From assembly GCA_030696775.1 (NCBI GenBank), contig JAUYRN010000027.1:186001-250000 (forward strand): a stretch of DNA of 64,000 nucleotides. The letters run 5' to 3'. Numbering within the stretch: position 1 is the first letter of the stretch; each line of letters opens with the position of its first letter. The notes below the pieces were generated by a model. That model did no database searches, was not told the origin of the DNA, and saw nothing but the letters and a program-made list of their open reading frames with translations. The position numbers were made by a program, and so were the translations under genes. Shown one piece after another: positions 1 through 64,000 of this stretch. This DNA is from Sulfuricurvum sp. (lineage in GTDB: Bacteria; Campylobacterota; Campylobacteria; Campylobacterales; Sulfurimonadaceae).

Positions 1-174
1 CTTTTGGTGGGTATTTTATTACTAAGTACATTTTTAAAAGGGCAATTGATAAGTGATTATTTTATGGGTTTAAAAGAAGTTCAGTTTAAATACCGAGTCA
101 TACCAACGCTTTGGTTAATACTTATTCTCTCTTTGATCGCGGTGGCGTATTATTTACCCCCATCCACGCTCTAA
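1..174 (+). CDS. C-terminal end of a CoxIV/NorF-like membrane protein (partial)
   Basis: Frame 1 is open from the first base to a TAA at 172-174 and gives 57 residues. It has two hydrophobic segments separated by a short polar stretch with the pattern LISDYFMGLKEVQ, which resembles the prokaryotic cytochrome c oxidase subunit IV / NorF family, where a helix is followed by an aspartate and an FM-L motif. The 5' part lies outside the window, so the length and the associated oxidase or NO reductase cannot be seen. The family assignment rests on this short tail only. Confidence 0.5.
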   Translation, partial: LLVGILLLSTFLKGQLISDYFMGLKEVQFKYRVIPTLWLILILSLIAVAYYLPPSTL

Positions 175-230
175 TCTGCTCATCCTCAACGCCTAAAAAA
201 TTGTATAATACTGCTAAAGAAGGATAATAG

Positions 231-644
231 ATGCATTTTTCAAAAACCGCCGAATACGCCATTCGCGTCCTTACCTACCTTCATCGCCATAATGAAACCA
301 CTCATTCGGTTAACGAACTTCATCAAGCATTAAATCTACCCTATAAATACCTTACTAAAATGGTGACCGATCTCGTCAAAAAAGGGTTAGTAAACTCCTC
401 TCGTGGTCGTGAAGGCGGAATTAACTTGGCAAAAGCTGCCGATTTCATCCATTTATCTGACATATTAGAAGCGATTGGTGAGCCTCTCGAATCGGATCGA
501 TGTATTTTGGGATTTGAAAAATGTGATGCGTCCAACCCTTGCGCGTTACACGGTCAATGGGCCCCTCCAAAAGCGATGATTGAAGAGATGCTTACCGTTA
601 CAACATTGGCTTCACTATTGCAAGATCAAGAGACTAAATTATAA
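231..644 (+). CDS. Rrf2-family transcriptional regulator with Fe-S-type cysteines
   Basis: A 137-residue protein of typical Rrf2 length. The N-terminal winged helix (MHFSKTAEYAIRVL and a recognition helix near residues 28-50) is characteristic. Cys91, Cys98 and Cys104 form the C-x6-C-x5-C triad that binds an iron-sulfur cluster in the NsrR/IscR/RsrR branches, so the protein probably senses NO, redox state or Fe-S supply. An AGAAGGA ribosome binding site at 218-224 and a TATAAT at 204-209 support the start. The target is not shown; the upstream CoxIV/NorF-like gene and the nitrogen-oxide genes further on make an NsrR-like role plausible but unproven. Confidence 0.85.
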   Translation: MHFSKTAEYAIRVLTYLHRHNETTHSVNELHQALNLPYKYLTKMVTDLVKKGLVNSSRGREGGINLAKAADFIHLSDILEAIGEPLESDRCILGFEKCDASNPCALHGQWAPPKAMIEEMLTVTTLASLLQDQETKL

Positions 645-764
645 TACCAAACTAGAACCGTGTTCGAATCTGGTGACGATTTACGGCATAGAGTAATCGC
701 CATGTAATCGTTTTCATCCATAATTATGATAGTCAATGGTGCAAGGCCATACCAAGGAGCGACT

Positions 765-2600
765 ATGCTGGATCAATTTGTGATGGAATCTGCACTCGGA
801 GATATCGAAATCCTCCGAAAATATCTACTGGCAGCACGCGATGAAGTGAATAGTGAGTACCCAAGGTCACAGAGCTTATTGAATCTAAATCAGTATATGC
901 TCTTACGAAAAAAAGATCAAACCCAACTGCAAGAAAAACTTTTTTCGCTCTCACTTTCCTCACTTGGGAGATCATTTGCCCATGTTGCCGCAAGCGTTGA
1001 TAGCCTTTATGATCAACTTAGCAGTTCACTGGGACGTGAACAAATCAGTCCAGAGCTCATGGCAGAATTTCATCATCTTTCAATCACAGAGGCGATTACA
1101 ATCGCGTCAAAAAACAGCAAAGCCATTTTTGGAGGAAAAGCAAGCTCCAAGCTCAGTCACCAAATTACCACCGTAATGGTAACCCTTCCATCCAATGCGG
1201 CAGAAAACAACGGTCTTTTAATCCATCAACTCGCAGAAGCCGGAGTGAGTGTATTTCGGATCAATACGGCGCATGATTCGATTCAGGTATGGCAAGCGAT
1301 GGCGGATGTGATCATCTCAATCAATGAGAATCTTCAGCCATCTGAAAAGATCAAAATTTTTGTCGATCTCGCCGGTCCAAAAATTAGAACCGGAAAAATA
1401 AGTGAAGTTGAAATCCCTCTTGAAATCGGCAGTAACAAACAAGAAAAAGAAATTTTCATTTATCACGGCGATACTGCTACAAAGGTAGAATGTACTGATG
1501 AAGTCACAATGGAAAAGATTTCCGCTCAAATAGCAGTCGATGGGAAATTTTTCAAAAAACTCAGGCTTAATAAGTCAATAAAAATCGTTGATGTAAACCA
1601 GAAAAAAGCGATCATTTCGTTGAGTCATATTGATGAAACATATGCACGCGGAATCATTAATAAAAAAGTTTTTATCGATAAAAAAACCAAACTCAGATGC
1701 GACGGTCATGAGGGTAAAGTGTACAATATCCAAAATCAAAAAGATCCTATACGCCTTTTTATCGGGGATCTTCTCATCATCACCGGAAATGAGATCGAAG
1801 GGAAATCTGCACAACTGGATGAAAACAAAAATCTGATTCCAGCCCTTATCAGCTGTACCGTCAAAGGGATAATCCGCACGATCCAAGCGGGGGAAAAAGT
1901 TTTCATAGATGATGGAAAAATAGGCTTAAGTGTTATCGAGAATCAAGGTGACGCGATACTCTGCCGTGTTGATATTTCAAAAGCGGGAGGGACTTTGCTA
2001 AAAGAAGAAAAAGGGATTAATTTTCCGGATACCAATATTCAAATTTCGGCACTAACCGAAGTCGACAATGCCAATGCCCTTGCAGTTCTCGATTTTGCCG
2101 ATAGTCTGAGTCTCTCCTTTTGCCAAAGCAGTGCGGATATTCATGATCTTCAAATGCTTCTTGCCAAAAACAATCGCACCGATGTCGGTATAATTGCCAA
2201 AATAGAAACCCGACAGGCAATCACTAATACACCTGAAATTATCAAACAACTCCTCACCTGGGAAAAAAGCGGTGTCATGATCGCTCGCGGGGATTTGGCT
2301 ATCGAGGTTGGGTTTGAGAATATGGCATATATTCAAGAAGCCCTCCTCGATATTTGTGATGCGGCTCATTTACCTGTTATTTGGGCAACACAGGTGTTGG
2401 AAAGCAAGATGAAAAACAATCTTCCCAGTCGTGCCGAAGTGACCGACGCGGCGATGGCAGGGCGTGCGGAGTGCGTGATGCTCAACAAGGGAGCGTTTGC
2501 AATCGATACCATCGATGTACTCAAACGCATTCTCCATGATATGCACACGGTATCCAAAAAAAATCGACAACTTTTAAAAAAAGAGACACTTTGGAATTAA
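765..2600 (+). CDS. pyk: Pyruvate kinase-like protein with N-terminal extension
   Basis: About 611 residues. The barrel carries pyruvate-kinase signatures: KIFVDLAGPKIRTG, the IAKIET substrate motif, MIARGDLAIE, and a C-terminal ATQVLES / PSRAEVTDAAMAG / MLNKG run. About 140 residues with no obvious motif precede the barrel, and the usual C-terminal allosteric domain is absent: the protein ends shortly after the barrel. I chose ATG 765 because an AAGGAG lies five bases before it; an upstream in-frame ATG at 726 has no such site. The gene ends ten bases into the longest version of the following FAD oxidoreductase frame, so the two are probably co-transcribed. The reaction would be PEP plus ADP to pyruvate plus ATP in the cytoplasm; activity of this variant is inferred. 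Confidence 0.8.
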   Translation: MLDQFVMESALGDIEILRKYLLAARDEVNSEYPRSQSLLNLNQYMLLRKKDQTQLQEKLFSLSLSSLGRSFAHVAASVDSLYDQLSSSLGREQISPELMAEFHHLSITEAITIASKNSKAIFGGKASSKLSHQITTVMVTLPSNAAENNGLLIHQLAEAGVSVFRINTAHDSIQVWQAMADVIISINENLQPSEKIKIFVDLAGPKIRTGKISEVEIPLEIGSNKQEKEIFIYHGDTATKVECTDEVTMEKISAQIAVDGKFFKKLRLNKSIKIVDVNQKKAIISLSHIDETYARGIINKKVFIDKKTKLRCDGHEGKVYNIQNQKDPIRLFIGDLLIITGNEIEGKSAQLDENKNLIPALISCTVKGIIRTIQAGEKVFIDDGKIGLSVIENQGDAILCRVDISKAGGTLLKEEKGINFPDTNIQISALTEVDNANALAVLDFADSLSLSFCQSSADIHDLQMLLAKNNRTDVGIIAKIETRQAITNTPEIIKQLLTWEKSGVMIARGDLAIEVGFENMAYIQEALLDICDAAHLPVIWATQVLESKMKNNLPSRAEVTDAAMAGRAECVMLNKGAFAIDTIDVLKRILHDMHTVSKKNRQLLKKETLWN

Positions 2601-2608
2601 AACTAGAA

Positions 2609-3964
2609 ATGATAACGTGTGATGTCCTGATTATCGGCGGTGGTCCCGCAGGCGGTGTTGTAGCAATGACCGCAAAAAATAACTATCCTGACAAAGAAAT
2701 TTTAGTCATTCGCGAATATGAGCAACAACTCGTCCCTTGCGCTATCCCTTACATTTTCGGACCGACGCTGGGAAGCAGTGAAAAAAATATTTCCTCCTGC
2801 GAGCAAGGGATGAAGATGGGGATCAAAGGACTCATAGGAAAAGTCGAAAAAGTAGATATTAAAGAAAAAACAGCCTACAGCGATCATCATGCGATTACGT
2901 TTGATAAATTGATATTTGCAACAGGTTCAACACCCTTTGTCCATTCCGCCCTTGAAAGTGCCACCCATTTAAAGGGGGTTTTTACAATCCCTAAAAATAA
3001 AATCCTGATTGATGAGCTCAAAACGTATATCGAAGATAAGCAGACGATCACCATTGTAGGGAGTGGATTCATCGGAATCGAAATGGGGATGGAACTCGCC
3101 TTGTCCGGTAAAAAAGTGACCATTATCGGGGGAAGCACCCAAGTCCTTAAAGCCGCTTTTGACGTAGAACTTGCACACGAAGCGGAAGCCATTATTCGTA
3201 ATGCAGGAATCGCTCTCGAGATGGGAGATTATGTCGATACCATCGTAGACAATGGCGAACGAGCTACGGGTGTTCAACTGTGCAGTGGCAGAGTGATTGA
3301 CTCAGAAGTGATCATTCTTGCAACGGGCTACAAACCCAACACATCTTTGGCTCATGATGCAGGATTGAAGCTGGCACGATACGGCGGTATTTGGGTCGAT
3401 GAGTATATGCGCACGGCGAACAAGGATATTTTTGCGGTCGGTGACTGTGCTGCTAGACGCGAGTTCATCACCCGTGAACCTTCTAAAGTGATGCTCGCCT
3501 CCACTTCAGCAGCGGAAGGTCGTACGGCTGGAAATTCGCTTTATAAGCTTGAGTATCTAAAAGGCTTTAATGGCACGATTGCGATCTTTTCGACCGTTAT
3601 TGGTGATACCGTATTCTCATCTGCCGGATTGACGGAAGATCAGGCAAAATGTGCCTGTATTGATATTGTCACCGGAACATTTCAGGGGATGAATCGTCAC
3701 CCTGCTTCGATTCCGGGCGCAACGAAACAATCGGTTAAACTCGTCGCTATGCGTCACAGCGGTCAGATTATCGGCGGGCAAATCATCGGAGGAGTTGAGA
3801 GTGGAGAGATGATCAATCTCATCGGTTTGGTGATCGAATCTAAGATGACGGTCTTTTCGCTTCTGTCCCTGCAAATCGCAACCCAGCCACTGCTGACTTC
3901 CGCGCCAACATCGTATCCTCTCGTAAAAGCTGCCGAAAACGTCAACTTAGCAATGCAGCTGTAA
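2609..3964 (+). CDS. FAD/NAD(P)-dependent oxidoreductase of the NADH oxidase / CoA-disulfide reductase class
   Basis: About 451 residues with a two-dinucleotide-binding layout: FAD motif DVLIIGGGPAGG at residues 5-16, an NAD(P) motif IVGSGFIGIEMG near 150-162, and the second FAD motif DIFAVGDCA near 277-285. A single cysteine in LVPCAIPY near residue 44 occupies the place of the redox-active Cys of NADH oxidases, NADH peroxidases and CoA-disulfide reductases, so flavin-linked reduction of oxygen, peroxide or a disulfide is likely; the substrate cannot be told. A TTG at 2591, inside the end of pyk, is an alternative start; neither start has a strong ribosome binding site. Close linkage to pyk suggests coordinated expression. 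Confidence 0.85.
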   Translation: MITCDVLIIGGGPAGGVVAMTAKNNYPDKEILVIREYEQQLVPCAIPYIFGPTLGSSEKNISSCEQGMKMGIKGLIGKVEKVDIKEKTAYSDHHAITFDKLIFATGSTPFVHSALESATHLKGVFTIPKNKILIDELKTYIEDKQTITIVGSGFIGIEMGMELALSGKKVTIIGGSTQVLKAAFDVELAHEAEAIIRNAGIALEMGDYVDTIVDNGERATGVQLCSGRVIDSEVIILATGYKPNTSLAHDAGLKLARYGGIWVDEYMRTANKDIFAVGDCAARREFITREPSKVMLASTSAAEGRTAGNSLYKLEYLKGFNGTIAIFSTVIGDTVFSSAGLTEDQAKCACIDIVTGTFQGMNRHPASIPGATKQSVKLVAMRHSGQIIGGQIIGGVESGEMINLIGLVIESKMTVFSLLSLQIATQPLLTSAPTSYPLVKAAENVNLAMQL

Positions 3965-4002
3965 ACTATGATTGTATTTGATTGAAAGCCAAAGGTAGCT
4001 GT

Positions 4003-4782
4003 ATGGAAAAAAAAGAGCTGAGCATTGAAGAACTCAAACAAATCGCCGATGCTTCACTTCTAGTAGGTAAGACGATGCTGGAATCCGGGGCTGAAATATG
4101 TATTGTAGAAGAGACACTGTCCAGACTTGTACAGACTTTTGGCTGCGATAAGGTAAATCTCTCTGTTTTACCGCAGACCATTGCCATGACACTAGTCAGC
4201 GGGAATGAATTTCGTACCAAAATGGTCCACATAGGGACGCTTAAACCCGATATGCAAAGACTGTCCGAGATTTATAAGCTGACAAAAAATGTATGTTCTG
4301 CGTGCAGTCCTGTGGATGTATTAAAGCAGACTAAAGCCCTAATCTCGCAAAATCAGCAATTTACCGGGTATCAAAAGGTTTTTGCAGCTGCTCTCGCTTG
4401 TGCCTCATTTGCAGCACTTTTTAAAGGAACGACAGCAGAATTTGCAACAGCTTTTATCGCTACATTCTTGGCTGCGTCACTCAGAAAAACATTAGACGCT
4501 AAAGAGTTCAATCCTCTCCTGAGTATAACCCTGGCATCTCTGCTGGCTACAGTCTGTGTTGGACTTTTTTCATCTCTTGGCGTGTTGGAGGACACGAACA
4601 TCGCATTGGCTTCTTCGGTATTGTTTCTAGTACCCGGAGTACAGCTTATAAACACGTTTGAGGACATCATAAAAGGACATTATCTAAGTGGACTAGCAAG
4701 AGGTCTGCATGGACTTTTGATCTCGTTTGCAATCGTTTTTGGCATTGCACTTGGATTAAAACTACTAGGAAGCATCGTATGA
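4003..4782 (+). CDS. yjjP: YjjP/ThrE-family exporter subunit (DUF1212)
   Basis: 259 residues, close to E. coli YjjP. The N-terminal soluble half contains the family pattern around LLVGKTMLESGAEICIVEETL, followed by about five hydrophobic segments in the C-terminal half. This family supplies the larger subunit of a split ThrE-type exporter; E. coli YjjPB has been linked to dicarboxylate (succinate) export and fused ThrE to threonine/serine export. AAGGTAG before ATG 4003 favours this start over a TTG 21 bases upstream. The last codons overlap the start of the partner gene by four bases (ATGA). The true substrate here is unknown. Confidence 0.85.
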   Translation: MEKKELSIEELKQIADASLLVGKTMLESGAEICIVEETLSRLVQTFGCDKVNLSVLPQTIAMTLVSGNEFRTKMVHIGTLKPDMQRLSEIYKLTKNVCSACSPVDVLKQTKALISQNQQFTGYQKVFAAALACASFAALFKGTTAEFATAFIATFLAASLRKTLDAKEFNPLLSITLASLLATVCVGLFSSLGVLEDTNIALASSVLFLVPGVQLINTFEDIIKGHYLSGLARGLHGLLISFAIVFGIALGLKLLGSIV

Positions 4783-5216
4783 TTATTCCCTATGAAGCAT
4801 TGTTCGCAGCATTGGCGGCACTGGGATTCGCCGTTATCTTTAACGTACCCAAAAGATTTCTCATTTTTGTAGCCATCACCGCGATAATCGGCTTTGCCGT
4901 AAAAAGTGTGCTGGTACAAAACGGTATCGGTGTTGAGTTAGCCACCTTGCTTGGTGCGATAGTTATCGGTTCAATCGGAAAAGTTTTTGCGAATATTTAT
5001 AAAGAGCCGCATCAAATCATCACCATTGCATCCGTTATCCCGATGGTTCCCGGGATTTTTGCATTTAAAACTATTATTGCATTACTCGATTTTGTTTCCG
5101 CACCGGTTCCTTCGTATGAACTTTTGGCACAGGCAACTTTTTATGCCGCTAAAACAGGCTTTATTTTAGCCGCTATCGCATTGGGAGTTGCAGCTCCTTC
5201 GCTTTTAAAAAAATAA
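4779..5216 (+). CDS. yjjB: YjjB/ThrE-family exporter subunit (DUF3815)
   Basis: 145 residues, almost entirely hydrophobic with four or five predicted membrane segments, matching the small YjjB subunit. The central PEPHQIITIASVIPMVPG-like region (here KEPHQIITIASVIPMVPG) is characteristic of the family. It is translationally coupled to the upstream yjjP through an ATGA overlap, as expected for subunits of one inner-membrane exporter. No terminator is obvious after the TAA; the next gene is convergent. Confidence 0.85.
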   Translation: MIIPYEALFAALAALGFAVIFNVPKRFLIFVAITAIIGFAVKSVLVQNGIGVELATLLGAIVIGSIGKVFANIYKEPHQIITIASVIPMVPGIFAFKTIIALLDFVSAPVPSYELLAQATFYAAKTGFILAAIALGVAAPSLLKK

Positions 5217-5250
5217 TATGACTAAAGAGATTTAAAAAATTTACTCGTAT

Positions 5251-5694
5251 TTATAGCAGTGTTCGAATGTTCATCGCAACCCATAATATAGAAAGGTTGA
5301 GGATAAAAATAGCCAACGATCCTCCGCGAGAAAGAAGTTTCTGTCGTAAAGAACGTGTTTTTAGATGCGTAGAAAATGCAATATATAAATGGACAAACGT
5401 AGCCAAACTCAACATCAAAACCATTACTATTTTAGCTGTAAAATAAGTCGAAAGTTCACTGTCGTCGTTCCCAATCAATGAAAACAACTCATAATGTTCT
5501 CCCAACAAAATTCCGGTTGCAATCAAGATAATGAGCCATACCGTCTCGAAATAACCATAAAAAGGACCTATTGCCCCATATACTGCGTCTTGTGTCGATT
5601 TATCTTTTAAAAAAACTCCCAATCCAAACAACACAATACTTCCGCCAATCCATGCACACGCAGCGAGAATATGAATGTATAAAATCCAAGGCAC
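5251..5694 (-). CDS. CopD-like four-helix membrane protein
   Basis: 147 residues with four predicted transmembrane helices. Histidines in the first helix (WILYIHILAACAWIGGS) and in HLYIAFSTH match the pattern of CopD-domain and related haem- or copper-binding membrane proteins. An AAAGGAG lies just before ATG 5694, which fixes the start. It stands alone, convergent with yjjB and divergent from the following remnant. Copper uptake, haem binding or a HemJ-like role are all possible; I can support only the fold class. Confidence 0.55.
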   Translation of the reverse strand: MPWILYIHILAACAWIGGSIVLFGLGVFLKDKSTQDAVYGAIGPFYGYFETVWLIILIATGILLGEHYELFSLIGNDDSELSTYFTAKIVMVLMLSLATFVHLYIAFSTHLKTRSLRQKLLSRGGSLAIFILNLSILWVAMNIRTLL

Positions 5695-5731
5695 ATTGGC
5701 TCCTTTAAAAGTTAAGAGATTATAGGGACTA

Positions 5732-6070
5732 ATGCCTCAAAATACATTGATGCCTATCAAGAGCCCTTATATCAACAATGTTATTTCTTCTATAATTTCC
5801 GACATTTATAACCCTCTCACAATGCCTCCGAAACTGCTAAAAGCACATGAAGCCCTCGACAAAGCAGTGGATAAGCTGTATCGCAAAGAAGGGTTTAAAA
5901 GTGATACGGAACGGGTGGCGCATTTGTTTGAACTGAATCGTGGGTTGACTAGTTTGGTGGGGGAAGATGAGAAAAAGGCCAAGAGAGTAAAAAAGTTACA
6001 ATATGTCATATTTATTGTTGTTTTTGATGTGTTAGATAGAATAAAGAAAAAGTTTAGGAATATCAGATGA
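5732..6070 (+). pseudogene. Remnant of the C-terminus of a large DNA methyltransferase (MmeI/YeeA type)
   Basis: The open frame encodes 112 residues. From residue 25 to about 76 it reads IYNPLTMPPKLLKAHEALDK and then AVDKLYRKEGF and ERVAHLFELN, which I recognise as the extreme C-terminal domain of type IIG/MmeI-like and YeeA-like DNA methyltransferases, proteins usually over 900 residues. The 24 residues before it are unrelated-looking and no methyltransferase core lies upstream, where CopD is encoded on the other strand. The stop overlaps the start of the ORF6N gene by four bases. I read this as the leftover of a deleted restriction-modification locus. Confidence 0.6.
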
Positions 6071-7023
6071 ATGAGCTAACCACCTCCATCGACGACAGCA
6101 TCAAAACCAAAATCTATACTATTCGCGGATTGCAGGTGATGTTGGATAGAGATTTGGCAGAGCTTTATGAGGTAGAGACTAAAAATCTCAATAGAGCAGT
6201 AAATAGAAATAGTGACCGATTCCCACCAACCTTTATGTTTCAGCTGATCGAAGAAGAACATCAAAGTTTGAGGTCACAAATTGTGACCTCAAGTTCAAGT
6301 GACTCTTTAAGGTTCCAAATTGGCACCTTAGACGATGAAGATTCTTTAAGGTCGCATAATGCGACCTTAGAAAATGGCAGAGGTAAACATAGAAAATATT
6401 TGCCCTACGTGTTTACAGAACAAGGGGTAGCCATGCTCTCGGCGGTACTGCGAAGCCAGAGTGCAGTACAAATGAGTATCCACATCATCAATGCTTTTGT
6501 CGAGATGCGAAGATTTATCTCAAACAATGCGTTGATTTTTCAAAGACTCGATTCATTGGAGCAAAAACAGTTCAAAACAGATGATAAAATAGAAGCGATA
6601 CTGAGTGCCATCGAAGACAAGACGATAAAACCGAAACAAGGAATTTTTTACGATGGGCAGGTTTATGATGCGTATATATTTGTCTCTGATTTGATAAAAA
6701 GTGCCAATGAAAGCATTGTATTGATTGATAACTACATCGATGACACCGTTTTGACGTTGCTTTCTAAACGAGAGCCAAACGTTAAAACCATTATTTACAC
6801 TAAAAATATCACTAAACAGCTAGACCTGGATTTACAGAAGCACAATGCGCAATATCCAAATATAGAGCTAAAAAAGTTTGATTCTTCGCACGATAGGTTT
6901 TTGATAATTGATGGCAAAGAAGTTTACCATATCGGTGCGAGTCTCAAAGATTTGGGTAAAAAGTGGTTTGCGTTTTCGAAGTTTGATGTGGGTGCATTGG
7001 ATATTTTAGGAAAATTGAAATAA
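6067..7023 (+). CDS. ORF6N (KilA-N-related) domain protein
   Basis: 318 residues. Residues 10-70 carry the ORF6N signature (IYTIRGLQVMLDRDLAELYEV, shortened here to its core LDRDLAELYEV, then RNSDRFPPTFMFQL), and PYVFTEQGVAMLSAVLRS follows near 118-135. Between them is a 39-base, 13-residue unit repeated three times. The C-terminal half (DGQVYDAYIFVSDLI, HDRFLIIDG, GASLKDLG) resembles a phospholipase-D-like fold with one HxK/D-type motif. ORF6N proteins are common in phages and beside restriction-modification genes, and this one is coupled to a methyltransferase remnant. DNA binding is expected from the family; its role is unknown. Confidence 0.8.
   Translation: MNELTTSIDDSIKTKIYTIRGLQVMLDRDLAELYEVETKNLNRAVNRNSDRFPPTFMFQLIEEEHQSLRSQIVTSSSSDSLRFQIGTLDDEDSLRSHNATLENGRGKHRKYLPYVFTEQGVAMLSAVLRSQSAVQMSIHIINAFVEMRRFISNNALIFQRLDSLEQKQFKTDDKIEAILSAIEDKTIKPKQGIFYDGQVYDAYIFVSDLIKSANESIVLIDNYIDDTVLTLLSKREPNVKTIIYTKNITKQLDLDLQKHNAQYPNIELKKFDSSHDRFLIIDGKEVYHIGASLKDLGKKWFAFSKFDVGALDILGKLK
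6261..6377 (+). repeat. Three 39-bp tandem units, each containing a palindrome, inside the ORF6N gene
   Basis: Near-perfect palindromes are centred at 6280, 6319 and 6358, exactly 39 bases apart. Arms are 6268-6279/6281-6292 (12 bp, perfect), 6308-6318/6320-6330 (11 bp, one mismatch) and 6347-6357/6359-6369 (11 bp, perfect), each with a single central A. The frame is kept and gives SLRSQIVTS, SLRFQIGTL and SLRSHNATL in successive 13-residue units. Arm sequences differ between units while the palindromic pairing is conserved. Confidence 0.85.
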
Positions 7024-7078
7024 AAGATAACAGATCAATTTGTCACATTGTTATTCATTACTTTCTTATTCGACATTA

Positions 7079-7120
7079 TTGACTTACATCAATAGTTCTC
7101 TCCGTAAATTCAACTAAAAT
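7079..7120 (+). promoter_or_regulatory. Crp/Fnr-type promoter of the nitrite reductase gene
   Basis: TTGACTTACATCAA at 7079-7092 fits TTGA-N6-TCAA. A -10-like TAAAAT sits at 7115-7120, its last base 34.5 from the box centre, the spacing of a class II activator site near -41.5. Confidence 0.75.
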
Positions 7121-7143
7121 ACGGCAAACTAAATCGGGGTTCT

Positions 7144-7173
7144 ATGAACTTTTTGTGTAAGAAAAAAGCATGA
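7144..7173 (+). CDS. Possible nine-residue leader peptide coupled to the nitrite reductase
   Basis: ATG at 7144 opens a ten-codon frame (MNFLCKKKA) whose TGA at 7171-7173 overlaps the downstream ATG at 7170 by four bases. A GGGG lies six bases upstream. The downstream gene has only a weak ribosome binding site of its own, so coupling is possible. Such short frames also arise by chance. Confidence 0.25.
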   Translation: MNFLCKKKA

Positions 7174-8924
7174 GTATTGTCGAAAAAAAGCTGAATAAAC
7201 GGGAACGCTACAAAGCGAAAATGATTCCGTATGATTATTACCCCCAAATTGCAACTCTTGATTTTAATGCGCTAAGCGAAGCCGATATTTTTTATCTTCA
7301 AGATTTTGGTATTTTTAATAACCCTCTGAATGAAGAAGATTTTACCCTTCGTTTGCGCATCACGGCAGGTCGTATAACCGTTCAACAACTTCACTCCATT
7401 GCGCACATTGCAAACTCTCATTCTCTTGACATCATCCTGACCGCACGTGCAGGAATACAACTGCATGGACTTACCAGCGAGAACGTATTGAGTATTTTTC
7501 ATCAAATTAACGCAACAGGCATCACCACCTGGCAAACATTTGGCGATAATGTTCGAAATATCGTGACGGATGTGTATGATGGGCTGGGAGAAACGTGCGA
7601 GATTGAGGTCTATCCCCTTATCGTGGAAATGGAACGGACTATTCTCAAGATTCCTCGTCAAGTTGGAATGTTACCACGGAGAATTTCAACCGGTATTTCT
7701 GGAAATCGAGCGAATGTTACCTCATTTTTTGCCAATGATCTCTATTTTGGGTTGGCGCAAAAAGATGGAGTTTTCGGATTTAACGTCTATATGGGCGGCA
7801 AAAATACTGAGATTGCCCACTGTGCCAATATATTCTTGCTCACGGATGAAGTCGTAGCTTTTTTTAGTGCTTTTATCGAGGCATTTAACAAACATGGTTT
7901 ACGCAACACACGCTCACAAATACGTCTTTTTTATCTCCTTGAGACGATCGGCATCGAAATGTTTAAAGAATACATTGCACAAGAGTACCAAAAAAAATGG
8001 CAAACTGCAGGGACGCTGATACTGGAAAAAAGAGAATTTTCGAAGAGTGAAAAACTGCAAGACGGGAGCTATGCTTTTTGCTATGAGAGTGATTTTGGAC
8101 ATGTAACACCCGATGAGCTTACACGAATCGCCACTTTTGCCCATATAAATGACGCAGAAGTGCGACTCACTACCCAGCAAAATATTGTCATTTTAGGGCT
8201 TTTTGAAAAAACATCCCCTTTTGAAAATCTCCCCAAAAGCGCCACAGTAATTGTGTGTGCAGGGAGCAGTTATTGCCCATTTTCGTTTTGGGATTTAAAA
8301 AATGAAGCACTTTTATTGCCTCTGGATAAAATTCAAAAGCATCGTATCCAAGTGGGTGTTTCAGGCTGCGCCAAAGGATGTGGAAGACATCAGCACTGCG
8401 ATATTGGGCTGATCGGATTGCGTACGAGCAGTTTTGGCGATGTGGATAAAGCCGCACGCATCTATTTTGGAGCACAACACTCGAATGGGATCAGTGTGGG
8501 AAGAGAGCTTTTTACGATGGTTCCCCTCGAACACATCGGTAATGTTATCGAGATGATTATCGATGAGTATGAAGCCAGTGAACAGGAGAGCTTTGAATAC
8601 TTTTCTACCCACGTCCTCAACCATTATTCGGAGGAGTTTTGTGCGTTATGGTTTTTGGCGAAACTTGATACAGGGTCAAAAATGATGTTGCACAGTTTGG
8701 ATAATACCCATTTTTACAAAATTGCTTTTTGTCGTTTTGACGCAGAAAGAAAGTTGTTGGAAGAGTCTTTTTCCGGCGAATCCTTTTTATCTCTGATTGA
8801 CAATAATTTTGAAAATGCTATACGCTCTTTGAGTAAAAAACTTTGGACGATTGGGCAAGCCGATCAAAACCTTTCTCCGCAAATCAAGAAATTAATGACT
8901 AGCAAAAAATATTGGGAGCTCTAA
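7170..8924 (+). CDS. nirA: Siroheme nitrite/sulfite reductase (ferredoxin-type nitrite reductase-like)
   Basis: 584 residues with the duplicated half-domain plan of siroheme-dependent nitrite/sulfite reductases. The [4Fe-4S]/siroheme ligands are visible as Cys363 and Cys369 (CAGSSYC) and Cys400 and Cys404 (GCAKGCGRHQHC region). The enzyme would reduce nitrite to ammonia by six electrons, probably from ferredoxin, in the cytoplasm. No flavin domain is fused. A Crp/Fnr-type box and -10 precede it, which places this assimilatory-type enzyme in the same regulon as periplasmic nitrate reductase. Sulfite as substrate cannot be excluded, but the nitrate-gene context favours nitrite. Confidence 0.8.
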   Translation: MSIVEKKLNKRERYKAKMIPYDYYPQIATLDFNALSEADIFYLQDFGIFNNPLNEEDFTLRLRITAGRITVQQLHSIAHIANSHSLDIILTARAGIQLHGLTSENVLSIFHQINATGITTWQTFGDNVRNIVTDVYDGLGETCEIEVYPLIVEMERTILKIPRQVGMLPRRISTGISGNRANVTSFFANDLYFGLAQKDGVFGFNVYMGGKNTEIAHCANIFLLTDEVVAFFSAFIEAFNKHGLRNTRSQIRLFYLLETIGIEMFKEYIAQEYQKKWQTAGTLILEKREFSKSEKLQDGSYAFCYESDFGHVTPDELTRIATFAHINDAEVRLTTQQNIVILGLFEKTSPFENLPKSATVIVCAGSSYCPFSFWDLKNEALLLPLDKIQKHRIQVGVSGCAKGCGRHQHCDIGLIGLRTSSFGDVDKAARIYFGAQHSNGISVGRELFTMVPLEHIGNVIEMIIDEYEASEQESFEYFSTHVLNHYSEEFCALWFLAKLDTGSKMMLHSLDNTHFYKIAFCRFDAERKLLEESFSGESFLSLIDNNFENAIRSLSKKLWTIGQADQNLSPQIKKLMTSKKYWEL

Positions 8925-8927
8925 ACT

Positions 8928-8969
8928 TTGATCTATATCAAATACTATCTCTTAGGCATTTGCTATTAT
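8928..8969 (+). promoter_or_regulatory. Crp/Fnr-type promoter of the response regulator gene
   Basis: TTGATCTATATCAA at 8928-8941 and TATTAT at 8964-8969, with the last base of the -10 34.5 from the box centre. The box begins four bases after the nirA stop. Confidence 0.75.
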
Positions 8970-9022
8970 GTTTGAATCTATCTAACCATCAGAACAGTCA
9001 CTAAAAATTATAAAGGAGTCCT

Positions 9023-9772
9023 GTGGCATCCATTAAAATACTTATCGTTGAAGATGATGATGTTACAGCTCTTAACTTAACTCTATCGTTGGAGGCCTTC
9101 GGATATAAGGTTGTCTCGGTCGCTAATGATAAGCACAGTGCTCAAAAAAAACTAAAAATTTACTATCCTGACATCGTACTCATCGATATAGAGTTAAAAG
9201 GCAAAAAGGAAGGAATAGAAATCGCGCAATTTATTCGCACTAAAATGCCGCTCCCTTTTATCTATCTCACCGCTCATTCTGGAAGCAATACGCTGATAAA
9301 TGCCAAGCAGACAGAGCCTTACGGCTATATAGTCAAACCTTTTGAACCACTGAATCTTCACACAACCATTCAAATGGCATTGTATCGTTTCGAAGAAGAA
9401 CAAAAAAGATTCGTCAATATCGATGAGCTAAAGCACAACAAAGAGGATCTCGAGAAACTACTCTATGTTAAAAAAAGCTCCGATAAACCTATTGTTGAAT
9501 TTGGAAAACATTATCGACATGACATTTCACTGGGAGAGACTTTTTATAAAAATCAAAAAATTTATTTGAGTAAATCAGAGAATGCTTTTATCCGATTACT
9601 GGCTGTTAATTTTGGACGTACCGTCGATTTTGAACTCGCTATGTCGTATATTTGGGAAGATGAATACGTGACTGTCAACAGTGTGCGAACTCTAGTCTGG
9701 CGTTTACGTAAAAAGCTTTCCGAAGATGTCATCAAAAATGCTTCAGGAGTCGGATACTATCTGGAGGGATAA
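9023..9772 (+). CDS. Orphan OmpR-like response regulator
   Basis: 249 residues starting at GTG 9023, four bases after AAAGGAG (9012-9018). The receiver domain has the acidic pocket IVEDDD at 8-13, the phosphoacceptor Asp55 in VLIDIELKG, a conserved Thr/Ser near 83 and Lys in YIVKPF near 105. The C-terminal 80 residues form a winged helix ending in TLVWRLRKKL and a GVGYYLEG wing, an OmpR/PhoB-type DNA-binding domain. No histidine kinase is encoded nearby. It stands between nirA and the HPP-moaA pair and has its own Crp/Fnr-type promoter, so it probably acts in nitrate/nitrite control; its signal and targets are unknown. Confidence 0.85.
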   Translation: MASIKILIVEDDDVTALNLTLSLEAFGYKVVSVANDKHSAQKKLKIYYPDIVLIDIELKGKKEGIEIAQFIRTKMPLPFIYLTAHSGSNTLINAKQTEPYGYIVKPFEPLNLHTTIQMALYRFEEEQKRFVNIDELKHNKEDLEKLLYVKKSSDKPIVEFGKHYRHDISLGETFYKNQKIYLSKSENAFIRLLAVNFGRTVDFELAMSYIWEDEYVTVNSVRTLVWRLRKKLSEDVIKNASGVGYYLEG

Positions 9773-9779
9773 GGAACTT

Positions 9780-10259
9780 TCATAAAAGCATTTTTTTAAT
9801 TTTATCAATGCTTATGGCAATAATAATAAGTGCAATCAGCCCAATAAAAAGAGGCTCAAGTAAATAAAAGGTCAAATGTCCTTGTGTCACAATTAAAAAG
9901 TTTGCACCGGCAGGAGGATGAATCGTCTTAGTCAAATGCATTAGCATAATTGTTACTCCCAATCCTGTACCAATCCAAAGCCATCCCCCATTTGTATACA
10001 CAAGGATAATTGAACCAAGCAGTGTTGCAATGAAATAACCGCCAAAAATATTCCATGACTTCGAAAAAGGGCTGTTAGGTGCACTAAAAAGAAGTACTGC
10101 TGTCGCCCCAAACGGAGCAATGATCATCATTGTATCGGCTTTTTGTGCAATCAAACCAATAAGAGAGAGTCCGATAAACGCCCCTATTCCCGCAATAATA
10201 CTCTCAATAAGATTTGAGAATCTCTCTTTAGCTATTTGATGTATTTCTTGTTTTTTCAT
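9780..10259 (-). CDS. HPP-family membrane protein, candidate nitrite transporter
   Basis: 159 residues with four or more transmembrane helices and the family motif HPPAGANF (within TIHPPAGANF). APFGATAVLLFS is a second conserved block. HPP proteins of cyanobacteria and plastids have been linked to nitrite transport. Here the gene overlaps moaA by four bases (ATGA) and lies beside the nitrite reductase and nap genes, which fits nitrite movement from periplasm to cytoplasm. That role is inferred from family and context. It probably shares the moaA promoter. Confidence 0.75.
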   Translation of the reverse strand: MKKQEIHQIAKERFSNLIESIIAGIGAFIGLSLIGLIAQKADTMMIIAPFGATAVLLFSAPNSPFSKSWNIFGGYFIATLLGSIILVYTNGGWLWIGTGLGVTIMLMHLTKTIHPPAGANFLIVTQGHLTFYLLEPLFIGLIALIIIAISIDKIKKMLL

Positions 10260-11221
10260 CCTCCCGTTCGATAAAACGCACGCGAGGAAATTTCCACGTT
10301 TTCGATTCCCCAGAGATTTTTTTCGGGCTTGTTATCGACCACTTCGGCTAACATTTTATAAGCCTCTTGAGTATCACCGTTACGGATTGCTTCTTTGATG
10401 TTTTTTGCCCCCTCGAAATATAAACACCCGATCAAATCCCCCTCTGCACTCAGACGAAGACGGTCGCAGGTTGCACAAAAATCATGACGATGGGGCTCAA
10501 TCGTTCCGAAGCGATACCCCTTGGAGGTTTCATACAAATTTGCGGGACCGCTTTTTTCGTTGACGATACGAGAAAATGAGTGTGTCTTAGAGAGCTCTGA
10601 GAGTAGTTCAAAGCTTGCAAGCCCTTTTATCCCATCGGAGGCATGAATGTTTTCCATGTATTCAATGTAGCGTATTTGAGCACCGATATTTTGGGCGTAT
10701 TCGAACAAAGACCCTATTTCGTGATCGTTGATTCCGCGTAAAATAACGCTGTTGATTTTGACGGATAATCCTGCATCTATTGCGGCATCTATCCCTTTTA
10801 ATACGGATTCAAGAACATCTTTTTGGGCGATATAATGAAGTGTCTCTTTTTCCAGCGAGTCAAGTGAAATATTGACCCGTTTTAAGCCTGCCCTTTTGAG
10901 CCTTTGGGCCATTGCAGGAAGTAAAAATCCATTGGTCGTAAGCCCAATATCGACTTCAGGTGCATAGGTGTGAATCATAGCAATCAACTCATCAAGATTT
11001 TCCCGTGTGGTCGGCTCTCCGCCTGTAATACGGATTTTACGAATACCGCTGTCAATACTGATTTTGATAAAGGAAAAAAGCTCTTCGTAACTAAGAAGAT
11101 TTTCTTTTGGCACCCAGCTAAAGGGCTTTTCGGCCATGCAGTAACGACATCGAAAATTGCATCGCTCGGTGACGGATACACGTAAATAATTTACTTCACG
11201 ATTAAAACTGTCTATCAACAT
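10256..11221 (-). CDS. moaA: GTP 3',8-cyclase MoaA (molybdenum cofactor synthesis)
   Basis: About 321 residues. The radical-SAM cluster motif CNFRCRYC follows the typical MoaA opening MLIDSFNREVNYLRVSVTE. The C-terminal cluster cysteines are in CATCDRLRLS and GDLIGC, and the protein ends in GG as MoaA proteins do. It makes the first intermediate of molybdopterin, needed by NapA. I prefer ATG 11221 to the in-frame ATG 11239: AAGG precedes 11221, the family start fits, and a -10-like TACCAT (complement of 11253-11258) puts the transcript start only a few bases before 11239. Coupled to the downstream HPP gene. Confidence 0.92.
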   Translation of the reverse strand: MLIDSFNREVNYLRVSVTERCNFRCRYCMAEKPFSWVPKENLLSYEELFSFIKISIDSGIRKIRITGGEPTTRENLDELIAMIHTYAPEVDIGLTTNGFLLPAMAQRLKRAGLKRVNISLDSLEKETLHYIAQKDVLESVLKGIDAAIDAGLSVKINSVILRGINDHEIGSLFEYAQNIGAQIRYIEYMENIHASDGIKGLASFELLSELSKTHSFSRIVNEKSGPANLYETSKGYRFGTIEPHRHDFCATCDRLRLSAEGDLIGCLYFEGAKNIKEAIRNGDTQEAYKMLAEVVDNKPEKNLWGIENVEISSRAFYRTGG

Positions 11222-11252
11222 TGGGTCAGCCTTCTTCATTTATACTTGGCTT

Positions 11253-11322
11253 ATGGTAGCTTATCTTCAAATGGATGTTCTTGATTTATGTCAATTCGAA
11301 TGATAGAGGTGTGTGCTATCAT
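11253..11322. promoter_or_regulatory. Divergent promoter pair sharing one Crp/Fnr-type box
   Basis: TTGATTTATGTCAA at 11281-11294 lies between moaA (minus) and the Crp/Fnr regulator (plus). On the plus strand TATCAT ends at 11322, 34.5 from the box centre; on the minus strand TACCAT (complement of 11253-11258) lies at the same distance. One dimer could serve both directions and make the regulator autoregulated. Confidence 0.65.
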
Positions 11323-11357
11323 TTAAAATAGATTATTACGTAAGGAATACTCCATTG

Positions 11358-12005
11358 ATGTTGGAACAACTTGATTTTTTTAAAGGATGTGATCCGCAAA
11401 AACTATCCCCATTATCCATTAATACAAAAATAAAAAATTATGAAGCATCAGATATATTAGTCTATGAAGATGATGATATTAATCGTGTTTATTTTCTCCT
11501 CGAGGGAGAAGTGAAGTTTTATAAAGTGGATCGATTTGACAACGAAGTTTTTTTGTATACATTAAAGGATCAAGCATTACTGACCAATATCGGTTCACTT
11601 GATTGTGATCGTATCAGTTGTTTTAGCAATGTTGAGTTTCTCTCCCACAGCCGCGTGATGTCGTGTGATTTAAAAGCTTTTAATGAAGTTGTAAAAAATG
11701 ACAATACGTTACTGATTCGATTAGTGAATCTTCTCGCGAATCAAAAACAAATGATCGATTGTATGGTAACGATGGGAATGGTGCATGATGTCACCGCGAA
11801 AGTTGCTAAAATGCTGCACGGAAATCTTGATCTTTATAACAGTCTGAAAAAACAAGAAATATCCTATCGTCTTAATATTCAACCCGCTACGCTTTCGCGT
11901 GTATTGGCTAAATTTATCCGTAAAGGAATTATCATCGAAGAAGATCATAAAACACTAATTCTCTTACCAGATGAGTTAGCATACTATTTTACGGAGGGGC
12001 TATAA
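11358..12005 (+). CDS. Crp/Fnr-family transcriptional regulator
   Basis: 215 residues from ATG 11358 (AAGGAA ten bases upstream; a TTG at 11355 is also possible). The N-terminal cyclic-nucleotide-binding-like barrel (DINRVYFLLEGEVKFYKVD) is followed by a dimer helix and a Crp-type HTH (ISYRLNIQPATLSRVLAKF). No N-terminal four-cysteine Fe-S motif like that of FNR is present, so it is more like the NssR/DNR or Crp branches, which sense NO or related signals. It is preceded by a TTGA-N6-TCAA box and overlaps the next gene by one base (TAATG). It is the best candidate to bind the eight boxes in this window. Confidence 0.88.
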   Translation: MLEQLDFFKGCDPQKLSPLSINTKIKNYEASDILVYEDDDINRVYFLLEGEVKFYKVDRFDNEVFLYTLKDQALLTNIGSLDCDRISCFSNVEFLSHSRVMSCDLKAFNEVVKNDNTLLIRLVNLLANQKQMIDCMVTMGMVHDVTAKVAKMLHGNLDLYNSLKKQEISYRLNIQPATLSRVLAKFIRKGIIIEEDHKTLILLPDELAYYFTEGL

Positions 12006-12904
12006 TGCAATCCATATCTACTAAAATTCGTTGGATCGTTCTCATTCTCTCAATCAATCTAATCACCATTATTATGGTCGATATTTGGCTCAATTCATCT
12101 CAAAAACTCGATGCCAAAGTGATCAATACCGCCGGAAAGCAGCGAATGCTTTCCCAGCGTACCGTTTTGGAACTTCACCGTTTATTAGTAGATGAAGATG
12201 GAGCATATGAGCGGCTGCAAAGTGCACGAGAAGAATTTGATCGCAATTTCAAACAGCTTAGTGCAACTACTTCAGACTATCAGGCATTTAAAAACGACAA
12301 AATTGAAACAACCATGAAGGAAGTACATTCTCACTGGAATCAAATGGGAGAATTGATCGATCATTATTTGCAAGGGGATCATAACTTGTATGATCTTAAA
12401 ACCATTTATGATAATGGAGATCAAACGCTCAAGCTCATGGACAAAGCGGTCAATCAATACGAAGAATCGATGATGGAACAGCGGATATTAGCACACCGTA
12501 TCCAAATCACCCTTGCTATTATCTCTTTTGGAATTATCCTTTATATGGCACGTACAACGTTACAGATACAGCGTAATTTTGAAACCTTCTTAAATCATAC
12601 ACAAGCAATTAGTGGAGCAAAAAATATCGAATGCAAAGGAAATGAACTTGATATTGCCTGTTCTCATATTGAGCATTTTTTACGTAATGTCGAAGAAGCA
12701 CTTCAAAGTGCGACAGATGCAGTAGAAAAAAGTGAGGCAGCAACGTCCGGACTTTATGGTGGTACACCCGAAGCGAAAAACCTGCTCGAACAAAGTGAAG
12801 ATGTTATGATTCAAGTAGGCGAAGAGCTCCATCAAACTTCCACTCGACTTAAAAAACTCAAAAGCAATCTTGAAAAAACCAAAGCAATGAAATATCCTTT
12901 TTAA
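12005..12904 (+). CDS. Membrane sensor with PilJ/NarX-like type IV pili domain, no kinase
   Basis: 299 residues. A transmembrane helix at 9-28, a periplasmic four-helix segment and a second helix near 164-184 frame the sensor. The helix INTAGKQRMLSQRT near residues 40-53 matches the PilJ N-terminal / NarX P-box type pattern, which binds nitrate or nitrite in NarX. The cytoplasmic tail of about 110 residues looks coiled-coil and lacks a histidine kinase, GGDEF or MCP signalling domain. The ATG overlaps the stop of the Crp/Fnr regulator (TAATG). A partner role for that regulator or for the orphan response regulator is inference. Confidence 0.8.
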   Translation: MQSISTKIRWIVLILSINLITIIMVDIWLNSSQKLDAKVINTAGKQRMLSQRTVLELHRLLVDEDGAYERLQSAREEFDRNFKQLSATTSDYQAFKNDKIETTMKEVHSHWNQMGELIDHYLQGDHNLYDLKTIYDNGDQTLKLMDKAVNQYEESMMEQRILAHRIQITLAIISFGIILYMARTTLQIQRNFETFLNHTQAISGAKNIECKGNELDIACSHIEHFLRNVEEALQSATDAVEKSEAATSGLYGGTPEAKNLLEQSEDVMIQVGEELHQTSTRLKKLKSNLEKTKAMKYPF

Positions 12905-12923
12905 ATTTTATTTTCACCATTTC

Positions 12924-12965
12924 TTGACTTAAGTCAAAACCTTTTTTCTTCAATTACTTTATAAT
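12924..12965 (+). promoter_or_regulatory. Crp/Fnr-type promoter of the nap operon
   Basis: TTGACTTAAGTCAA at 12924-12937 is a perfect palindrome. A consensus TATAAT at 12960-12965 ends 34.5 from the box centre. The predicted transcript would have a leader of roughly 85 bases before napA. Confidence 0.85.
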
Positions 12966-13058
12966 ATTTGAAGTGCATGAGTTATTTCATAGCATCAGGA
13001 AAACTTAAGGAGTTCGTCCATTTTGGAACGAACAAGTGATTCCACTAAGGGGGCTTTT

Positions 13059-15848
13059 ATGTCATTGGATAGAAGAGAATTTTTAAAAAGTGCAGCAGCA
13101 GCGTCTGCCGCAACAGCAATAGGAATGGCAGTTCCTGCTTCAGTCGAAGCAGCGGCAGTTCAAGGTCAGGCAGGATGGCGTTGGGATAAAGCGGCATGCC
13201 GTTTTTGCGGAACAGGATGCGGTATCATGATGGCAACCAAAGACGATCGTATCGTCGCAGTCAAAGGTGATCCATTGGCTCCGGTTAATCGTGGTCTTAA
13301 CTGTATCAAAGGATACTTTAACGCCAAAATCATGTACGGTGCGGATCGTCTTACTCAGCCGTTGTTGCGTATGAACGATAAAGGCCAGTTTGATAAGCAG
13401 GGTAAATTCAAACCTGTCAGCTGGAAACGTGCTTTTGATGAGATGGAAATTCACATCAAATCAGCTCTTAAAGAAAAAGGACCTACCGGCATCGCGATGT
13501 TCAGCTCAGGTCAGCAAACGGCGATGGAAGGTCACGCAGCACTCAAGCTAATGAAAGCGGGATTCCGTACCAACAACATCGATCCTAATGCACGTCTTTG
13601 TATGGCATCTGCTGTTACTGGATTCATGAACGTTTTTGGAGCGGATGAACCATCAGGCTGTTATGAGGACATTGAACTGGCTGAAACGATTGTTGCGTTT
13701 GGTTCAAATATGGCGGAAATGCACCCTATCCTCTGGTCACGTGTCAGTGATCGTAAACTTAGTAATCCTGATAAAGTACAAGTTGTTGTTCTATCGACCT
13801 ACAAACATCGTACGATGGACTTAGCGGATGTCGAAATCATCTTCAAGCCTAATACCGATTTGGCGATTTGGAACTACATCGCTCGTGAGATTGTTTACAA
13901 TCACCCTGAAGCTATGGACAAAGAGTTCTTAGATAAAAATATCGTATTTGCAACTGGTCCCGTGGACATCGGATACGGGCTTCGTGAAGATATTCACCAC
14001 CCTAAATATGGGGCGAAAGAGCTCGATACCGCAGCCAAACAAAAATCTAAAGTTCTAACTGCCGATGAGGGAGTCAGTCTTGGATATTTAGGCTACAAAG
14101 AGGGCGATACATTGGAGATGAAAAATACCAATGATGCGAACAAACATTGGAAAATCACCTTTGAAGAGTTCAAAAAAGGTCTTGCTCCCTATACCCTCGA
14201 TTATGTTGCACACGTTTCCAAAGGTGATGCAGATGAGAGCATGGAAAGCTACAAAGCAAAACTTAAAAAAATGGCCGATCTTTATATCGAGAAAAAACGC
14301 AAATGTTTGACATTCTGGACGATGGGCTTTAATCAGCATACACGTGGAACATGGGTTAATGAACAAGCTTACATGGTGCATTTCCTACTGGGTAAACAAG
14401 CCAAACCGGGTAATGGTGCATTCTCGCTCACAGGTCAACCATCCGCGTGTGGAACAGCTCGTGAAGTAGGAACATTCAGTCACCGACTTCCTGCGGACAT
14501 GGTCGTTATGAACCCTGCTCACCGTAAAATGGCAGAAGGTATCTGGGCACTTCCTGATGGAACGATTAATCCAAAAGCAGGATCGCACTTTACTCAGATC
14601 CACCGTGATCTCGAAGATGGCAAGGTGAAATTTGCATGGGTAAGTGTTTGTAATCCGTATCAAGATACCGGTAATGCAGATCACTGGATTAAAGCAGCTC
14701 GAAACATGGACAACTTTATCGTAACGTCCGATGGTTATCCGGGAATTTCAGCAAAAGTATCCGATTTGATTTTACCAAGTGCGATGATGTATGAGAAATG
14801 GGGAGCATACGGTAATGCAGAACGCCGAACACAACACTGGCGTCAGCAAGTCACTCCAATGGGTGATTCGATGTCCGATACGTGGCAGTTTGTAGAGCTT
14901 TCTAAACGCTTTACGATCAAAGAAGTATGGGGAGCACAACCTATCCCAGGACTTGATGGCGGATTACCTGATGTTATGGGTAAAGCCAAAGCAATGGGAT
15001 ACAACGATAACTCAACCTTGTACGATGTCCTTTTTGGCAATGCACGGGCAAAAGCATTTAAATGGCCTGATCCAGTTGGCAAAGGGTATCAAAACTCTGA
15101 AGTTGAAGGCGACAAACGTAATGTTATCGGAAGCGATGGCAAACCGTTCAAAGGATATGGCTTCTTTATCCAAAAATATCTTTGGGAAGAGTATCGTAAA
15201 TTTGGTGACGGGCATGGACATGACTACGCCGATTTCGATACCTACCACCGTGTACGCGGACTAAAATGGCCGGTTGTAGATGGTAAAGAGACGTTCTGGC
15301 GTTACAACGCGAAATACGATCCGTATGCGAAAAAAGCAAACAACGGAGCATTCGCATTCTACGGCCATGCGTTCAAAGACATTCCAACCGGAAATCTTAA
15401 AGGAGTTACGAACAGTGCGAAAGTGAATTTGGATAACAAAGCCAAAATTTTCTTCCGTCCGTATATGGAACCAACCGAAGTACCGGATAAAAACTATGAC
15501 ATTTGGCTTTGTACCGGTCGTGTACTCGAGCACTGGCATAGCGGTACCATGACGATGCGTGTTCCTGAGCTTTATCGTGCGGTTCCAGAGGCATTGTGTT
15601 ATATGCATCCTGCCGATGCTGAAAAACGCGGAGTAAAGCGTGGCGAGATGGTGTGGGTAGAATCACGCCGTGGTAAAGTAAAAGCACACGTCGAAACCCG
15701 TGGTCGTAACCGTCCTCCAAAAGGGTTGGTATTTGTCCCATGGTTTGATGAAAAAGTATTTATCAACAAAGTATGTTTGGATCACACGTGTCCGATTTCT
15801 AAACAAATCGACCACAAAAAATGTGCTGTAAAAATCTATAAAGCGTAA
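13059..15848 (+). CDS. napA: Periplasmic nitrate reductase catalytic subunit NapA
   Basis: 929 residues, the size of epsilonproteobacterial NapA. A twin-arginine signal peptide ([13 protein letters not shown]) opens the protein; ATG 13059 is preceded by AAGGGGG and is preferred to an upstream TTG. The [4Fe-4S] cluster binds through CRFCGTGC and the later Cys in LNCIKGY. The molybdenum ligand Cys is in [10 protein letters not shown]-terminal molybdopterin-binding segments ([14 protein letters not shown]) are intact. It reduces nitrate to nitrite in the periplasm, with NapB and the NapGH quinol dehydrogenase. Its stop shares a base with the napG start (TAATG). Confidence 0.97.
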
Positions 15849-16651
15849 TGACTATGAGTACTAAAACTCCTAATGATCGTCGCCGTTTTCTCCTCTCTAT
15901 TGCGAGAGGAATTGGGTTGAGTGCGATGGGGGCTTTGGTCTGGAGTGCCTATGTGGGTGAAGTAAAAGCAGCGCCTCTGGTTTTGCGTCCTCCGGGAGCG
16001 CTGGATGAAGCGGAGTTTATCAAAAACTGTATCAAGTGCGGTTTGTGTGTGGAAGCGTGTCCGTATGACACTCTGATATTAGCGCGTCCAGGGGACAATC
16101 TCCCCATCGGGACACCGTTCTTTACCCCACGATCTGTGCCTTGTTATATGTGTACGGATATTCCTTGTGTACCGGTGTGCCCTAGCGGTGCATTGAACGA
16201 ACCCTCCGTAAGCAGCTATGTGAAAAGCAAAGCCGTTTTGGACATCAATAAATCGCGTATGGGTTTAGCGGTGGTCGATGAGAGTTCGTGTATCGCCGTG
16301 TGGGGAATCCAGTGTGATGCGTGCTACCGTGCGTGTCCGCTTTTAGGCGAAGCCATTACCATCGAAACGTCCAAAAATGAACGCACAGGGAAGCATGCAT
16401 TTTTAAAACCCGTTGTGCATGCAGATGTGTGTACAGGATGCGGAATGTGTGAGCATGCATGTGTTACTGAAATCGCCGCTATCCATATCTTCCCCAGAGC
16501 ATTAGCCATGGGGAAAGTGGGAGACCACTATATAAAAGGGTGGGATAAAACGGACGAAAAACGGTTAGAAGGAGCTTCAATAGAGGTGACTAAAACCAAA
16601 ATAAGCGAAAAAAGTGCGCTTGATTCGCTCAATGACGAAGGAGGATTATGA
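15848..16651 (+). CDS. napG: NapG, Tat-exported ferredoxin-type quinol dehydrogenase subunit
   Basis: 267 residues. A twin-arginine signal (NDRRRFLLSIARGIG) directs it to the periplasmic face of the membrane. Four cysteine clusters can be seen: CIKCGLCVEACP, CYMCTDIPCVPVCP, CIAVWGIQCDACYRACP and CTGCGMCEHACV, so four [4Fe-4S] centres are expected. With NapH it takes electrons from menaquinol to NapB, replacing NapC, which is absent here. An ATG at 15854 is an alternative start. The end overlaps napH by ATGA. Confidence 0.95.
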   Translation: MTMSTKTPNDRRRFLLSIARGIGLSAMGALVWSAYVGEVKAAPLVLRPPGALDEAEFIKNCIKCGLCVEACPYDTLILARPGDNLPIGTPFFTPRSVPCYMCTDIPCVPVCPSGALNEPSVSSYVKSKAVLDINKSRMGLAVVDESSCIAVWGIQCDACYRACPLLGEAITIETSKNERTGKHAFLKPVVHADVCTGCGMCEHACVTEIAAIHIFPRALAMGKVGDHYIKGWDKTDEKRLEGASIEVTKTKISEKSALDSLNDEGGL

Positions 16652-17466
16652 TGAAAAATTATCGCTATTTAATCCTCCGTCGTTTGACGCAAATCACACT
16701 CTTGGTTCTTTATGTTGGAGCCAATGCGTGGGGATGGAAAATGCTGCAAGGTAATCTCAGCACTTCCTCTATATTAGGAGCTATTCCCCTGAGTGATCCC
16801 TATGCGGTCATTCAAATAGCCGTTACAGGTGCAAGTTTAGGGATGGATATACTGCTTGGTGCTTTAATCGTGACACTTTTCTATGGTGTTATCGGTGGTC
16901 GTGCCTTTTGCAGTTGGGTGTGTCCTATCAATATTATTACCGATACGGCGGCATGGCTGCGTCGAGCTTTGAAATTTTCTGAAGTGCAGAAACGATTTTA
17001 TATGAGCCGATCATTACGCTATTGGATTTTAGGTTTGAGTTTAATCCTTTCTGCTCTTATGGGAGTAGCAGCATTTGAACTTATCAGCCCTATTTCAATG
17101 GCTCACCGTGGACTTATCTTCGGTATGGGGATGGGCGGCGGTGCGCTGATCGTAATTTTTTTGTTTGATTTACTGGTACATGAAAATGGATGGTGCGGGT
17201 ATGTGTGTCCACTGGGCGCGACGTATTCGCTTATCGGGAAATTTTCCCTTATCCGTGTTTTTCATGATGCTGAAAAATGTACCGATTGTCGCAGTTGCAT
17301 CACAGTGTGCCCTGAAAAAGAGGTCCTTCATATGATCAATCGCAGCAGTGAAAGTGTACTTATGGGTGAGTGCACAAATTGTGGCAGATGCGTAGATGTC
17401 TGTCAAGAAGACGCGCTCGGATTTTCGATCCGAAGTTTCACAAAACAACCAAAGGATGAAGAATGA
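16648..17466 (+). CDS. napH: NapH, membrane quinol dehydrogenase subunit
   Basis: 272 residues with four transmembrane helices. Two conserved membrane-edge motifs FCSWVCPINI and WCGYVCPLGA are present, and the cytoplasmic C-terminus has two ferredoxin clusters (CTDCRSCITVCPEK and CTNCGRCVDVCQED). NapH oxidises menaquinol and passes electrons to NapG. The start is ATGATG at 16648/16651 behind GAAGGAGG; the end overlaps napB by four bases. Confidence 0.95.
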   Translation: MMKNYRYLILRRLTQITLLVLYVGANAWGWKMLQGNLSTSSILGAIPLSDPYAVIQIAVTGASLGMDILLGALIVTLFYGVIGGRAFCSWVCPINIITDTAAWLRRALKFSEVQKRFYMSRSLRYWILGLSLILSALMGVAAFELISPISMAHRGLIFGMGMGGGALIVIFLFDLLVHENGWCGYVCPLGATYSLIGKFSLIRVFHDAEKCTDCRSCITVCPEKEVLHMINRSSESVLMGECTNCGRCVDVCQEDALGFSIRSFTKQPKDEE

Positions 17467-18071
17467 AAGCAAGAAAAATGATGAGCAGCTTCATTGCTGC
17501 TTCACTGATTATTAGCGGTCTTTACGCTGGAAATACCTCAATAGATGAAACACAGTTGGGGATGCGCAGTGCTGATTTATACACAGAAGACACGGCTAAA
17601 CCAGATGGGACTAACTATCACACTGAAGCTCCCGGAACGTCAAAGAAAATTCCGCGTGCGTATACCAATGCACCGCCGATGATTCCTCATGAAATTGACA
17701 GTCTAGGCGAGATTGATAAAAACAACAATGCGTGTCTGGGATGTCACATGCCTGAAGTTGCTCCCAGTGTTGGGGCAACTTCGATACCAAAATCGCATTT
17801 CACGAGCTTTAGACCGGCGGTAGAATCCGATGAAGATGATAACTTCAAATCTGAAAGCAATGATGTTATTATCAAAAAAGATTTGCATGGTCAACTCTGG
17901 CAAGGACGTTACAACTGTACCCAATGCCATGCACCGCAAACTCAAGGGAAACTAAGAGTAGAGAGCAGTTTCAAACCGGACTATACCGATAAAAAAGGTC
18001 AAAAGCATAAAAAATCATCGTATCTCATGGATGAACTTGACATCGGTGTCAAAGTCGGAAACGGACTATAG
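17463..18071 (+). CDS. napB: NapB, dihaem cytochrome c subunit of nitrate reductase
   Basis: 202 residues. A Sec signal peptide covers about the first 23 residues. Two haem-binding motifs, CLGCH and CTQCH, fit NapB, which carries electrons to NapA in the periplasm. Histidines in the stretch before CLGCH and around KSHF can supply distal ligands. It overlaps napH by ATGA and is followed by napF after two bases. Confidence 0.95.
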   Translation: MKARKMMSSFIAASLIISGLYAGNTSIDETQLGMRSADLYTEDTAKPDGTNYHTEAPGTSKKIPRAYTNAPPMIPHEIDSLGEIDKNNNACLGCHMPEVAPSVGATSIPKSHFTSFRPAVESDEDDNFKSESNDVIIKKDLHGQLWQGRYNCTQCHAPQTQGKLRVESSFKPDYTDKKGQKHKKSSYLMDELDIGVKVGNGL

Positions 18072-18073
18072 TC

Positions 18074-18550
18074 ATGGAAACGGCGAAAAGAGGAGGATTT
18101 TTTGGTGCTCTTTCGGCACTCTTTCATGACGTAAAATCTTCCACTCGCCCTCCATACGCGCTTTTGAATGAAACATTTGAAGCGTGTAAAACATGTGAAG
18201 CGATGTGTGCAACTGCGTGTGAAGAAAACATCATTCATCTTGATGATCAGAAAATCCCTTTTTTGGATTTTAAAACAACAGGATGCAGTGATTGTCACAA
18301 ATGCATGGAAGTGTGTACCCCGAATGTATTAAATGATCCAAATCGTTTCATTCAAGGCCATGCGAAGATTACCATGATGAATTGCATGTCCCATCATGGG
18401 ACGATTTGTTTTTCATGCAAGGAGCCGTGCTTGGAGAATGCAATTGTTTTCAAAGGTATGTTGCATCCCATTATCCTCCCTGAAAAATGTACGGGATGTG
18501 GATATTGTATCGGGGTGTGCCCCAGTGGTGCGATTGAGATGGTAGCATGA
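18074..18550 (+). CDS. napF: NapF, cytoplasmic ferredoxin-type protein
   Basis: 158 residues, no signal peptide. Cysteine clusters CKTCEAMCATAC, CSDCHKCMEVC, a looser CMSHHGTICFSCKEPC and CTGCGYCIGVCPSG give about four iron-sulfur centres. NapF is thought to help mature or reduce NapA before Tat export. It overlaps napL by ATGA. Confidence 0.92.
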   Translation: METAKRGGFFGALSALFHDVKSSTRPPYALLNETFEACKTCEAMCATACEENIIHLDDQKIPFLDFKTTGCSDCHKCMEVCTPNVLNDPNRFIQGHAKITMMNCMSHHGTICFSCKEPCLENAIVFKGMLHPIILPEKCTGCGYCIGVCPSGAIEMVA

Positions 18551-19485
18551 AAACATTATTTTTTTTATTTTTACTTCTTATAACTGGCGTTGCAGCTGTT
18601 ATTAATCCCTCTACAACACTAAAAACCGATGGGTTAATCAGCGACATGGTAGTTCGAGAAGGCAAGATTTATGTCTCAACAGATACAGGAATTGTGAACG
18701 TTTTTGATAGTGTATCAAAACGTAAACTCAGCTCCATAACTGCGCCAAACGTTTCCACTGTAGGCAAAGTTTTTACCCCAAAAATCTATTCGGTCGATCA
18801 TTTAGCGAGCTCTACGGTTATCGTGACCGAGAGTGGTGAATCTTTTCGAAATGTTTATCTATGGCGCGACAATAAGATGCTAAAAGTTATTGATAATTCG
18901 AGAGGATTATTAATTAAAAAAGTTCGTTTTCTTGATGTAAGTCATTTACTCTTCGGACTCTCTGGTGATACAATCGTTCTTATGGATTTGAACAAGCAAA
19001 CCCTCGTCTACCAAGTACAAGCCGGTGGAGGAGTGTTTGGGGATATGGCACTTAGCCCTAAGAAATCACTCTTAGCCGTAGGCGATGAAAGTGGTGAAAT
19101 TGTACAGATCGAGACACTGAGCGGTCGAAAAATAAAAACGCTCAGCGGACTCAACCTGGATGCAATCAATGGGCTTTCCTATCAACAAAACACCATCCTC
19201 AGCGGTGGACACGATCGTCGTGTCGGGGTTTATCGTCCAAAGGGGAGTTATTTTATCGAAACCGATTTTTTCGTTTATGCCGTAGGACTTAGCCCTTCGG
19301 CATCCAAAGGGGTTTATACCGATGGTGATGAAAATGAGTTACAAGTTTTTGATTTAGCCACTCAAAGAAAAATCGTCCGATTAAAAGGGGGAGAAACCCT
19401 TTACGATTCGCTGATCTTTTTGGATGAGCATACATTGATCGGTTCGGGTGAAGAGAATAAAATTTATTATTGGAGAATACCGTGA
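18547..19485 (+). CDS. napL: NapL, secreted beta-propeller-like nap accessory protein
   Basis: 312 residues with an N-terminal hydrophobic signal (FLFLLLITGVAAV). The rest is a series of beta-rich WD40/YVTN-like blades with phrases such as VSTDTGIVNVFD and LSGGHDRRVGVYR. NapL is found in epsilonproteobacterial nap operons between napF and napD; its role is not well understood. The gene end overlaps the GTG start of napD. Confidence 0.9.
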   Translation: MKTLFFLFLLLITGVAAVINPSTTLKTDGLISDMVVREGKIYVSTDTGIVNVFDSVSKRKLSSITAPNVSTVGKVFTPKIYSVDHLASSTVIVTESGESFRNVYLWRDNKMLKVIDNSRGLLIKKVRFLDVSHLLFGLSGDTIVLMDLNKQTLVYQVQAGGGVFGDMALSPKKSLLAVGDESGEIVQIETLSGRKIKTLSGLNLDAINGLSYQQNTILSGGHDRRVGVYRPKGSYFIETDFFVYAVGLSPSASKGVYTDGDENELQVFDLATQRKIVRLKGGETLYDSLIFLDEHTLIGSGEENKIYYWRIP

Positions 19486-19832
19486 ATATTTCAAGCATAG
19501 TGGTGCAAACCAACCCAAATTTTACCGAAGAAGTAGTCGAAATTTTTAAATCTTCTGATTTTTGTGATTATCATTTTCACGATGAAAAAGGGCGCATTAT
19601 TGTTACTATTGAAGGTGAAGGCGTCGAAGAAGAGATTCAAAAACTTACAAGAATTCAGTTTATGGATCACATTATTTCTGCAGATATGTCATTTGCTTAC
19701 AGTGAAGATGAGCTCAACGCTGAACGGGATAAACTTGAAGCAGTAGGTGATGCTTTACCCGAGTGGCTGAACGATGAAAACGCTACAAAGCGCGATATTA
19801 AATACAACGGCGATCTCAAAGATCGATTTTAA
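19482..19832 (+). CDS. napD: NapD, NapA maturation chaperone
   Basis: 116 residues starting at GTG 19482, six bases after GGAG at 19472-19475, overlapping the napL stop as GTGA. An upstream in-frame TTG at 19470 is less likely since it precedes the ribosome binding site. The ISSIVVQTNP opening and small ferredoxin-like fold match NapD, which binds the Tat signal of NapA in the cytoplasm. Last gene of the operon. Confidence 0.9.
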   Translation: MNISSIVVQTNPNFTEEVVEIFKSSDFCDYHFHDEKGRIIVTIEGEGVEEEIQKLTRIQFMDHIISADMSFAYSEDELNAERDKLEAVGDALPEWLNDENATKRDIKYNGDLKDRF

Positions 19833-19841
19833 AATAGCTTA

Positions 19842-19884
19842 TTGACCTAAGTCAATGACAAGCAAAAACTGTTTGTTCTACAAT
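19842..19884 (+). promoter_or_regulatory. Crp/Fnr-type promoter of the porin gene
   Basis: TTGACCTAAGTCAA at 19842-19855 and TACAAT at 19879-19884; the spacing is one base longer (35.5) than at the other sites. The box starts ten bases after the napD stop. Confidence 0.78.
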
Positions 19885-19929
19885 AAACCATTGGTCCCTC
19901 AAAGATCAACTTGAACTTAAAGGAAAAAT

Positions 19930-21249
19930 ATGAAACTCGTAAAATTAAGTATAGTAGCCGTGATGGCATTGGGAACAAGTGCATTCGCGATTGATAACGT
20001 AAAAGTAAATGGTGAAGCAAAGCTTTGGTATCAGACATCTGAGTATTCTGGAGCAGGAGCAGGAGCAACTACCTCTCAAGGCTTTTTTGACAATACTGCT
20101 AACTCATCCGCTGATGTGAAATTAAGCGTTGGTGCTACAGCTGATTTGTTGCAAAATCTTAGCGCTGGGGTAAAAGTAACAGCTATTTCTACGCTTGGTC
20201 TTGAAAATAATTTAGTTGGATCGACTACAACTGCCAAAGTTGGTGCAGATGGTACAAATTATCAAAATACAGCTGTTGGTGGTGATATGTCATCATTGAA
20301 TGACCAAGCATGGGTAGAAGAAGCGTATTTGGCTTACACTGCTGGAAAAACTACGGCTAAAATCGGTCGTCAAGCATTAAATACTCCACTTGCATTTACA
20401 GAAACATGGAACGTTGTCGATAACACGTTTGAAGCGGTAGTATTGTTAAATAATGACCTTCCTGATACCACTTTAGTTGGGGCATGGATTGGAAAGCACA
20501 ACAGTGTTGGTTTATTGGGTGATCCTGATGGTGCTGGACCTCTCGTAAGTGGTCGTAATACAACCGTCGCAAAAGGTGGTACTTTTAGTACATTTGGAAC
20601 TGATGGCGCGTATGCTGCAGGTGCTGTCAATAAATCACTTCCAAATACAACCGCACAAGCATGGTATTATAATGTTCCTAATATTGCGGATGCGTATTGG
20701 TTGCAAGCAGATACTAAACTTATCGGTATGGTTAGTGTTGGTGTTCAGTATGCTGGTATGAATCCAGATAATACTGGTATTCTGGCAACAACTGCAGAAT
20801 CTTCTGATGTTTTTGCTCTTAAAGCTGGAGTTGATATTACAGGTATAAATATTTATGCTGCATATTCAACTGTAAGTACTGGTGCACTTGGTTTTGCAAA
20901 CGTCGCAACAGGTGATAAATCAAGTGTCTACACTACTCTTGGTAGTATCTACATGGATGGTGAAATCGCTTCTGCACCAGATACTGATGCATGGAAAATC
21001 GGTGCTTCTACTAAGATGGTTCCAGGTGTAGCATTGTCAGCAAGTTACGCTCAAGCTGAACAGAATGGAAATGGTACGGCTGCAAATGCTACTGACTTTA
21101 CAGCATGGGATGTTACCGCAGCTACAAAAGTTGGAGTTGTTGATTTAACCGCTATCTATACTCAGTTTGACAAAGATGTTAAATTAACATCAAGTACAGC
21201 AGATAAAACTACGGATACTTTTCGTATAATCGCTTCTTTAAAATTCTAA
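19930..21249 (+). CDS. Major outer-membrane porin (MOMP-like)
   Basis: 439 residues. A 20-residue signal peptide (LSIVAVMALGTSAFA) is followed by a beta-strand-rich sequence of alternating hydrophobic residues ending in the terminal aromatic FRIIASLKF, the outer-membrane insertion signal. IDNVKVNGEAKLWYQT and GRQALNTPLAF are typical of epsilonproteobacterial MOMP/OprD-like porins. It should form a channel for small hydrophilic solutes. Its Crp/Fnr-type promoter suggests a link with nitrate respiration, for example nitrate or nitrite passage; that is inference. A strong terminator follows. Confidence 0.85.
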   Translation: MKLVKLSIVAVMALGTSAFAIDNVKVNGEAKLWYQTSEYSGAGAGATTSQGFFDNTANSSADVKLSVGATADLLQNLSAGVKVTAISTLGLENNLVGSTTTAKVGADGTNYQNTAVGGDMSSLNDQAWVEEAYLAYTAGKTTAKIGRQALNTPLAFTETWNVVDNTFEAVVLLNNDLPDTTLVGAWIGKHNSVGLLGDPDGAGPLVSGRNTTVAKGGTFSTFGTDGAYAAGAVNKSLPNTTAQAWYYNVPNIADAYWLQADTKLIGMVSVGVQYAGMNPDNTGILATTAESSDVFALKAGVDITGINIYAAYSTVSTGALGFANVATGDKSSVYTTLGSIYMDGEIASAPDTDAWKIGASTKMVPGVALSASYAQAEQNGNGTAANATDFTAWDVTAATKVGVVDLTAIYTQFDKDVKLTSSTADKTTDTFRIIASLKF

Positions 21250-21264
21250 GCAATTCTTCTTCTC

Positions 21265-21286
21265 AGGGCTTTCGGGCCCTTTTTAT
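21265..21286 (+). terminator. Rho-independent terminator after the porin gene
   Basis: AGGGC (21265-21269) pairs with GCCCT (21276-21280) around a six-base loop and is followed by a T-tract. Confidence 0.8.
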
Positions 21287-21362
21287 TCTTCTTAACTAAA
21301 ACTTCCGCACGAAGATTCGTCACCTTCGTGCACTTCACAAATTATTTTTATATAAAATATAA

Positions 21363-21404
21363 TTGACCCAAGTCAAAGACATTAATCCCAAAATCCATTA
21401 CAAT
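21363..21404 (+). promoter_or_regulatory. Crp/Fnr-type promoter of nrdD
   Basis: TTGACCCAAGTCAA at 21363-21376 and TACAAT at 21399-21404, 34.5 from the box centre. Anaerobic control of class III ribonucleotide reductase makes biological sense. Confidence 0.82.
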
Positions 21405-21459
21405 TATCTATCTGAAAATACGGCGTTAAGCCGGATATAAATTCTAAAAAGGAACAACA

Positions 21460-23562
21460 ATGGGGGTAGCTAGACGTGTTTGTAAACGCGATGGATCAAC
21501 AGAACTTTTTCACCTTTATAAGATTGTAGATGCAATTAAAAAAGGGTTTGAAAGTGTCTCACGCCCCTACAATCAAATTGCACTAAAATGTCTTTTAGAG
21601 AGACTCGAAACTAAGCCGCTTTGGAACGTCGAAGAGATTCAAGACATCATCGAAGAGGAACTCCATAATTCCGGTGAATTCGCGGTGATGAAATCGTTTA
21701 TCACTTACCGATTTTTACACAAAATGCAGCGTGAACACATCGCAGGATTATTACCCGACACCACGTTCGTAAACTCCACCCAAAGTGTTCAGGAATACAT
21801 CTATAAAACAGACTGGCGTATTAATGCCAATGCCAATACAGGATATTCCAATGCAGGACTTATCAACAATCTAGCAGGAAAAGTAGTTGCAAACTTTTGG
21901 CTCGATACCATCTACTCAGCCCAAGAGGGAGCTGCGCATCGCAACGGTGATATCCATATCCATGATCTCGATTGTCTGACGGGATATTGTGCCGGATGGA
22001 GTTTGCGTGCATTGCTCAACGAAGGGTTTAACGGTGTCCGAGGACGTGTTGAGAGCGCACCTCCCCGTCATTTGCGTGAAGCATTGGGACAAATGGCAAA
22101 TTTTTTAGGAATACTGCAATCCGAATGGGCAGGTGCTCAAGCATTTAGCTCATTTGATACCTATTTGGCTCCTTATGTATTTATCGATGCGTTGAGTGCG
22201 GATGATGTGAAAAAAGCGATACGAAGTTTTGTCTACAATCTCAACGTCCCAGCCCGCTGGGGACAATCTCCATTTACGAATATTACCCTCGACTGGGTTG
22301 TTCCTGAGGATTTAGCGGGGCAAATTCCCACCTATAATGACCACCATCTTTTTTCTCAAATCACTGCAACCGCACACCATCAACGAAAGTTATTTGAGAG
22401 AGGGAAACTTTCTCTCGAAGCACTGACTTACGGCGATTTTCAAGCAGAGATGAACGTTATCAACAAAGCCTATTATGAGATCATGACCGAGGGGGACAGC
22501 GGCGGACAGCCCTTTACGTTTCCCATCCCCACCGTCAATATCACCGAAGATTTCGATTGGTACGGCGAAAATACCGATATTTTGTTTGAAAACACCGCCA
22601 AAATCGGTTCGAGCTATTTTCAAAATTTCATCGGAAGCCAGTATCTAAAAGATGAAAATGGTGTAAAAGTAGAAAATCCAAACGCCTATAAACCGGGAGC
22701 TGTTCGCAGTATGTGCTGTCGCTTACAGCTTGATTTGCGGGAACTTCTAAAACGCGGAAATGGACTGTTCGGTAGTGCCGAAATGACGGGAAGTATCGGT
22801 GTCGTTACGATCAATATGGCACGTTTAGGATATTTGTATCCCGGAGATAAAGATCGATTTTTTGAGGCACTGGATGTGCTGATGGAAAGTGCCTATTCAA
22901 CATTAGAGAAAAAGCGAGTCTTTGTAAACGAGATGTTCGAACGGGGGCTTTATCCCTACACAGCACGTTATCTAAAAGGATTCAACAACCATTTTTCCAC
23001 CATCGGAGTCAACGGGATGAACGAAATGGTCCGTAATTTTAGCGGTGATACAGAGGATTTATCGACTAAGTGGGGAGTGGATTTTTCACTGGATATTTTA
23101 GAAAAAATGCGCAATATCATCCGAGGTTATCAAGAGCGCAGCGGTAATTTATACAATCTGGAAGCAACACCTGCCGAGGGGACGACATACCGTTTTGCCA
23201 AAGAAGATAAAAAGCGTTATCCCGATATTTTACAAGCAGGAGAAGGTGACAACATTTATTACACCAACAGTTCCCAAATCCCAGTTGCTTATACCGACGA
23301 CCCCTTTGAGGCGCTGGAGCTCCAAGATGCACTTCAGTGCAAATATACAGGCGGAACGGTGTTGCATCTCTATATGAGTGAGCGCATCGGAACCATCGAA
23401 GCATGCAGACGAATGGTCAAAAATGTCTTAACCCATCACCGCCTACCCTATATCACCATCACTCCGCTTTTTTCGGTGTGTCCAACGCACGGCTATTTAC
23501 ACGGCGAACATGAGTTTTGCCCAAAATGTGACGAATTAATCTTATCCAAGGAGGTTGCATGA
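21460..23562 (+). CDS. nrdD: Anaerobic (class III) ribonucleoside-triphosphate reductase lacking its glycyl-radical tail
   Basis: 700 residues. An ATP-cone regulatory domain (VCKRDGSTELFHLYKI) is followed by the NrdD barrel with NGDIHIHDLD, ARWGQSPFTNITLDW, GGQPFTFPIPT and NMARLGY. The C-terminus keeps the start of the zinc site (SVCPTHGYLHGEHEFCPKC) and then stops after nine or ten more residues. The usual RVxGY glycyl-radical segment is missing; it is encoded by the next small ORF, which overlaps by ATGA. The enzyme reduces NTPs to dNTPs without oxygen, in the cytoplasm, after activation by NrdG. Confidence 0.93.
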   Translation: MGVARRVCKRDGSTELFHLYKIVDAIKKGFESVSRPYNQIALKCLLERLETKPLWNVEEIQDIIEEELHNSGEFAVMKSFITYRFLHKMQREHIAGLLPDTTFVNSTQSVQEYIYKTDWRINANANTGYSNAGLINNLAGKVVANFWLDTIYSAQEGAAHRNGDIHIHDLDCLTGYCAGWSLRALLNEGFNGVRGRVESAPPRHLREALGQMANFLGILQSEWAGAQAFSSFDTYLAPYVFIDALSADDVKKAIRSFVYNLNVPARWGQSPFTNITLDWVVPEDLAGQIPTYNDHHLFSQITATAHHQRKLFERGKLSLEALTYGDFQAEMNVINKAYYEIMTEGDSGGQPFTFPIPTVNITEDFDWYGENTDILFENTAKIGSSYFQNFIGSQYLKDENGVKVENPNAYKPGAVRSMCCRLQLDLRELLKRGNGLFGSAEMTGSIGVVTINMARLGYLYPGDKDRFFEALDVLMESAYSTLEKKRVFVNEMFERGLYPYTARYLKGFNNHFSTIGVNGMNEMVRNFSGDTEDLSTKWGVDFSLDILEKMRNIIRGYQERSGNLYNLEATPAEGTTYRFAKEDKKRYPDILQAGEGDNIYYTNSSQIPVAYTDDPFEALELQDALQCKYTGGTVLHLYMSERIGTIEACRRMVKNVLTHHRLPYITITPLFSVCPTHGYLHGEHEFCPKCDELILSKEVA

Positions 23563-23723
23563 AAGACGAAATGGTGCTGAAAAGCTTTGAGCATAAACGA
23601 ACACGATGTATGGTTTACACGAGAGTGATGGGGTATCATCGCCCCGTCGAGAGTTTTAATATCGGAAAAAAACAAGAGCATAAAGATCGAATGTATTTTA
23701 AAGAGTGTTTAAAAGCCAGCTAG
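23559..23723 (+). CDS. Separate glycyl-radical subunit of NrdD (54 residues)
   Basis: A 54-residue protein containing CMVYTRVMGYHRPVESFN and GKKQEHKDR. This matches the normal end of NrdD (RVCGY...FNAGKQEEVKRR in E. coli), so Gly25 would carry the radical. Cys17 may complete the zinc site left in the large subunit. The ATG overlaps the nrdD stop by four bases and is preceded at exactly four bases by a perfect AAGGAGG (23548-23554), so it is translated as its own protein. The upstream protein has no alternative RVxGY motif. I infer a two-piece class III reductase assembled in trans. Confidence 0.8.
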   Translation: MKDEMVLKSFEHKRTRCMVYTRVMGYHRPVESFNIGKKQEHKDRMYFKECLKAS

Positions 23724-23749
23724 CAAGATATTATTTCCTATAGCACTCT

Positions 23750-23834
23750 GTCATTCCCGCGTAGGCGGGAATCCAGCTTAGTATTTTTGTGAATGAAAAA
23801 GGGGATGGATCCCCGGGTCAAGCCCGAGGATGAC
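23750..23834. repeat. 85-bp REP-like palindromic element
   Basis: The element runs from GTCATTCCCGCG to GAGGATGAC. Its ends are inverted (GTCAT/ATGAC), the left part contains TTCCCGC/GCGGGAA, and the right part contains a GGATCC and a CCGGGTCAAGCCCG hairpin. This sequence type is a dispersed intergenic repeat that I recognise from many proteobacterial genomes. It sits directly before nrdG, whose best ribosome binding site (GAGG, 23826-23829) lies inside it. Confidence 0.75.
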
Positions 23835-23839
23835 GAAAC

Positions 23840-24505
23840 ATGAAAGCACTCTACGACATCACCCCGTTTACCCTTCTCGATTTCCCCGACACTCCTGCAA
23901 CTATTTTTTGGTTTGCAGGGTGTAATCTGCGATGCGTTTATTGCTACAATCCTGATATTGTGTTCGGTACTGCACATATAGACGAGGAAGAAGCGCTTGC
24001 TTTTTTACGTCGTCGCCAAGGACTGCTGGAAGGCGTCGTACTGAGTGGTGGCGAATGCACGACCTATCCTCATCTTCTGGCTTTTTGTCATTCTATAAAA
24101 ACACTGGGATATAAAATCAAACTCGATACTAACGGTATGCGTCCCGATGTGATTAAAGCACTAATCGACAACAAACTGATCGATTATGTTGCCTTGGACT
24201 ACAAAGCCCCTGAAGCCAAAATGGATGAAATCTGCGGTGGTGGAAGCGAAAAACGTTTTTGGGAGAGTTTTAAAATACTTCATCAAAGCGGTGTTAATTT
24301 TGAAGTACGAACAACATTTCATCCAGAATTACTAGACGAAGAAGATATTGTCGCCATGGCAAAGAGTTTAAAACGCAAAGGATATAATCGCGAATATTAC
24401 GTACAGATTTTTCAAGGGGGAATGAAAACGATAGGAAACCTTTCATCATCAAATCGTCGTGTTGACTATGAAAGACTAACCCCGCATATAACCCTACGAT
24501 CGTAA
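23840..24505 (+). CDS. nrdG: NrdG, activating enzyme of anaerobic ribonucleotide reductase
   Basis: 221 residues. The radical-SAM motif CNLRCVYC near residues 29-36 and GGECTTYP near 71-78 are intact; the protein is longer than E. coli NrdG and closer to the PFL-activase-like NrdG branch. It uses SAM and a [4Fe-4S] cluster to make the glycyl radical, here presumably on the 54-residue subunit. The start follows a repeat element that separates it from the upstream ORF by 116 bases. Co-expression with nrdD from the Crp/Fnr promoter is likely. Confidence 0.9.
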   Translation: MKALYDITPFTLLDFPDTPATIFWFAGCNLRCVYCYNPDIVFGTAHIDEEEALAFLRRRQGLLEGVVLSGGECTTYPHLLAFCHSIKTLGYKIKLDTNGMRPDVIKALIDNKLIDYVALDYKAPEAKMDEICGGGSEKRFWESFKILHQSGVNFEVRTTFHPELLDEEDIVAMAKSLKRKGYNREYYVQIFQGGMKTIGNLSSSNRRVDYERLTPHITLRS

Positions 24506-24511
24506 CGGCTC

Positions 24512-24553
24512 TTGACCTGCATCAAAGCAATTTATTTCATAATCTTTTATAAT
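24512..24553 (+). promoter_or_regulatory. Crp/Fnr-type promoter of the cytochrome c gene
   Basis: TTGACCTGCATCAA at 24512-24525 and a consensus TATAAT at 24548-24553, 34.5 from the box centre. Confidence 0.82.
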
Positions 24554-24581
24554 ATTAACATCTTTATCCAGGGGTTTAATT

Positions 24582-24881
24582 ATGAAAAAAAGTATTTTGG
24601 TATTCGTAGCCTTATTAGGGCTTGGTAGTGTTAGTGTTATGGCAGATGAAGGTGCGGATTTGTACAAAAAATGTGCAGCGTGTCACGGTGCCGCAGGTGA
24701 AAAAGCAGCACTTGGGAAAAGCAAAATCATAAAAGATATGGGAGCCGCAGGTATTATCACCGCACTCAAAGGATACAAGGCTGGAACCTACGGCGGACCG
24801 ATGAAAGCGGTCATGAAAGGTCAAGCAGCAACGCTTAGTGATGCTCAAATCACTTCTATCGCCGCTTATATCGCTAAATAA
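24582..24881 (+). CDS. Small class I cytochrome c (c553-like)
   Basis: 99 residues with a signal peptide ending near SVMA (residue 21). One haem motif CAACH lies near residue 31, and a distal methionine is available in GGPMKAVMKG. Size and layout match soluble periplasmic c553-type electron carriers. Its Crp/Fnr-type promoter suggests a role in anaerobic electron transfer, perhaps toward nitrogen-oxide reductases; the partner is not shown. Confidence 0.88.
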   Translation: MKKSILVFVALLGLGSVSVMADEGADLYKKCAACHGAAGEKAALGKSKIIKDMGAAGIITALKGYKAGTYGGPMKAVMKGQAATLSDAQITSIAAYIAK

Positions 24882-24892
24882 TTTCGACACTC

Positions 24893-24977
24893 TGCCCTTT
24901 TGGGCATAGTAGACAGGCAGCATTACACAAACACGATCTCCTTAAATTTTTTGTTTATAGCCGACTTGCTGTCTGTC
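24893..24977. terminator. Possible bidirectional terminator between convergent genes
   Basis: TGCCC-TTTT-GGGCA at 24893-24906 makes a short hairpin 12 bases after the cytochrome stop. A longer inverted repeat, 24912-24921 against 24968-24977 (nine of ten bases pair), reaches the end of the convergent ABC gene. Neither has a clean T-tract. Confidence 0.4.
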
Positions 24978-25666
24978 TAATATTCCTCTCCCACCACTCC
25001 ATCCTCAACCCGTAAAATTCGATCAAACAACGGCAACATCCGCTCATCATGGGTAACGACCACAATAGCTACCTTTTGTTCATGCGCAAGTTTCCGCAGC
25101 AATTGCATAACCGAAAGAGCTCTCTCACCGTCCAGTGCGGCAGTCGGTTCATCGGCGAGAATGATTTTAGGGTTATTCGCAAGCGACCGTGCGATAGCGA
25201 CTCGTTGGCTTTGACCCCCTGAGAGCTGTGAGGGCATTTTGTCTTCTTTGTCCCCTACTCCCAAATACTCCAACAGTTCTCTGGCTTTGGCGTTAGAATC
25301 TTTTGTGGAAACTCCATTCATCTGAGGAACTAAGGTAACATTTTCCAATACATTCAAAAAAGGGATCAAATTGTGTGCCTGAAAAATAAATCCGATGTTT
25401 TCACGGCGTAGCTTGCGCTCATCATGGATAAGCCATTTTTCGTCATAAACCACTTCACCATTAAGAGAAAGTTTTCCCATTGACGGTTCCGTGATACACC
25501 CTATCATGGTAATCAGCGTTGTTTTTCCCGAACCGCTAGGACCTAAAAGTGCCACCGTTTCTCCTGAAAAAATCTCGAACGTTGCCTCTTTAATCGCTGT
25601 GACAGCGCTGTCGCCCGTTCCATAGGTTTTTGAAATCCCGCTCATAGCTATTATCGGTGTACTCAT
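24977..25666 (-). CDS. ABC exporter ATP-binding protein (MacB/DevA/LolD class)
   Basis: 229 residues with Walker A GPSGSGKTT, signature LSGGQSQRVAIARSLA, Walker B ILADEPTA and the following H-loop VVVTHDER. Sequence and size match the ATPases that pair with FtsX-like permeases. It directly follows the permease gene with no gap, as the last gene of a TolC-HlyD-permease-ATPase operon. It would power export or lipoprotein/peptide extrusion at the inner membrane. Confidence 0.92.
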   Translation of the reverse strand: MSTPIIAMSGISKTYGTGDSAVTAIKEATFEIFSGETVALLGPSGSGKTTLITMIGCITEPSMGKLSLNGEVVYDEKWLIHDERKLRRENIGFIFQAHNLIPFLNVLENVTLVPQMNGVSTKDSNAKARELLEYLGVGDKEDKMPSQLSGGQSQRVAIARSLANNPKIILADEPTAALDGERALSVMQLLRKLAHEQKVAIVVVTHDERMLPLFDRILRVEDGVVGEEY

Positions 25667-26803
25667 TTATCCCCCTATTGCACTGGCAGGATCAACACGA
25701 AGTGCTGTACGAATACCTGAAAGTGATGCCAAAATACTCACGATAATGATGACAATAAAAAGTTTTAGCGCATCGGTAGGGATGAGGATGACCGTTTTTG
25801 GGAAAAAGTTGGCGCTTGCATTGGCAAAGATATTTCCCCCGATAAACGCAAGAATCCCCAGTAATACCGATTGCTGTCCAATCATCTTCGTAATGATGAT
25901 ATTGGGTGCTCCTATAAGTTTTAAAATGGCTATCTCTTTCATCTTACCGATCGTCATCGTGTAAATTATCAAAGAAATAATAACTGAGGAGACGATGAGT
26001 AAAATCACGGTAAACATCCCTATTTGCTTGGCAGAGCGTTCTATAAGATTTTTAGTGAGAATATCACTCTGTTCTTGTGCCGTATACACTTCTTGATGTT
26101 TCCATCGCTGGATTTCTCTCGCAACTGCTTTAGGATCAAAACCTTCTTTGAGAGTCAAAACAATCGTATTGACCGTAGAGGTTGAAACGCTGTTTCCTCC
26201 ACGGAATCGGTCATTTCGAATTTGCTCGTTGCTAAACAAAAATTGCAGCTCTTGCGCCTCACTTAGATCCAAATAAATCATTGGATCACCACCTGAAGAA
26301 ACGGCTTTGTGTGTCATCCCTACCACCGTATACATTTCACGTCCCAGCGGTATAGAATCTCCGAGCTTAAATCCTGTTTTGGTATCGACGATGATCTCTT
26401 TATGGGGCATTTGGATGGAACGTCCAGAACTAAGAGTATACGGTGCATACCCGCTAAACACATCATAGCCCAAGGCAAAAACACGGATGGGCTTTTTAGC
26501 TTGCGAAATTTGGAGGCTTTGAAAGGTGATAGGATGCACCTCATCCACCCCTAAAAATCCTTTGAGCGAATATTTGAGATCTTCATGCAAACGTGAATTT
26601 TCGGCAAAAGGTCCAAGTGTATCTTTTTGTACCACCCATAAATCCGCAGCGATATCATTGGGAACGATCATCGCGTCGTGAACCATCCCCCGATAGACAC
26701 CTATCATGATCAATACTACCCCGATGAGCATCCCGACACCCAATGCGGTAACGATAAACTTGCCCAGTGAATGAGCAATGTCACGTTGTGCGAGGTTTAT
26801 CAT
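25667..26803 (-). CDS. ABC exporter permease (DevC/FtsX-like)
   Basis: 378 residues. One N-terminal transmembrane helix (FIVTALGVGMLIGVVLIMIG), a periplasmic domain of about 210 residues and three C-terminal helices are the FtsX/MacB permease layout. It overlaps the HlyD-like gene by ATGA upstream and abuts the ATPase downstream. With those two it should form a tripartite exporter with the TolC-like protein; the substrate is unknown. Confidence 0.9.
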   Translation of the reverse strand: MINLAQRDIAHSLGKFIVTALGVGMLIGVVLIMIGVYRGMVHDAMIVPNDIAADLWVVQKDTLGPFAENSRLHEDLKYSLKGFLGVDEVHPITFQSLQISQAKKPIRVFALGYDVFSGYAPYTLSSGRSIQMPHKEIIVDTKTGFKLGDSIPLGREMYTVVGMTHKAVSSGGDPMIYLDLSEAQELQFLFSNEQIRNDRFRGGNSVSTSTVNTIVLTLKEGFDPKAVAREIQRWKHQEVYTAQEQSDILTKNLIERSAKQIGMFTVILLIVSSVIISLIIYTMTIGKMKEIAILKLIGAPNIIITKMIGQQSVLLGILAFIGGNIFANASANFFPKTVILIPTDALKLFIVIIIVSILASLSGIRTALRVDPASAIGG

Positions 26804-27738
26804 AGTTGCGTTTTGGATTGAGATGAAATATCGATAACCGCTTCCGCTTGCTCACCGATATGAATCGGATTTGGAAGAGTATCCAAAGCAATATACACGA
26901 CACGCTCTTCCGTAATACGATCACTTTCCACCCCGATTCGAACCACTTTACCCGTAAATTTTTGATCCGGAAATGATCTAAGAGTGACTGTTGCACTTTG
27001 CCCTACTTTTACTTTTGCGCTTTGACGCTCATCGATGTAGGTTTTAATCCACAGTGTTTTAGGATTGGCGAGTCGAAACACTGCCATCCCTGCACTTACG
27101 GTACTCCCTGCTTCAAAATCACGCGAAACGACGATTCCGTCAAATGGTGAGAGTAAGGTCAAATCATCGATTTTCTCTTGTTGGCTCGTGCGTGTCGCAA
27201 GGGATTTTTCAATGTCGTATTCAAAGCTTTTTAGGTTTTCTCTGGCACTCATCAGTTGTGCAGCAGCACTTTGAGAAGTGGCTTGTGCACTGTCAAATTC
27301 AGCTTGGGTTACAAAGCCCCCTTTCAAAAGGGTCGTATAACGAGAGAGCGTCGTATCGGCAAGATTCTTTTTAGCTTTTAAATCCTCGATAATCGCCTTT
27401 TGAGATGCCATTTGAGCATGGCTTTTTGCAATACTTGCACTGCTTTCTTGTAAATTTCCACGCAGTTCTGAAATTTCCATTTTTGCCAACACTTGCCCCG
27501 CTCGAATCACATCCCCCTCATCTGCAAATAACGCCTGAATCTTGGACGTTGTTTTGGGAGCGAGCACCACTATCTCTTTGGCTTCAATCGTCCCTACACC
27601 ACTGACAAACATTATCGTAGGTGCTTTACTAACCATTACATCAGGTGTTTTTTGTGCTTGTAGCTTTACGTACACTACGACAGATATCACTGTAAAAATG
27701 ACCAAACCCATCCAAACATATTTATTTTTTATCATCAT
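26800..27738 (-). CDS. HlyD-family periplasmic adaptor
   Basis: About 312 residues from ATG 27738, preceded by AAGGTGAG. A membrane anchor (VWMGLVIFTVISVVVYV) is followed by a biotinyl-lipoyl half (VLAPKTTSKIQALFADEGD), a long coiled-coil hairpin and the second lipoyl half (LLSPFDGIVVSRDFEAGSTV), as in MacA/DevB. It links the permease to the outer-membrane channel. Its start overlaps the end of the TolC-like gene. Confidence 0.9.
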   Translation of the reverse strand: MMIKNKYVWMGLVIFTVISVVVYVKLQAQKTPDVMVSKAPTIMFVSGVGTIEAKEIVVLAPKTTSKIQALFADEGDVIRAGQVLAKMEISELRGNLQESSASIAKSHAQMASQKAIIEDLKAKKNLADTTLSRYTTLLKGGFVTQAEFDSAQATSQSAAAQLMSARENLKSFEYDIEKSLATRTSQQEKIDDLTLLSPFDGIVVSRDFEAGSTVSAGMAVFRLANPKTLWIKTYIDERQSAKVKVGQSATVTLRSFPDQKFTGKVVRIGVESDRITEERVVYIALDTLPNPIHIGEQAEAVIDISSQSKTQL

Positions 27739-28999
27739 TCTCACCTTGATTGAGTAGTTTTTGCACGTGTGCATACTCGCTTATTTTTTGATATTTTACT
27801 TGGGCTAACTCAGATTTTGCATTTTCCAATGTACTTTGAGACTCCAATACATCCACATAAGTTGCCAATCCTTGCGCATATCGTCCTGCAATAAGATGCA
27901 ATGATTTAGTCGTTGCTTCGATGACACTCTCTTTGGATTTTATCGACATATCCGCACGCTTGAAATCACGATACGCGCCATATATTTCTTGCCACAATAA
28001 ACGCTCAGTATTTTCAAACTCTTTTTGGGCTATCGTATAGGCAATTCGGCTTTTTTGAGCTTCTGCGGAGAGTTTCCCGCCATCATACAGCGGTATCGTC
28101 CCTACAACTCCTGCTTGATAGCTGTCATACGTCGAGAGAGAATTATCATAACCATACGAACCTACAAGTGCAATATTCCCGTATTTTTCATGACTTGTGG
28201 CATTTGATAATGTTTTAGCAGCGTCAATAGACAAACCTAAGGCTTTTAACTGTGGATTGTTATCTCGCAATTTTTGTCGCAGAGTTTCTATAGAGATATT
28301 TTGGAGTGCCAGAGATTCGCAGCGTTGATCTAGTACAGAGGGATTTACACTCACAAGCTCATCACTGCCGATCAAAATCCCCAGCGACAAAGAGACCTTA
28401 TCATAGTCAATCTTGGCTCGCAGGGCACGATCTTGCGATTCCAACAAAGATGCCTTGAACCGCAACTCATCCGCCTCTGTTTTTAATCCATTTTTACGCA
28501 GATTAAAAGCTTGTGTGAACTGACTCTCGTAAAACTTTACCGAAGCCTCTGCCGTATCGATCAATGCCGCAGATGTTGCAACACCATAATACGTATTCCA
28601 AACTTTCTCGATGAGTTCATTTTGAGTTAACTTTTTCATCGAACCGGCACCCTCTTGCAGACGTAAAGCCCAATCATAACGATCACGAGAACGTCCGAAA
28701 TCCCATAACGAATACGATCCGCTAATGTCCCCATGAAAACTATCATTTTGTTTGGTCGAAAACGTTCCATTGGTTGGCATGACAAACGTTTTGGTTGGGA
28801 AGTAGTTGGCATTAGCGTCGATACGAGGATACAGCGCGGAATCGGCACTTCTTGCAGTTTCTGCAGCACTCTCATACTGTAAAGCAGATATTTGTCCATT
28901 AGGATGTGTTTTAAGAGTTTTATCAATCGCGTCATCCAAGGTTAAAGCATTCATCCCAACTTCAAGATAAAAAAATAAAACAATGTAAATCAGTCGCAT
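27722..28999 (-). CDS. TolC-family outer-membrane efflux protein
   Basis: About 425 residues from ATG 28999 (GGGA upstream; an earlier in-frame start is possible). A signal peptide is followed by LTLDDAIDKTLKTHP, the typical first helix of TolC proteins, and by two repeated long helical hairpins; VGTIPLYDGGKLSAEAQKS marks the second strand region. First gene of a four-gene export operon. It forms the outer-membrane duct. Confidence 0.9.
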   Translation of the reverse strand: MRLIYIVLFFYLEVGMNALTLDDAIDKTLKTHPNGQISALQYESAAETARSADSALYPRIDANANYFPTKTFVMPTNGTFSTKQNDSFHGDISGSYSLWDFGRSRDRYDWALRLQEGAGSMKKLTQNELIEKVWNTYYGVATSAALIDTAEASVKFYESQFTQAFNLRKNGLKTEADELRFKASLLESQDRALRAKIDYDKVSLSLGILIGSDELVSVNPSVLDQRCESLALQNISIETLRQKLRDNNPQLKALGLSIDAAKTLSNATSHEKYGNIALVGSYGYDNSLSTYDSYQAGVVGTIPLYDGGKLSAEAQKSRIAYTIAQKEFENTERLLWQEIYGAYRDFKRADMSIKSKESVIEATTKSLHLIAGRYAQGLATYVDVLESQSTLENAKSELAQVKYQKISEYAHVQKLLNQGENDDKK

Positions 29000-29053
29000 A
29001 TTATTCCCATCGGTAAAATATCTCAATTGTATCACATAATAATTATTCTATTA

Positions 29054-29095
29054 TTGATCGAAGTCAATCCTTTTAGACTTTCGTAGCGCTATACT
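29054..29095 (+). promoter_or_regulatory. Crp/Fnr-type promoter of nnrS
   Basis: TTGATCGAAGTCAA at 29054-29067 and TATACT at 29090-29095, 34.5 from the box centre. Confidence 0.8.
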
Positions 29096-29119
29096 CCCAT
29101 ACTTTTACTAGGATATACC

Positions 29120-30313
29120 ATGACAACTTTTACAACCAAGCCTAAAAGCTACTTTTTGTCTCAGCCCCATCAGCCATTTTTTCTCTTTGGTGTCGTGTGG
29201 TCGATTGTTTCGATGATTCTTTTTACCCTTTCACACAAGGGACTTATTACCCTTACATTGACTGAAAGTTCTTTTCATCTTTACAGTCTTGCCTTTATCG
29301 TGTTTATTCAATTCTTTCATGGCTTTTTATTTACTACTTTTCCCCGATTTTGCTCGAGTATGGCTATACCGCAGGACGTATATCTCCGGATTGTTTGGCT
29401 GTATCAAATTGGAGCCGTATTATTTTTCACAGGAGCATTACTCTGGGGTCCGCTTGCATGGATTGGAATGTTTGTTGTTTTATTTGCCCATTCGATGGCG
29501 ATTTTTACGTTGCATTGGATCTACAAAAATGGTCAATCCCCTCTCAAGCAAGATCCGTATTGGATACTGATCGCCCACGGTATTGGTATTGCGGCGCACA
29601 CCGTTTGGTTCATTGTCTACGGTCTTGCACTGGTAGGCATATCTTTCAATATTGTATCTACCATTGCCCCTGTCATTATCAATCTTTTTTTGATTTTTCT
29701 CACCTTTGCCGTATCCCAACGAATGATCCCCTTTTTCAGCCACAGTACAGAATCTAAATCCAACTACTTTGTCGAAACCGTTTTTGCCCTCTTGATCGGA
29801 AAAACCCTCTTAAATATACTCGCCATTCCTCTCGCAGAAGCCGCAGTCAGCATTTTCCTCTCACTGTATTTGTTACGAGAATTTTTACGATGGAAACTTC
29901 CTCTATTTAAATCACCTGCCATCGTATGGATACTGCATCTTGCTTTGTTTTGGTTGCCTGTGGGATTATTTTTGGGAGCTTTAGGAGAAATCGTTGAATA
30001 TTTCACCCATATATCGTTGCTCTTTATGGGTATGCATTTACTGGTTTTAGGATTTTTAACCACCGTATTGATTGGTTTTGGAACACGAGTAACCCTAGGA
30101 CACTCAGGACAACCACCCCATGCCGATACCCTTGCAATCGGACTTTTTTGGTGGACACAGGTCGTTATTCTCTCACGTATGGCGCTCTCAATTGATAACG
30201 GAGTAACAGGATCACACCCTTGGATTTTTGATCTAACCGTAACGGCATGGATCATTCTGTTTTGTGTGTGGGGATGGAAATATGGGAAGATTTTAATCTG
30301 GGGAAAGCGATAA
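29120..30313 (+). CDS. nnrS: NnrS-family haem-copper membrane protein
   Basis: 397 residues with about twelve transmembrane helices and conserved histidines spread through them (for example QFFHGFLFTTFPRF, LFAHSMAIFTLHW, GMHLLVLGFLTTVLIGFGTR, LGHSGQPP). NnrS proteins bind haem and copper and protect against nitrosative stress in denitrifiers. The gene follows a Crp/Fnr-type box, which fits NO- or nitrite-linked induction together with nap. No other denitrification gene is adjacent. Confidence 0.9.
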   Translation: MTTFTTKPKSYFLSQPHQPFFLFGVVWSIVSMILFTLSHKGLITLTLTESSFHLYSLAFIVFIQFFHGFLFTTFPRFCSSMAIPQDVYLRIVWLYQIGAVLFFTGALLWGPLAWIGMFVVLFAHSMAIFTLHWIYKNGQSPLKQDPYWILIAHGIGIAAHTVWFIVYGLALVGISFNIVSTIAPVIINLFLIFLTFAVSQRMIPFFSHSTESKSNYFVETVFALLIGKTLLNILAIPLAEAAVSIFLSLYLLREFLRWKLPLFKSPAIVWILHLALFWLPVGLFLGALGEIVEYFTHISLLFMGMHLLVLGFLTTVLIGFGTRVTLGHSGQPPHADTLAIGLFWWTQVVILSRMALSIDNGVTGSHPWIFDLTVTAWIILFCVWGWKYGKILIWGKR

Positions 30314-30480
30314 TAACTCATAAAAATCGTTCAGGATGCTATTTCACAGAAGTTCTGAGAACAAAACGAGTAGCTGATCTCCAAAACGTTGACTGAAAGA
30401 ATCATAAACCGCCAATCAAATTCATTATATCACAGTAAAATATTTTCATAAATTCAAGATGAATGAAGCAAATATTTATT

Positions 30481-30503
30481 TTAGATATCATATGTCTATC
30501 TAA
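30481..30503. promoter_or_regulatory. Inverted-repeat operator before the desulforubrerythrin gene
   Basis: TTAGATA (30481-30487) and TATCTAA (30497-30503) are a perfect 7-bp inverted repeat with a nine-base spacer, 21 bases before the start codon and just upstream of the AAGGAA ribosome binding site. The position suits a repressor, perhaps of the Fur/PerR or Rrf2 kind; the protein is not identified. Confidence 0.5.
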
Positions 30504-30524
30504 ACTAGAAATCAAGGAATCACC

Positions 30525-31172
30525 ATGCGCCAATATGAATCCTATCATTGTAACACCTGCGGTAATGAAATCGAAGTCCAAACTGTTGGAGGAGGAACCC
30601 TCGTGTGCTGTGGTCATGATATGGAGATGATTACAACATCACTTACCGCTGTAAACTTGATTAAAGCATTTGGCGGAGAGAGTATGGCACGAAACAAATA
30701 CGAGCTGTTCGCCGATATCGCCCGTGATGAGGGGTGGCATGCGGTGGAACGTCACTTCAAAGAAGCAGCGTTTAATGAGATGTACCATGCCCGCGCCCAG
30801 TACAAAGCCTACCATAAACTTATCCATGGCTGTGATGTGGATGCAACAGCAGCCAATCTCGATACTGCCATGGCGGGAGAACACTATGAACACGAAACCA
30901 TGTATCCGGGCTTTAGCGAAATCGCTAAAGCAGAGGGACACAACGATCTTGCCCGCCTCTTTACGGCCATTGGCAAAGTCGAAGTGGAGCACGAACGTGA
31001 ATACGCCGCCCTCAAAGAGGCATTGATCGCCGATGGATTTTTCGCCAGTGACGAAGACGAAATTTGGATATGCGAAGTGTGCGGTCACGTCCACCGAGGT
31101 AAAAAAGCACCCGTTGCTTGTCCGTTGTGCAAAGTAGGACGCGAATATTTCAAACGAGAATGTTTGAACTAA
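30525..31172 (+). CDS. rrc: Desulforubrerythrin (Rrc-type peroxide reductase)
   Basis: 215 residues in three parts. An N-terminal desulforedoxin-like iron site (CNTCG...LVCCGHDM, residues 9-32), a rubrerythrin di-iron four-helix bundle with its glutamates and histidine (GESMARNKYELFA, NEMYHARAQY, EHYEHETMYP, GKVEVEHEREY), and a C-terminal rubredoxin (ICEVCG...CPLC). The architecture and length equal the Campylobacter jejuni desulforubrerythrin. It reduces hydrogen peroxide in the cytoplasm. The gene stands alone behind an inverted-repeat operator. Confidence 0.93.
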   Translation: MRQYESYHCNTCGNEIEVQTVGGGTLVCCGHDMEMITTSLTAVNLIKAFGGESMARNKYELFADIARDEGWHAVERHFKEAAFNEMYHARAQYKAYHKLIHGCDVDATAANLDTAMAGEHYEHETMYPGFSEIAKAEGHNDLARLFTAIGKVEVEHEREYAALKEALIADGFFASDEDEIWICEVCGHVHRGKKAPVACPLCKVGREYFKRECLN

Positions 31173-31199
31173 CCATTAGTTTAAAATAGAGGAGAGATT

Positions 31200-32792
31200 A
31201 TGTTAACCATTATTGTTACAACTCTTCTCGCCTCACTTATTATTAATATTCTTGTCAAAAAAATCCATCTTCCCACCATTATCGGCTATATTTTAACCGG
31301 TACAGCAATCGCCTATGGATTTCATCTGAATGAAGCGGTAAGTAACCATAATCTCAAAGAGATTGCCGAATTCGGTGTTGTTTTTTTGATGTTTACGATA
31401 GGGTTGGAGTTTTCAATCTCTCATTTAAAGCGAATGCGTAATGAAGTATTTGTTGCGGGAAGTCTTCAAATTATCATTACCTCGTCGATTGTCTATTTGA
31501 TTAGCTATTATCTTTTTGAGCTCGATCAAAACTCTTCTTTCATTATTTCATTGGTAATCGCGCTCTCATCGACTGCAATCGTCCTGAAAATTCTCAACGA
31601 AAACGGCGAAATCAATCGTCGTCATGGTCAGCGTTCACTTGGAATTTTGATCATGCAGGATATTGCTGTCATCCCGATCCTTCTCGTTATCGGATTTATG
31701 AGTAGCAAAAGTGGAAATATCTCAACCGTCTTGATGGAGATGGCAATCAGTGCAATCATACTTCTCTCTATTTTATGGGTATTTAGCAAATATCTCTTAG
31801 AGCCTTTTTTCACTCAGATTATCAAAACCAATTCCGACGAGCTGTTTGTCGGAAGTGTTCTGTTCTTGGCCATAGGAGCTTCATACGCTGCCCATTCTTT
31901 TGGATTTTCTTATTCGTTAGGGGCATTTATCGCGGGGATGCTGATCGCAGAAACCAAATATAAATATCAAGCCGAAGCCGATCTAATCCCGTTTCGTGAT
32001 TTACTGCTGGGGATCTTTTTTATCACGGTGGGGATGCAGATCGATGTTTTTTCCTTGATTTCTCAGATTTCTTTTATTTTACTTTTACTGATCGGGGTGA
32101 TGACTTTAAAATTTATTATCATTTTTTTGATTTTACGCTTCAACGAGAGCAAAAGGGTTAGTCTCAAAACGGCATTGAGTTTATTGCAGATCGGGGAATT
32201 TTCGCTGGCAATTTTGGAGCTTGCCCGCTCCAATGACCTGATTCCGCAAGCCTATTCGCAGCTGCTTATTGCAACGATTGTCTTATCGATGATTGCAACA
32301 CCAATTATTTTAAAGCATCTTACACAGCTAACTGATATGTTCATAAAAAACGAAGAGACAGAACCCGAGAACCTCATTGATTCCGATGATATGTATGATC
32401 ATACGATTATTTTAGGATTCGGAGAATTTGGGCGAAATGTCGCAAGAGTTTTAAAAGAAAGAGGAGAATTTTATCTCGCAATCGAAAATAATCTCAATAC
32501 ATTTCATGAGATTCAGCGGATGGGTGAACCGGCATTTTTTGGGAATGCGATCAAAAAAGAGGTTCTGAAAAAAGCCAATATTCAACATGCTAAATACGTC
32601 ATCATAGCGATAGATAACCCCTCGAAGCTCTATCATGTTTGTCAGATCGTTCAGCAATTTATCGACAATTCCAAAATTATTGTCAAAGTCCACTCGATTC
32701 ATGAAAAAAACATCATAGCTGAACTTGGGATTACCAATATTATGGTCGAGAACGAGATCATGAGCGAGCAAGTATCGGGTCTGATACGATAA
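31200..32792 (+). CDS. CPA2-family cation:proton antiporter (Kef-like)
   Basis: 530 residues. About twelve transmembrane helices occupy residues 1-375, including GVVFLMFTIGLEFS, ALSSTAIVLKIL and SLGAFIAGMLIAET typical of CPA2 exchangers. A C-terminal TrkA-N/RCK domain (HTIILGFGEFGRNVARVL, then HAKYVIIAIDNPSK) follows from about 400. It likely exchanges K+ or Na+ for H+ at the inner membrane under nucleotide control. It begins 27 bases after rrc with a GAGGAGA site. Confidence 0.88.
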   Translation: MLTIIVTTLLASLIINILVKKIHLPTIIGYILTGTAIAYGFHLNEAVSNHNLKEIAEFGVVFLMFTIGLEFSISHLKRMRNEVFVAGSLQIIITSSIVYLISYYLFELDQNSSFIISLVIALSSTAIVLKILNENGEINRRHGQRSLGILIMQDIAVIPILLVIGFMSSKSGNISTVLMEMAISAIILLSILWVFSKYLLEPFFTQIIKTNSDELFVGSVLFLAIGASYAAHSFGFSYSLGAFIAGMLIAETKYKYQAEADLIPFRDLLLGIFFITVGMQIDVFSLISQISFILLLLIGVMTLKFIIIFLILRFNESKRVSLKTALSLLQIGEFSLAILELARSNDLIPQAYSQLLIATIVLSMIATPIILKHLTQLTDMFIKNEETEPENLIDSDDMYDHTIILGFGEFGRNVARVLKERGEFYLAIENNLNTFHEIQRMGEPAFFGNAIKKEVLKKANIQHAKYVIIAIDNPSKLYHVCQIVQQFIDNSKIIVKVHSIHEKNIIAELGITNIMVENEIMSEQVSGLIR

Positions 32793-32846
32793 GCTATTTT
32801 CTACTTAAGACCGAAGATCATAATAACACTTTTATTTTAAAGGAAA

Positions 32847-33071
32847 ATGTTGAAACTGCATTGGTTAAATTATTGGATGATGTTCCATTCTGGACTTTTT
32901 TGGGTAATAATTTATTTTGGTATCTTCAAAATCTTAGGTTATTATCATGTTGAATGGGCAACATTATTTCAGTGGTGGTGGTGGAATTTTTTTGCCTACT
33001 TATATATTGCTTTTATACATTTTATCGCCATCAATAAAAAAAAGTTTTCTCACTATAATGAGAAAAAATAA
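32847..33071 (+). CDS. Small two-helix membrane protein of unknown function
   Basis: 74 residues, behind AAAGGAAA. Two hydrophobic segments (FWVIIYFGIFKILGYY and FFAYLYIAFIHFIAI) flank a tryptophan-rich WWWW turn. A basic tail ends the protein. It lies downstream of the antiporter on the same strand. I do not recognise a family. Confidence 0.55.
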   Translation: MLKLHWLNYWMMFHSGLFWVIIYFGIFKILGYYHVEWATLFQWWWWNFFAYLYIAFIHFIAINKKKFSHYNEKK

Positions 33072-33150
33072 AACGCCAATTCAAGGCATAAGGGTAACGC
33101 CTATATCTTGTTAGCTACATTTAGAATTCACTGATTAATCTATCTCAATA

Positions 33151-34542
33151 CTATTCCCAACCTCCCCCGAGAGCTTTGCATAGCATAACAAAATTTTGAC
33201 GTGTTGCCTCTTCGTTGAGTACTATTTTGTTTTCGTTCGATAACACCGATTGTCGGATAATCAGTAGTGGTAAATACCCTGTTTTACCATTATCATACTC
33301 GGCTTTACTCAATCCTTCTGCTTGGATATATTGTTTCTGCGCACTCGCTAAAGCTTTACCCTCCGCAAGAAGGCTACGTCGCTCTTTTAACGCATTTTCT
33401 ACTTCACTAAAAGCGATTAGAAGGGTTTGCTCATAGTGAGCTTGTGCCTCTTTCGTCTGTGCTTTGGCAATATTTACTTGATTTTCAACTCTTCCTGCCG
33501 TAAAAATAGGTAGATTCACGGCTGGGGCAAACTGCCAAACTGACGAAGGGGCTTGTATGAGTTTACTCAGATCCGCACTTTGAAATCCCAGCAGTCCGGT
33601 TAATGAAAAAGAGGGAAAGTACTCTGCTTTGGCTACACCTATAGAGGCATTCGCGGCATGCCATGAAGATTCAGCCGCTAAAATATCAGGACGGCGTTTT
33701 AAAAGTGTAGAGGGGATACCGGCAGGTACTTCTATGGAGGAAACAACAGTATGCTTTTTCCCTATTTCAAATTCTTTGGGGAATTCTCCGATAAGAATCG
33801 AAAGAGCATTTTCCAACGCCGAAATTTTTGCCTCTATAGGGGGGATTATACTGCGTGCTTCATCGACAGCTGCTCTCGCTTGTAACACATCCTGATACGA
33901 ACCGACCCCTTGATCCCATTTTACTTGGGCAATAGAGGCAATCTGTTCTGCGAGTGATACGTTATTATGTCCATTTTTGAGCAGTTTATGTTGAGCTAAA
34001 AGAGAGTTGTAGCTCATGACAATATTTGCCGCTATCGATGAACGTATCAGTTGATAATTATACTCACTCGCCAACAGTGACGCTTTTGCCGATTCTTCGG
34101 CTCTTGCGAATTTACCCCAAAAATCAATCTCGAATTGGCTCATTGCCATATTTAAACCATAAATCGTCGTATGATCATTAAATGACGATGAGCGATTCGA
34201 GGTCGTTGAAGAAAGTTTTTGACGCGTTAACGACCCATTGGCACTGATTTGTGGAAGAAAATTCGACTTCACAATTCCTAATTGTGCCATAAAGATTTCA
34301 TTGTGAGCAGCAGCCATAGCAATTTCTTTGTTTTGTTGTAGTGCTTTTTCGACTAAAACGTTTAATGCGGGGGCATTTAGTTTTTCCCACCATTTATTGA
34401 GAGTTTCGATAGAGCTGTTTTGTTCTTTATTTTTCCATTCGTTCGGTACATCCGTCTTAGGTGGTGTGAAATCAGGGCCAACGGCACAACCGCATATCAT
34501 AGCGGCTAATGCCCACAAGAGTATATATGATACTGATTTCAT
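33151..34542 (-). CDS. RND efflux outer-membrane lipoprotein (NodT/OprM/CmeC class)
   Basis: 463 residues. A lipoprotein signal ends at MICGC, followed by VGPDFTPPKTDVP, the hallmark start of this family. QVKWDQGVGSYQDVLQARA-like and RPDILAAESSWHAANASIG motifs mark the repeated helical hairpins. Third gene of a CmeABC-like operon; its start overlaps the pump gene by four bases. It provides the outer-membrane exit duct. Confidence 0.93.
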   Translation of the reverse strand: MKSVSYILLWALAAMICGCAVGPDFTPPKTDVPNEWKNKEQNSSIETLNKWWEKLNAPALNVLVEKALQQNKEIAMAAAHNEIFMAQLGIVKSNFLPQISANGSLTRQKLSSTTSNRSSSFNDHTTIYGLNMAMSQFEIDFWGKFARAEESAKASLLASEYNYQLIRSSIAANIVMSYNSLLAQHKLLKNGHNNVSLAEQIASIAQVKWDQGVGSYQDVLQARAAVDEARSIIPPIEAKISALENALSILIGEFPKEFEIGKKHTVVSSIEVPAGIPSTLLKRRPDILAAESSWHAANASIGVAKAEYFPSFSLTGLLGFQSADLSKLIQAPSSVWQFAPAVNLPIFTAGRVENQVNIAKAQTKEAQAHYEQTLLIAFSEVENALKERRSLLAEGKALASAQKQYIQAEGLSKAEYDNGKTGYLPLLIIRQSVLSNENKIVLNEEATRQNFVMLCKALGGGWE

Positions 34543-37500
34543 TGTTTTTCCTTGGTATTCTTATTGCGCATTTTTTCTCGCAACATTGAAATTTGATAGT
34601 ACAGATAGGGGATAAAATACCGCTCCACAAACGTTGCTGCGATCATCCCTCCTAAAATACCGATACCAATGGAATGGCGGCTCTCAGCTCCGGCACCCAT
34701 ACTCAGTGCGAGTGGCAGTACCCCAAAGACAAAGGCTAACGAGGTCATCATCATAGGACGATACCGTAATTTTGCCGCCGACATCGTTGCATCATAAACG
34801 CTTTTACCGCTTTTTCTCTCCTCTTCGGCAAACTGGATAACCAAAATTGCATTTTTCGCTGCCAATGCCACGAGCGTCAACAAGCCGATCTGAAAAAAGA
34901 CATCATTACTTTGCCCACTGACCCACAAGGCAACATATGCACCGCTCATCCCAAACGGGATTGCCAGAATCACGACCAAAGGTAAAGTCCATGCCTCATA
35001 CTGCGCCGCAAGAATCAAAAATACAACGATAAAAGCAAAGATCAATATGTTTTGGGCACGATCTTGCACTTTTATCTGCTGATAGGCGATACCGTCCCAA
35101 CTCGTCGTGATCTGTGGCGGTAAACTCTCTTTGGCCATTTTTTCGACGATCTCGATCGCTTCACCCGTACTCACCCCTGATTTGGGAGTGATGCTGATGG
35201 GAACAGCGAGGATAGTATTGAAATGTTCTATCTTTACAGGTGCTGAGTCTTGTCGTATCGTAATTAAAGAGCTCAGCGGTATCATGGCACCCGATGATGA
35301 GCGGACATACCCTCTGCCGATATCGGAAGGCTCGCGTCTAAATTCCTCATCGGCTTGCATTTTGACCCAATAGGTATTTCCGTCTTTAACAAACTGGTTG
35401 ACGTTCGAAAGCCCAATGGTATTTTGAATCGTCGCAAAAAGTTCATCCAGTGAGATTCCTAAAATTTTGGCACGTTCTCGATCAACATCCACATATAAAA
35501 TGGGTGAAGAGGGACGCATGGAACTCGAAACATTGGAGAATTGGGGCATCTCTTTGAGTTTATCGATAAAATCTTGACCGTTTTGCGCCAACATACCCAT
35601 ATCGCCATCAGGACTTTGTAACCACAACTGTACTCCGCCCGTTTTACTCAGCCCTCGGATCGGAGGGGGAGGATAGCTATTAAAACTTGCCTCTGTAATG
35701 GCTTCAGTCGCTTTTTTAAATGCTTTGATGATTGCTTTTGCACTTAACTCTTCACTGTTTCGCTCATCCCAATGTTCGAGACGTGCAATGATGGTCGCGG
35801 AATTTGGCTCTTGCCCTCCTCCCATAAAGTTACTGCCGACAATTGTCACGATATTTTCGACACCTTTGATGGAATGAACTGCCTTTTCGGTTTTTTCGAC
35901 CACCTGATGGGTTCGCTCAATCGTCGATCCCTCAGGGAGAGTAATTACGGTAAAAAAGAATCCCTGATCTTCGATCGGTAAAAACGATTTTTGTAATGTA
36001 GAAGAGAAATGATAAATGACACCAAAAACAGAAAGATAGAGTAAAAAAGTGATAAAACTTCGTCGTATCATGACAGAAGAGAGATGCAAATAACGCTCCG
36101 TCATTGCCTCAAATTTTTCGTTAAAACGGACAAACAGTCGCAATGGAGCTTTCTCATGCGGTCGTAATAGCAAGGCACCCAGAGCTGGAGAGAGAGTCAG
36201 TGCCACAAACCCTGAAAAAACCACCGATACGGCAATGGTCATTGCAAACTGCTTGTAGAGCTCTCCCGTCATTCCTCCTACAAATGTTGCCGGTACAAAT
36301 ACGGCACATAGCACCAAAACAATGGCAATAATGGGGCTGGAGACTTGAGACATCGCTTTGATCGCGGCATCTTTCGCTGATAGGTGTTCACTTTGGATGA
36401 TACGCTCCATATTCTCCACAACGACGATGGCATCATCCACGACAATCCCGATGGCTAAAACCATCCCAAACAGTGTCAGAGTGTTGATTGAATATCCCAA
36501 CAGATACATACCGATAAACGCTCCCATTAAGGATACAGGAACAGCAATGAGCGCGATCAGGCTGGCTCTAAAACTTTGCAAAAAGAGATAGATGACAGCA
36601 ATGACCAGTAAAAGTGCTTCCGCGAGGGTTTTTACCACTTCTTTGATTGAGATTTTTACAAATTTGGTCGCATCATGCGCCATTTTGTATTGAATACCCG
36701 ATGGGAATGTTTTAGAGAGCCGTTCCAACTCAGCCGTAACCGCTTCTGCAGTTTGGATGGCGTTTGCATCCGATTCAGAATAGATCGTTAAAAGAACCGC
36801 CGACTTGCCGTTAAAACGACCGTAATACTCATAATTGCTTGTTCCCAGTTCTACCCGAGCAATATCACTGAGATGAACGATAGTGCCATCGGGTTTTGCA
36901 CGTACAATGATTTGTTGGAATTCTTCGACGGTCGAAAGTCTACCTTTGGTGGTGAGCATCACCGTCATCTCTTGCGATTTCAGAGGACCTTGCCCCAAAC
37001 GTCCGGGATAGACTTGAATATTTTGCTCATTGATTGCCGCATCGACATCCGAGGTGCTGATACCCATAGAGGCCATCTTATCGGGATTTAGCCAGATACG
37101 CATAGCATAATCCCGCTGTCCAGAAATCGACGCATCACCCGCACCTGGAAGTCTTTTAATATCATTGATGACATGGGTTGCCACATAGTTGCTGATCTCA
37201 ATATCACTCATAGATCCATCGGGGGAATACAAAGCAGCAATCATCAAGATGTCTTGAGTTTTCTTTTTGACATCCACTCCCAACATTTTTACAACACTTG
37301 GAAGCCTTGGTTGAGCGAGATTAACCCTGTTTTGGATATCGGTTAATGCTTTATCGGCGTCTGTTCCCACTTCGAATGTACACGTTATCCGACCACTTCC
37401 TGCCATCCCCGAAGCTGAGGAAGTTACGTACATCAAATCAGCTGCACCAGCAATCTGTGCTTCGATCGGTGCCAACACTGTATCCGCTATGGTTTTAGCA

Positions 37501-37661
37501 TCCGCGCCGGGATAGGTTATGCTCACACTGACCGTCGGAGGTGTGACTTTCGGAAATTGAGAGATGGGAAGCATTCGTACTGCAGTAAACCCCAACACTA
37601 CGATTAAAATAGCAATAACACCTGCAAAAATCGGACGATTGATAAAATAGCGTGAAAACAT
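34539..37661 (-). CDS. RND multidrug efflux pump, HAE1 class (AcrB/CmeB-like)
   Basis: 1040 residues. Starts MFSRYFINRPIFAGVIAI, as HAE1 pumps do. GIVVDDAIVVVENMER in TM4 holds the paired aspartates of the proton relay; PISQFPKVTPP, QNRVNLAQPRLP and the second-half repeat RYRPMMMTSLAFVFGVLPLA are all family features. The pump exports drugs, bile-like compounds or other hydrophobic molecules using the proton gradient. It shares one base with the adaptor stop (TAATG). Confidence 0.95.
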   Translation of the reverse strand: MFSRYFINRPIFAGVIAILIVVLGFTAVRMLPISQFPKVTPPTVSVSITYPGADAKTIADTVLAPIEAQIAGAADLMYVTSSASGMAGSGRITCTFEVGTDADKALTDIQNRVNLAQPRLPSVVKMLGVDVKKKTQDILMIAALYSPDGSMSDIEISNYVATHVINDIKRLPGAGDASISGQRDYAMRIWLNPDKMASMGISTSDVDAAINEQNIQVYPGRLGQGPLKSQEMTVMLTTKGRLSTVEEFQQIIVRAKPDGTIVHLSDIARVELGTSNYEYYGRFNGKSAVLLTIYSESDANAIQTAEAVTAELERLSKTFPSGIQYKMAHDATKFVKISIKEVVKTLAEALLLVIAVIYLFLQSFRASLIALIAVPVSLMGAFIGMYLLGYSINTLTLFGMVLAIGIVVDDAIVVVENMERIIQSEHLSAKDAAIKAMSQVSSPIIAIVLVLCAVFVPATFVGGMTGELYKQFAMTIAVSVVFSGFVALTLSPALGALLLRPHEKAPLRLFVRFNEKFEAMTERYLHLSSVMIRRSFITFLLYLSVFGVIYHFSSTLQKSFLPIEDQGFFFTVITLPEGSTIERTHQVVEKTEKAVHSIKGVENIVTIVGSNFMGGGQEPNSATIIARLEHWDERNSEELSAKAIIKAFKKATEAITEASFNSYPPPPIRGLSKTGGVQLWLQSPDGDMGMLAQNGQDFIDKLKEMPQFSNVSSSMRPSSPILYVDVDRERAKILGISLDELFATIQNTIGLSNVNQFVKDGNTYWVKMQADEEFRREPSDIGRGYVRSSSGAMIPLSSLITIRQDSAPVKIEHFNTILAVPISITPKSGVSTGEAIEIVEKMAKESLPPQITTSWDGIAYQQIKVQDRAQNILIFAFIVVFLILAAQYEAWTLPLVVILAIPFGMSGAYVALWVSGQSNDVFFQIGLLTLVALAAKNAILVIQFAEEERKSGKSVYDATMSAAKLRYRPMMMTSLAFVFGVLPLALSMGAGAESRHSIGIGILGGMIAATFVERYFIPYLYYQISMLREKMRNKNTKEKQ

Positions 37662-38779
37662 TATTTAGTACTCTGATTAGTAACTATCTTTACAATTTTT
37701 CCGGCATCGACGCGCGCATTGCCTTCATAGACTATCTTCTCACCCTCTTTTAGTCCTTCAAGTATCACCACATCATGATTGATCCAACTACCGACCTTAA
37801 CGAGACGAGACTCTGCGATTTTATCGGCACCGACAACATAGACAAAAGTCCCTTTTGGTCCTTGCATAAGCGCTTTATCAGGAATAATAAATCTCTCTTG
37901 TTTGAGTCCCCGTATCCGAATTTTCATAAACTCTCCGGGTGCTAACTCCCCTTTTGGATTAACGATCTGGGCCCTGAGCATTCGCGTCCCTGTAACCGAA
38001 TCAACCGTTGGACTGATAAACGAAATTTTTCCCTTATTGGGATAAATGCTACCATCAGAGAGGATCACGTCCACCAATATTTCCTCATTATTCCGATGGT
38101 TTTTTAGATTTTTTATCGTCTCCATAGTAGACGCGTTAACCGAAAAATCAATGTAGAGAGGATCGGTTTGATACATCGTTGTTAAAAGACCGTTTTGCGT
38201 GGGGACGATATAACTCCCTTCATATTGTGTCACTTTATCAGCCCATCCCGATATAGGGGCAGTAATCGTTGTATAGTTCAAATTTAATTTTGCTTGTTCT
38301 GATGCAACTTTAGCTTGATTAACCAGTGCTCCCTGAGAGCGATTCGCTGTAATCGCAGCATCTAAATCTTGCTGTCCTGACGCTTTTTGTTCATACAGAT
38401 TACGAACCCGCTTTAAATTTTGCTCTGTGTTCTCTTTTTTCCCGATTTCACTGTCCAATGCAGCTTCTGCAGAGGCTACAGCAAGCCGAAAAGGTTTTTG
38501 ATCGATCGTAAAGAGGGTTTGCCCTGCACTCACAAAGCTACCTTCTCGATAATGGCGGCTATGCAAATACCCTTCCACACGTGCACGAATTTGAACGGGA
38601 CGACTGGCAACACTCATTGCCGTAAATTCAACTGGTAATTCGACGGGTTGTTTTTTGAGCGTCATCAAACTGACAACTGCGGGTCGACTTTCTTTATCTT
38701 TGACCGCGCTATCATCTTTACATCCCGAGATAATAAAAATAAATACTACACCTATAAATAACTCTTTTATTCGCATCAT
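37661..38779 (-). CDS. RND periplasmic adaptor lipoprotein (MexA/CmeA-like)
   Basis: 372 residues with a lipoprotein signal ending in IISGC. The split lipoyl domain (RPVQIRARVEGYLHSRHY ... YTTITAPISGWADKV), a helical hairpin between them and the beta-barrel/membrane-proximal domains (PGEFMKIRIRGLKQERFIIP) match MexA. First gene of the operon, followed by pump and outer-membrane factor. No local TetR-type repressor is encoded next to it. Confidence 0.93.
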   Translation of the reverse strand: MMRIKELFIGVVFIFIISGCKDDSAVKDKESRPAVVSLMTLKKQPVELPVEFTAMSVASRPVQIRARVEGYLHSRHYREGSFVSAGQTLFTIDQKPFRLAVASAEAALDSEIGKKENTEQNLKRVRNLYEQKASGQQDLDAAITANRSQGALVNQAKVASEQAKLNLNYTTITAPISGWADKVTQYEGSYIVPTQNGLLTTMYQTDPLYIDFSVNASTMETIKNLKNHRNNEEILVDVILSDGSIYPNKGKISFISPTVDSVTGTRMLRAQIVNPKGELAPGEFMKIRIRGLKQERFIIPDKALMQGPKGTFVYVVGADKIAESRLVKVGSWINHDVVILEGLKEGEKIVYEGNARVDAGKIVKIVTNQSTK

Positions 38780-38868
38780 ATTGTCCTAAATTAATTAAAA
38801 ACCTTTAAGTAATGATACCTTGTTTATCGTTACGATGTAATCACTATCCAAGATTAGCAGATACTTTA

Positions 38869-38941
38869 AAAATACTTGTCATCACTCAGCACCACGCAGT
38901 CGTCTTATCAACCTGCTCCTGCTGACAAGCAATAGTTTCAG
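38869..38941 (-). ncRNA. Possible small RNA or orphan terminator hairpin
   Basis: The 262-base gap between the RND operon and the next gene contains CTTGTCA (38875-38881) and TGACAAG (38933-38939). Read on the minus strand the second arm is followed by TATTTTT, like a terminator, with a further TGC/GCA pairing inside. No minus-strand gene lies upstream to be terminated. Confidence 0.2.
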
Positions 38942-39041
38942 CTATAATTCCAATGAATTTAACAGAAAGTGTGAAAATTAGCATACTTATTTAAAACAAA
39001 AGCTTTTTCACAAAATCAAACCTTGTTAAAAAAGGATTATA

Positions 39042-40052
39042 ATGACTCTATTTGACAGAATTGAAAAGAAAATTTTCTTTCGTATTGTGCGAGTTGTGAC
39101 GTTTGTTGTTGCATTCTTGGCGCTTATTGCTACCATTGGAGGACTTTACACAACACTCTATTCAACTGTTGAAGCGAAAGCAGATCACGTTAAAATCACA
39201 AAAGATGAAGTCAGTCAAGTAGTTCAAGCATCCACACTTACACCTGCAGAAGTTACTGCACCAGAAGGAAGCGAAGTAACTTCAGTTACTGCACCTACGG
39301 AACCCGTATTATCACCTGAAGAACAAGCACGTAAAGATTTAGCTGCAAGTATTGCAAAAAAGTTCTTGATTTCATTCGGTACTTTACACACTACCCCTGA
39401 TTATAAAATCGAATTAGCAAGAGTTACTAATGCTGTATTGGCAGACTTTACTTCCTATGAGCAAGACGCTGCAATAAGCGTATTAACTCAAATTGATGAA
39501 CTATCAAATAATTTTGCAAAAGCTACGTTTGAAAAAGAATATAATGCAGCAAAATTGTTGTTTTTAAAAAAATATGAACATGAGCAACAAGTAGCTGAAC
39601 AAAAAAATTTAGCAAACCAAATGAATAAAATACAAGGTTCAATGGCTTTTGCCGGTGGCATAGTTGTGTTTGCATTATTTGTAATGATACTTGTCCTTAT
39701 GAGAATCGAAAAGAACACTCGTCCTGTTGATGCAGAAGACGAAATTTTTACAAGTTCAGATAAAAAAATATTCTTATCCATCATTGGGATTGGTATCGCA
39801 ATAGCTATGATTTCTGGATGGATGTATACTCATGGACTTTCAGGAGATGATGAGTTCAGCGCTGTTGATGAAGCGGCACAAAATATGCCTGTTGCAACGG
39901 AGGCTGCTCCTGTTGCAACGGAAGAAGTGGCACCTGTCGCAGAAGATTATATACCTGAAGCTGCAGCAATGCCAGCTGCTGACACTGCTGCAGTTGATGC
40001 CGCTGCACCTGCTGCTGAATATGACAATCAAGAAGTTGCACCAGCGCAATAA
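39042..40052 (+). CDS. Membrane protein of unknown function with Ala/Pro/Glu-rich tail
   Basis: 336 residues, AAAGGA before the ATG. Transmembrane segments lie near 17-40 (VVTFVVAFLALIATIGG), 200-222 (AFAGGIVVFALFVMILVL) and 243-265 (IFLSIIGIGIAIAMISG). The loop between TM1 and TM2 contains a proline/threonine-rich stretch and a helical region. The last 60 residues are a low-complexity tail of VATEAAPVATEE-like repeats. I do not recognise the family. It stands alone between the efflux operon and the diguanylate cyclase. Confidence 0.75.
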   Translation: MTLFDRIEKKIFFRIVRVVTFVVAFLALIATIGGLYTTLYSTVEAKADHVKITKDEVSQVVQASTLTPAEVTAPEGSEVTSVTAPTEPVLSPEEQARKDLAASIAKKFLISFGTLHTTPDYKIELARVTNAVLADFTSYEQDAAISVLTQIDELSNNFAKATFEKEYNAAKLLFLKKYEHEQQVAEQKNLANQMNKIQGSMAFAGGIVVFALFVMILVLMRIEKNTRPVDAEDEIFTSSDKKIFLSIIGIGIAIAMISGWMYTHGLSGDDEFSAVDEAAQNMPVATEAAPVATEEVAPVAEDYIPEAAAMPAADTAAVDAAAPAAEYDNQEVAPAQ

Positions 40053-40057
40053 TCTAC

Positions 40058-40075
40058 TTTGCACTTCGGTGCAAA
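40058..40075. terminator. Hairpin after the unknown membrane protein
   Basis: TTTGCAC (40058-40064), TTCG loop, GTGCAAA (40069-40075), six bases after the stop codon. No T-tract follows, so termination is likely but not certain. Confidence 0.45.
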
Positions 40076-40318
40076 TGAATACTATACAATTCCCCTAACA
40101 AACCTATTTCTAACTGATATTTACATTTCACATCTGTCGTAAAACCATTTTTTTTGGTATTTATGATATTACTTTTAATATTCCAATGAGGTTGCAGGTG
40201 GAACCAGAGACTAAATCATCATGTCTGTACAAAGTATTCTTAAATCATATATTTTATTTTAGAAAAATTCATAGAAAGATGATGATATTCATCGTAACTA
40301 CGTTTACAACGGACGTTA

Positions 40319-41671
40319 CTATTGCGATGTAACCATATTCTTTCCATTATGTTTTGAACGATAAAGCAATTCATCAACTCTACGATACATCGAATCTTCG
40401 CTATCTTCACTATGGACTTCCGCGACTCCAATACTAACCGTAATCTGCCTATTTTCAATTGTAGTTAAATCATTTGCAATAATTGTTTTTAATTTATCTG
40501 CAACATCTTTTGCTTCACTTAAAGAGGTAATTGGCAAAAGAATCACAAATTCTTCCCCTCCTACTCTAAATAAGGTATCATTTGTTCGAATGTTTTTTTG
40601 AATAAGTGAGCATATATCCGTAAGTACTATATCTCCTACTCTATGCCCATAATTATCATTAATACTTTTAAAATCATCGATATCTAACAAGATGATTGAA
40701 AATACTGCTTGATGTCTTTGGTAAAGTGATATCAATTTATTTATTTCATTTTTATACGCTTTGACATTTTTAGTTTGAGTAAGATTGTCGATATGAGCTA
40801 ATTGAATATTAGCTATCAATTCCGCATTATGTAATGAAATTCCGATTACAACAAATACTAAACTAATAAGATAAGTCATTATCATTACAATTGATTCTAT
40901 TCCTCTTTGATTCGTAAACAAGTCATTATTATGTGCGGACATCACAATCATTTCAATGACAATAACAAATAACATAATCATTATTACGTTCATTCTAATT
41001 TTAAAGCTCGCTATGAGCAATATAGGTAGCACCAAAAAAATGAGATAGTGATAATAGAAAGAGCAACACATAAGAATCGAAGTAGATATTCCATAAAAAG
41101 CAATATGCTTCCATTCTTTTAAAGTGGGCATTGATAGCGTATCAAAGTGTTTATATATAGGAAAAAGGAGAAACAATCCTAAACTATCAGCAAACATCAA
41201 AATAGGAATAAATCTATAGACTTCACTCATACTAATGTAGCCACCAATAGCTAAGTTTAAAGAAATGATAACTCCACTAATAAATGTAGGTATCAATGCT
41301 CCATAGAAAGCAAAGGGAACCAATACTTTTACGTAATGATAATTAATTTCTACATATCGCTTAATAAGCAAAGTAGAAATATAGGGTGCTAAAGTATCAG
41401 CTAATGCAGAAATTGTTAAGTAGAGAAGGTAATTCGTTTCTTCATTCACCATACCGCTATAGTTTGAAAAAAAACTTCCTAAAAAAATGAAAGGGAGAGA
41501 TTTTATTCCATACTTGTGCACTAAAATGACGCCGATTCCAAATGGTAGCCACAAAATAGTTATATTGGATGGATGCAACGAAAAAAGAGACATACCCAGT
41601 GTGGCAATCAAGTAATAAACTACACCAGTAAATGACAATACTAAAAATGTTTTTAGATTAGTGAAAATCAC
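40319..41671 (-). CDS. MASE1-GGDEF diguanylate cyclase
   Basis: 450 residues. Eight or so transmembrane helices in the first 290 residues include ITILWLPFGIGVILVHKYG, typical of the MASE1 sensor. The GGDEF domain from about 300 has the substrate-binding LDIDDFKSINDNYGH and an intact active site RVGGEEFVILLP. It should make cyclic di-GMP from GTP in response to a membrane signal. No EAL domain is attached. Its promoter region faces the decayed end of an old mobile element. Confidence 0.9.
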   Translation of the reverse strand: MIFTNLKTFLVLSFTGVVYYLIATLGMSLFSLHPSNITILWLPFGIGVILVHKYGIKSLPFIFLGSFFSNYSGMVNEETNYLLYLTISALADTLAPYISTLLIKRYVEINYHYVKVLVPFAFYGALIPTFISGVIISLNLAIGGYISMSEVYRFIPILMFADSLGLFLLFPIYKHFDTLSMPTLKEWKHIAFYGISTSILMCCSFYYHYLIFLVLPILLIASFKIRMNVIMIMLFVIVIEMIVMSAHNNDLFTNQRGIESIVMIMTYLISLVFVVIGISLHNAELIANIQLAHIDNLTQTKNVKAYKNEINKLISLYQRHQAVFSIILLDIDDFKSINDNYGHRVGDIVLTDICSLIQKNIRTNDTLFRVGGEEFVILLPITSLSEAKDVADKLKTIIANDLTTIENRQITVSIGVAEVHSEDSEDSMYRRVDELLYRSKHNGKNMVTSQ

Positions 41672-41761
41672 TCTGGCACACCATTAATATCAGATGTATG
41701 AATTGTAGCACATTATTTAAATAGTCCCGATTGAGGACTGTTCGTAATACATAACTGGCTT

Positions 41762-41883
41762 TTTAATGCAAAAAGCAAAAAAGCGTATAAAGGCGAGTTA
41801 ACCTATTCAAAACTGGGTGGCTTCTTGTATTACGATCTAGAAAAATATATGCTCTGCTTGAGGATCATGCGATTAGAAGGTAA
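41762..41883 (+). pseudogene. Frameshifted remnant of an excisionase-like HTH gene
   Basis: The frame reading LTYSKLGGFLYYDLEK (41798-41845) matches the end of the intact 60-residue HTH protein encoded at 49954-50136 (LPYSKLGGFVYYDIEK). After GAAAAA one base is missing; shifting frame gives YALLEDHAIRR and a TAA at 41881, matching IHILLEQHSIEI of the intact gene. The 5' half is not recognisable. Confidence 0.75.
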
Positions 41884-41899
41884 AAAATGACCGATAAAA

Positions 41900-41920
41900 G
41901 GTTACCCTTGTGGTTACACC
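41900..41920 (+). repeat. Decayed arm-type repeat pair of an older element
   Basis: GGTTACCC (41900-41907) and GGTTACACC (41912-41920) resemble the paired GGTGTACC repeats of the intact element (50149-50168). They end 71 bases before the tRNA fragment; the intact pair ends 72 bases before the tRNA gene. Confidence 0.5.
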
Positions 41921-41990
41921 ATGAAAATATCAATAAAAAGTTTTTATTTTGTAAATCTCTTGAAAGTGCTTATTTTAGGAGGTTTGAAGA

Positions 41991-42036
41991 TGGTGGGTCA
42001 ACCAGGACTTGAACCTGGGACAACTCCGTTATGAGC
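41991..42036 (-). repeat. Left attachment site: displaced 3' part of a CAU tRNA
   Basis: These 46 bases match 43 of 46 positions of the tRNA 3' half at 50240-50285. The last 18 (42019-42036, through the anticodon) are identical and probably contain the crossover point. Two of the three differences are a compensatory G-C to C-G swap in the T-stem, so this copy came from a functional tRNA of another lineage. After 42036 similarity is lost. Confidence 0.85.
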
Positions 42037-42143
42037 CGCTTTTACTATATTTTACATTACTTTACAATACCACTTAAACCCCTGAATATTGGAATAATGT
42101 CTTTATATTCCTTTTTAATATGCTATTATACTTTTATACAAAG

Positions 42144-42163
42144 GGTGTACCCAAAGGTGTACC
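42144..42163 (+). repeat. Left arm-type repeat pair GGTGTACC
   Basis: GGTGTACC at 42144-42151 and again at 42156-42163, twelve bases apart start to start. The same pair with the same spacing occurs at the other end of the element. They probably bind the integrase arm domain or the excisionase. Confidence 0.6.
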
Positions 42164-42186
42164 CATATTGAAAGTTGGGTTTAACT

Positions 42187-43278
42187 ATGGCTATTAATCG
42201 AAAAGACTATCCAAATAAGGTTAGAACGAATTTATCAGCGAATAACGAATTTAATCGCTTCCTTTATATCTTTAAACATAATGCGAAGCAATACAATGGA
42301 ATCATTGATCTTTCTGAAAAACAATGGGGAAAGCGTGATCGAATTAAATTTGCCGAAATGAAATTTTTGGAAGCTAAAGATCAAATTGAAAATAGTATCA
42401 ATTCTGATGCAACAGTTAATGCAATGGTGCAACGATATATAGATACTCTTCCAGAAGGAAATTACAAAAAAAACAGAATGTCTTATTATGATCGTAACGT
42501 TAAACCTTCTCTTGGAAGTAAAAAAATTTCAACCATAATGCCTCATCATATTCAAACCATCGTTGATCAGCAAATCAAAAATGGTGACAGTCCACGAACC
42601 GCAAAACAAGCTATCGAAATTTTATCCCCTGCCCTTCGTATCGCTAGAGCCAATCAAATCATGTTTCATAATCCATGCGAAGACGTAAAAATAAAATTAC
42701 CAAAGACAAAAAAAATCGTGTCCAATGCAACTGAACGCCTCAAAATTGTTCACGATGCCATTATGTCACTGTACGCTCACGATCCGTTTTATCGTGCATT
42801 TTTTCTCCTCGCTTTGCAAGGTAGACGAAGAGGTGAGATTATCAATCTCCTAGCCGAAGATGTCATTTTGGATCAGGACTATTACATCATACGTGATACT
42901 AAAAATGGTGAGGATCAAAAAATATATCTTCCCCCTAAAGTAAAAGAAGCTCTTTTAGAATTTATATCTGAAAATGGGATACTTTTTAAATCAAGGGTTA
43001 CAGGTAGAAAGATCAACACGGTTCATAAACAAATCCTAAAAATCAGAGAGATAGCAGGTGATTGGTTCTCGATGCACTACACTCGAAACCTCATCGTTTC
43101 TGCAATGGCTGAAAAAGGTGTTGATTCTATTCATCTGTCAGGCGCACTCGGTCATAATGATCCAAATACGATCATTAAATACCTCTCTCTTAATTACACC
43201 CTTGGAAGCCGTATGGCATCTGAAATGATCGATGATGTTGCAATAATAGTAAAAGAAGAGGAGGAGGAATCAATCTAA
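42187..43278 (+). CDS. Tyrosine recombinase (integrase)
   Basis: 363 residues from ATG 42187 (a TTG at 42175 is possible). The C-terminal catalytic domain has the first Arg in LQGRRRGEIINL, the HxxR motif in MHYTRNLIVSAMAEKG and the final LGHNDPNTIIKYLSL with His and the nucleophilic Tyr. The N-terminal part contains a SAM-like core-binding region (NSDATVNAMVQRYIDTLPEG). It lies 150 bases inside the left attachment site and should integrate and excise the element at the tRNA gene. Confidence 0.92.
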   Translation: MAINRKDYPNKVRTNLSANNEFNRFLYIFKHNAKQYNGIIDLSEKQWGKRDRIKFAEMKFLEAKDQIENSINSDATVNAMVQRYIDTLPEGNYKKNRMSYYDRNVKPSLGSKKISTIMPHHIQTIVDQQIKNGDSPRTAKQAIEILSPALRIARANQIMFHNPCEDVKIKLPKTKKIVSNATERLKIVHDAIMSLYAHDPFYRAFFLLALQGRRRGEIINLLAEDVILDQDYYIIRDTKNGEDQKIYLPPKVKEALLEFISENGILFKSRVTGRKINTVHKQILKIREIAGDWFSMHYTRNLIVSAMAEKGVDSIHLSGALGHNDPNTIIKYLSLNYTLGSRMASEMIDDVAIIVKEEEEESI

Positions 43279-43304
43279 ATATTTAAGAAGCATACACAAC
43301 ATAG

Positions 43305-43360
43305 GCCGAATTCGAAAGACCTAAGAAATACCGTGTAAATCGCTATAGTGTGACAGAAAT
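43305..43360. repeat. Direct repeat A flanking the DUF2335 gene pair
   Basis: A 56-base copy of the sequence at 44472-44526. Both begin GCCGAATTCGAAA and share an identical 22-base end (43339-43360 and 44505-44526) containing CGCTATAGTGTGACAG. The first ends 115 bases from the DUF2335 gene end, the second 31 bases from the end of the 257-residue gene. Confidence 0.8.
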
Positions 43361-43474
43361 ATTGTGCTTTTTTATGCTCCTGTGGCACAATATATTCATT
43401 CTTTTTATATCTTCTTAAAAACACGATGCGAACAAAATAAATTTCAACATACTATATAAAAATAGCAGTGGAAA

Positions 43475-43939
43475 CTATTTGTCTTTGTCTTTTTGTTTCA
43501 TATAAAAGGCTCCACCTAATGCAGCTAGGGCAGCAACCAAAGCAACGAGCGCTTCCACACTTTTTCCCCTTTGAATAAATGATACGGCATGGTAAAGAAC
43601 ATAAAAGGCTATCCCTGTAGGTGTTGCCCAGCCAAGAAACGCCATTAACAATTGACCAATGACAGCAATTTTTTCAATCGACTGCTTATGTGCTAAGTTA
43701 CTTTCTGCCATACCTACAAGTCTATTCGGTAGTGATTCATCAATATCTTTATATTGTCGCATGTGTTCTGGATGAGCTATTGGTCCAGAAAATTGCTCTA
43801 TAAGCTGTATCGTTTGTATTGTCTGTATTGTTTCCACTTCATGAATTAATTCAACAAGTTCATCTTGCGTAAGAACAACATTTGCTTCTTCTTGCTCACC
43901 TGATTCTTCTATTTGCTTATCGTCCTCTTGCATCTGCAT
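43475..43939 (-). CDS. DUF2335 membrane protein
   Basis: 154 residues; GGGGG five bases before ATG 43939. The central FSGPIAHPEHMRQYKDID and MAESNLAHKQSIEK segments fit the DUF2335 family. Two C-terminal hydrophobic helices follow (LLMAFLGWATPTGIAFYVLY and ALVALVAALAALGGAFYM). A TIQTIQTIQ triplet repeat lies near residue 38. Function of the family is unknown to me; a membrane-acting defence or phage role is possible. Probably co-transcribed with the 102-residue gene upstream. Confidence 0.7.
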   Translation of the reverse strand: MQMQEDDKQIEESGEQEEANVVLTQDELVELIHEVETIQTIQTIQLIEQFSGPIAHPEHMRQYKDIDESLPNRLVGMAESNLAHKQSIEKIAVIGQLLMAFLGWATPTGIAFYVLYHAVSFIQRGKSVEALVALVAALAALGGAFYMKQKDKDK

Positions 43940-43966
43940 TAATCCCCCATCTTTTCATTTTAAATA

Positions 43967-44275
43967 TTAGCTAATATTTTTATGTAACGTTGTAATACTA
44001 TCTTTCGAGCCTAATCCTCTTTGATTTAACTCACTAAACTTCGCTAATTTTTCACTTAACGTTGTAATACTATCTTTCGAGCCTAATCCTTTTTCAGACA
44101 AAGATGTATTCATAACTTTCATTGAGTTTGAAAGTTCTTTTCCTACATCAGCCCATGCACTACTTATAGTTGCTGGAGCGATGTTTTTAAAAAGAGAAAT
44201 CTTATTTTGTATGTCCATTGATTTAGCTATGCCTTGCATATAGCTATTCTTTAACTCTTCTAATGTTATTGACAT
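43967..44275 (-). CDS. Hypothetical 102-residue protein with duplicated C-terminal motif
   Basis: AAGGAG five bases before ATG 44275 supports translation. It is predicted mostly helical, without signal peptide or membrane segment. GLGSKDSITTL occurs twice, 24 residues apart, produced by an exact 34-base direct repeat. No family recognised. It precedes DUF2335 by 27 bases and both are enclosed by repeats A and B. Confidence 0.6.
   Translation of the reverse strand: MSITLEELKNSYMQGIAKSMDIQNKISLFKNIAPATISSAWADVGKELSNSMKVMNTSLSEKGLGSKDSITTLSEKLAKFSELNQRGLGSKDSITTLHKNIS
43985..44090. repeat. Exact 34-bp direct repeat, two copies
   Basis: 43985-44018 and 44057-44090 are identical over 34 bases and start 72 bases apart, a whole number of codons, so the 102-residue gene stays in frame. 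Confidence 0.9.
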
Positions 44276-44557
44276 TCTATCTCCTTCATTGAGTCTGATT
44301 TTTTCAAAAGATATTTCGGGATTTACATTTTCAGTAATAATATTGATTTAATCTTTCTGAATAATTTTTAAAAGGTCCACCATTCTGACTTGCTTTTTTA
44401 CACTTCTAATCGCTGTGTTTAAAATTGTATCACTAACTAGTATAATTGTGGTAGTAGTAAGTACAACGTAAGCCGAATTCGAAAACCTTGCAATTACCGC
44501 GTTTATCGCTATAGTGTGACAGAAATGTTATAATTAATGTCACTATTTATTTGATTA
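44276..44557. other. AT-rich intergenic stretch between cargo modules
   Basis: 282 bases between the 102-residue gene and the 257-residue gene, both on the minus strand. Apart from repeat B (44472-44526) I see no gene, no clear promoter and no terminator hairpin. Confidence 0.5.
44472..44526. repeat. Direct repeat B flanking the DUF2335 gene pair
   Basis: Second copy of the 55-56 base repeat described at 43305-43360, in the same orientation and 1.17 kb away. Confidence 0.8.
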
Positions 44558-45331
44558 TTAATTAACTTCCAATTTTATTTTATAGTTATTATGTATTGGT
44601 GAATCCACCGAGCTGAAAAACAAGTCAGAATCTACATCATATAAATAATCATTTTTCTTATTTATTACAATTCTTTGAAGCCATGATTTTTTAGACGTGA
44701 TATAAAATATCATTATTAAATTTTGATCTTTTTGTATATCATATAAATATTGTGTCGACAGATGACCTACGTTAGATTTAGTAACTCCATTAGCAAACAA
44801 TTTATTATCTTTCACATTAAAATTTCCAAATTGTAATTTTATATCAACAAAAGTTAGTGGTGCATTGCCATGATGTATAAAGTCAATTGGCATTATTAAG
44901 AATGAATCATTTTTTACTTTATGTATATGATAAAAATATGTTTCGTTTAATTTACCTTCTAAATATGAATCTTCTTCATTGATGACATTTAAAAGATTGT
45001 TTGTTCTATCTTCTACGGTTATAATCAAATTTTTTAATCTTTCTTCAACATTCACAAAACTTTTTTCTACCTTCATCTGCTTGGTAACTCGAAAAAATTG
45101 TGCATTCAGCCAACTTAAAAAGAAAAATGTTGCTGCAAAGGTTCCTACAGCCGTAGTAAGGTATTCATCACTCTTCTTTGCATATAGTGTCCAAATTATT
45201 GATGCAATAAATGGAAGCCAATATTCTTTAAGTAATTGTTTAAAAATCTCCTTGATGCTTATATTATTATCTGACTTTCGAAAAATAGGAATCTTACTTA
45301 TATATTTATTTAGAAGTAGCTTTATTTTCAT
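44558..45331 (-). CDS. Two-TM membrane protein of unknown function, coupled to a nuclease-like gene
   Basis: 257 residues. Two hydrophobic segments near 36-52 (YWLPFIASIIWTLYA) and 58-82 (LTTAVGTFAATFFFLSWL) follow a short basic N-terminus. A coiled-coil-like stretch (EERLKNLIITVEDRTNNLL) and a beta-rich cytoplasmic or periplasmic domain of about 130 residues complete it. The ATG overlaps the stop of the upstream nuclease-like gene (ATGA), so the two are made together. I do not recognise the family; a membrane effector of a defence module is a reasonable guess. Confidence 0.6.
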   Translation of the reverse strand: MKIKLLLNKYISKIPIFRKSDNNISIKEIFKQLLKEYWLPFIASIIWTLYAKKSDEYLTTAVGTFAATFFFLSWLNAQFFRVTKQMKVEKSFVNVEERLKNLIITVEDRTNNLLNVINEEDSYLEGKLNETYFYHIHKVKNDSFLIMPIDFIHHGNAPLTFVDIKLQFGNFNVKDNKLFANGVTKSNVGHLSTQYLYDIQKDQNLIMIFYITSKKSWLQRIVINKKNDYLYDVDSDLFFSSVDSPIHNNYKIKLEVN

Positions 45332-46743
45332 TCGTTTGCTTCTTTTTTAATAGGAGGGAATTTTATTATTTCTCCATATGTATTTTTGAAGCATTCTCTT
45401 ACTTTTTTGGCATATATTTTATTTTTTGACTGTTTTAAATATTTGACTACTTCAAAAAGTTCATGAGTATTAACCAAGGCAATACCAGTTCTTTTCGCAG
45501 CATCAAGAGCTTTTTGAGTAAAAAACTCTTTTCTATCTTGCGGATGTATTAATCTATATGGGTTCCCAAAAAGAATACCTTTGGCATATTTTGACACTTC
45601 TTCTCTTGCAAAATCTTCTTGAATATTCGATTCAAGTTGTCTAAATTTTGTAATTGCTATGGGTGCATTATCCTTACCTTCTGCTTCTCCAATAAATCTG
45701 CCTTCTTTTGATTCAAAAACTATATCGAATTCAGAGTTACCATCATCGTAGTTTTCTGCAGTAAACCCAATAACCTGCAATGCTTCTATAATTGCATTTT
45801 CGAGTGGTTTCCCATTTTCGAATAAAAGTTTTTTTGATAATATTTCTTTTTGTAATTCGGATTTTTTTAAATCAATTTTAGTTTGAATCATGACTAATTG
45901 ATTTTCAAGTATCTCTATTTCAGATAAGTACTTTTTTTCCATTTCTAGCTGAAACTGTTGCTCATTTAACCAAGTAGGTGAAGGTGTCTCTTGACTTTCG
46001 GATTTTAAAGATTTATCTATTGCTATAATCTGGCTTAACAATTGTTTACCAAATTGGATAGCTATTGAAGTCCATACTTTTGTCTTCCCGTCTAAATTCA
46101 TCTTATAAAAATTATCTGGCAGGTTTAAAGGTGGAAGAAAAAGAATTGTACCTCCATTATTATTACGTAAGATAGCTCCAACTGTTTTATCCCCTATTTT
46201 TGTCTGTATTAATGGCTTTGCTTGCTTAGTTTCAAAATACAATTCATATTCACAAATATCTTTAACAACCTCCCAATACCCTTTAATTAGTGTTGCATCT
46301 TTGGTAAATTTTATATTTTTTCCTTTTGCTATTTTTTTGTTAGTAAAATTAAATGGAATCATTATATAACTATCTATAAGATCTACTATATGTGTTGTTT
46401 TCATATTTCTTCCAGTTCCTGAATATTCCTTTCTACCTGTCTGATAGTATACTTCTTCGTATGCTCTTGTAAAAATGAAAATTGTTTTGCCATGTTCATA
46501 TGATGTTTTAAGTTCTTCCTGCCAATGTTTTATTGATTCCAAACACTGGGTTGTGCTTGCTTCTGATAAACTTGCTTTTCCATTATATGTGCCATTAATA
46601 TAATCTGTTTGATAAACAAGATTAGGTTCAAATAATACAATATCAGCGTCAAGTAGTGAAATGTTTGAATTAAAACTTTTTGGTTCAAAAATATCTTGTG
46701 TAGGAAGTTGCAGACCAACTGTATAAATTATTTTTATTGCCAT
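45328..46743 (-). CDS. PD-(D/E)xK nuclease-like protein with N-terminal sensor-like domain
   Basis: About 471 residues from ATG 46743 (AAAGG nine bases upstream). The first 250 residues look like an alpha/beta domain (LLDADIVLFEPNL, GKTIFIFTRAYEEV, GGTILFLPPLNLP). A coiled coil lies near 275-320. The C-terminal domain has LENAIIEALQVIGF, Asp in EFDIVF near 339 and an E-x-K in IGEAEGK near 353-355, the layout of PD-(D/E)xK restriction-type nucleases, then a helix ending LVNTHELFEVVKYL. It would cut or bind nucleic acid. Coupled to a membrane protein in an element cargo region, it looks like part of an anti-phage module. Confidence 0.6.
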   Translation of the reverse strand: MAIKIIYTVGLQLPTQDIFEPKSFNSNISLLDADIVLFEPNLVYQTDYINGTYNGKASLSEASTTQCLESIKHWQEELKTSYEHGKTIFIFTRAYEEVYYQTGRKEYSGTGRNMKTTHIVDLIDSYIMIPFNFTNKKIAKGKNIKFTKDATLIKGYWEVVKDICEYELYFETKQAKPLIQTKIGDKTVGAILRNNNGGTILFLPPLNLPDNFYKMNLDGKTKVWTSIAIQFGKQLLSQIIAIDKSLKSESQETPSPTWLNEQQFQLEMEKKYLSEIEILENQLVMIQTKIDLKKSELQKEILSKKLLFENGKPLENAIIEALQVIGFTAENYDDGNSEFDIVFESKEGRFIGEAEGKDNAPIAITKFRQLESNIQEDFAREEVSKYAKGILFGNPYRLIHPQDRKEFFTQKALDAAKRTGIALVNTHELFEVVKYLKQSKNKIYAKKVRECFKNTYGEIIKFPPIKKEANE

Positions 46744-46853
46744 ATATACATACCTTTTTTTTCTCAATATCAGTAATAGAAATATTATAGTCAAATCATG
46801 ATAAACTTAAATAATTAAAAATTACGAAAATAAATTTTTGTTAAAGAATATAT

Positions 46854-47936
46854 ATGAAAATTATAAAATTATTTTATTTTCCATTTCATCTACTAAGTTG
46901 GCTATCTAAGTTTACATTTTTAGTTCTTATTGAGATTTTCATCTATCCAATCAATACGCATCTTTTTAAAAAGAAGCAAATAAAAAACGTTGATGAACTT
47001 ACTGAAGATGAAAAAAATCAACTTGAAGATTGTTATAAAAAGATATATGAAAAATTCAATATCGAAAAGGGGCATAAAACTGAATTTTTAGACTCTTTAA
47101 ATTACTTTGCTTCTTTAGATTCTCGTGTAATTTATGACTCTACAAGCAATCAACTTTGCCCCATTAATTTACAATATATTTTCATACTCTTCGAACAAGC
47201 CTTAGAGGGATCAAAATTACTCGATAGTGTTTCAAAAGATGATAAGTCAGTCGCCTATTATGAAGCATCAAGTAAGATTGACGATCTTGTAAAAATGTAT
47301 AAAGATCGGCTCAATGCAAAAAATGAGCAAGAGCTTCTTCTTAAGGCTACAAAAAATGAGTTTAGATTGAAAAAATGGATTGCTCATATGAGAAAAATTC
47401 ATCATTTATTTTTTAATATGTATCTTTTGTTTCTAACTCTCTTTCCACCTGATAAGTTTAAAATGAATAAAAAGGATCGTGAACTTTTACCTCTTATGAA
47501 AAATCTATTTTCATTTTATCGTCTAGGTCATGCAACACCAAAACAAATACACAAAAGTATGGCAATTCAGATTTACAAATTATATGAAATGCATGATAAT
47601 GTTAAAAGAGATCAGCTAAAAGACAAGATTGGTGACTTAATTGACTATGTAATGCACACAGATACACCATACAAAAATTTTAATGACATCGATCAGGAAG
47701 CATACATAAAGAACATTGTGCAGGAATTTTTGGTGTTTGATTGTCATACTGACACTTCACGCCATCAGATGAAGAGCTTTAAGCGCTATTTTGTTTATAA
47801 AAATACCATTTATCCTTGGTGGTTACCTAGATTTATTCGCACTAAAATTTTTAATAGATTTCTTGATACACCCCTTTTAATGTACCGTAGGATGGCGTTT
47901 ATGACTTTTTTCGGATTTTTATCGAAAAAAAAATAA
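46854..47936 (+). CDS. Hypothetical membrane-associated protein, 360 residues
   Basis: Begins with a hydrophobic region (IKLFYFPFHLLSWLSKFTFLVL) and then is mostly helical and charged, with a second hydrophobic patch near 185-200 (HHLFFNMYLLFLTLFPP). The C-terminus is basic and aromatic. Codon use is very AT-rich like the rest of the cargo. It is divergent from the nuclease-like gene, sharing the 110-base gap between them. No family recognised. Confidence 0.6.
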   Translation: MKIIKLFYFPFHLLSWLSKFTFLVLIEIFIYPINTHLFKKKQIKNVDELTEDEKNQLEDCYKKIYEKFNIEKGHKTEFLDSLNYFASLDSRVIYDSTSNQLCPINLQYIFILFEQALEGSKLLDSVSKDDKSVAYYEASSKIDDLVKMYKDRLNAKNEQELLLKATKNEFRLKKWIAHMRKIHHLFFNMYLLFLTLFPPDKFKMNKKDRELLPLMKNLFSFYRLGHATPKQIHKSMAIQIYKLYEMHDNVKRDQLKDKIGDLIDYVMHTDTPYKNFNDIDQEAYIKNIVQEFLVFDCHTDTSRHQMKSFKRYFVYKNTIYPWWLPRFIRTKIFNRFLDTPLLMYRRMAFMTFFGFLSKKK

Positions 47937-48059
47937 AAACTTCTTTTTGAAAAATAAAAAATCTTCGAGATATCCCTGCTCGCTATGTGATACTGCCTAC
48001 ACAAATTTGTAATACACCCTCCAAAGCGCTTTGGTTAATTCATCCATAAGGGATTACCC

Positions 48060-48317
48060 ATGTTAAAACTAAAAGCCGTTCTATTGAACACATATAAGTC
48101 AAATGACTTTACAGATAAAGAAACAGGTGCGATCACTAAAGGTCGTAATAAAATACAGTTGCTCATTGAAAAGCCATTAAAAAACGCTGGTGTTAAAAAA
48201 GAGCTTATTGATCTTTCCATACCCGAAGAGAAACTGCCCAAGTATCTCGGCATGGAAGGCAAACAAGTAGAAGTCGATGTTTCCTACTTTGGAGACTGCA
48301 AATTCTTCGGTATCTAA
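48060..48317 (+). CDS. Small protein, possible phage-type ssDNA-binding protein
   Basis: 85 residues. Beta-rich, with KLKAVLLNTYKSNDF, TGAITKGRNKIQLLI and a C-terminal EGKQVEVDVSYFGDCKFFG, which resembles the small OB-like ssDNA-binding proteins encoded before Rep genes in filamentous phages and small integrative elements. The Rep gene follows after 322 bases. Identification is by general pattern and context only. Confidence 0.45.
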   Translation: MLKLKAVLLNTYKSNDFTDKETGAITKGRNKIQLLIEKPLKNAGVKKELIDLSIPEEKLPKYLGMEGKQVEVDVSYFGDCKFFGI

Positions 48318-48639
48318 TAAAGAAAGCGAAAGGGTTTCGCCCTTTCGATTGCGAACGGGTGTGCGAGAGGTCGATGTGCGCGGTTGACGCGCTACGAGAC
48401 ATGGAGCAAAGACCGTTTCAAACAATCATAATAGGGTGAAAAACTAAACACCTCTAATAAAAGATAGGAGTGCTTTGATTCGGTAGGATCTGCACACTAC
48501 GTGTGTGGAAGACCGAGCAAGGTACTTCTATTTTAGCTCAGGGGGTTCTAGTAACACCCCCTGACATAAGTCAGTAAAAAATTCATTCTTCTCTCTTTAA
48601 AAATATAAAGTTGACGTTTTACGTCGAAAGGAAAAACCT
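48318..48639 (+). other. Structured non-coding region, candidate replication origin
   Basis: 322 bases with no convincing gene but several hairpins: 48327-48334/48340-48347 (8 bp, loop TTTCG), a CACAC/GTGTG pair near 48493-48505, and 48539-48546/48556-48563 (8 bp, nine-base loop). The first may simply terminate the ssDNA-binding gene. The cluster directly before a rolling-circle-type Rep gene is where a double-strand origin could lie. Confidence 0.4.
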
Positions 48640-49944
48640 ATGCAAGATAGTCATGTCAAAAATATACCCTTTGCTAGTGGTATTGACGCACTCTATTACT
48701 TTGCACACAGTGGTGCTTTTTATGATCGGCTCTATGAGGATATCCTCAATCAGATCGAAGATAAAAAAGCTTATTTCAAATCTCTCAATTATCAGTATGC
48801 TGATAATGACATTATCATCTCTATCAATGGGATTGATGTTGTTTACAGTGGAATGGGAAGAGACGGTTTTCATTGGTTTAATCATGAGTTCTTTCGATCA
48901 GGATTCAAAGACCCTGAGAAGGCTATGAACATTCATAACATACGAATACAGCTCAATGCCGTAGGAATCTATACGATTGGCTTAAAACCGCTTATAGAGT
49001 ACGTGAACACTAAGTTTCTAGGTGAATACACGATGAGAGTATTTCCCATCACACGAATCGATGTGAATATGTTCATTCAACATGATTTCAAGTATTTGAA
49101 AAAAGAGATGATCCTCTCTAAAAAGCAAACCCACTCTGCCAACATCGGGGAACGATCCAGTGGGTATGAACTCGAAACCTACTATGTGGGAAAGAAACCA
49201 TTTTTGCTTCGTATCTACAACAAACGTAAAGAACTGCAAACGGCTTCTGCTATTAAGCAAGAGATCATGCGTAACTATTTCGGTGTTAATGGTTTTGATA
49301 TTAAAGAGCCAATCTTTAACGTTGAGTTTGAGATGCACAGAGAGTATTTAAAGACCTTTGGTATTGATACCGTCGATGATGCGTTACAACGTGCTGAGAG
49401 TCTTTTTAAACAGTCGTGTGAGCTTATCAAGCTTATTGATATTGAAAGTATCAGTGAGAAGCAACTGAACTCCTGCAACCGTAAACGTGCTGACGTATTG
49501 CCTATATGGGAATACATCAAAGAAAACTATTCCATTACAGAGTTTATGCAGATTGATACACCTTTGGAGAAGGTTGAAAAGATCAGTTTCCGATTTAGCT
49601 TGCAAGATGCAGAGAAATCGATTAAAAAAGTCATTACCCGTTTGATCATACATCAGAATGAACCGACGATGCTTTTCTTCTTGGACGTACTGCAAAAAGC
49701 TAGAGATGAGTTTGAGCTACGTAAACACATGAAAAACTTGCATGAAGATCATCAGGAGAAACCGACGTTTGAAGATGAACTCAAAACCTACAGCGATGAG
49801 GGTTTATGGAGTTTGGATGAAAAGCTATCCATTGAGATAAATGGTCTAGCAATGGATTCTCCTCTATATGATAAGTTGACTTATCAATACAGCGCATTGG
49901 TTGATGAGATGCAAGAACGTGATCTTATCAAGATGCCGTTTTAG
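48640..49944 (+). CDS. Rolling-circle-type replication initiator (Rep_trans / RstA-like)
   Basis: 434 residues, GAAAGG before ATG 48640. FPITRIDVNMFI and PFLLRIYNKRKELQ are the conserved blocks of the replication initiation factor family found in filamentous phages, staphylococcal-type plasmids and ICEs. DGFHWFNHEFF near residue 75 is also family-like. The protein would nick a specific origin and start strand displacement replication of the excised element. It is followed after nine bases by the HTH gene. Confidence 0.75.
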   Translation: MQDSHVKNIPFASGIDALYYFAHSGAFYDRLYEDILNQIEDKKAYFKSLNYQYADNDIIISINGIDVVYSGMGRDGFHWFNHEFFRSGFKDPEKAMNIHNIRIQLNAVGIYTIGLKPLIEYVNTKFLGEYTMRVFPITRIDVNMFIQHDFKYLKKEMILSKKQTHSANIGERSSGYELETYYVGKKPFLLRIYNKRKELQTASAIKQEIMRNYFGVNGFDIKEPIFNVEFEMHREYLKTFGIDTVDDALQRAESLFKQSCELIKLIDIESISEKQLNSCNRKRADVLPIWEYIKENYSITEFMQIDTPLEKVEKISFRFSLQDAEKSIKKVITRLIIHQNEPTMLFFLDVLQKARDEFELRKHMKNLHEDHQEKPTFEDELKTYSDEGLWSLDEKLSIEINGLAMDSPLYDKLTYQYSALVDEMQERDLIKMPF

Positions 49945-49953
49945 GAGCATATC

Positions 49954-50136
49954 ATGAATGAAAGATGGTTATCACCTACACAACTAGAAGAGATGTTTGG
50001 AATAAAAAAGAAAACCCAAGACGTATGGAGACACAAAAAGAAGCTTCCATACTCCAAGCTTGGCGGGTTTGTGTACTACGATATTGAAAAAATCCATATA
50101 CTTTTGGAGCAACACTCTATAGAAATTACTATATAA
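49954..50136 (+). CDS. Excisionase-like small HTH protein
   Basis: 60 residues, TAGGAGC before the ATG. WLSPTQLEEMFGIKKKTQDVW is a MerR/AlpA-type helix-turn-helix and KLPYSKLGGFVYYDIEKI its wing, as in excisionases and small element regulators. It lies 104 bases from the tRNA gene with the arm repeats between. It may direct excision or control the integrase. Confidence 0.75.
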   Translation: MNERWLSPTQLEEMFGIKKKTQDVWRHKKKLPYSKLGGFVYYDIEKIHILLEQHSIEITI

Positions 50137-50148
50137 ACCAATAATGAG

Positions 50149-50168
50149 GGTGTACCTAAAGGTGTACC
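50149..50168 (+). repeat. Right arm-type repeat pair GGTGTACC
   Basis: GGTGTACC at 50149-50156 and 50161-50168, again twelve bases apart, matching the left pair including the following ATTGAAA-like bases. Confidence 0.6.
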
Positions 50169-50239
50169 TATTGAAAACTTAAGCGGTTTTGTTATTATTC
50201 TAAAAGCTCTATGAGTACGGTGATTGTGAGGTTTTAAGG

Positions 50240-50315
50240 TGGTGGGTCAAGCAGGATTTGAACCTGCGACAACTCCGTTATGAGCGGAGGGCTCTAACCA
50301 CTGAACTATTGACCC
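50240..50315 (-). tRNA. tRNA with CAU anticodon (elongator Met or Ile2)
   Basis: 76 bases including an encoded CCA. Acceptor GGGTCAA/TTGACCC, D-stem GTTC/GAGC, anticodon stem CTCCG/CGGAG with loop CTCATAA, and T-stem GCAGG/CCTGC all pair. The anticodon CAT could be elongator methionine or lysidine-modified isoleucine; I cannot decide which. The 3' part was supplied by the integrated element. Confidence 0.92.
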
Positions 50316-50349
50316 ATGAAAGTGGAGCGCAATTATAAGCACTCTTAGA

Positions 50350-51459
50350 TTAGACGAAGCTTTTTTTACCAACATTATCGTACATATATCGAAAACGATA
50401 GGCTAAGAGGTTCTCCATAACAGCGAATAACACCATAAAGTTTACAAAACTGCTCCCTCCATAACTAAACATCGGTAATGGAACTCCTACTACCGGGGCA
50501 AGTCCCATGGTCATGGCGATATTAATACTCATATAGATAAAGACAAGCAGTGATAGACCACCAGAGACCACCTTGGTATAATAATCAGCTGACCAGGAGG
50601 AAATCATCAATAACTGTATAATCAAAGCAGCATATAAAGAGATCAATACAAATGCACCAAAAAATCCAAAGCGCTCAACAACATAAGCAAAAATAAAATC
50701 ACTCGATGCAATAGGGAGAAATTTCATCTGTGTTTGGGTGGCATCCGCCTTTTCTTTACCAAAAAATCCTCCTGAACCAATCGCGATTATGGATTGCTCG
50801 ACGTGATAGCTCGGCTTTTCACCGACAAAATCGGTCAAACGCTGTTTCTGGTAATCGTGCAACTGGGTATAAATCAATGGGAGCGATATCACAAATACTA
50901 CTCCAAGTCCAAGCCAAACTTTCCAATGAACCCCAACGATAAATAAAATACCGAACCCAAGCAACGCCAATACAGTTGCTGTACCAAGATCAGGCTCTTT
51001 GGCAATCAAGAAAAAAGGCAACATTATAAAAAACGAAAGTTTCAAAAATGCTTTTACTCCATAACCCTCACGAGGTGGTGGATTACGGCTGATGAGATAG
51101 GCAAGCATCAAGACAAATGCAGGTTTTAAAAGCTCTGAAGGCTGAAGAGTAAAATGGACAAACGGTATCTCAATCCAACGTTTTGCTCCTAATCTTGCAT
51201 GACCCACAAACTCAACTGCGATCAAAAGAAGAATACTTCCCCAGTACGCAATAGGTATCAACCAAAACATCCGCCGAATCGGTAATAAAAAAAGGGTAAT
51301 AAATACGCCAATACCAATACTGACGTACGTTAAATGCTTTTGTCCCAATACTGGATGAATCTCATAAATCAGCCAACCTGATAAAAAAACAATAGGAATC
51401 AGCAACGCAACAGTTACATAGTCAAAATGTGCTAGAATTCGTCGATCAATATTAAGCAA
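50350..51459 (-). CDS. rodA: RodA, peptidoglycan polymerase of cell elongation
   Basis: 369 residues with about ten transmembrane helices. SEDS-family blocks include FTLQPSELLKPAFVLML, AKEPDLGTATVLALLG and a conserved GLAPVVGVPLPMFSYGGSS. Length and the start HFDYVTVALLIPIVFLSGWL fit RodA rather than FtsW. It polymerises glycan strands with a class B PBP during rod growth. The gene is alone, next to the tRNA. Confidence 0.9.
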   Translation of the reverse strand: MLNIDRRILAHFDYVTVALLIPIVFLSGWLIYEIHPVLGQKHLTYVSIGIGVFITLFLLPIRRMFWLIPIAYWGSILLLIAVEFVGHARLGAKRWIEIPFVHFTLQPSELLKPAFVLMLAYLISRNPPPREGYGVKAFLKLSFFIMLPFFLIAKEPDLGTATVLALLGFGILFIVGVHWKVWLGLGVVFVISLPLIYTQLHDYQKQRLTDFVGEKPSYHVEQSIIAIGSGGFFGKEKADATQTQMKFLPIASSDFIFAYVVERFGFFGAFVLISLYAALIIQLLMISSWSADYYTKVVSGGLSLLVFIYMSINIAMTMGLAPVVGVPLPMFSYGGSSFVNFMVLFAVMENLLAYRFRYMYDNVGKKSFV

Positions 51460-51537
51460 TTGAATTGTCTCATTTATTATTAAATTTTTTGTTCACTTGA
51501 ATTGTAGCATAACCCAACTATTCCACCAAGGAGATCG

Positions 51538-52506
51538 ATGCAACGCGAAAATATTACCTTTATCGTTGAAGAAGCGATGCGTTTGGATGTTTTTTTAACA
51601 TCAATGCTGGCTCAAACACGTAACCAGATTGTTCAACTTATCGAGCAAAATGCAATCGTTATAGATGGAAAACCAACGGCCAAGGCAGGCCTTAAACTTA
51701 AAGTAGGTCAAAGCGTAGCGGTCTATTTTCCAAAAATGAAATCAACCCCTGCTCATATCATCGATTTTGATGTCGAGGTTTTATTTGAAGACGATGACAT
51801 GATGGTCATCAATAAACCAAGCGGGCTAACCGTCCATCCAGCCCCTAGCGTCAAAGAACCAACGCTTGTCGATTGGCTCAAAACCCGTGGCATCGCCCTC
51901 TCAACTCTCAGCGGTGAAGAGCGCCATGGAATCGTTCACCGCCTAGACCGAGGGACAAGCGGAGTAATGGTCATTGCAAAAAACAATGATGCGCACGAAG
52001 CCCTTTCTCTCCAACTCCAAGATAAAACAATGGGACGTTACTATTTAGCGGTTATCACCCCTCCTCTTAAAGAAGAAGAGACCACCATTGATAAACCAAT
52101 CGGTCGTAGCAGCCAAAACCGTCTCAAAATGGGGATTATCGAATCGGGTAAAAACGCCAAGACAATGTTTCGAAAATTACTCCCATCAAATGATGCTACG
52201 TGTGAGCTTATTGTCTGTAAACTTTTCACAGGACGAACCCATCAAATTCGCGTCCATCTCGAGTCCATCAGCCGTCATATTCTAGGCGACCATCTCTACG
52301 GAACCCACCAAAAAGACAACAAGGTGGAACATATTTTGCTCCATGCTTATATGTTGTATTTGATTCATCCTACCAGTGGTGAATCCCTCTCATTCAAAGC
52401 TCCAATGGATGCTGTAATGGATGATTATCTAGAAAAACATTTTGAACCAAAGGAATTGCATGCAACGTTCACTTCAATACGCTTTGAGCATCTCTTTAGC
52501 GCTTAG
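51538..52506 (+). CDS. RluA-family 23S rRNA/tRNA pseudouridine synthase
   Basis: 322 residues. An N-terminal S4 RNA-binding domain (MRLDVFLTSMLAQTRNQIVQ) precedes the catalytic domain with the active-site Asp in HRLDRGTSGVMVIAKN and RTHQIRVHLESI. Domain order is that of RluD/RluC-type enzymes. GGAGATCG lies before the ATG. Its end overlaps the start of the next gene by 47 bases. Confidence 0.9.
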   Translation: MQRENITFIVEEAMRLDVFLTSMLAQTRNQIVQLIEQNAIVIDGKPTAKAGLKLKVGQSVAVYFPKMKSTPAHIIDFDVEVLFEDDDMMVINKPSGLTVHPAPSVKEPTLVDWLKTRGIALSTLSGEERHGIVHRLDRGTSGVMVIAKNNDAHEALSLQLQDKTMGRYYLAVITPPLKEEETTIDKPIGRSSQNRLKMGIIESGKNAKTMFRKLLPSNDATCELIVCKLFTGRTHQIRVHLESISRHILGDHLYGTHQKDNKVEHILLHAYMLYLIHPTSGESLSFKAPMDAVMDDYLEKHFEPKELHATFTSIRFEHLFSA

Positions 52507-53713
52507 TCTTTTTAGCGGCTGTGCGCCCCAACCAACACCTGAAAATAAAATCAGTATTGATCCAACACTTCCAGTCCCTTCTCTTAATGGGTCATTATCA
52601 GATATCAATACGATTGCATTTGAATGGAAAGCTATTAGTGACCCTAACGTCAGCGGTTATAGTATTTACCGATCAACCCCAGCTGAAAGCAATCAAACGC
52701 TCAATCGTATTGCTACACTCAACAGCCGATTTGCAACACACTATGTAGACGATAAATTAACGCCAAATACTCAATATTTATATCGTTTCACTTCCAAAGG
52801 AAAAGAAAATATCGAGTCCAACGCCAGTGAGATGTTGACAGTTGCAACGTTACCAATGATTGCACCTATTAGCTTTTTTCAATCCGTAGGCAATATGCCA
52901 CGCAGCGCAAAATTACTCTGGCGACCCCATCCGAATACACGAATCAATAGCTATATCATTGATAGACTCAATGTAAATGATCAAAAATGGGCGGAAATAA
53001 AAACCATTGAAGGGCGTCTTAATGCCGAGTACATTGATACTGATCTCAAAGATGGCCAAGTCTATTATTATCGTGTGCGTGCGATTACGTTTGACAAGCT
53101 CTCCACTGAACCAAGTGAAACAGCGAAACTGGTTACAAAACCTCTTCCTCCTGAAGTAAAAAACATCACTGCAACAACCAATTTACCTAAAGCGATAGCT
53201 CTGAAATGGGAACCAAGCGCATTGGGTGACTTGAGCCATTACAACATTTATCGTTCGGCAAGTTCCAATGGCAATTACACGTACTATGTGAAACTCACCG
53301 AAACAATGTTTACAGACACGACAAAAGAAGATGGAGAGCCTTTCTATTACAAAATTACTGCCGTAGATAAAGATGGACTAGAAAGTCCTATGGCATCAAC
53401 GCTTACCCAAGGTATGAGCCTGGCAAAACCACATGCACCTATTGCATTTGATGGTAAAATATATGCAAATGGTGTTGATTTGCAATGGACAAATGACGAT
53501 CCTCGTATTGTCAGCTATACCGTCATTAAAACAACAAAAACCAGCTGGATCAATCGTGAAACTGTTGAAATAAACAACATCAAAGAAGGTAAGTTCCACG
53601 ACAGCAGTATTCTTGCCAATACAGGCTATATTTATCAAGTTTTAGGTGTGGATAAAGATGGTATTCGCTCTCTCCCGACACAGGGTATCGAACTTATTTA
53701 TGAGATAAAATAA
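52460..53713 (+). CDS. Lipoprotein with fibronectin type III repeats
   Basis: About 417 residues from ATG 52460 behind AAAGGA. A lipoprotein signal ends in LSLFSGC. Four fibronectin-III-like units can be picked out by repeated phrases such as GYSIYRSTPAES, YYRVRAITFD, HYNIYRSASSNG and YKITAVDKDG, each about 90-95 residues. It should be anchored in the outer or inner membrane and exposed to the periplasm or surface, perhaps in cell-wall or adhesion contacts. It begins inside the pseudouridine synthase gene and is followed by trmB after three bases. Confidence 0.85.
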   Translation: MQRSLQYALSISLALSLFSGCAPQPTPENKISIDPTLPVPSLNGSLSDINTIAFEWKAISDPNVSGYSIYRSTPAESNQTLNRIATLNSRFATHYVDDKLTPNTQYLYRFTSKGKENIESNASEMLTVATLPMIAPISFFQSVGNMPRSAKLLWRPHPNTRINSYIIDRLNVNDQKWAEIKTIEGRLNAEYIDTDLKDGQVYYYRVRAITFDKLSTEPSETAKLVTKPLPPEVKNITATTNLPKAIALKWEPSALGDLSHYNIYRSASSNGNYTYYVKLTETMFTDTTKEDGEPFYYKITAVDKDGLESPMASTLTQGMSLAKPHAPIAFDGKIYANGVDLQWTNDDPRIVSYTVIKTTKTSWINRETVEINNIKEGKFHDSSILANTGYIYQVLGVDKDGIRSLPTQGIELIYEIK

Positions 53714-53716
53714 ATT

Positions 53717-54892
53717 ATGCCTCATCTCCATTTAGATACCTTTAACACTATACCATTTCCAGCTTTAGAGGGAGAAGTTGCCTTTAATTTTAGCGCTATC
53801 TCTCGTGGTGAGGGAAAAGAATCACTTATAGCAACGCGCTATAAAGATCGTGAATTTTTCATTCTTCACAAAAAAAGTGGTGAAAAAGATCTCCTCAAAA
53901 GTGATAAAATCACTCGTCCAAGTCCTAATTTTCTAGTGAAACATGCCCTGCTTGCTTATGCTAACCACTCGGGCAGTACCATCTTATCTTCCAATGTTGA
54001 TACAGCAGGTGAGAATGTTCACTTAAAACAGCACGATGCCCTAAAATCGGTCGATTTTTTTGCCACTGATTTTCCATCAGCTTCGGAAGTACGACTCGAA
54101 GTAGGATTTGGTTCAGCTCGTCATCTTCTCCATCAAGCCATCACCAATCCTGACATTCTTTTCATCGGATTAGAAATTCACAAGCCTTCTATTGAGCAAG
54201 CACTCAAACAAATAACCATTCAAAACTTAACCAATATTATGATTTTGGATTACGATGCGCGACTTTTTTTAGAATTTGTTCCCTCAAATTCTTTAAGTCG
54301 TATTTATGTGCATTTCCCTGTACCGTGGGATAAAAAACCGCATCGCCGTGTAATTGGAGATGCTTTTGTCGAAGAAGCGATTCGAGCTTTAAAACCTCAA
54401 GGGAGACTTGAATTACGAACCGACAGTGAAAATTACTATCGTTTTGCATTAGAAACTTATTCTCATCCACCGCAAGTAACGTTTGAGGTACATAAAAATC
54501 GTGATATTGCCATTACCAGTAAATATGAAGATCGTTGGAAAAAGATGGAGAAAAACATTTATGATGTTACCCTTATCAACGATATGGAAAGTCCCGAAAA
54601 AAGGCTTGAAGGAGAATTTATTTTTTCTCAAATACCGATTAATGATGCTATACTTCCAAAAATAGAGCGTCAGACTTATCGCCGTGAATGGGGATTTTTA
54701 AACGCTGAAGCCAGTTTTGATATACACGACGGGGGATGGATGATTCGACTTGCGATGGGAAGTTTTGATCGCCCGGAACATCTTTATTTGATTGTAAAAA
54801 ATGGTCAAGCACACTATTTTCCAACCGTACCCGTCCGTTCCAGCACAAACTTAAAAGCCCATATCTTACTAGACGAGCTACTTCATGGATAA
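53717..54892 (+). CDS. trmB: tRNA (guanine-N7-)-methyltransferase TrmB, long form
   Basis: 391 residues, much longer than E. coli TrmB (about 240). The extra N-terminal 120 residues and C-terminal tail are typical of epsilonproteobacterial TrmB. The SAM motif VRLEVGFGSARHLLH and the catalytic VHFPVPWDKKPHRRVI are clear. It makes m7G46 in tRNA. The gene overlaps ftsE by eight bases. Confidence 0.92.
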   Translation: MPHLHLDTFNTIPFPALEGEVAFNFSAISRGEGKESLIATRYKDREFFILHKKSGEKDLLKSDKITRPSPNFLVKHALLAYANHSGSTILSSNVDTAGENVHLKQHDALKSVDFFATDFPSASEVRLEVGFGSARHLLHQAITNPDILFIGLEIHKPSIEQALKQITIQNLTNIMILDYDARLFLEFVPSNSLSRIYVHFPVPWDKKPHRRVIGDAFVEEAIRALKPQGRLELRTDSENYYRFALETYSHPPQVTFEVHKNRDIAITSKYEDRWKKMEKNIYDVTLINDMESPEKRLEGEFIFSQIPINDAILPKIERQTYRREWGFLNAEASFDIHDGGWMIRLAMGSFDRPEHLYLIVKNGQAHYFPTVPVRSSTNLKAHILLDELLHG

Positions 54893-55556
54893 AGTTATTA
54901 TTGCAGAAAATCTTTCACTCTCATACAAAGAGTTTGAAACCATCATCTCTAAAGCCACTTTCAGTATCAATTCTGGTGAGTTTGTCTTTATTACGGGTGC
55001 AAGCGGAAGCGGTAAATCAACACTTCTAAAATCTTTTTATGGAGCGATTGAACCACGTCAAGGAAACTTAAGTGTTGGTGGCGTGAAGATGAACCGCATC
55101 AGCACCTCAAAACTTAATTTTTTACGTCGTCACATCGGTATCGTTTTTCAAGACTACAAGCTCATTAAAGAATGGACGATTGAAAAAAATGTGATGCTTC
55201 CCCTCATCATTTCTGGATACACAGGGGATGTGAGCGGTGCTCAAGTACAAAAACTCTTGGGACACGTAAAACTAACGCATCAAGCAGGTAAATATCCTCC
55301 TGAACTCAGCGGTGGTGAACAGCAGCGTGTTGCTATGGCACGAGCTCTTGCGCACAATCCTATTCTTATTCTTGCCGACGAGCCTACAGGTAATCTCGAT
55401 GAATACTCTTCATCAGTCATCTGGAGTCTTCTTGAGGGTGCAAACACCCAGTTAAAAACGACCGTCATTGTCGTCACTCACCACATTCCAGAAGGATTAA
55501 AAGTCCCTTATAAGCACTATCATATTGAGTTTGGAAACATCAATGAAATCTCTTAA
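54885..55556 (+). CDS. ftsE: FtsE, cell-division ABC ATPase
   Basis: 223 residues with Walker [13 protein letters not shown]-loop VFQDYKLI, signature [16 protein letters not shown] and Walker [12 protein letters not shown]. Forms a complex with FtsX that controls peptidoglycan hydrolysis at division. The stop overlaps the ftsX start region by 14 bases. Confidence 0.93.
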
Positions 55557-56355
55557 AAATCACATTTCTCTCATCATCGCCCTGTTCACAGTTCTTGCAT
55601 CCGTTCAAATTTACGTTGCTGTTGATCGTACAATCGCAGCATACGAGTCTCACCTCAAAAGTGATTATTCCGTCATTGTTGTCGCCAATAAAGCGTTTAC
55701 GCCAAAAGAATTCACAACGATGAGCTCTATGATCGAACGAAGTGAACCTATTAGTACTGCACAAGTGTTAGAAAGGTTAAAGGGAGAGATGAGTGAAAAA
55801 AATCTTGCTCTTTTAAAGCTTACATTGCCTAAGTTTTATCGAATTTATCTTAATCGCTTTCCAACTCCTAATGAGATTAATAATCTTCAGAAAAAGCTTC
55901 AAAGGAACACGGCTATTGAACGGGTCGAAGGATTTTCTCAAACTCATGATACCGTTTATAAACTGATGCTTCTTTTCAAAGATGTCGTTCAAGTTTTCTC
56001 CATTGCTATTGCCGCGGTTACATCCCTTCTTATTCTAAAAGAAATGCGTCTATGGCAGTTTCAGCATGCGGAAAGAATGAACATCATGGCACTTTTTGGT
56101 GCACCTGTTTGGCTTCGTTCTGCTGTTCTTTTTAGACTTGCTATTGTTGATGCGATTATTGCTACCTTAATCTTATGTTTTGCTTTTTTTATCATTGATT
56201 ATTACGGTATCTTGACATTACCTCTAAAAGAGATAGGGATCAATGTTCAGCTATTTAATTTTGTAAATGATGCTCTGCGCTCATTGGCTATTTCACTTGG
56301 AATTTCAATTGCACTTACGTTCACCATCGTTATGTTTCATAGCGAAGAAGAATAA
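55543..56355 (+). CDS. ftsX: FtsX, cell-division membrane protein
   Basis: About 270 residues from ATG 55543 inside the end of ftsE; a TTG at 55525 is less likely. One N-terminal helix (ISLIIALFTVLASVQIYVAV), an extracytoplasmic domain and three C-terminal helices are the FtsX plan. It transmits FtsE ATPase activity to a periplasmic hydrolase activator, which is encoded next. Confidence 0.9.
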   Translation: MKSLKNHISLIIALFTVLASVQIYVAVDRTIAAYESHLKSDYSVIVVANKAFTPKEFTTMSSMIERSEPISTAQVLERLKGEMSEKNLALLKLTLPKFYRIYLNRFPTPNEINNLQKKLQRNTAIERVEGFSQTHDTVYKLMLLFKDVVQVFSIAIAAVTSLLILKEMRLWQFQHAERMNIMALFGAPVWLRSAVLFRLAIVDAIIATLILCFAFFIIDYYGILTLPLKEIGINVQLFNFVNDALRSLAISLGISIALTFTIVMFHSEEE

Positions 56356-57573
56356 ATGATTCGCTTCTCTAGTTCACTTGTTCTTGCCTCTTTTTTAGCC
56401 CTCACGCTTAACGGTGCTAAAATTGATGAAAAGATCAAATCAGCAGCATCTAAACTAAATGAGACCAAACAAACCTATACCTCGCTTAATGCAAAACTCG
56501 AAGCAACTGCCGCTAAAATCGTTCAACAGCGTCAAGCAGTCAATGCACAACAACAGCACATCAATACCCTTGTAACGGAACTTAAAAGCAAAGAAAATGT
56601 TTATCAATCCAACAAACAAAATCTTCATGGTCTGCAGTCGCAACAAGATGTCTTAGTTAAAACACAAAATGAGATTGAACAGAAACTTGTCTTTGCTATC
56701 GCACGAAACACTTCTATATCATTACTCATCAATGATGACCGTGCCAAAGAAGCCAATTCAATCATTACCGAAGAAGCCCTCAAACTGCATCTCAAGCAAA
56801 TTAATTCTGACATCAAAGAGCTTAATTTTATTTTTGGTGAAAATGCAACTAAAATTTCTGCTCTCTCCAGTCAAACAACGGTCTTAAAGCAATCCATTGC
56901 CGTTATTGATAAACAAAAACAAAATGTCATTGCAACCAAACAAGAAAATGAAAAAGCAATTGCTCTCTTGGAAAAAGAAAAAAATGAATACAAGCGTTCT
57001 CTGGGTCACATTTTAAACCAACAGCGTTCACTCCAAAATACTTTAGCAAGCCTTAATATTATAAAACGTGAAGCGATGAAACCGAAAAAAGCTCCGCCTG
57101 CACTTGTCGTTCAAAAACCTGGCTCAAAACCTTTGCCAGAAGGAGCTAGAGAAGCTATCTCTAAATATCAGCCTTCCAATACTGCTGCCTACAGCGGAGA
57201 GCGTACTATTGCTCCTCTTGATGGGTATGTCATCACCAAACGCTTTGGACCTTATACGGATCCCGTTTATGGAATAAAAATTTACAACGAATCCGTTTCA
57301 CTGCGTCCTACTGATTCGGATGCAAAAGTTAAAGCCATTCTTAACGGTAAGGTTATCCTCGCCAAACCCACTGCAATGCTTGAAAACGTTATTATTATCG
57401 AACACGATAATGGTCTGCATACTATCTATGCACACCTTGATAAAATCGCTCCTACCGTAGTAGTCGGTCAACGTCTAAAACAAGGATCCATTATCGGACG
57501 TGTCGGACGTGAGCTTATGTTCCAAGTAACTCAACGCAATGCTCATATCGATCCAATGCAAGTGATTAGGTAA
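56356..57573 (+). CDS. EnvC-like murein hydrolase activator with degenerate LytM domain
   Basis: 405 residues: signal peptide, about 230 residues of coiled coil, then a LytM/M23 fold (RTIAPLDGYVITKRFGP ... IIEHDNGLHTIYAHL). The catalytic metal ligands are missing: YGIKIYNES stands in place of HxGxD and RELMFQV in place of HLHFE. As in EnvC this points to an activator of amidases, not an enzyme. Directly follows ftsX with no spacing, matching the FtsEX-EnvC pathway. Confidence 0.85.
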   Translation: MIRFSSSLVLASFLALTLNGAKIDEKIKSAASKLNETKQTYTSLNAKLEATAAKIVQQRQAVNAQQQHINTLVTELKSKENVYQSNKQNLHGLQSQQDVLVKTQNEIEQKLVFAIARNTSISLLINDDRAKEANSIITEEALKLHLKQINSDIKELNFIFGENATKISALSSQTTVLKQSIAVIDKQKQNVIATKQENEKAIALLEKEKNEYKRSLGHILNQQRSLQNTLASLNIIKREAMKPKKAPPALVVQKPGSKPLPEGAREAISKYQPSNTAAYSGERTIAPLDGYVITKRFGPYTDPVYGIKIYNESVSLRPTDSDAKVKAILNGKVILAKPTAMLENVIIIEHDNGLHTIYAHLDKIAPTVVVGQRLKQGSIIGRVGRELMFQVTQRNAHIDPMQVIR

Positions 57574-57575
57574 TC

Positions 57576-58292
57576 CTAAAACGGCCAAATTGTTTCGATA
57601 AGTTTGCTTCCCCAACCACGGTTAACGGAGCGGTCAACATCCCCTTCATTCGCATAGAGTATTTTGGCATCCGAAACTTTTGCAGAATTAATTTGATTAT
57701 TTTGGTCAATATCGTAAGGACGGATCACTCCGCTTAGCTGCATAACTTGCTTCTGATCATCGACCATTATTTCACGACGACCTACAATAAAATAGTTCCC
57801 ATTGGACATTACTTTTACAATACGTGCAGATACGGTCGTTGTAAAGGAAGCATTTTTAGTCGCAGCACCTGATCCGCTATAGCTGGATGTTGATCCGCCT
57901 GTAAATCCAATATTAGCAACTCCGTTGAGCTTTCCAACTGCAGCATTAACCGCTGAATTTTGACCTACTGAGGTAAAAGCACCACCGCCCAGTCCAAGGG
58001 CATCCGCTTCACTGAGTGCTTTACTTGCTTTATTTGAGCTCGTGGCTGTTTCTGAGATTACGACGGTAACGATATCATTAACATGCATTGCTTTATGATC
58101 TGAAAAGAGAGGGCTGTCTCCCTGACCGAACAAACTGCCCTGAGAGATAAAACTGCTCTCCTCTTCACGTGAAGGCATCTCTTCAACGTATTGAGGGGGA
58201 GTAAACGTGATTTCGGGTTCTGTAAGCTTGGCAGTACATCCATTCAGCAACAGTGACGCTGCCAATACAGAAAAATAGAGTGATAATCGCAT
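57576..58292 (-). CDS. flgH: FlgH, flagellar L-ring lipoprotein
   Basis: 238 residues with a lipoprotein signal ending LLLNGC. SLFGQGDSPLFSDHKAMHVNDIVTV (cut here to SLFGQGDSPLFSDHKAMHVN) and NYFIVGRREIMVDDQKQ, LSGVIRPYDID are diagnostic for FlgH. It forms the ring that guides the flagellar rod through the outer membrane, so the organism is motile or was. No other flagellar gene lies next to it. Confidence 0.95.
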   Translation of the reverse strand: MRLSLYFSVLAASLLLNGCTAKLTEPEITFTPPQYVEEMPSREEESSFISQGSLFGQGDSPLFSDHKAMHVNDIVTVVISETATSSNKASKALSEADALGLGGGAFTSVGQNSAVNAAVGKLNGVANIGFTGGSTSSYSGSGAATKNASFTTTVSARIVKVMSNGNYFIVGRREIMVDDQKQVMQLSGVIRPYDIDQNNQINSAKVSDAKILYANEGDVDRSVNRGWGSKLIETIWPF

Positions 58293-58349
58293 AGCCCATC
58301 CCGATAATTATTTAGCTATAATAAGCAAAAATAGTTCCAAAGGGTACTT

Positions 58350-58793
58350 ATGTCATTACGAGAACAAATTAATAACGATATTAAAACCGCTATGAAAGCA
58401 AAAAACAATGCTGTTCGTGACGCATTACGCCTTTTAAGCAGCGCTATGAAACAAATCGAAGTCGATGAACGTAAAGAATTAACCGATGACGATGTTATCA
58501 AAATCATTCAAAAACAAGTCAAGCAGCGTAACGATGCCATGACGCAATATAGAAGTGCAGGACGAGAAGATTTGTATGAGCAAGAAGCATCAGAAGCCGT
58601 CATTTTTGAAGCATACCTACCTCAACAACTCAGCGATGAAGAACTAGAGAATGCTCTGCGTGCTATCATCACTGAAGTGGGAGCTGCTTCCCTAAAAGAG
58701 ATTGGGAAAGTAATGGGTGCTGCTTCTAAAACTCTTGGTGCTCAAGCCGATGGAAAACGAATCAACGAGTGCGCCAAAAAGCTATTGAGCTAA
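58350..58793 (+). CDS. yqeY: YqeY/GatB-like domain protein
   Basis: 147 residues, the normal length of YqeY. LREQINNDIKTAMKAKN, RLLSSAMKQIEVDERKEL and YLPQQLSDEELENAL are family-typical. The C-terminal domain resembles the tail of GatB, which contacts tRNA; the role of free-standing YqeY is unclear. Monocistronic. Confidence 0.92.
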   Translation: MSLREQINNDIKTAMKAKNNAVRDALRLLSSAMKQIEVDERKELTDDDVIKIIQKQVKQRNDAMTQYRSAGREDLYEQEASEAVIFEAYLPQQLSDEELENALRAIITEVGAASLKEIGKVMGAASKTLGAQADGKRINECAKKLLS

Positions 58794-58799
58794 GAAAGG

Positions 58800-59762
58800 T
58801 TATTCTCTCTTAGCATCGATTTGACAACATAGTTCTACGGATGCTATCCGAAAAGCAATCGAGTTTTGAAAAATAAGAGGATGAGCGTATTGACACGTTA
58901 CAATCCCTTCACAGGGTGAAAGCATTTTTTCGAGTTTCTTTCCACTCAATGCATCCATAATCACCCCTACAACTTCACCTTTTTTAATGGCTGTACCACA
59001 ACGTACTTTGGAAATAAAAATTCCTGCACGGGATGCTTTGACTATTGTTATACGATTAGGATCCAGAATATTACTTTTATGTCCTTCAAAAACATGAAAG
59101 TCAAGGATATCACGTTTTGACAGAAATCTCACGATTGCGGTATGAACTTGATCCGTATCATTTTGATCAATGGATCCATTTTTACCAAAAACAATCGAAA
59201 AAGCTTTCGTTTCCCATAATTGCCAGTTATACTGAAGCATAGCTGTCTCAACAGGTTCATGAGGGCGGTAATGGATAAAACCCATCCCTAAATCTTTGAC
59301 ACATTCTAAATCTTCATAACCGCTTTGAATGAGCTTTACATACGGGAGACACATCCCCTGATCACGTCTACCTTCTAAAATAATCCCATAATCATACCCT
59401 TTGAGTGTCTCAAAAAGTCGCGATGCAATTCGTTGAGTCGTTTCACCCTGTGCATATCCCGGGAACATCATATTGAGATCTGTTTTATCAAGTGGCCAGT
59501 TTTTTTCACCCATATTAAGAGCATACGCATTGACGGCAGGAATAACGAGAATTCGTCCGCTGATCTTCCCCTCTTCTTCCTTAATCCGCAAATACTCAAC
59601 CAATCCGGATGCAACATAAAGCTGATTAATATGATCACCGCTCATAGCACCGACGATTGCGATAGAAGGACCTTCTGTGTTTTCTTCACCAAATAAAAAG
59701 CCCTCAATTCTTAACGGTGCTCTGTTGGGAGATTCAAGACTTACTATATCAAAACGCTTCAT
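58800..59762 (-). CDS. AstE/AspA-like protein without metal ligands
   Basis: 320 residues in the succinylglutamate desuccinylase/aspartoacylase fold, related to the next gene upstream. The zinc-binding HGDE of the family is replaced by SGDH (GAMSGDHINQ), the second ligand region DIHS reads GIILEGRRDQG, and the catalytic VVEMG reads SIVFGKNG. It keeps the C-terminal beta domain. I infer a non-catalytic partner. Fourth gene of an overlapping operon. Confidence 0.75.
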   Translation of the reverse strand: MKRFDIVSLESPNRAPLRIEGFLFGEENTEGPSIAIVGAMSGDHINQLYVASGLVEYLRIKEEEGKISGRILVIPAVNAYALNMGEKNWPLDKTDLNMMFPGYAQGETTQRIASRLFETLKGYDYGIILEGRRDQGMCLPYVKLIQSGYEDLECVKDLGMGFIHYRPHEPVETAMLQYNWQLWETKAFSIVFGKNGSIDQNDTDQVHTAIVRFLSKRDILDFHVFEGHKSNILDPNRITIVKASRAGIFISKVRCGTAIKKGEVVGVIMDALSGKKLEKMLSPCEGIVTCQYAHPLIFQNSIAFRIASVELCCQIDAKRE

Positions 59763-60715
59763 TGACTATCTCCATTGGTTTTGCCAAAAATCCGTCCAAG
59801 TAATGAACCTTCATATACGATAGGGTAAGCTCGAATGGTAAAGAGCATTCCACTAATGGGTGCAATCACTTCATCCATGACTTCTCCGCTCAATGCACTC
59901 ACAATATGTCCAACAACGGAGCCTTTTTCGATAACCTGACAATGCTCGATGGCAGGGACAAACAATCCAGGACACGCCGCATTAAGATAGGCTACTTCAC
60001 CGACATGCGATTGAATTGGCATGCGCACAGCAAGTGGCTCAATATCCAATATCCCCTCATGGGCCATAAGATTAAGGAGTCCGTCAAGCAATTGGTGCCC
60101 GTACGCTTTACCAAGACGCATCCCAACACCCATCTCAACCACCAGCGTTTTAGTTCCAATCGTATTCATAGCATGAGCAAACGTAGATTCTAAAACAGTT
60201 ACCGCATCATGAACCCAAACAAAATCAATATTAAGTAAATTAGCTAAAGGAACGAGTATCTCTTCTTGTGATTTTGCAATACGTACCTGAGGAATTTCAC
60301 GTAAAAATACATTACTTGAATGAATATCGATTGCAAAATCGCTTCCCTTCATGATATTAACTACTCCATCTGCAATTTGTGCAGGAAGAAAATCATTTTT
60401 ACTTCCCGGAAAAATTCGATTCAGATCCACATCATAAAAGGGGATAGAACGGGTAATACTATCGATGCCCAACGAGTTAATTGCAGGATAAATATCGATT
60501 ATGCCTCGGATTTTATCAGGATTGTTGCGTAGCCACTGACCCAATAAAAAACAGACATACTGCCCTTCCAGCTCATCTCCATGAATACCGCTCACGATGG
60601 AAATACGTTTTATACCTTCTTCTTTTTTAGGTGCGTAACGGCACCGCTGAATTCGAAATGACTCCCCAACAGGAAGTTCTATCGTAATAACTTCTTCGAT
60701 CAAACCCATACTCAT
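59759..60715 (-). CDS. AstE/AspA-family zinc amidohydrolase
   Basis: 318 residues. The zinc ligands HGDE (SGIHGDELEGQY) and His in AIDIHSSN and the catalytic Glu in LVVEMGVG are present, so it should be an active M14-like deacylase/carboxypeptidase. The C-terminal barrel (GEVAYLNAACPGLFVPAIEH) is family-typical. It overlaps both neighbours by ATGA. In this operon it may cleave an amide bond made by the ATP-grasp enzyme; the substrate is unknown. Confidence 0.82.
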   Translation of the reverse strand: MSMGLIEEVITIELPVGESFRIQRCRYAPKKEEGIKRISIVSGIHGDELEGQYVCFLLGQWLRNNPDKIRGIIDIYPAINSLGIDSITRSIPFYDVDLNRIFPGSKNDFLPAQIADGVVNIMKGSDFAIDIHSSNVFLREIPQVRIAKSQEEILVPLANLLNIDFVWVHDAVTVLESTFAHAMNTIGTKTLVVEMGVGMRLGKAYGHQLLDGLLNLMAHEGILDIEPLAVRMPIQSHVGEVAYLNAACPGLFVPAIEHCQVIEKGSVVGHIVSALSGEVMDEVIAPISGMLFTIRAYPIVYEGSLLGRIFGKTNGDSQ

Positions 60716-61419
60716 CCTTGCAATTGTGACGCTTCCACAGTATATTCAACACATCCATTGACTTGAATAACCCGAGAAATAACCCCGTTAACAGCTTCAA
60801 TTGCTTTAGGAATATCCGATGACGTAATTTTTAATGGTTGATATTGACGGTTGAGTCGTCTGGCTGTTACATTCATTGATTCAAGTTCAGCATTAACAAG
60901 ATCAATGCCATCATAGAGTCTTAAAATCAAATCAAATCGTTCAATCTGCTGACCTAAACGGATAAAATGATACGCCTTAGGACGTCCCAATTCCGATGAA
61001 AAAATACCCAAAATAAGAGCAAAATCATCAATCATCTCTTCTAAAATAGTAGGACTAACAGCACTGTCACGCCCGGCTACAATGTGGTTGAAAATTTTAT
61101 TGAGAGTAGAAAAGCCTCGTTCATCAAGCAAATGACGTGTTTCGATTGCATTTTCCCTAGCCCATGTAATAATCAATTCGATACTTGCCCCATGATCGCC
61201 ATAAATCCCTTGTTTCAGAAAATCGAGAGCATTGCTATACTGAATCTCGACACCCAAATTTGCATAGAGTTTACGTCCATCATCCACATCACGATCGATG
61301 ACATAATCGTAACTGTTGACAAGTTCACGTAAAAGGGTTTCAGCACGCTGAACATAGCGCCCAAACCAATAGAGTCTTTGAGCTGTATTAACGGATATAG
61401 CCACACCATTCGTCATCAT
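60712..61419 (-). CDS. Alpha-E domain protein (DUF403)
   Basis: About 235 residues from ATG 61419, which overlaps the ATP-grasp stop as ATGA. ISVNTAQRLYWFGRYVQRAE is the hallmark opening of the alpha-E family, an all-helical domain normally encoded next to circularly permuted ATP-grasp proteins. It is thought to belong to peptide or amide ligase systems; the exact role is unknown. Confidence 0.88.
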   Translation of the reverse strand: MMTNGVAISVNTAQRLYWFGRYVQRAETLLRELVNSYDYVIDRDVDDGRKLYANLGVEIQYSNALDFLKQGIYGDHGASIELIITWARENAIETRHLLDERGFSTLNKIFNHIVAGRDSAVSPTILEEMIDDFALILGIFSSELGRPKAYHFIRLGQQIERFDLILRLYDGIDLVNAELESMNVTARRLNRQYQPLKITSSDIPKAIEAVNGVISRVIQVNGCVEYTVEASQLQG

Positions 61420-62786
61420 AATTCTACCACCCATGTATCTTTAAATCCGCCACCTTGAGACGAATTGACGAGGTAATTTCCCTCTTCCATCGCATAGCGA
61501 GTTAATCCGCCCATGCTCACACTTACTTCTTCTCCATAAATAACATATGCGCGTAGATCTGCTTTTCTAGGGAGAATGCCCTCTTCCAGCATACAAGGTA
61601 AATCATAAAATTCAATGACTTCTTGAGCGATAAACCGACGAGGATTTTCTAGAATCATTTCTATGATATTAGCACGTTCATCGGGTGTCAAACGATTACC
61701 AAACAACACACCATAACCGCCTGCTTCCGCCACGTCTTTTATAACTAATTTATCAATATTTGCCAATACATATTCACGATCTTTTTCATAATAAGGGAGG
61801 TACGTCGGCGCATTTTTGAGTAATGGTTCTTCATCCAAATAATACTTTACCATTTGTGGAACAAAATAATAAATACCTTTATCATCCGCAACACCGTTTC
61901 CGATACTGTTCATGATAGCAACATTACCTGCTCGATAAACACTTGCAAGATGTGGAACTCCAATCAAACTCTCTTTATCAAATTCTTCAGGATCTAAAAA
62001 ATCATCGTCAAGTCGACGATATATTGCTCCGACACGTTTACGCTCGCCGTTATAAGCACACAAAAACACTTCTTCATTTTCAACGATCAAATCTTCACCA
62101 AGGGCAAGTGTCGCACCCGTTATTTTTGCCAAATAGCTGTGCTCATAATAGGCAGAATTATATCTTCCTGGAGTAAGAATGACATTGAGGCCACCCGTAT
62201 TGACATAATCCATCGCAGCTTTGAGCTCATCGCCATATTGTTTGATCTTCGAAATCTTCATCGATTCAAAAAACTCAGGATAGGTGTGCCGAAATGCACG
62301 GCGAATGGTAAGCGGATAACTGACACCACTAGGCACACGCAGATTGTCTTCAAGGATAACCCATTCACCACTCACGCTGTCTTTGACCAAATCAATCCCG
62401 CTTATATGAGTTCGAACACCTTTAGAAGGGACTACTCCCATAAAACTAGGAAGAAAGCCAACAGCAGAATCAATGTATTCTCGAGGAACAATGCCATCTT
62501 TTACAATACGCTGCTCGCCGTAAATATCATTTAAAAAAGCATTTAATGCTTTTACGCGTTGAATTATGCCTGCTTCAAGATGGTCAAACTCTTTTTTTGG
62601 AATGATGCGGGGGATCATATCAAAAGGAAATGATCTCTCAATAAAACTACCTTCTTTAAAAAGGTTAAAGTTAACTGCATTAGCCTCTAGAAAATCTTTA
62701 AATTCAGGGATTTTACTTTTGTCGATACTTTCAAAAATATCGTAAAACTTTTGTAGCTCTGCACTCACTGGCTCAATCATGAACAC
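61416..62786 (-). CDS. Circularly permuted type 2 ATP-grasp protein
   Basis: 456 residues. VILEDNLRVPSGVSYPL, FLPSFMGVVPSKGVRTHISG and DVAEAGGYGVLFG mark the DUF404/DUF407-type ATP-grasp family, predicted to form amide bonds, for example on peptides. First gene of the operon with the alpha-E and two AstE/AspA-like genes. An in-frame ATG at 62780 is an alternative start. AAGGGGTG lies before 62786. Confidence 0.9.
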   Translation of the reverse strand: MFMIEPVSAELQKFYDIFESIDKSKIPEFKDFLEANAVNFNLFKEGSFIERSFPFDMIPRIIPKKEFDHLEAGIIQRVKALNAFLNDIYGEQRIVKDGIVPREYIDSAVGFLPSFMGVVPSKGVRTHISGIDLVKDSVSGEWVILEDNLRVPSGVSYPLTIRRAFRHTYPEFFESMKISKIKQYGDELKAAMDYVNTGGLNVILTPGRYNSAYYEHSYLAKITGATLALGEDLIVENEEVFLCAYNGERKRVGAIYRRLDDDFLDPEEFDKESLIGVPHLASVYRAGNVAIMNSIGNGVADDKGIYYFVPQMVKYYLDEEPLLKNAPTYLPYYEKDREYVLANIDKLVIKDVAEAGGYGVLFGNRLTPDERANIIEMILENPRRFIAQEVIEFYDLPCMLEEGILPRKADLRAYVIYGEEVSVSMGGLTRYAMEEGNYLVNSSQGGGFKDTWVVEL

Positions 62787-62964
62787 CCCTTGTAAAAATA
62801 GTGGACTGCCTTATGATATCCTAAAGTAATCTCAAGGGTTGCTTAAAAAAAAAGCAATTTTGATTTTTAAATGAAAATGAGGAGAAAAAAGGAAAAAAGA
62901 ACTCACATCAAGCGTGGAGGTTGATTCTATGCCTAGAATATAAGGAATATTATATTTTAGTAAG

Positions 62965-63008
62965 AGACCGGGTTATAACTACCCGTTATAAGGTCTTACC
63001 CGTTTTTT
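62965..63008. terminator. Hairpin between the ATP-grasp operon and trpC
   Basis: AGACC (62965-62969) pairs with GGTCT (62992-62996) and TTATAAC (62973-62979) with GTTATAA (62985-62991). A T-tract at 63003-63008 follows on the plus strand, and the hairpin overlaps the trpC stop. On the minus strand no T-tract follows, so its use as trpC terminator is uncertain. Confidence 0.4.
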
Positions 63009-63781
63009 AAAACTCTGAGTGCCTCTTCTACATCATCTTGGCGCATAAGTGACTCACCGACCAAGAATGCATCAACACCAGCCTTACTCAAATCTTCCAA
63101 TTGACCGTGTTCATAAATACCACTTTCAGCCACAATTATTTTACCGTTAGGAATAAGGGGAATAAGATCGTAACTCAGGTTCATATTCATTTCAAATGTT
63201 TGTAAATTACGATGATTGATTCCAATAATATCTGCACCCGCATAGATGGCTTTGGTCAGTTCAGATTTATCATGAATTTCCACCAAGGCTTCCATTCCTA
63301 AATGTCGCGTATAGTTCAATAACTCTTTGAGCTCGCTTTTAGACAATGCTGCCGCAATTAGAAGAACAAAATCAGCACCATAAACGAGTGCTTCAAGAAG
63401 CTGATATTTGGAAATGATAAAATCTTTACGCAATAAGGGAATACCGACATAACGACGAATCTCAGCGAGATAGTCCAAGTGCCCTTGGAAAAAATGAGGT
63501 TCCGTTAAAATCGAAATCGCATTCGCACCGCCACGCTCATACGCTTGCGCTATTGCAACAGGATCAAAATCTTCGCGAATGATTCCACGAGAAGGACTCG
63601 CTTTTTTAACTTCTGAAATGATACGGTACGGCTCATCAGGGGTTGCCGTCAAAAATGGACGTACATCACGCGGAGCACGCGCATTAAACGCCAAAGAACG
63701 TCCCAACCACTCCATACTAAACTTAGCCTCACGCTCTTTTAAATCTTCTTTTGTTTTTTTGATGATGTCATCGAGTATCAT
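62996..63781 (-). CDS. trpC: Indole-3-glycerol phosphate synthase TrpC
   Basis: 261 residues. The catalytic Lys motif [35 protein letters not shown] and [12 protein letters not shown] are intact TrpC signatures. It closes the indole ring in tryptophan synthesis. It overlaps the upstream TPR gene by ATGA; no other trp gene lies in the window. Confidence 0.95.
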
Positions 63782-64000
63782 TTTTTCTCCTTAGTTTTAC
63801 ACGTCTCAATTGCTTTAAGATGATCATTCACCTCTTGTTCCTCTGTACCAATCATAGACTCAACTTGCTTGATTAAGCGCAATGCTTCGGAACATTCACC
63901 TTTTTTATAATATCCCCATGCGAGAGAATCGAGATAAAACGGGGATTCAGGCTGTGCAAGCAATGCTTTTTTGACATACACAATCCCAGCATCAACATCA
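63778..64000 (-). CDS. C-terminal end of a TPR protein (partial)
   Basis: The frame is open to the edge of the window and gives about 73 residues. [20 protein letters not shown] and [20 protein letters not shown] form two tetratricopeptide repeats, and a charged tail KTKEKK ends it. The rest of the gene is outside. It probably belongs to a larger periplasmic or scaffold TPR protein and is coupled to trpC. Confidence 0.75.

Follow-up and report, generated by a model that had tools for sequence, protein, structure and literature searches.

A PilJ-type membrane protein without a kinase domain as candidate nitrate receptor of an NssA-type Crp/Fnr regulator in Sulfuricurvum sp.

According to reviews, Campylobacterota lack the classical nitrate regulators, and the means by which nitrate, NO and N2O are sensed by the Nss regulators are unknown (PMC6682613, PMC8139620). 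NssA of Wolinella succinogenes mediates the nitrate response as an activator under nitrate, with nap as its target (PMC6682613), and further study has been called for on how the nitrate is sensed (PMC8139620). The NssA literature, in its available parts, treats NssA alone and names no membrane partner (PMC6682613, PMC8139620, PMC11539149), whereas the NssA-type regulator described here, encoded in a 64,000-nucleotide stretch of Sulfuricurvum sp. DNA (the window), has a candidate partner. A literature search returned no paper naming a PilJ protein as the partner of a Crp/Fnr protein, Kern and Simon 2016 being represented in it by the available parts of its citing papers.

The input side of this partner resembles described nitrate receptors. 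McpN of Pseudomonas aeruginosa, whose C-terminal part is a chemoreceptor signalling domain with output to a chemotaxis pathway, binds nitrate at its dimer axis through the arginine of the N-box, and this motif has been proposed as the mark of nitrate-binding PilJ domains (PMC6381276). The window sensor shares with McpN the PilJ domain, the N-box, the LBD fold and presumably the nitrate site at the dimer axis, but lacks such a signalling domain. NarQ and NarX, whose nitrate motif G-x-x-R is likewise present in the window sensor (PMC8199190), align with their sensor, transmembrane (TM) and HAMP parts to residues 1-232 of its model; they differ in that the window sensor has neither a DHp nor a catalytic domain and is paired with a Crp/Fnr protein, not with a NarL-type response regulator. 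Because the output domains of NarX and McpN are absent, the pair is neither of them, though the input is alike.

The regulator is like DNR of Pseudomonas aeruginosa and FNR, with TTGA-N6-TCAA boxes in common. DNR and FNR sense NO or O2 by a cofactor of their own and are not known to have a receptor partner, such as is proposed for the window regulator. Sequestration of regulators at the membrane is known for Mlc, which is held by PtsG, and for sigma/anti-sigma pairs. The likeness lies in the logic, with a transcription factor held by a membrane protein, and in the overlapping gene pair, whereas the families differ and the contact is here only proposed.

Anatomy of the sensor and identity of its regulator

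The sensor gene (12005..12904, + strand, as are all features of the two proteins) encodes a predicted kinase-less, PilJ-type transmembrane nitrate receptor of 299 aa, the putative partner of the NssA-type regulator. The two TM helices proposed by the first-pass annotation coincide with Kyte-Doolittle hydropathy peaks at residues 11-29 (TM helix 1, 12035..12091, within the AF2 helix 4-61) and about 161-186 (TM helix 2, about residues 163-184, 12491..12556, within the AF2 helix 128-203). The PilJ domain (residues 28-125, 12086..12379) was assigned by Pfam (PF13675, E=2.5e-19, 69.9 bits against a gathering score of 26.6) and by the match of the model to the McpN LBD. PF13675 is matched by 26/26 aligned sensor relatives and MCPsignal (PF00015) by 0/26. 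The periplasmic helix that had been likened to a nitrate-binding one carries an N-box, INTAGKQRMLSQ (residues 40-51, 12122..12157, including R47), which fits the strict pattern [IVL]-[ND]-x-A-G-x-Q-R-M-L-[ST]-Q exactly (PMC6381276). A HAMP-like stretch (about residues 187-232, 12563..12700) was placed by the alignment to the NarQ sensor-TM-HAMP parts, and the tail profile also matches HAMP-bearing MCPs. It is followed in the AF2 model by two helices only (214-251 and 256-296), which form an antiparallel C-terminal hairpin (about residues 233-296, 12701..12892), the proposed output surface, with the near-invariant signature E265-D266-x-x-I269-x-x-x-E273 (12797..12823).

The AF2 model, for which the window sequence was combined with 44 loci from the tail query, has a mean pLDDT of 82 and a pTM of 0.60, with most of the tail only at 55-77. 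Its best structural match is the McpN LBD (Z 17.3, 122 residues, rmsd 2.1), and NarQ fragments (5iji/5jef) align through HAMP with Z 13-14 and rmsd 4.4-5.0. Foldseek also ranks NarQ and McpN at the top, but with E-values above 0.01. Since helical bundles easily score middling Z values, the fold match backs the sequence match and cannot stand alone. Judged on the model alone, the layout is like that of NarX/NarQ, with a four-helix periplasmic sensor bearing the nitrate motif, two TM helices and HAMP.

The cytoplasmic tail had been annotated as having no kinase, and Pfam and NCBIfam scans agree: no kinase, MCP or other output domain scores above cut-off in the window protein or its 26 aligned relatives. 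Only about 113 residues follow TM2, and the DHp and catalytic ATPase domains are missing. Sub-cut-off matches to sensor kinases occur among the relatives (NarQ in 6; DegS, PmrB, VicK and BaeS in one each), and the NarQ match of the window protein runs through the sensor part, residues 3-200. A hidden kinase or other named output domain was rejected on these scans of the protein and its relatives.

The regulator ORF (11313..12005) probably starts at ATG 11358 (M16), as indicated by the N-terminus of the family alignment, an upstream AAGGA and the promoter spacing; the listed GTG start (11313) sits too near the upstream box. The two ORFs share one base, as annotated, with the sensor ORF opening on the final A of the TAA that ends the regulator ORF, and GGAGGGG lies just ahead of the sensor ATG within the regulator gene. 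Among solved structures, DNR (3dkw, E 4.5e-18) is closest to the regulator. In FNR proper, four cysteines hold a [4Fe-4S] cluster; these are absent from the regulator family, in which Cys is common in only two columns (103 and 150, in 117 and 109 of 152 regulators). In cAMP-CRP, an Arg-Ser in the nucleotide pocket binds the phosphate, but the family profile has Ile-Ser at the aligned positions, so that the cAMP arginine is absent as well. Conserved in the family are a loop, K68-Y70-K71-D73-N77-E78-F80-L81, and D159/K163-A165. The recognition-helix glutamate at residue 192 (window 11886-11888) is Ala in the window's genus; this replacement is seen in five members of that genus and also in six of the seven nosZ-linked regulators described below, with the TTGA boxes persisting.

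Genome G245, which we take to be Wolinella succinogenes, contains exactly three regulators of this profile (E<=1e-6). They share 45.2/28.6/25.5 % identity with the first main regulator of genome G077 and 33.2/48.8/28.2 % with the second, and the Nitrosophilus labii paper reports 44.8/29.2/26.1 and 33.3/50.0/28.2 % for NssA/NssB/NssC (PMC11539149). The G245 regulator that matches NssA is the one with a PilJ gene behind it, upstream of napA. The window regulator shares 40.8% identity with this sensor-linked protein, against 24.6 and 23.8% with the other two, and by these values is closest to NssA among NssA, NssB and NssC, given the presumed identity of G245. Two further Crp/Fnr paralogues lie outside the window, making three in the genome: G000:C35:178231-178866 is NssB-like (51.7% identity to the second G245 regulator), and G000:C18:224482-225024 contains an in-frame TGA within the matched stretch.

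Conservation of the pair and its link with nap

The co-occurrence of the two genes, suggested as a check by the first-pass annotation, was followed at three scales, and the genes are almost never apart. With the whole protein as query, 61/149 genomes of the order match, and a Crp/Fnr gene stands immediately upstream on the same strand in 29 of the 30 loci listed. A query with the tail only, which carries no regulator information, kept 80/83 loci in the scan of named genomes; apart from a single bin labelled 'Proteobacteria bacterium', their titles all name Campylobacterota groups. In 74/80 of them the regulator is the next gene upstream, at -56 to +18 bases from the sensor; of the other six, L068, L075, L105 and L106 are cut by a contig end and L043 and L109 have a split sensor ORF. 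In these last two (L043:6060-7432 and L109:6350-7339) the sensor is in two ORFs with an intact regulator next to the first part, either through sequencing errors or through natural loss. Across the phylum (397 Campylobacterota genomes, regulator cut-off E<=1e-50, at least 150 tail matches), the tail protein was found downstream of 136/143 regulator matches, in 121 genomes, among the tail matches listed. The pairing is no local accident. Neither genes usually apart nor a hidden kinase found in the tail by profile search, the outcomes named beforehand as speaking against the proposal, was encountered.

The seven regulator matches with no listed tail comprise G444 (contig end), G047 (a weaker sensor) and five others. 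One of these five, G137, we read as NssB-like, and the real exceptions, NssA-type regulators with no adjoining sensor, are G034, G320, G334 and G061. Their regulators have 4, 5, 7 and 8 conserved positions altered, against a median of 1 (90th centile 6) in paired regulators, which is suggestive only as a guide to a possible interface. Conversely, 14 listed tail matches have no regulator, including G271 at a contig start. No Crp gene is nearby in the loci of the tail matches L150 and L155-L159, and L150, L157 and L158 encode chemoreceptors, in which MCPsignal and HAMP domains are present. In L017, L039, L047, L058 and L062 the genes form triplets, with a second, different Crp/Fnr gene after the sensor.

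For the comparison of the two proteins, 185 adjoining pairs, chosen by adjacency, were reduced to 152 non-redundant ones, in 79 of which the genes overlap. The regulator and tail trees agree with a cophenetic r of 0.91 (64 pairs thinned from the 152), and few changes between one- and two-PilJ architecture occur across the regulator tree. Orthologues share their species history, so duplication is a stronger point for co-inheritance than tree agreement. Sulfurimonas-like genomes contain a second pair, whose regulators form one clade and whose tails form one clade, each with support 100 and apart from the nap-linked pairs. In six of the seven second-pair loci (L141, L142, L144, L147, L148 and L154), the pair stands right before nosZ, which is directly 3'. 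Mean-field coupling was computed over the 152 pairs, equivalent to an effective number of 105 at 80% identity and 37 at 62%. The highest cross-protein scores were level with the highest within-protein scores; they fall largely in TM2 and gap columns and are read as phylogenetic noise.

The tail is constant while the input changes, the pattern expected of a tail that always addresses a Crp/Fnr partner and of a signal that varies. E265, D266, I269 and E273 are near-invariant in the single-PilJ, tandem-PilJ and nosZ-linked classes. On the input side, R47 is kept in 79/80 single-PilJ and 59/65 tandem-PilJ members, and the N-box fits the strict pattern in 93/152 sensors and a relaxed one in 139/152, with 13/152 failing even the latter. 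In the nosZ-linked class, G44 is replaced by Asn and R47 by Lys in 7/7, and no PilJ match is left in the three sensors scanned. As NarQ R50K was crystallised as the apo form (title of 5jeq), the nosZ-linked sensors probably do not read nitrate by analogy, and the pair could possibly sense another nitrogen oxide.

The nap operon (13059..19832, + strand) begins with the napA ATG at 13059, 154 nt past the sensor stop, in line with the annotated position of the sensor directly before nap. The genes after napA are presumably napG, napH, napB and napF-like, napL-like and napD-like ones, as judged from the Campylobacterota gene order, with a weak NapD match by NCBIfam. In the window's family, 36 genomes contain regulator and NapA, 0 the regulator alone, 2 NapA alone and 14 neither (p 7e-11, kinship uncorrected). 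Across the phylum, NapA is present in 123/128 genomes with the regulator against 207/269 without it (p 3e-7, kinship uncorrected); the co-occurrence is moderate here because NapA is common (330/397), and tight only in the window's family. Directly after the pair stands napA in 63 cases, nosZ in 7 and neither in 62, among 132 pairs with room to see. Nap of Sulfurospirillum multivorans is not nitrate-regulated according to a review (PMC6682613), and the denitrification genes of Nitrosophilus labii are expressed constitutively (PMC11539149). A small protein is encoded between napD and the regulator gene in some genomes (L003:317-865, L005:2919-3458, L009:2729-3265 and L069:4765-5301); the one scanned, that of L003, is a single PAS domain, and for Nitrosophilus labii, too, a figure legend places a PAS gene close to nap (PMC11539149).

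Candidate mechanism and alternatives

Given the observed anatomy, pairing, co-inheritance, nap link and boxes, the protein is a strong candidate for the nitrate sensor that has been missing for the NssA-type regulator. We consider it likely, from the sequence comparisons, that it acts as the transmembrane nitrate receptor of this regulator by direct contact, in one direction or the other. We infer direct contact from the constant tail, the fixed partner, the overlapping genes and the fact that no other neighbour is equally conserved. Periplasmic nitrate would be bound on the axis of the PilJ dimer via R47, by analogy with McpN and NarQ, and the resulting change would pass through TM2 and the HAMP-like stretch to the short helical hairpin. 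The hairpin, which would occupy the place of a kinase or chemoreceptor tip, may contact the regulator directly and with no phosphotransfer. In the absence of nitrate it would hold NssA at the membrane or inactive; in its presence NssA would be freed and would induce nap, the operon that encodes NssA itself, and further genes that bear a TTGA-N6-TCAA box.

This hold-and-release version, taken alone, is put forward tentatively, and we place it somewhat ahead of activation. The nitrate-bound tail might instead act on NssA as an allosteric activator, either at the membrane or in passing and with no release, a variant of direct contact that we regard as conceivable but rather unlikely. Chemoreceptor-like hairpins usually control partners that are bound to them, and the conserved loop K68-L81 with D159/K163-A165 could form the contact surface. 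The role of NssA as an activator under nitrate (PMC6682613) would suit this variant. However, overlapping genes and near-equal expression suit a holder equally, and the sequence data fit either direction alike.

The first-pass annotation had offered, as one possibility, that nitrate status is presented to the orphan response regulator at 9023 (9023..9772, + strand, OmpR-type by Pfam), which has no kinase beside it. The sensor could in this way signal to 9023 or to a distant kinase and be merely co-transcribed with the regulator, but the tail and the Crp/Fnr gene are inherited together, and in the 80 named loci 0 relatives of 9023 score above 100 bits and one above 60. In addition, 9023 has its own TTGA-N6-TCAA box, TTGATCTATATCAA (8928..8941, + strand), with TATTAT at the fixed spacing, and so looks like a target. 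This explanation is very improbable; 9023 was rejected as output of the sensor on co-occurrence, and the response regulator is probably a target. Scarcely more probable is that the sensor only anchors or positions NssA, its PilJ domain being a structural leftover. The N-box is indeed lost in the members that fail the relaxed pattern, but an anchor would need neither the N-box retained by most sensors nor the R47 kept in nearly all single-domain ones. It is also unlikely, if a little less so, that NssA detects its signal unaided and that the role of the membrane protein is limited to tuning it, e.g. through feedback or by reporting a second ligand. Sensor-less NssA-type genes would agree with self-sensing; against it stand the rarity of such absences (five of 143 regulator matches, one of them NssB-like) and a regulator that has neither the cAMP arginine nor the four FNR cysteines.

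For the preferred reading, in which the sensor is the nitrate receptor of NssA, the conserved receptor beside NssA is the gene to delete for the Nss sensing question, and a true contact would mean that a NarX/McpN-type receptor can reach a Crp/Fnr factor with no kinase in between. More speculatively, Campylobacterota might own a signalling class of miniature chemoreceptor-like sensors, in which a HAMP-hairpin tail would act directly on a dedicated Crp/Fnr protein with no kinase and the input would be exchangeable: nitrate for the nap pair, and another nitrogen oxide, possibly N2O, for the co-duplicated and altered nosZ pair. The latter pair offers a starting point for finding an N2O-linked sensor in consumers of this greenhouse gas.

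TTGA-N6-TCAA boxes and putative target genes

The window contains 12 TTGA-N6-TCAA boxes against 3.3 expected, a number reached by 0/100 shuffles. In 7/12 (7079, 8928, 11281, 12924, 21363, 24512 and 29054), a -10-like hexamer with at least 5/6 matches stands 22 bases 3' of the box on the + strand, and in two more the -10 is one base farther (19842) or on the other strand (5747). The box before the regulator-sensor operon, TTGATTTATGTCAA (11281..11294, + strand), is followed at the fixed spacing by TATCAT (11317..11322, + strand), and that before napA, TTGACTTAAGTCAA (12924..12937, + strand), by TATAAT (12960..12965, + strand). The arrangement recurs in other genomes, where 20/51 boxes behind sensors have such a -10, against 5/350 control offsets. 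An exact box precedes napA in 42/63 loci (0.34 on average and 3 at most in shuffles), the regulator in 22/150 (150 of the 152 pairs having enough sequence; 1.24 on average and 5 at most in shuffles) and nosZ in 6/7 nosZ-class loci. With three Crp/Fnr paralogues in the genome, the boxes may belong to another paralogue, a concern that the Ala at recognition-helix residue 192 in the window's genus makes greater.

The gene behind the box at 21363 is presumably nrdD-like, and that behind the box at 29054 presumably NnrS-like. The box at 24512 comes after a radical-SAM (nrdG-like) gene; both it and the box at 29054 have a perfect or near -10, and the latter, before the NnrS-like gene, gives a good reading in both directions. 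The gene at 7170-8924, with a box (7079) and a -10 upstream, encodes a nitrite/sulfite reductase-like protein with NIR_SIR domains that scores below the NCBIfam NirA cut-offs.
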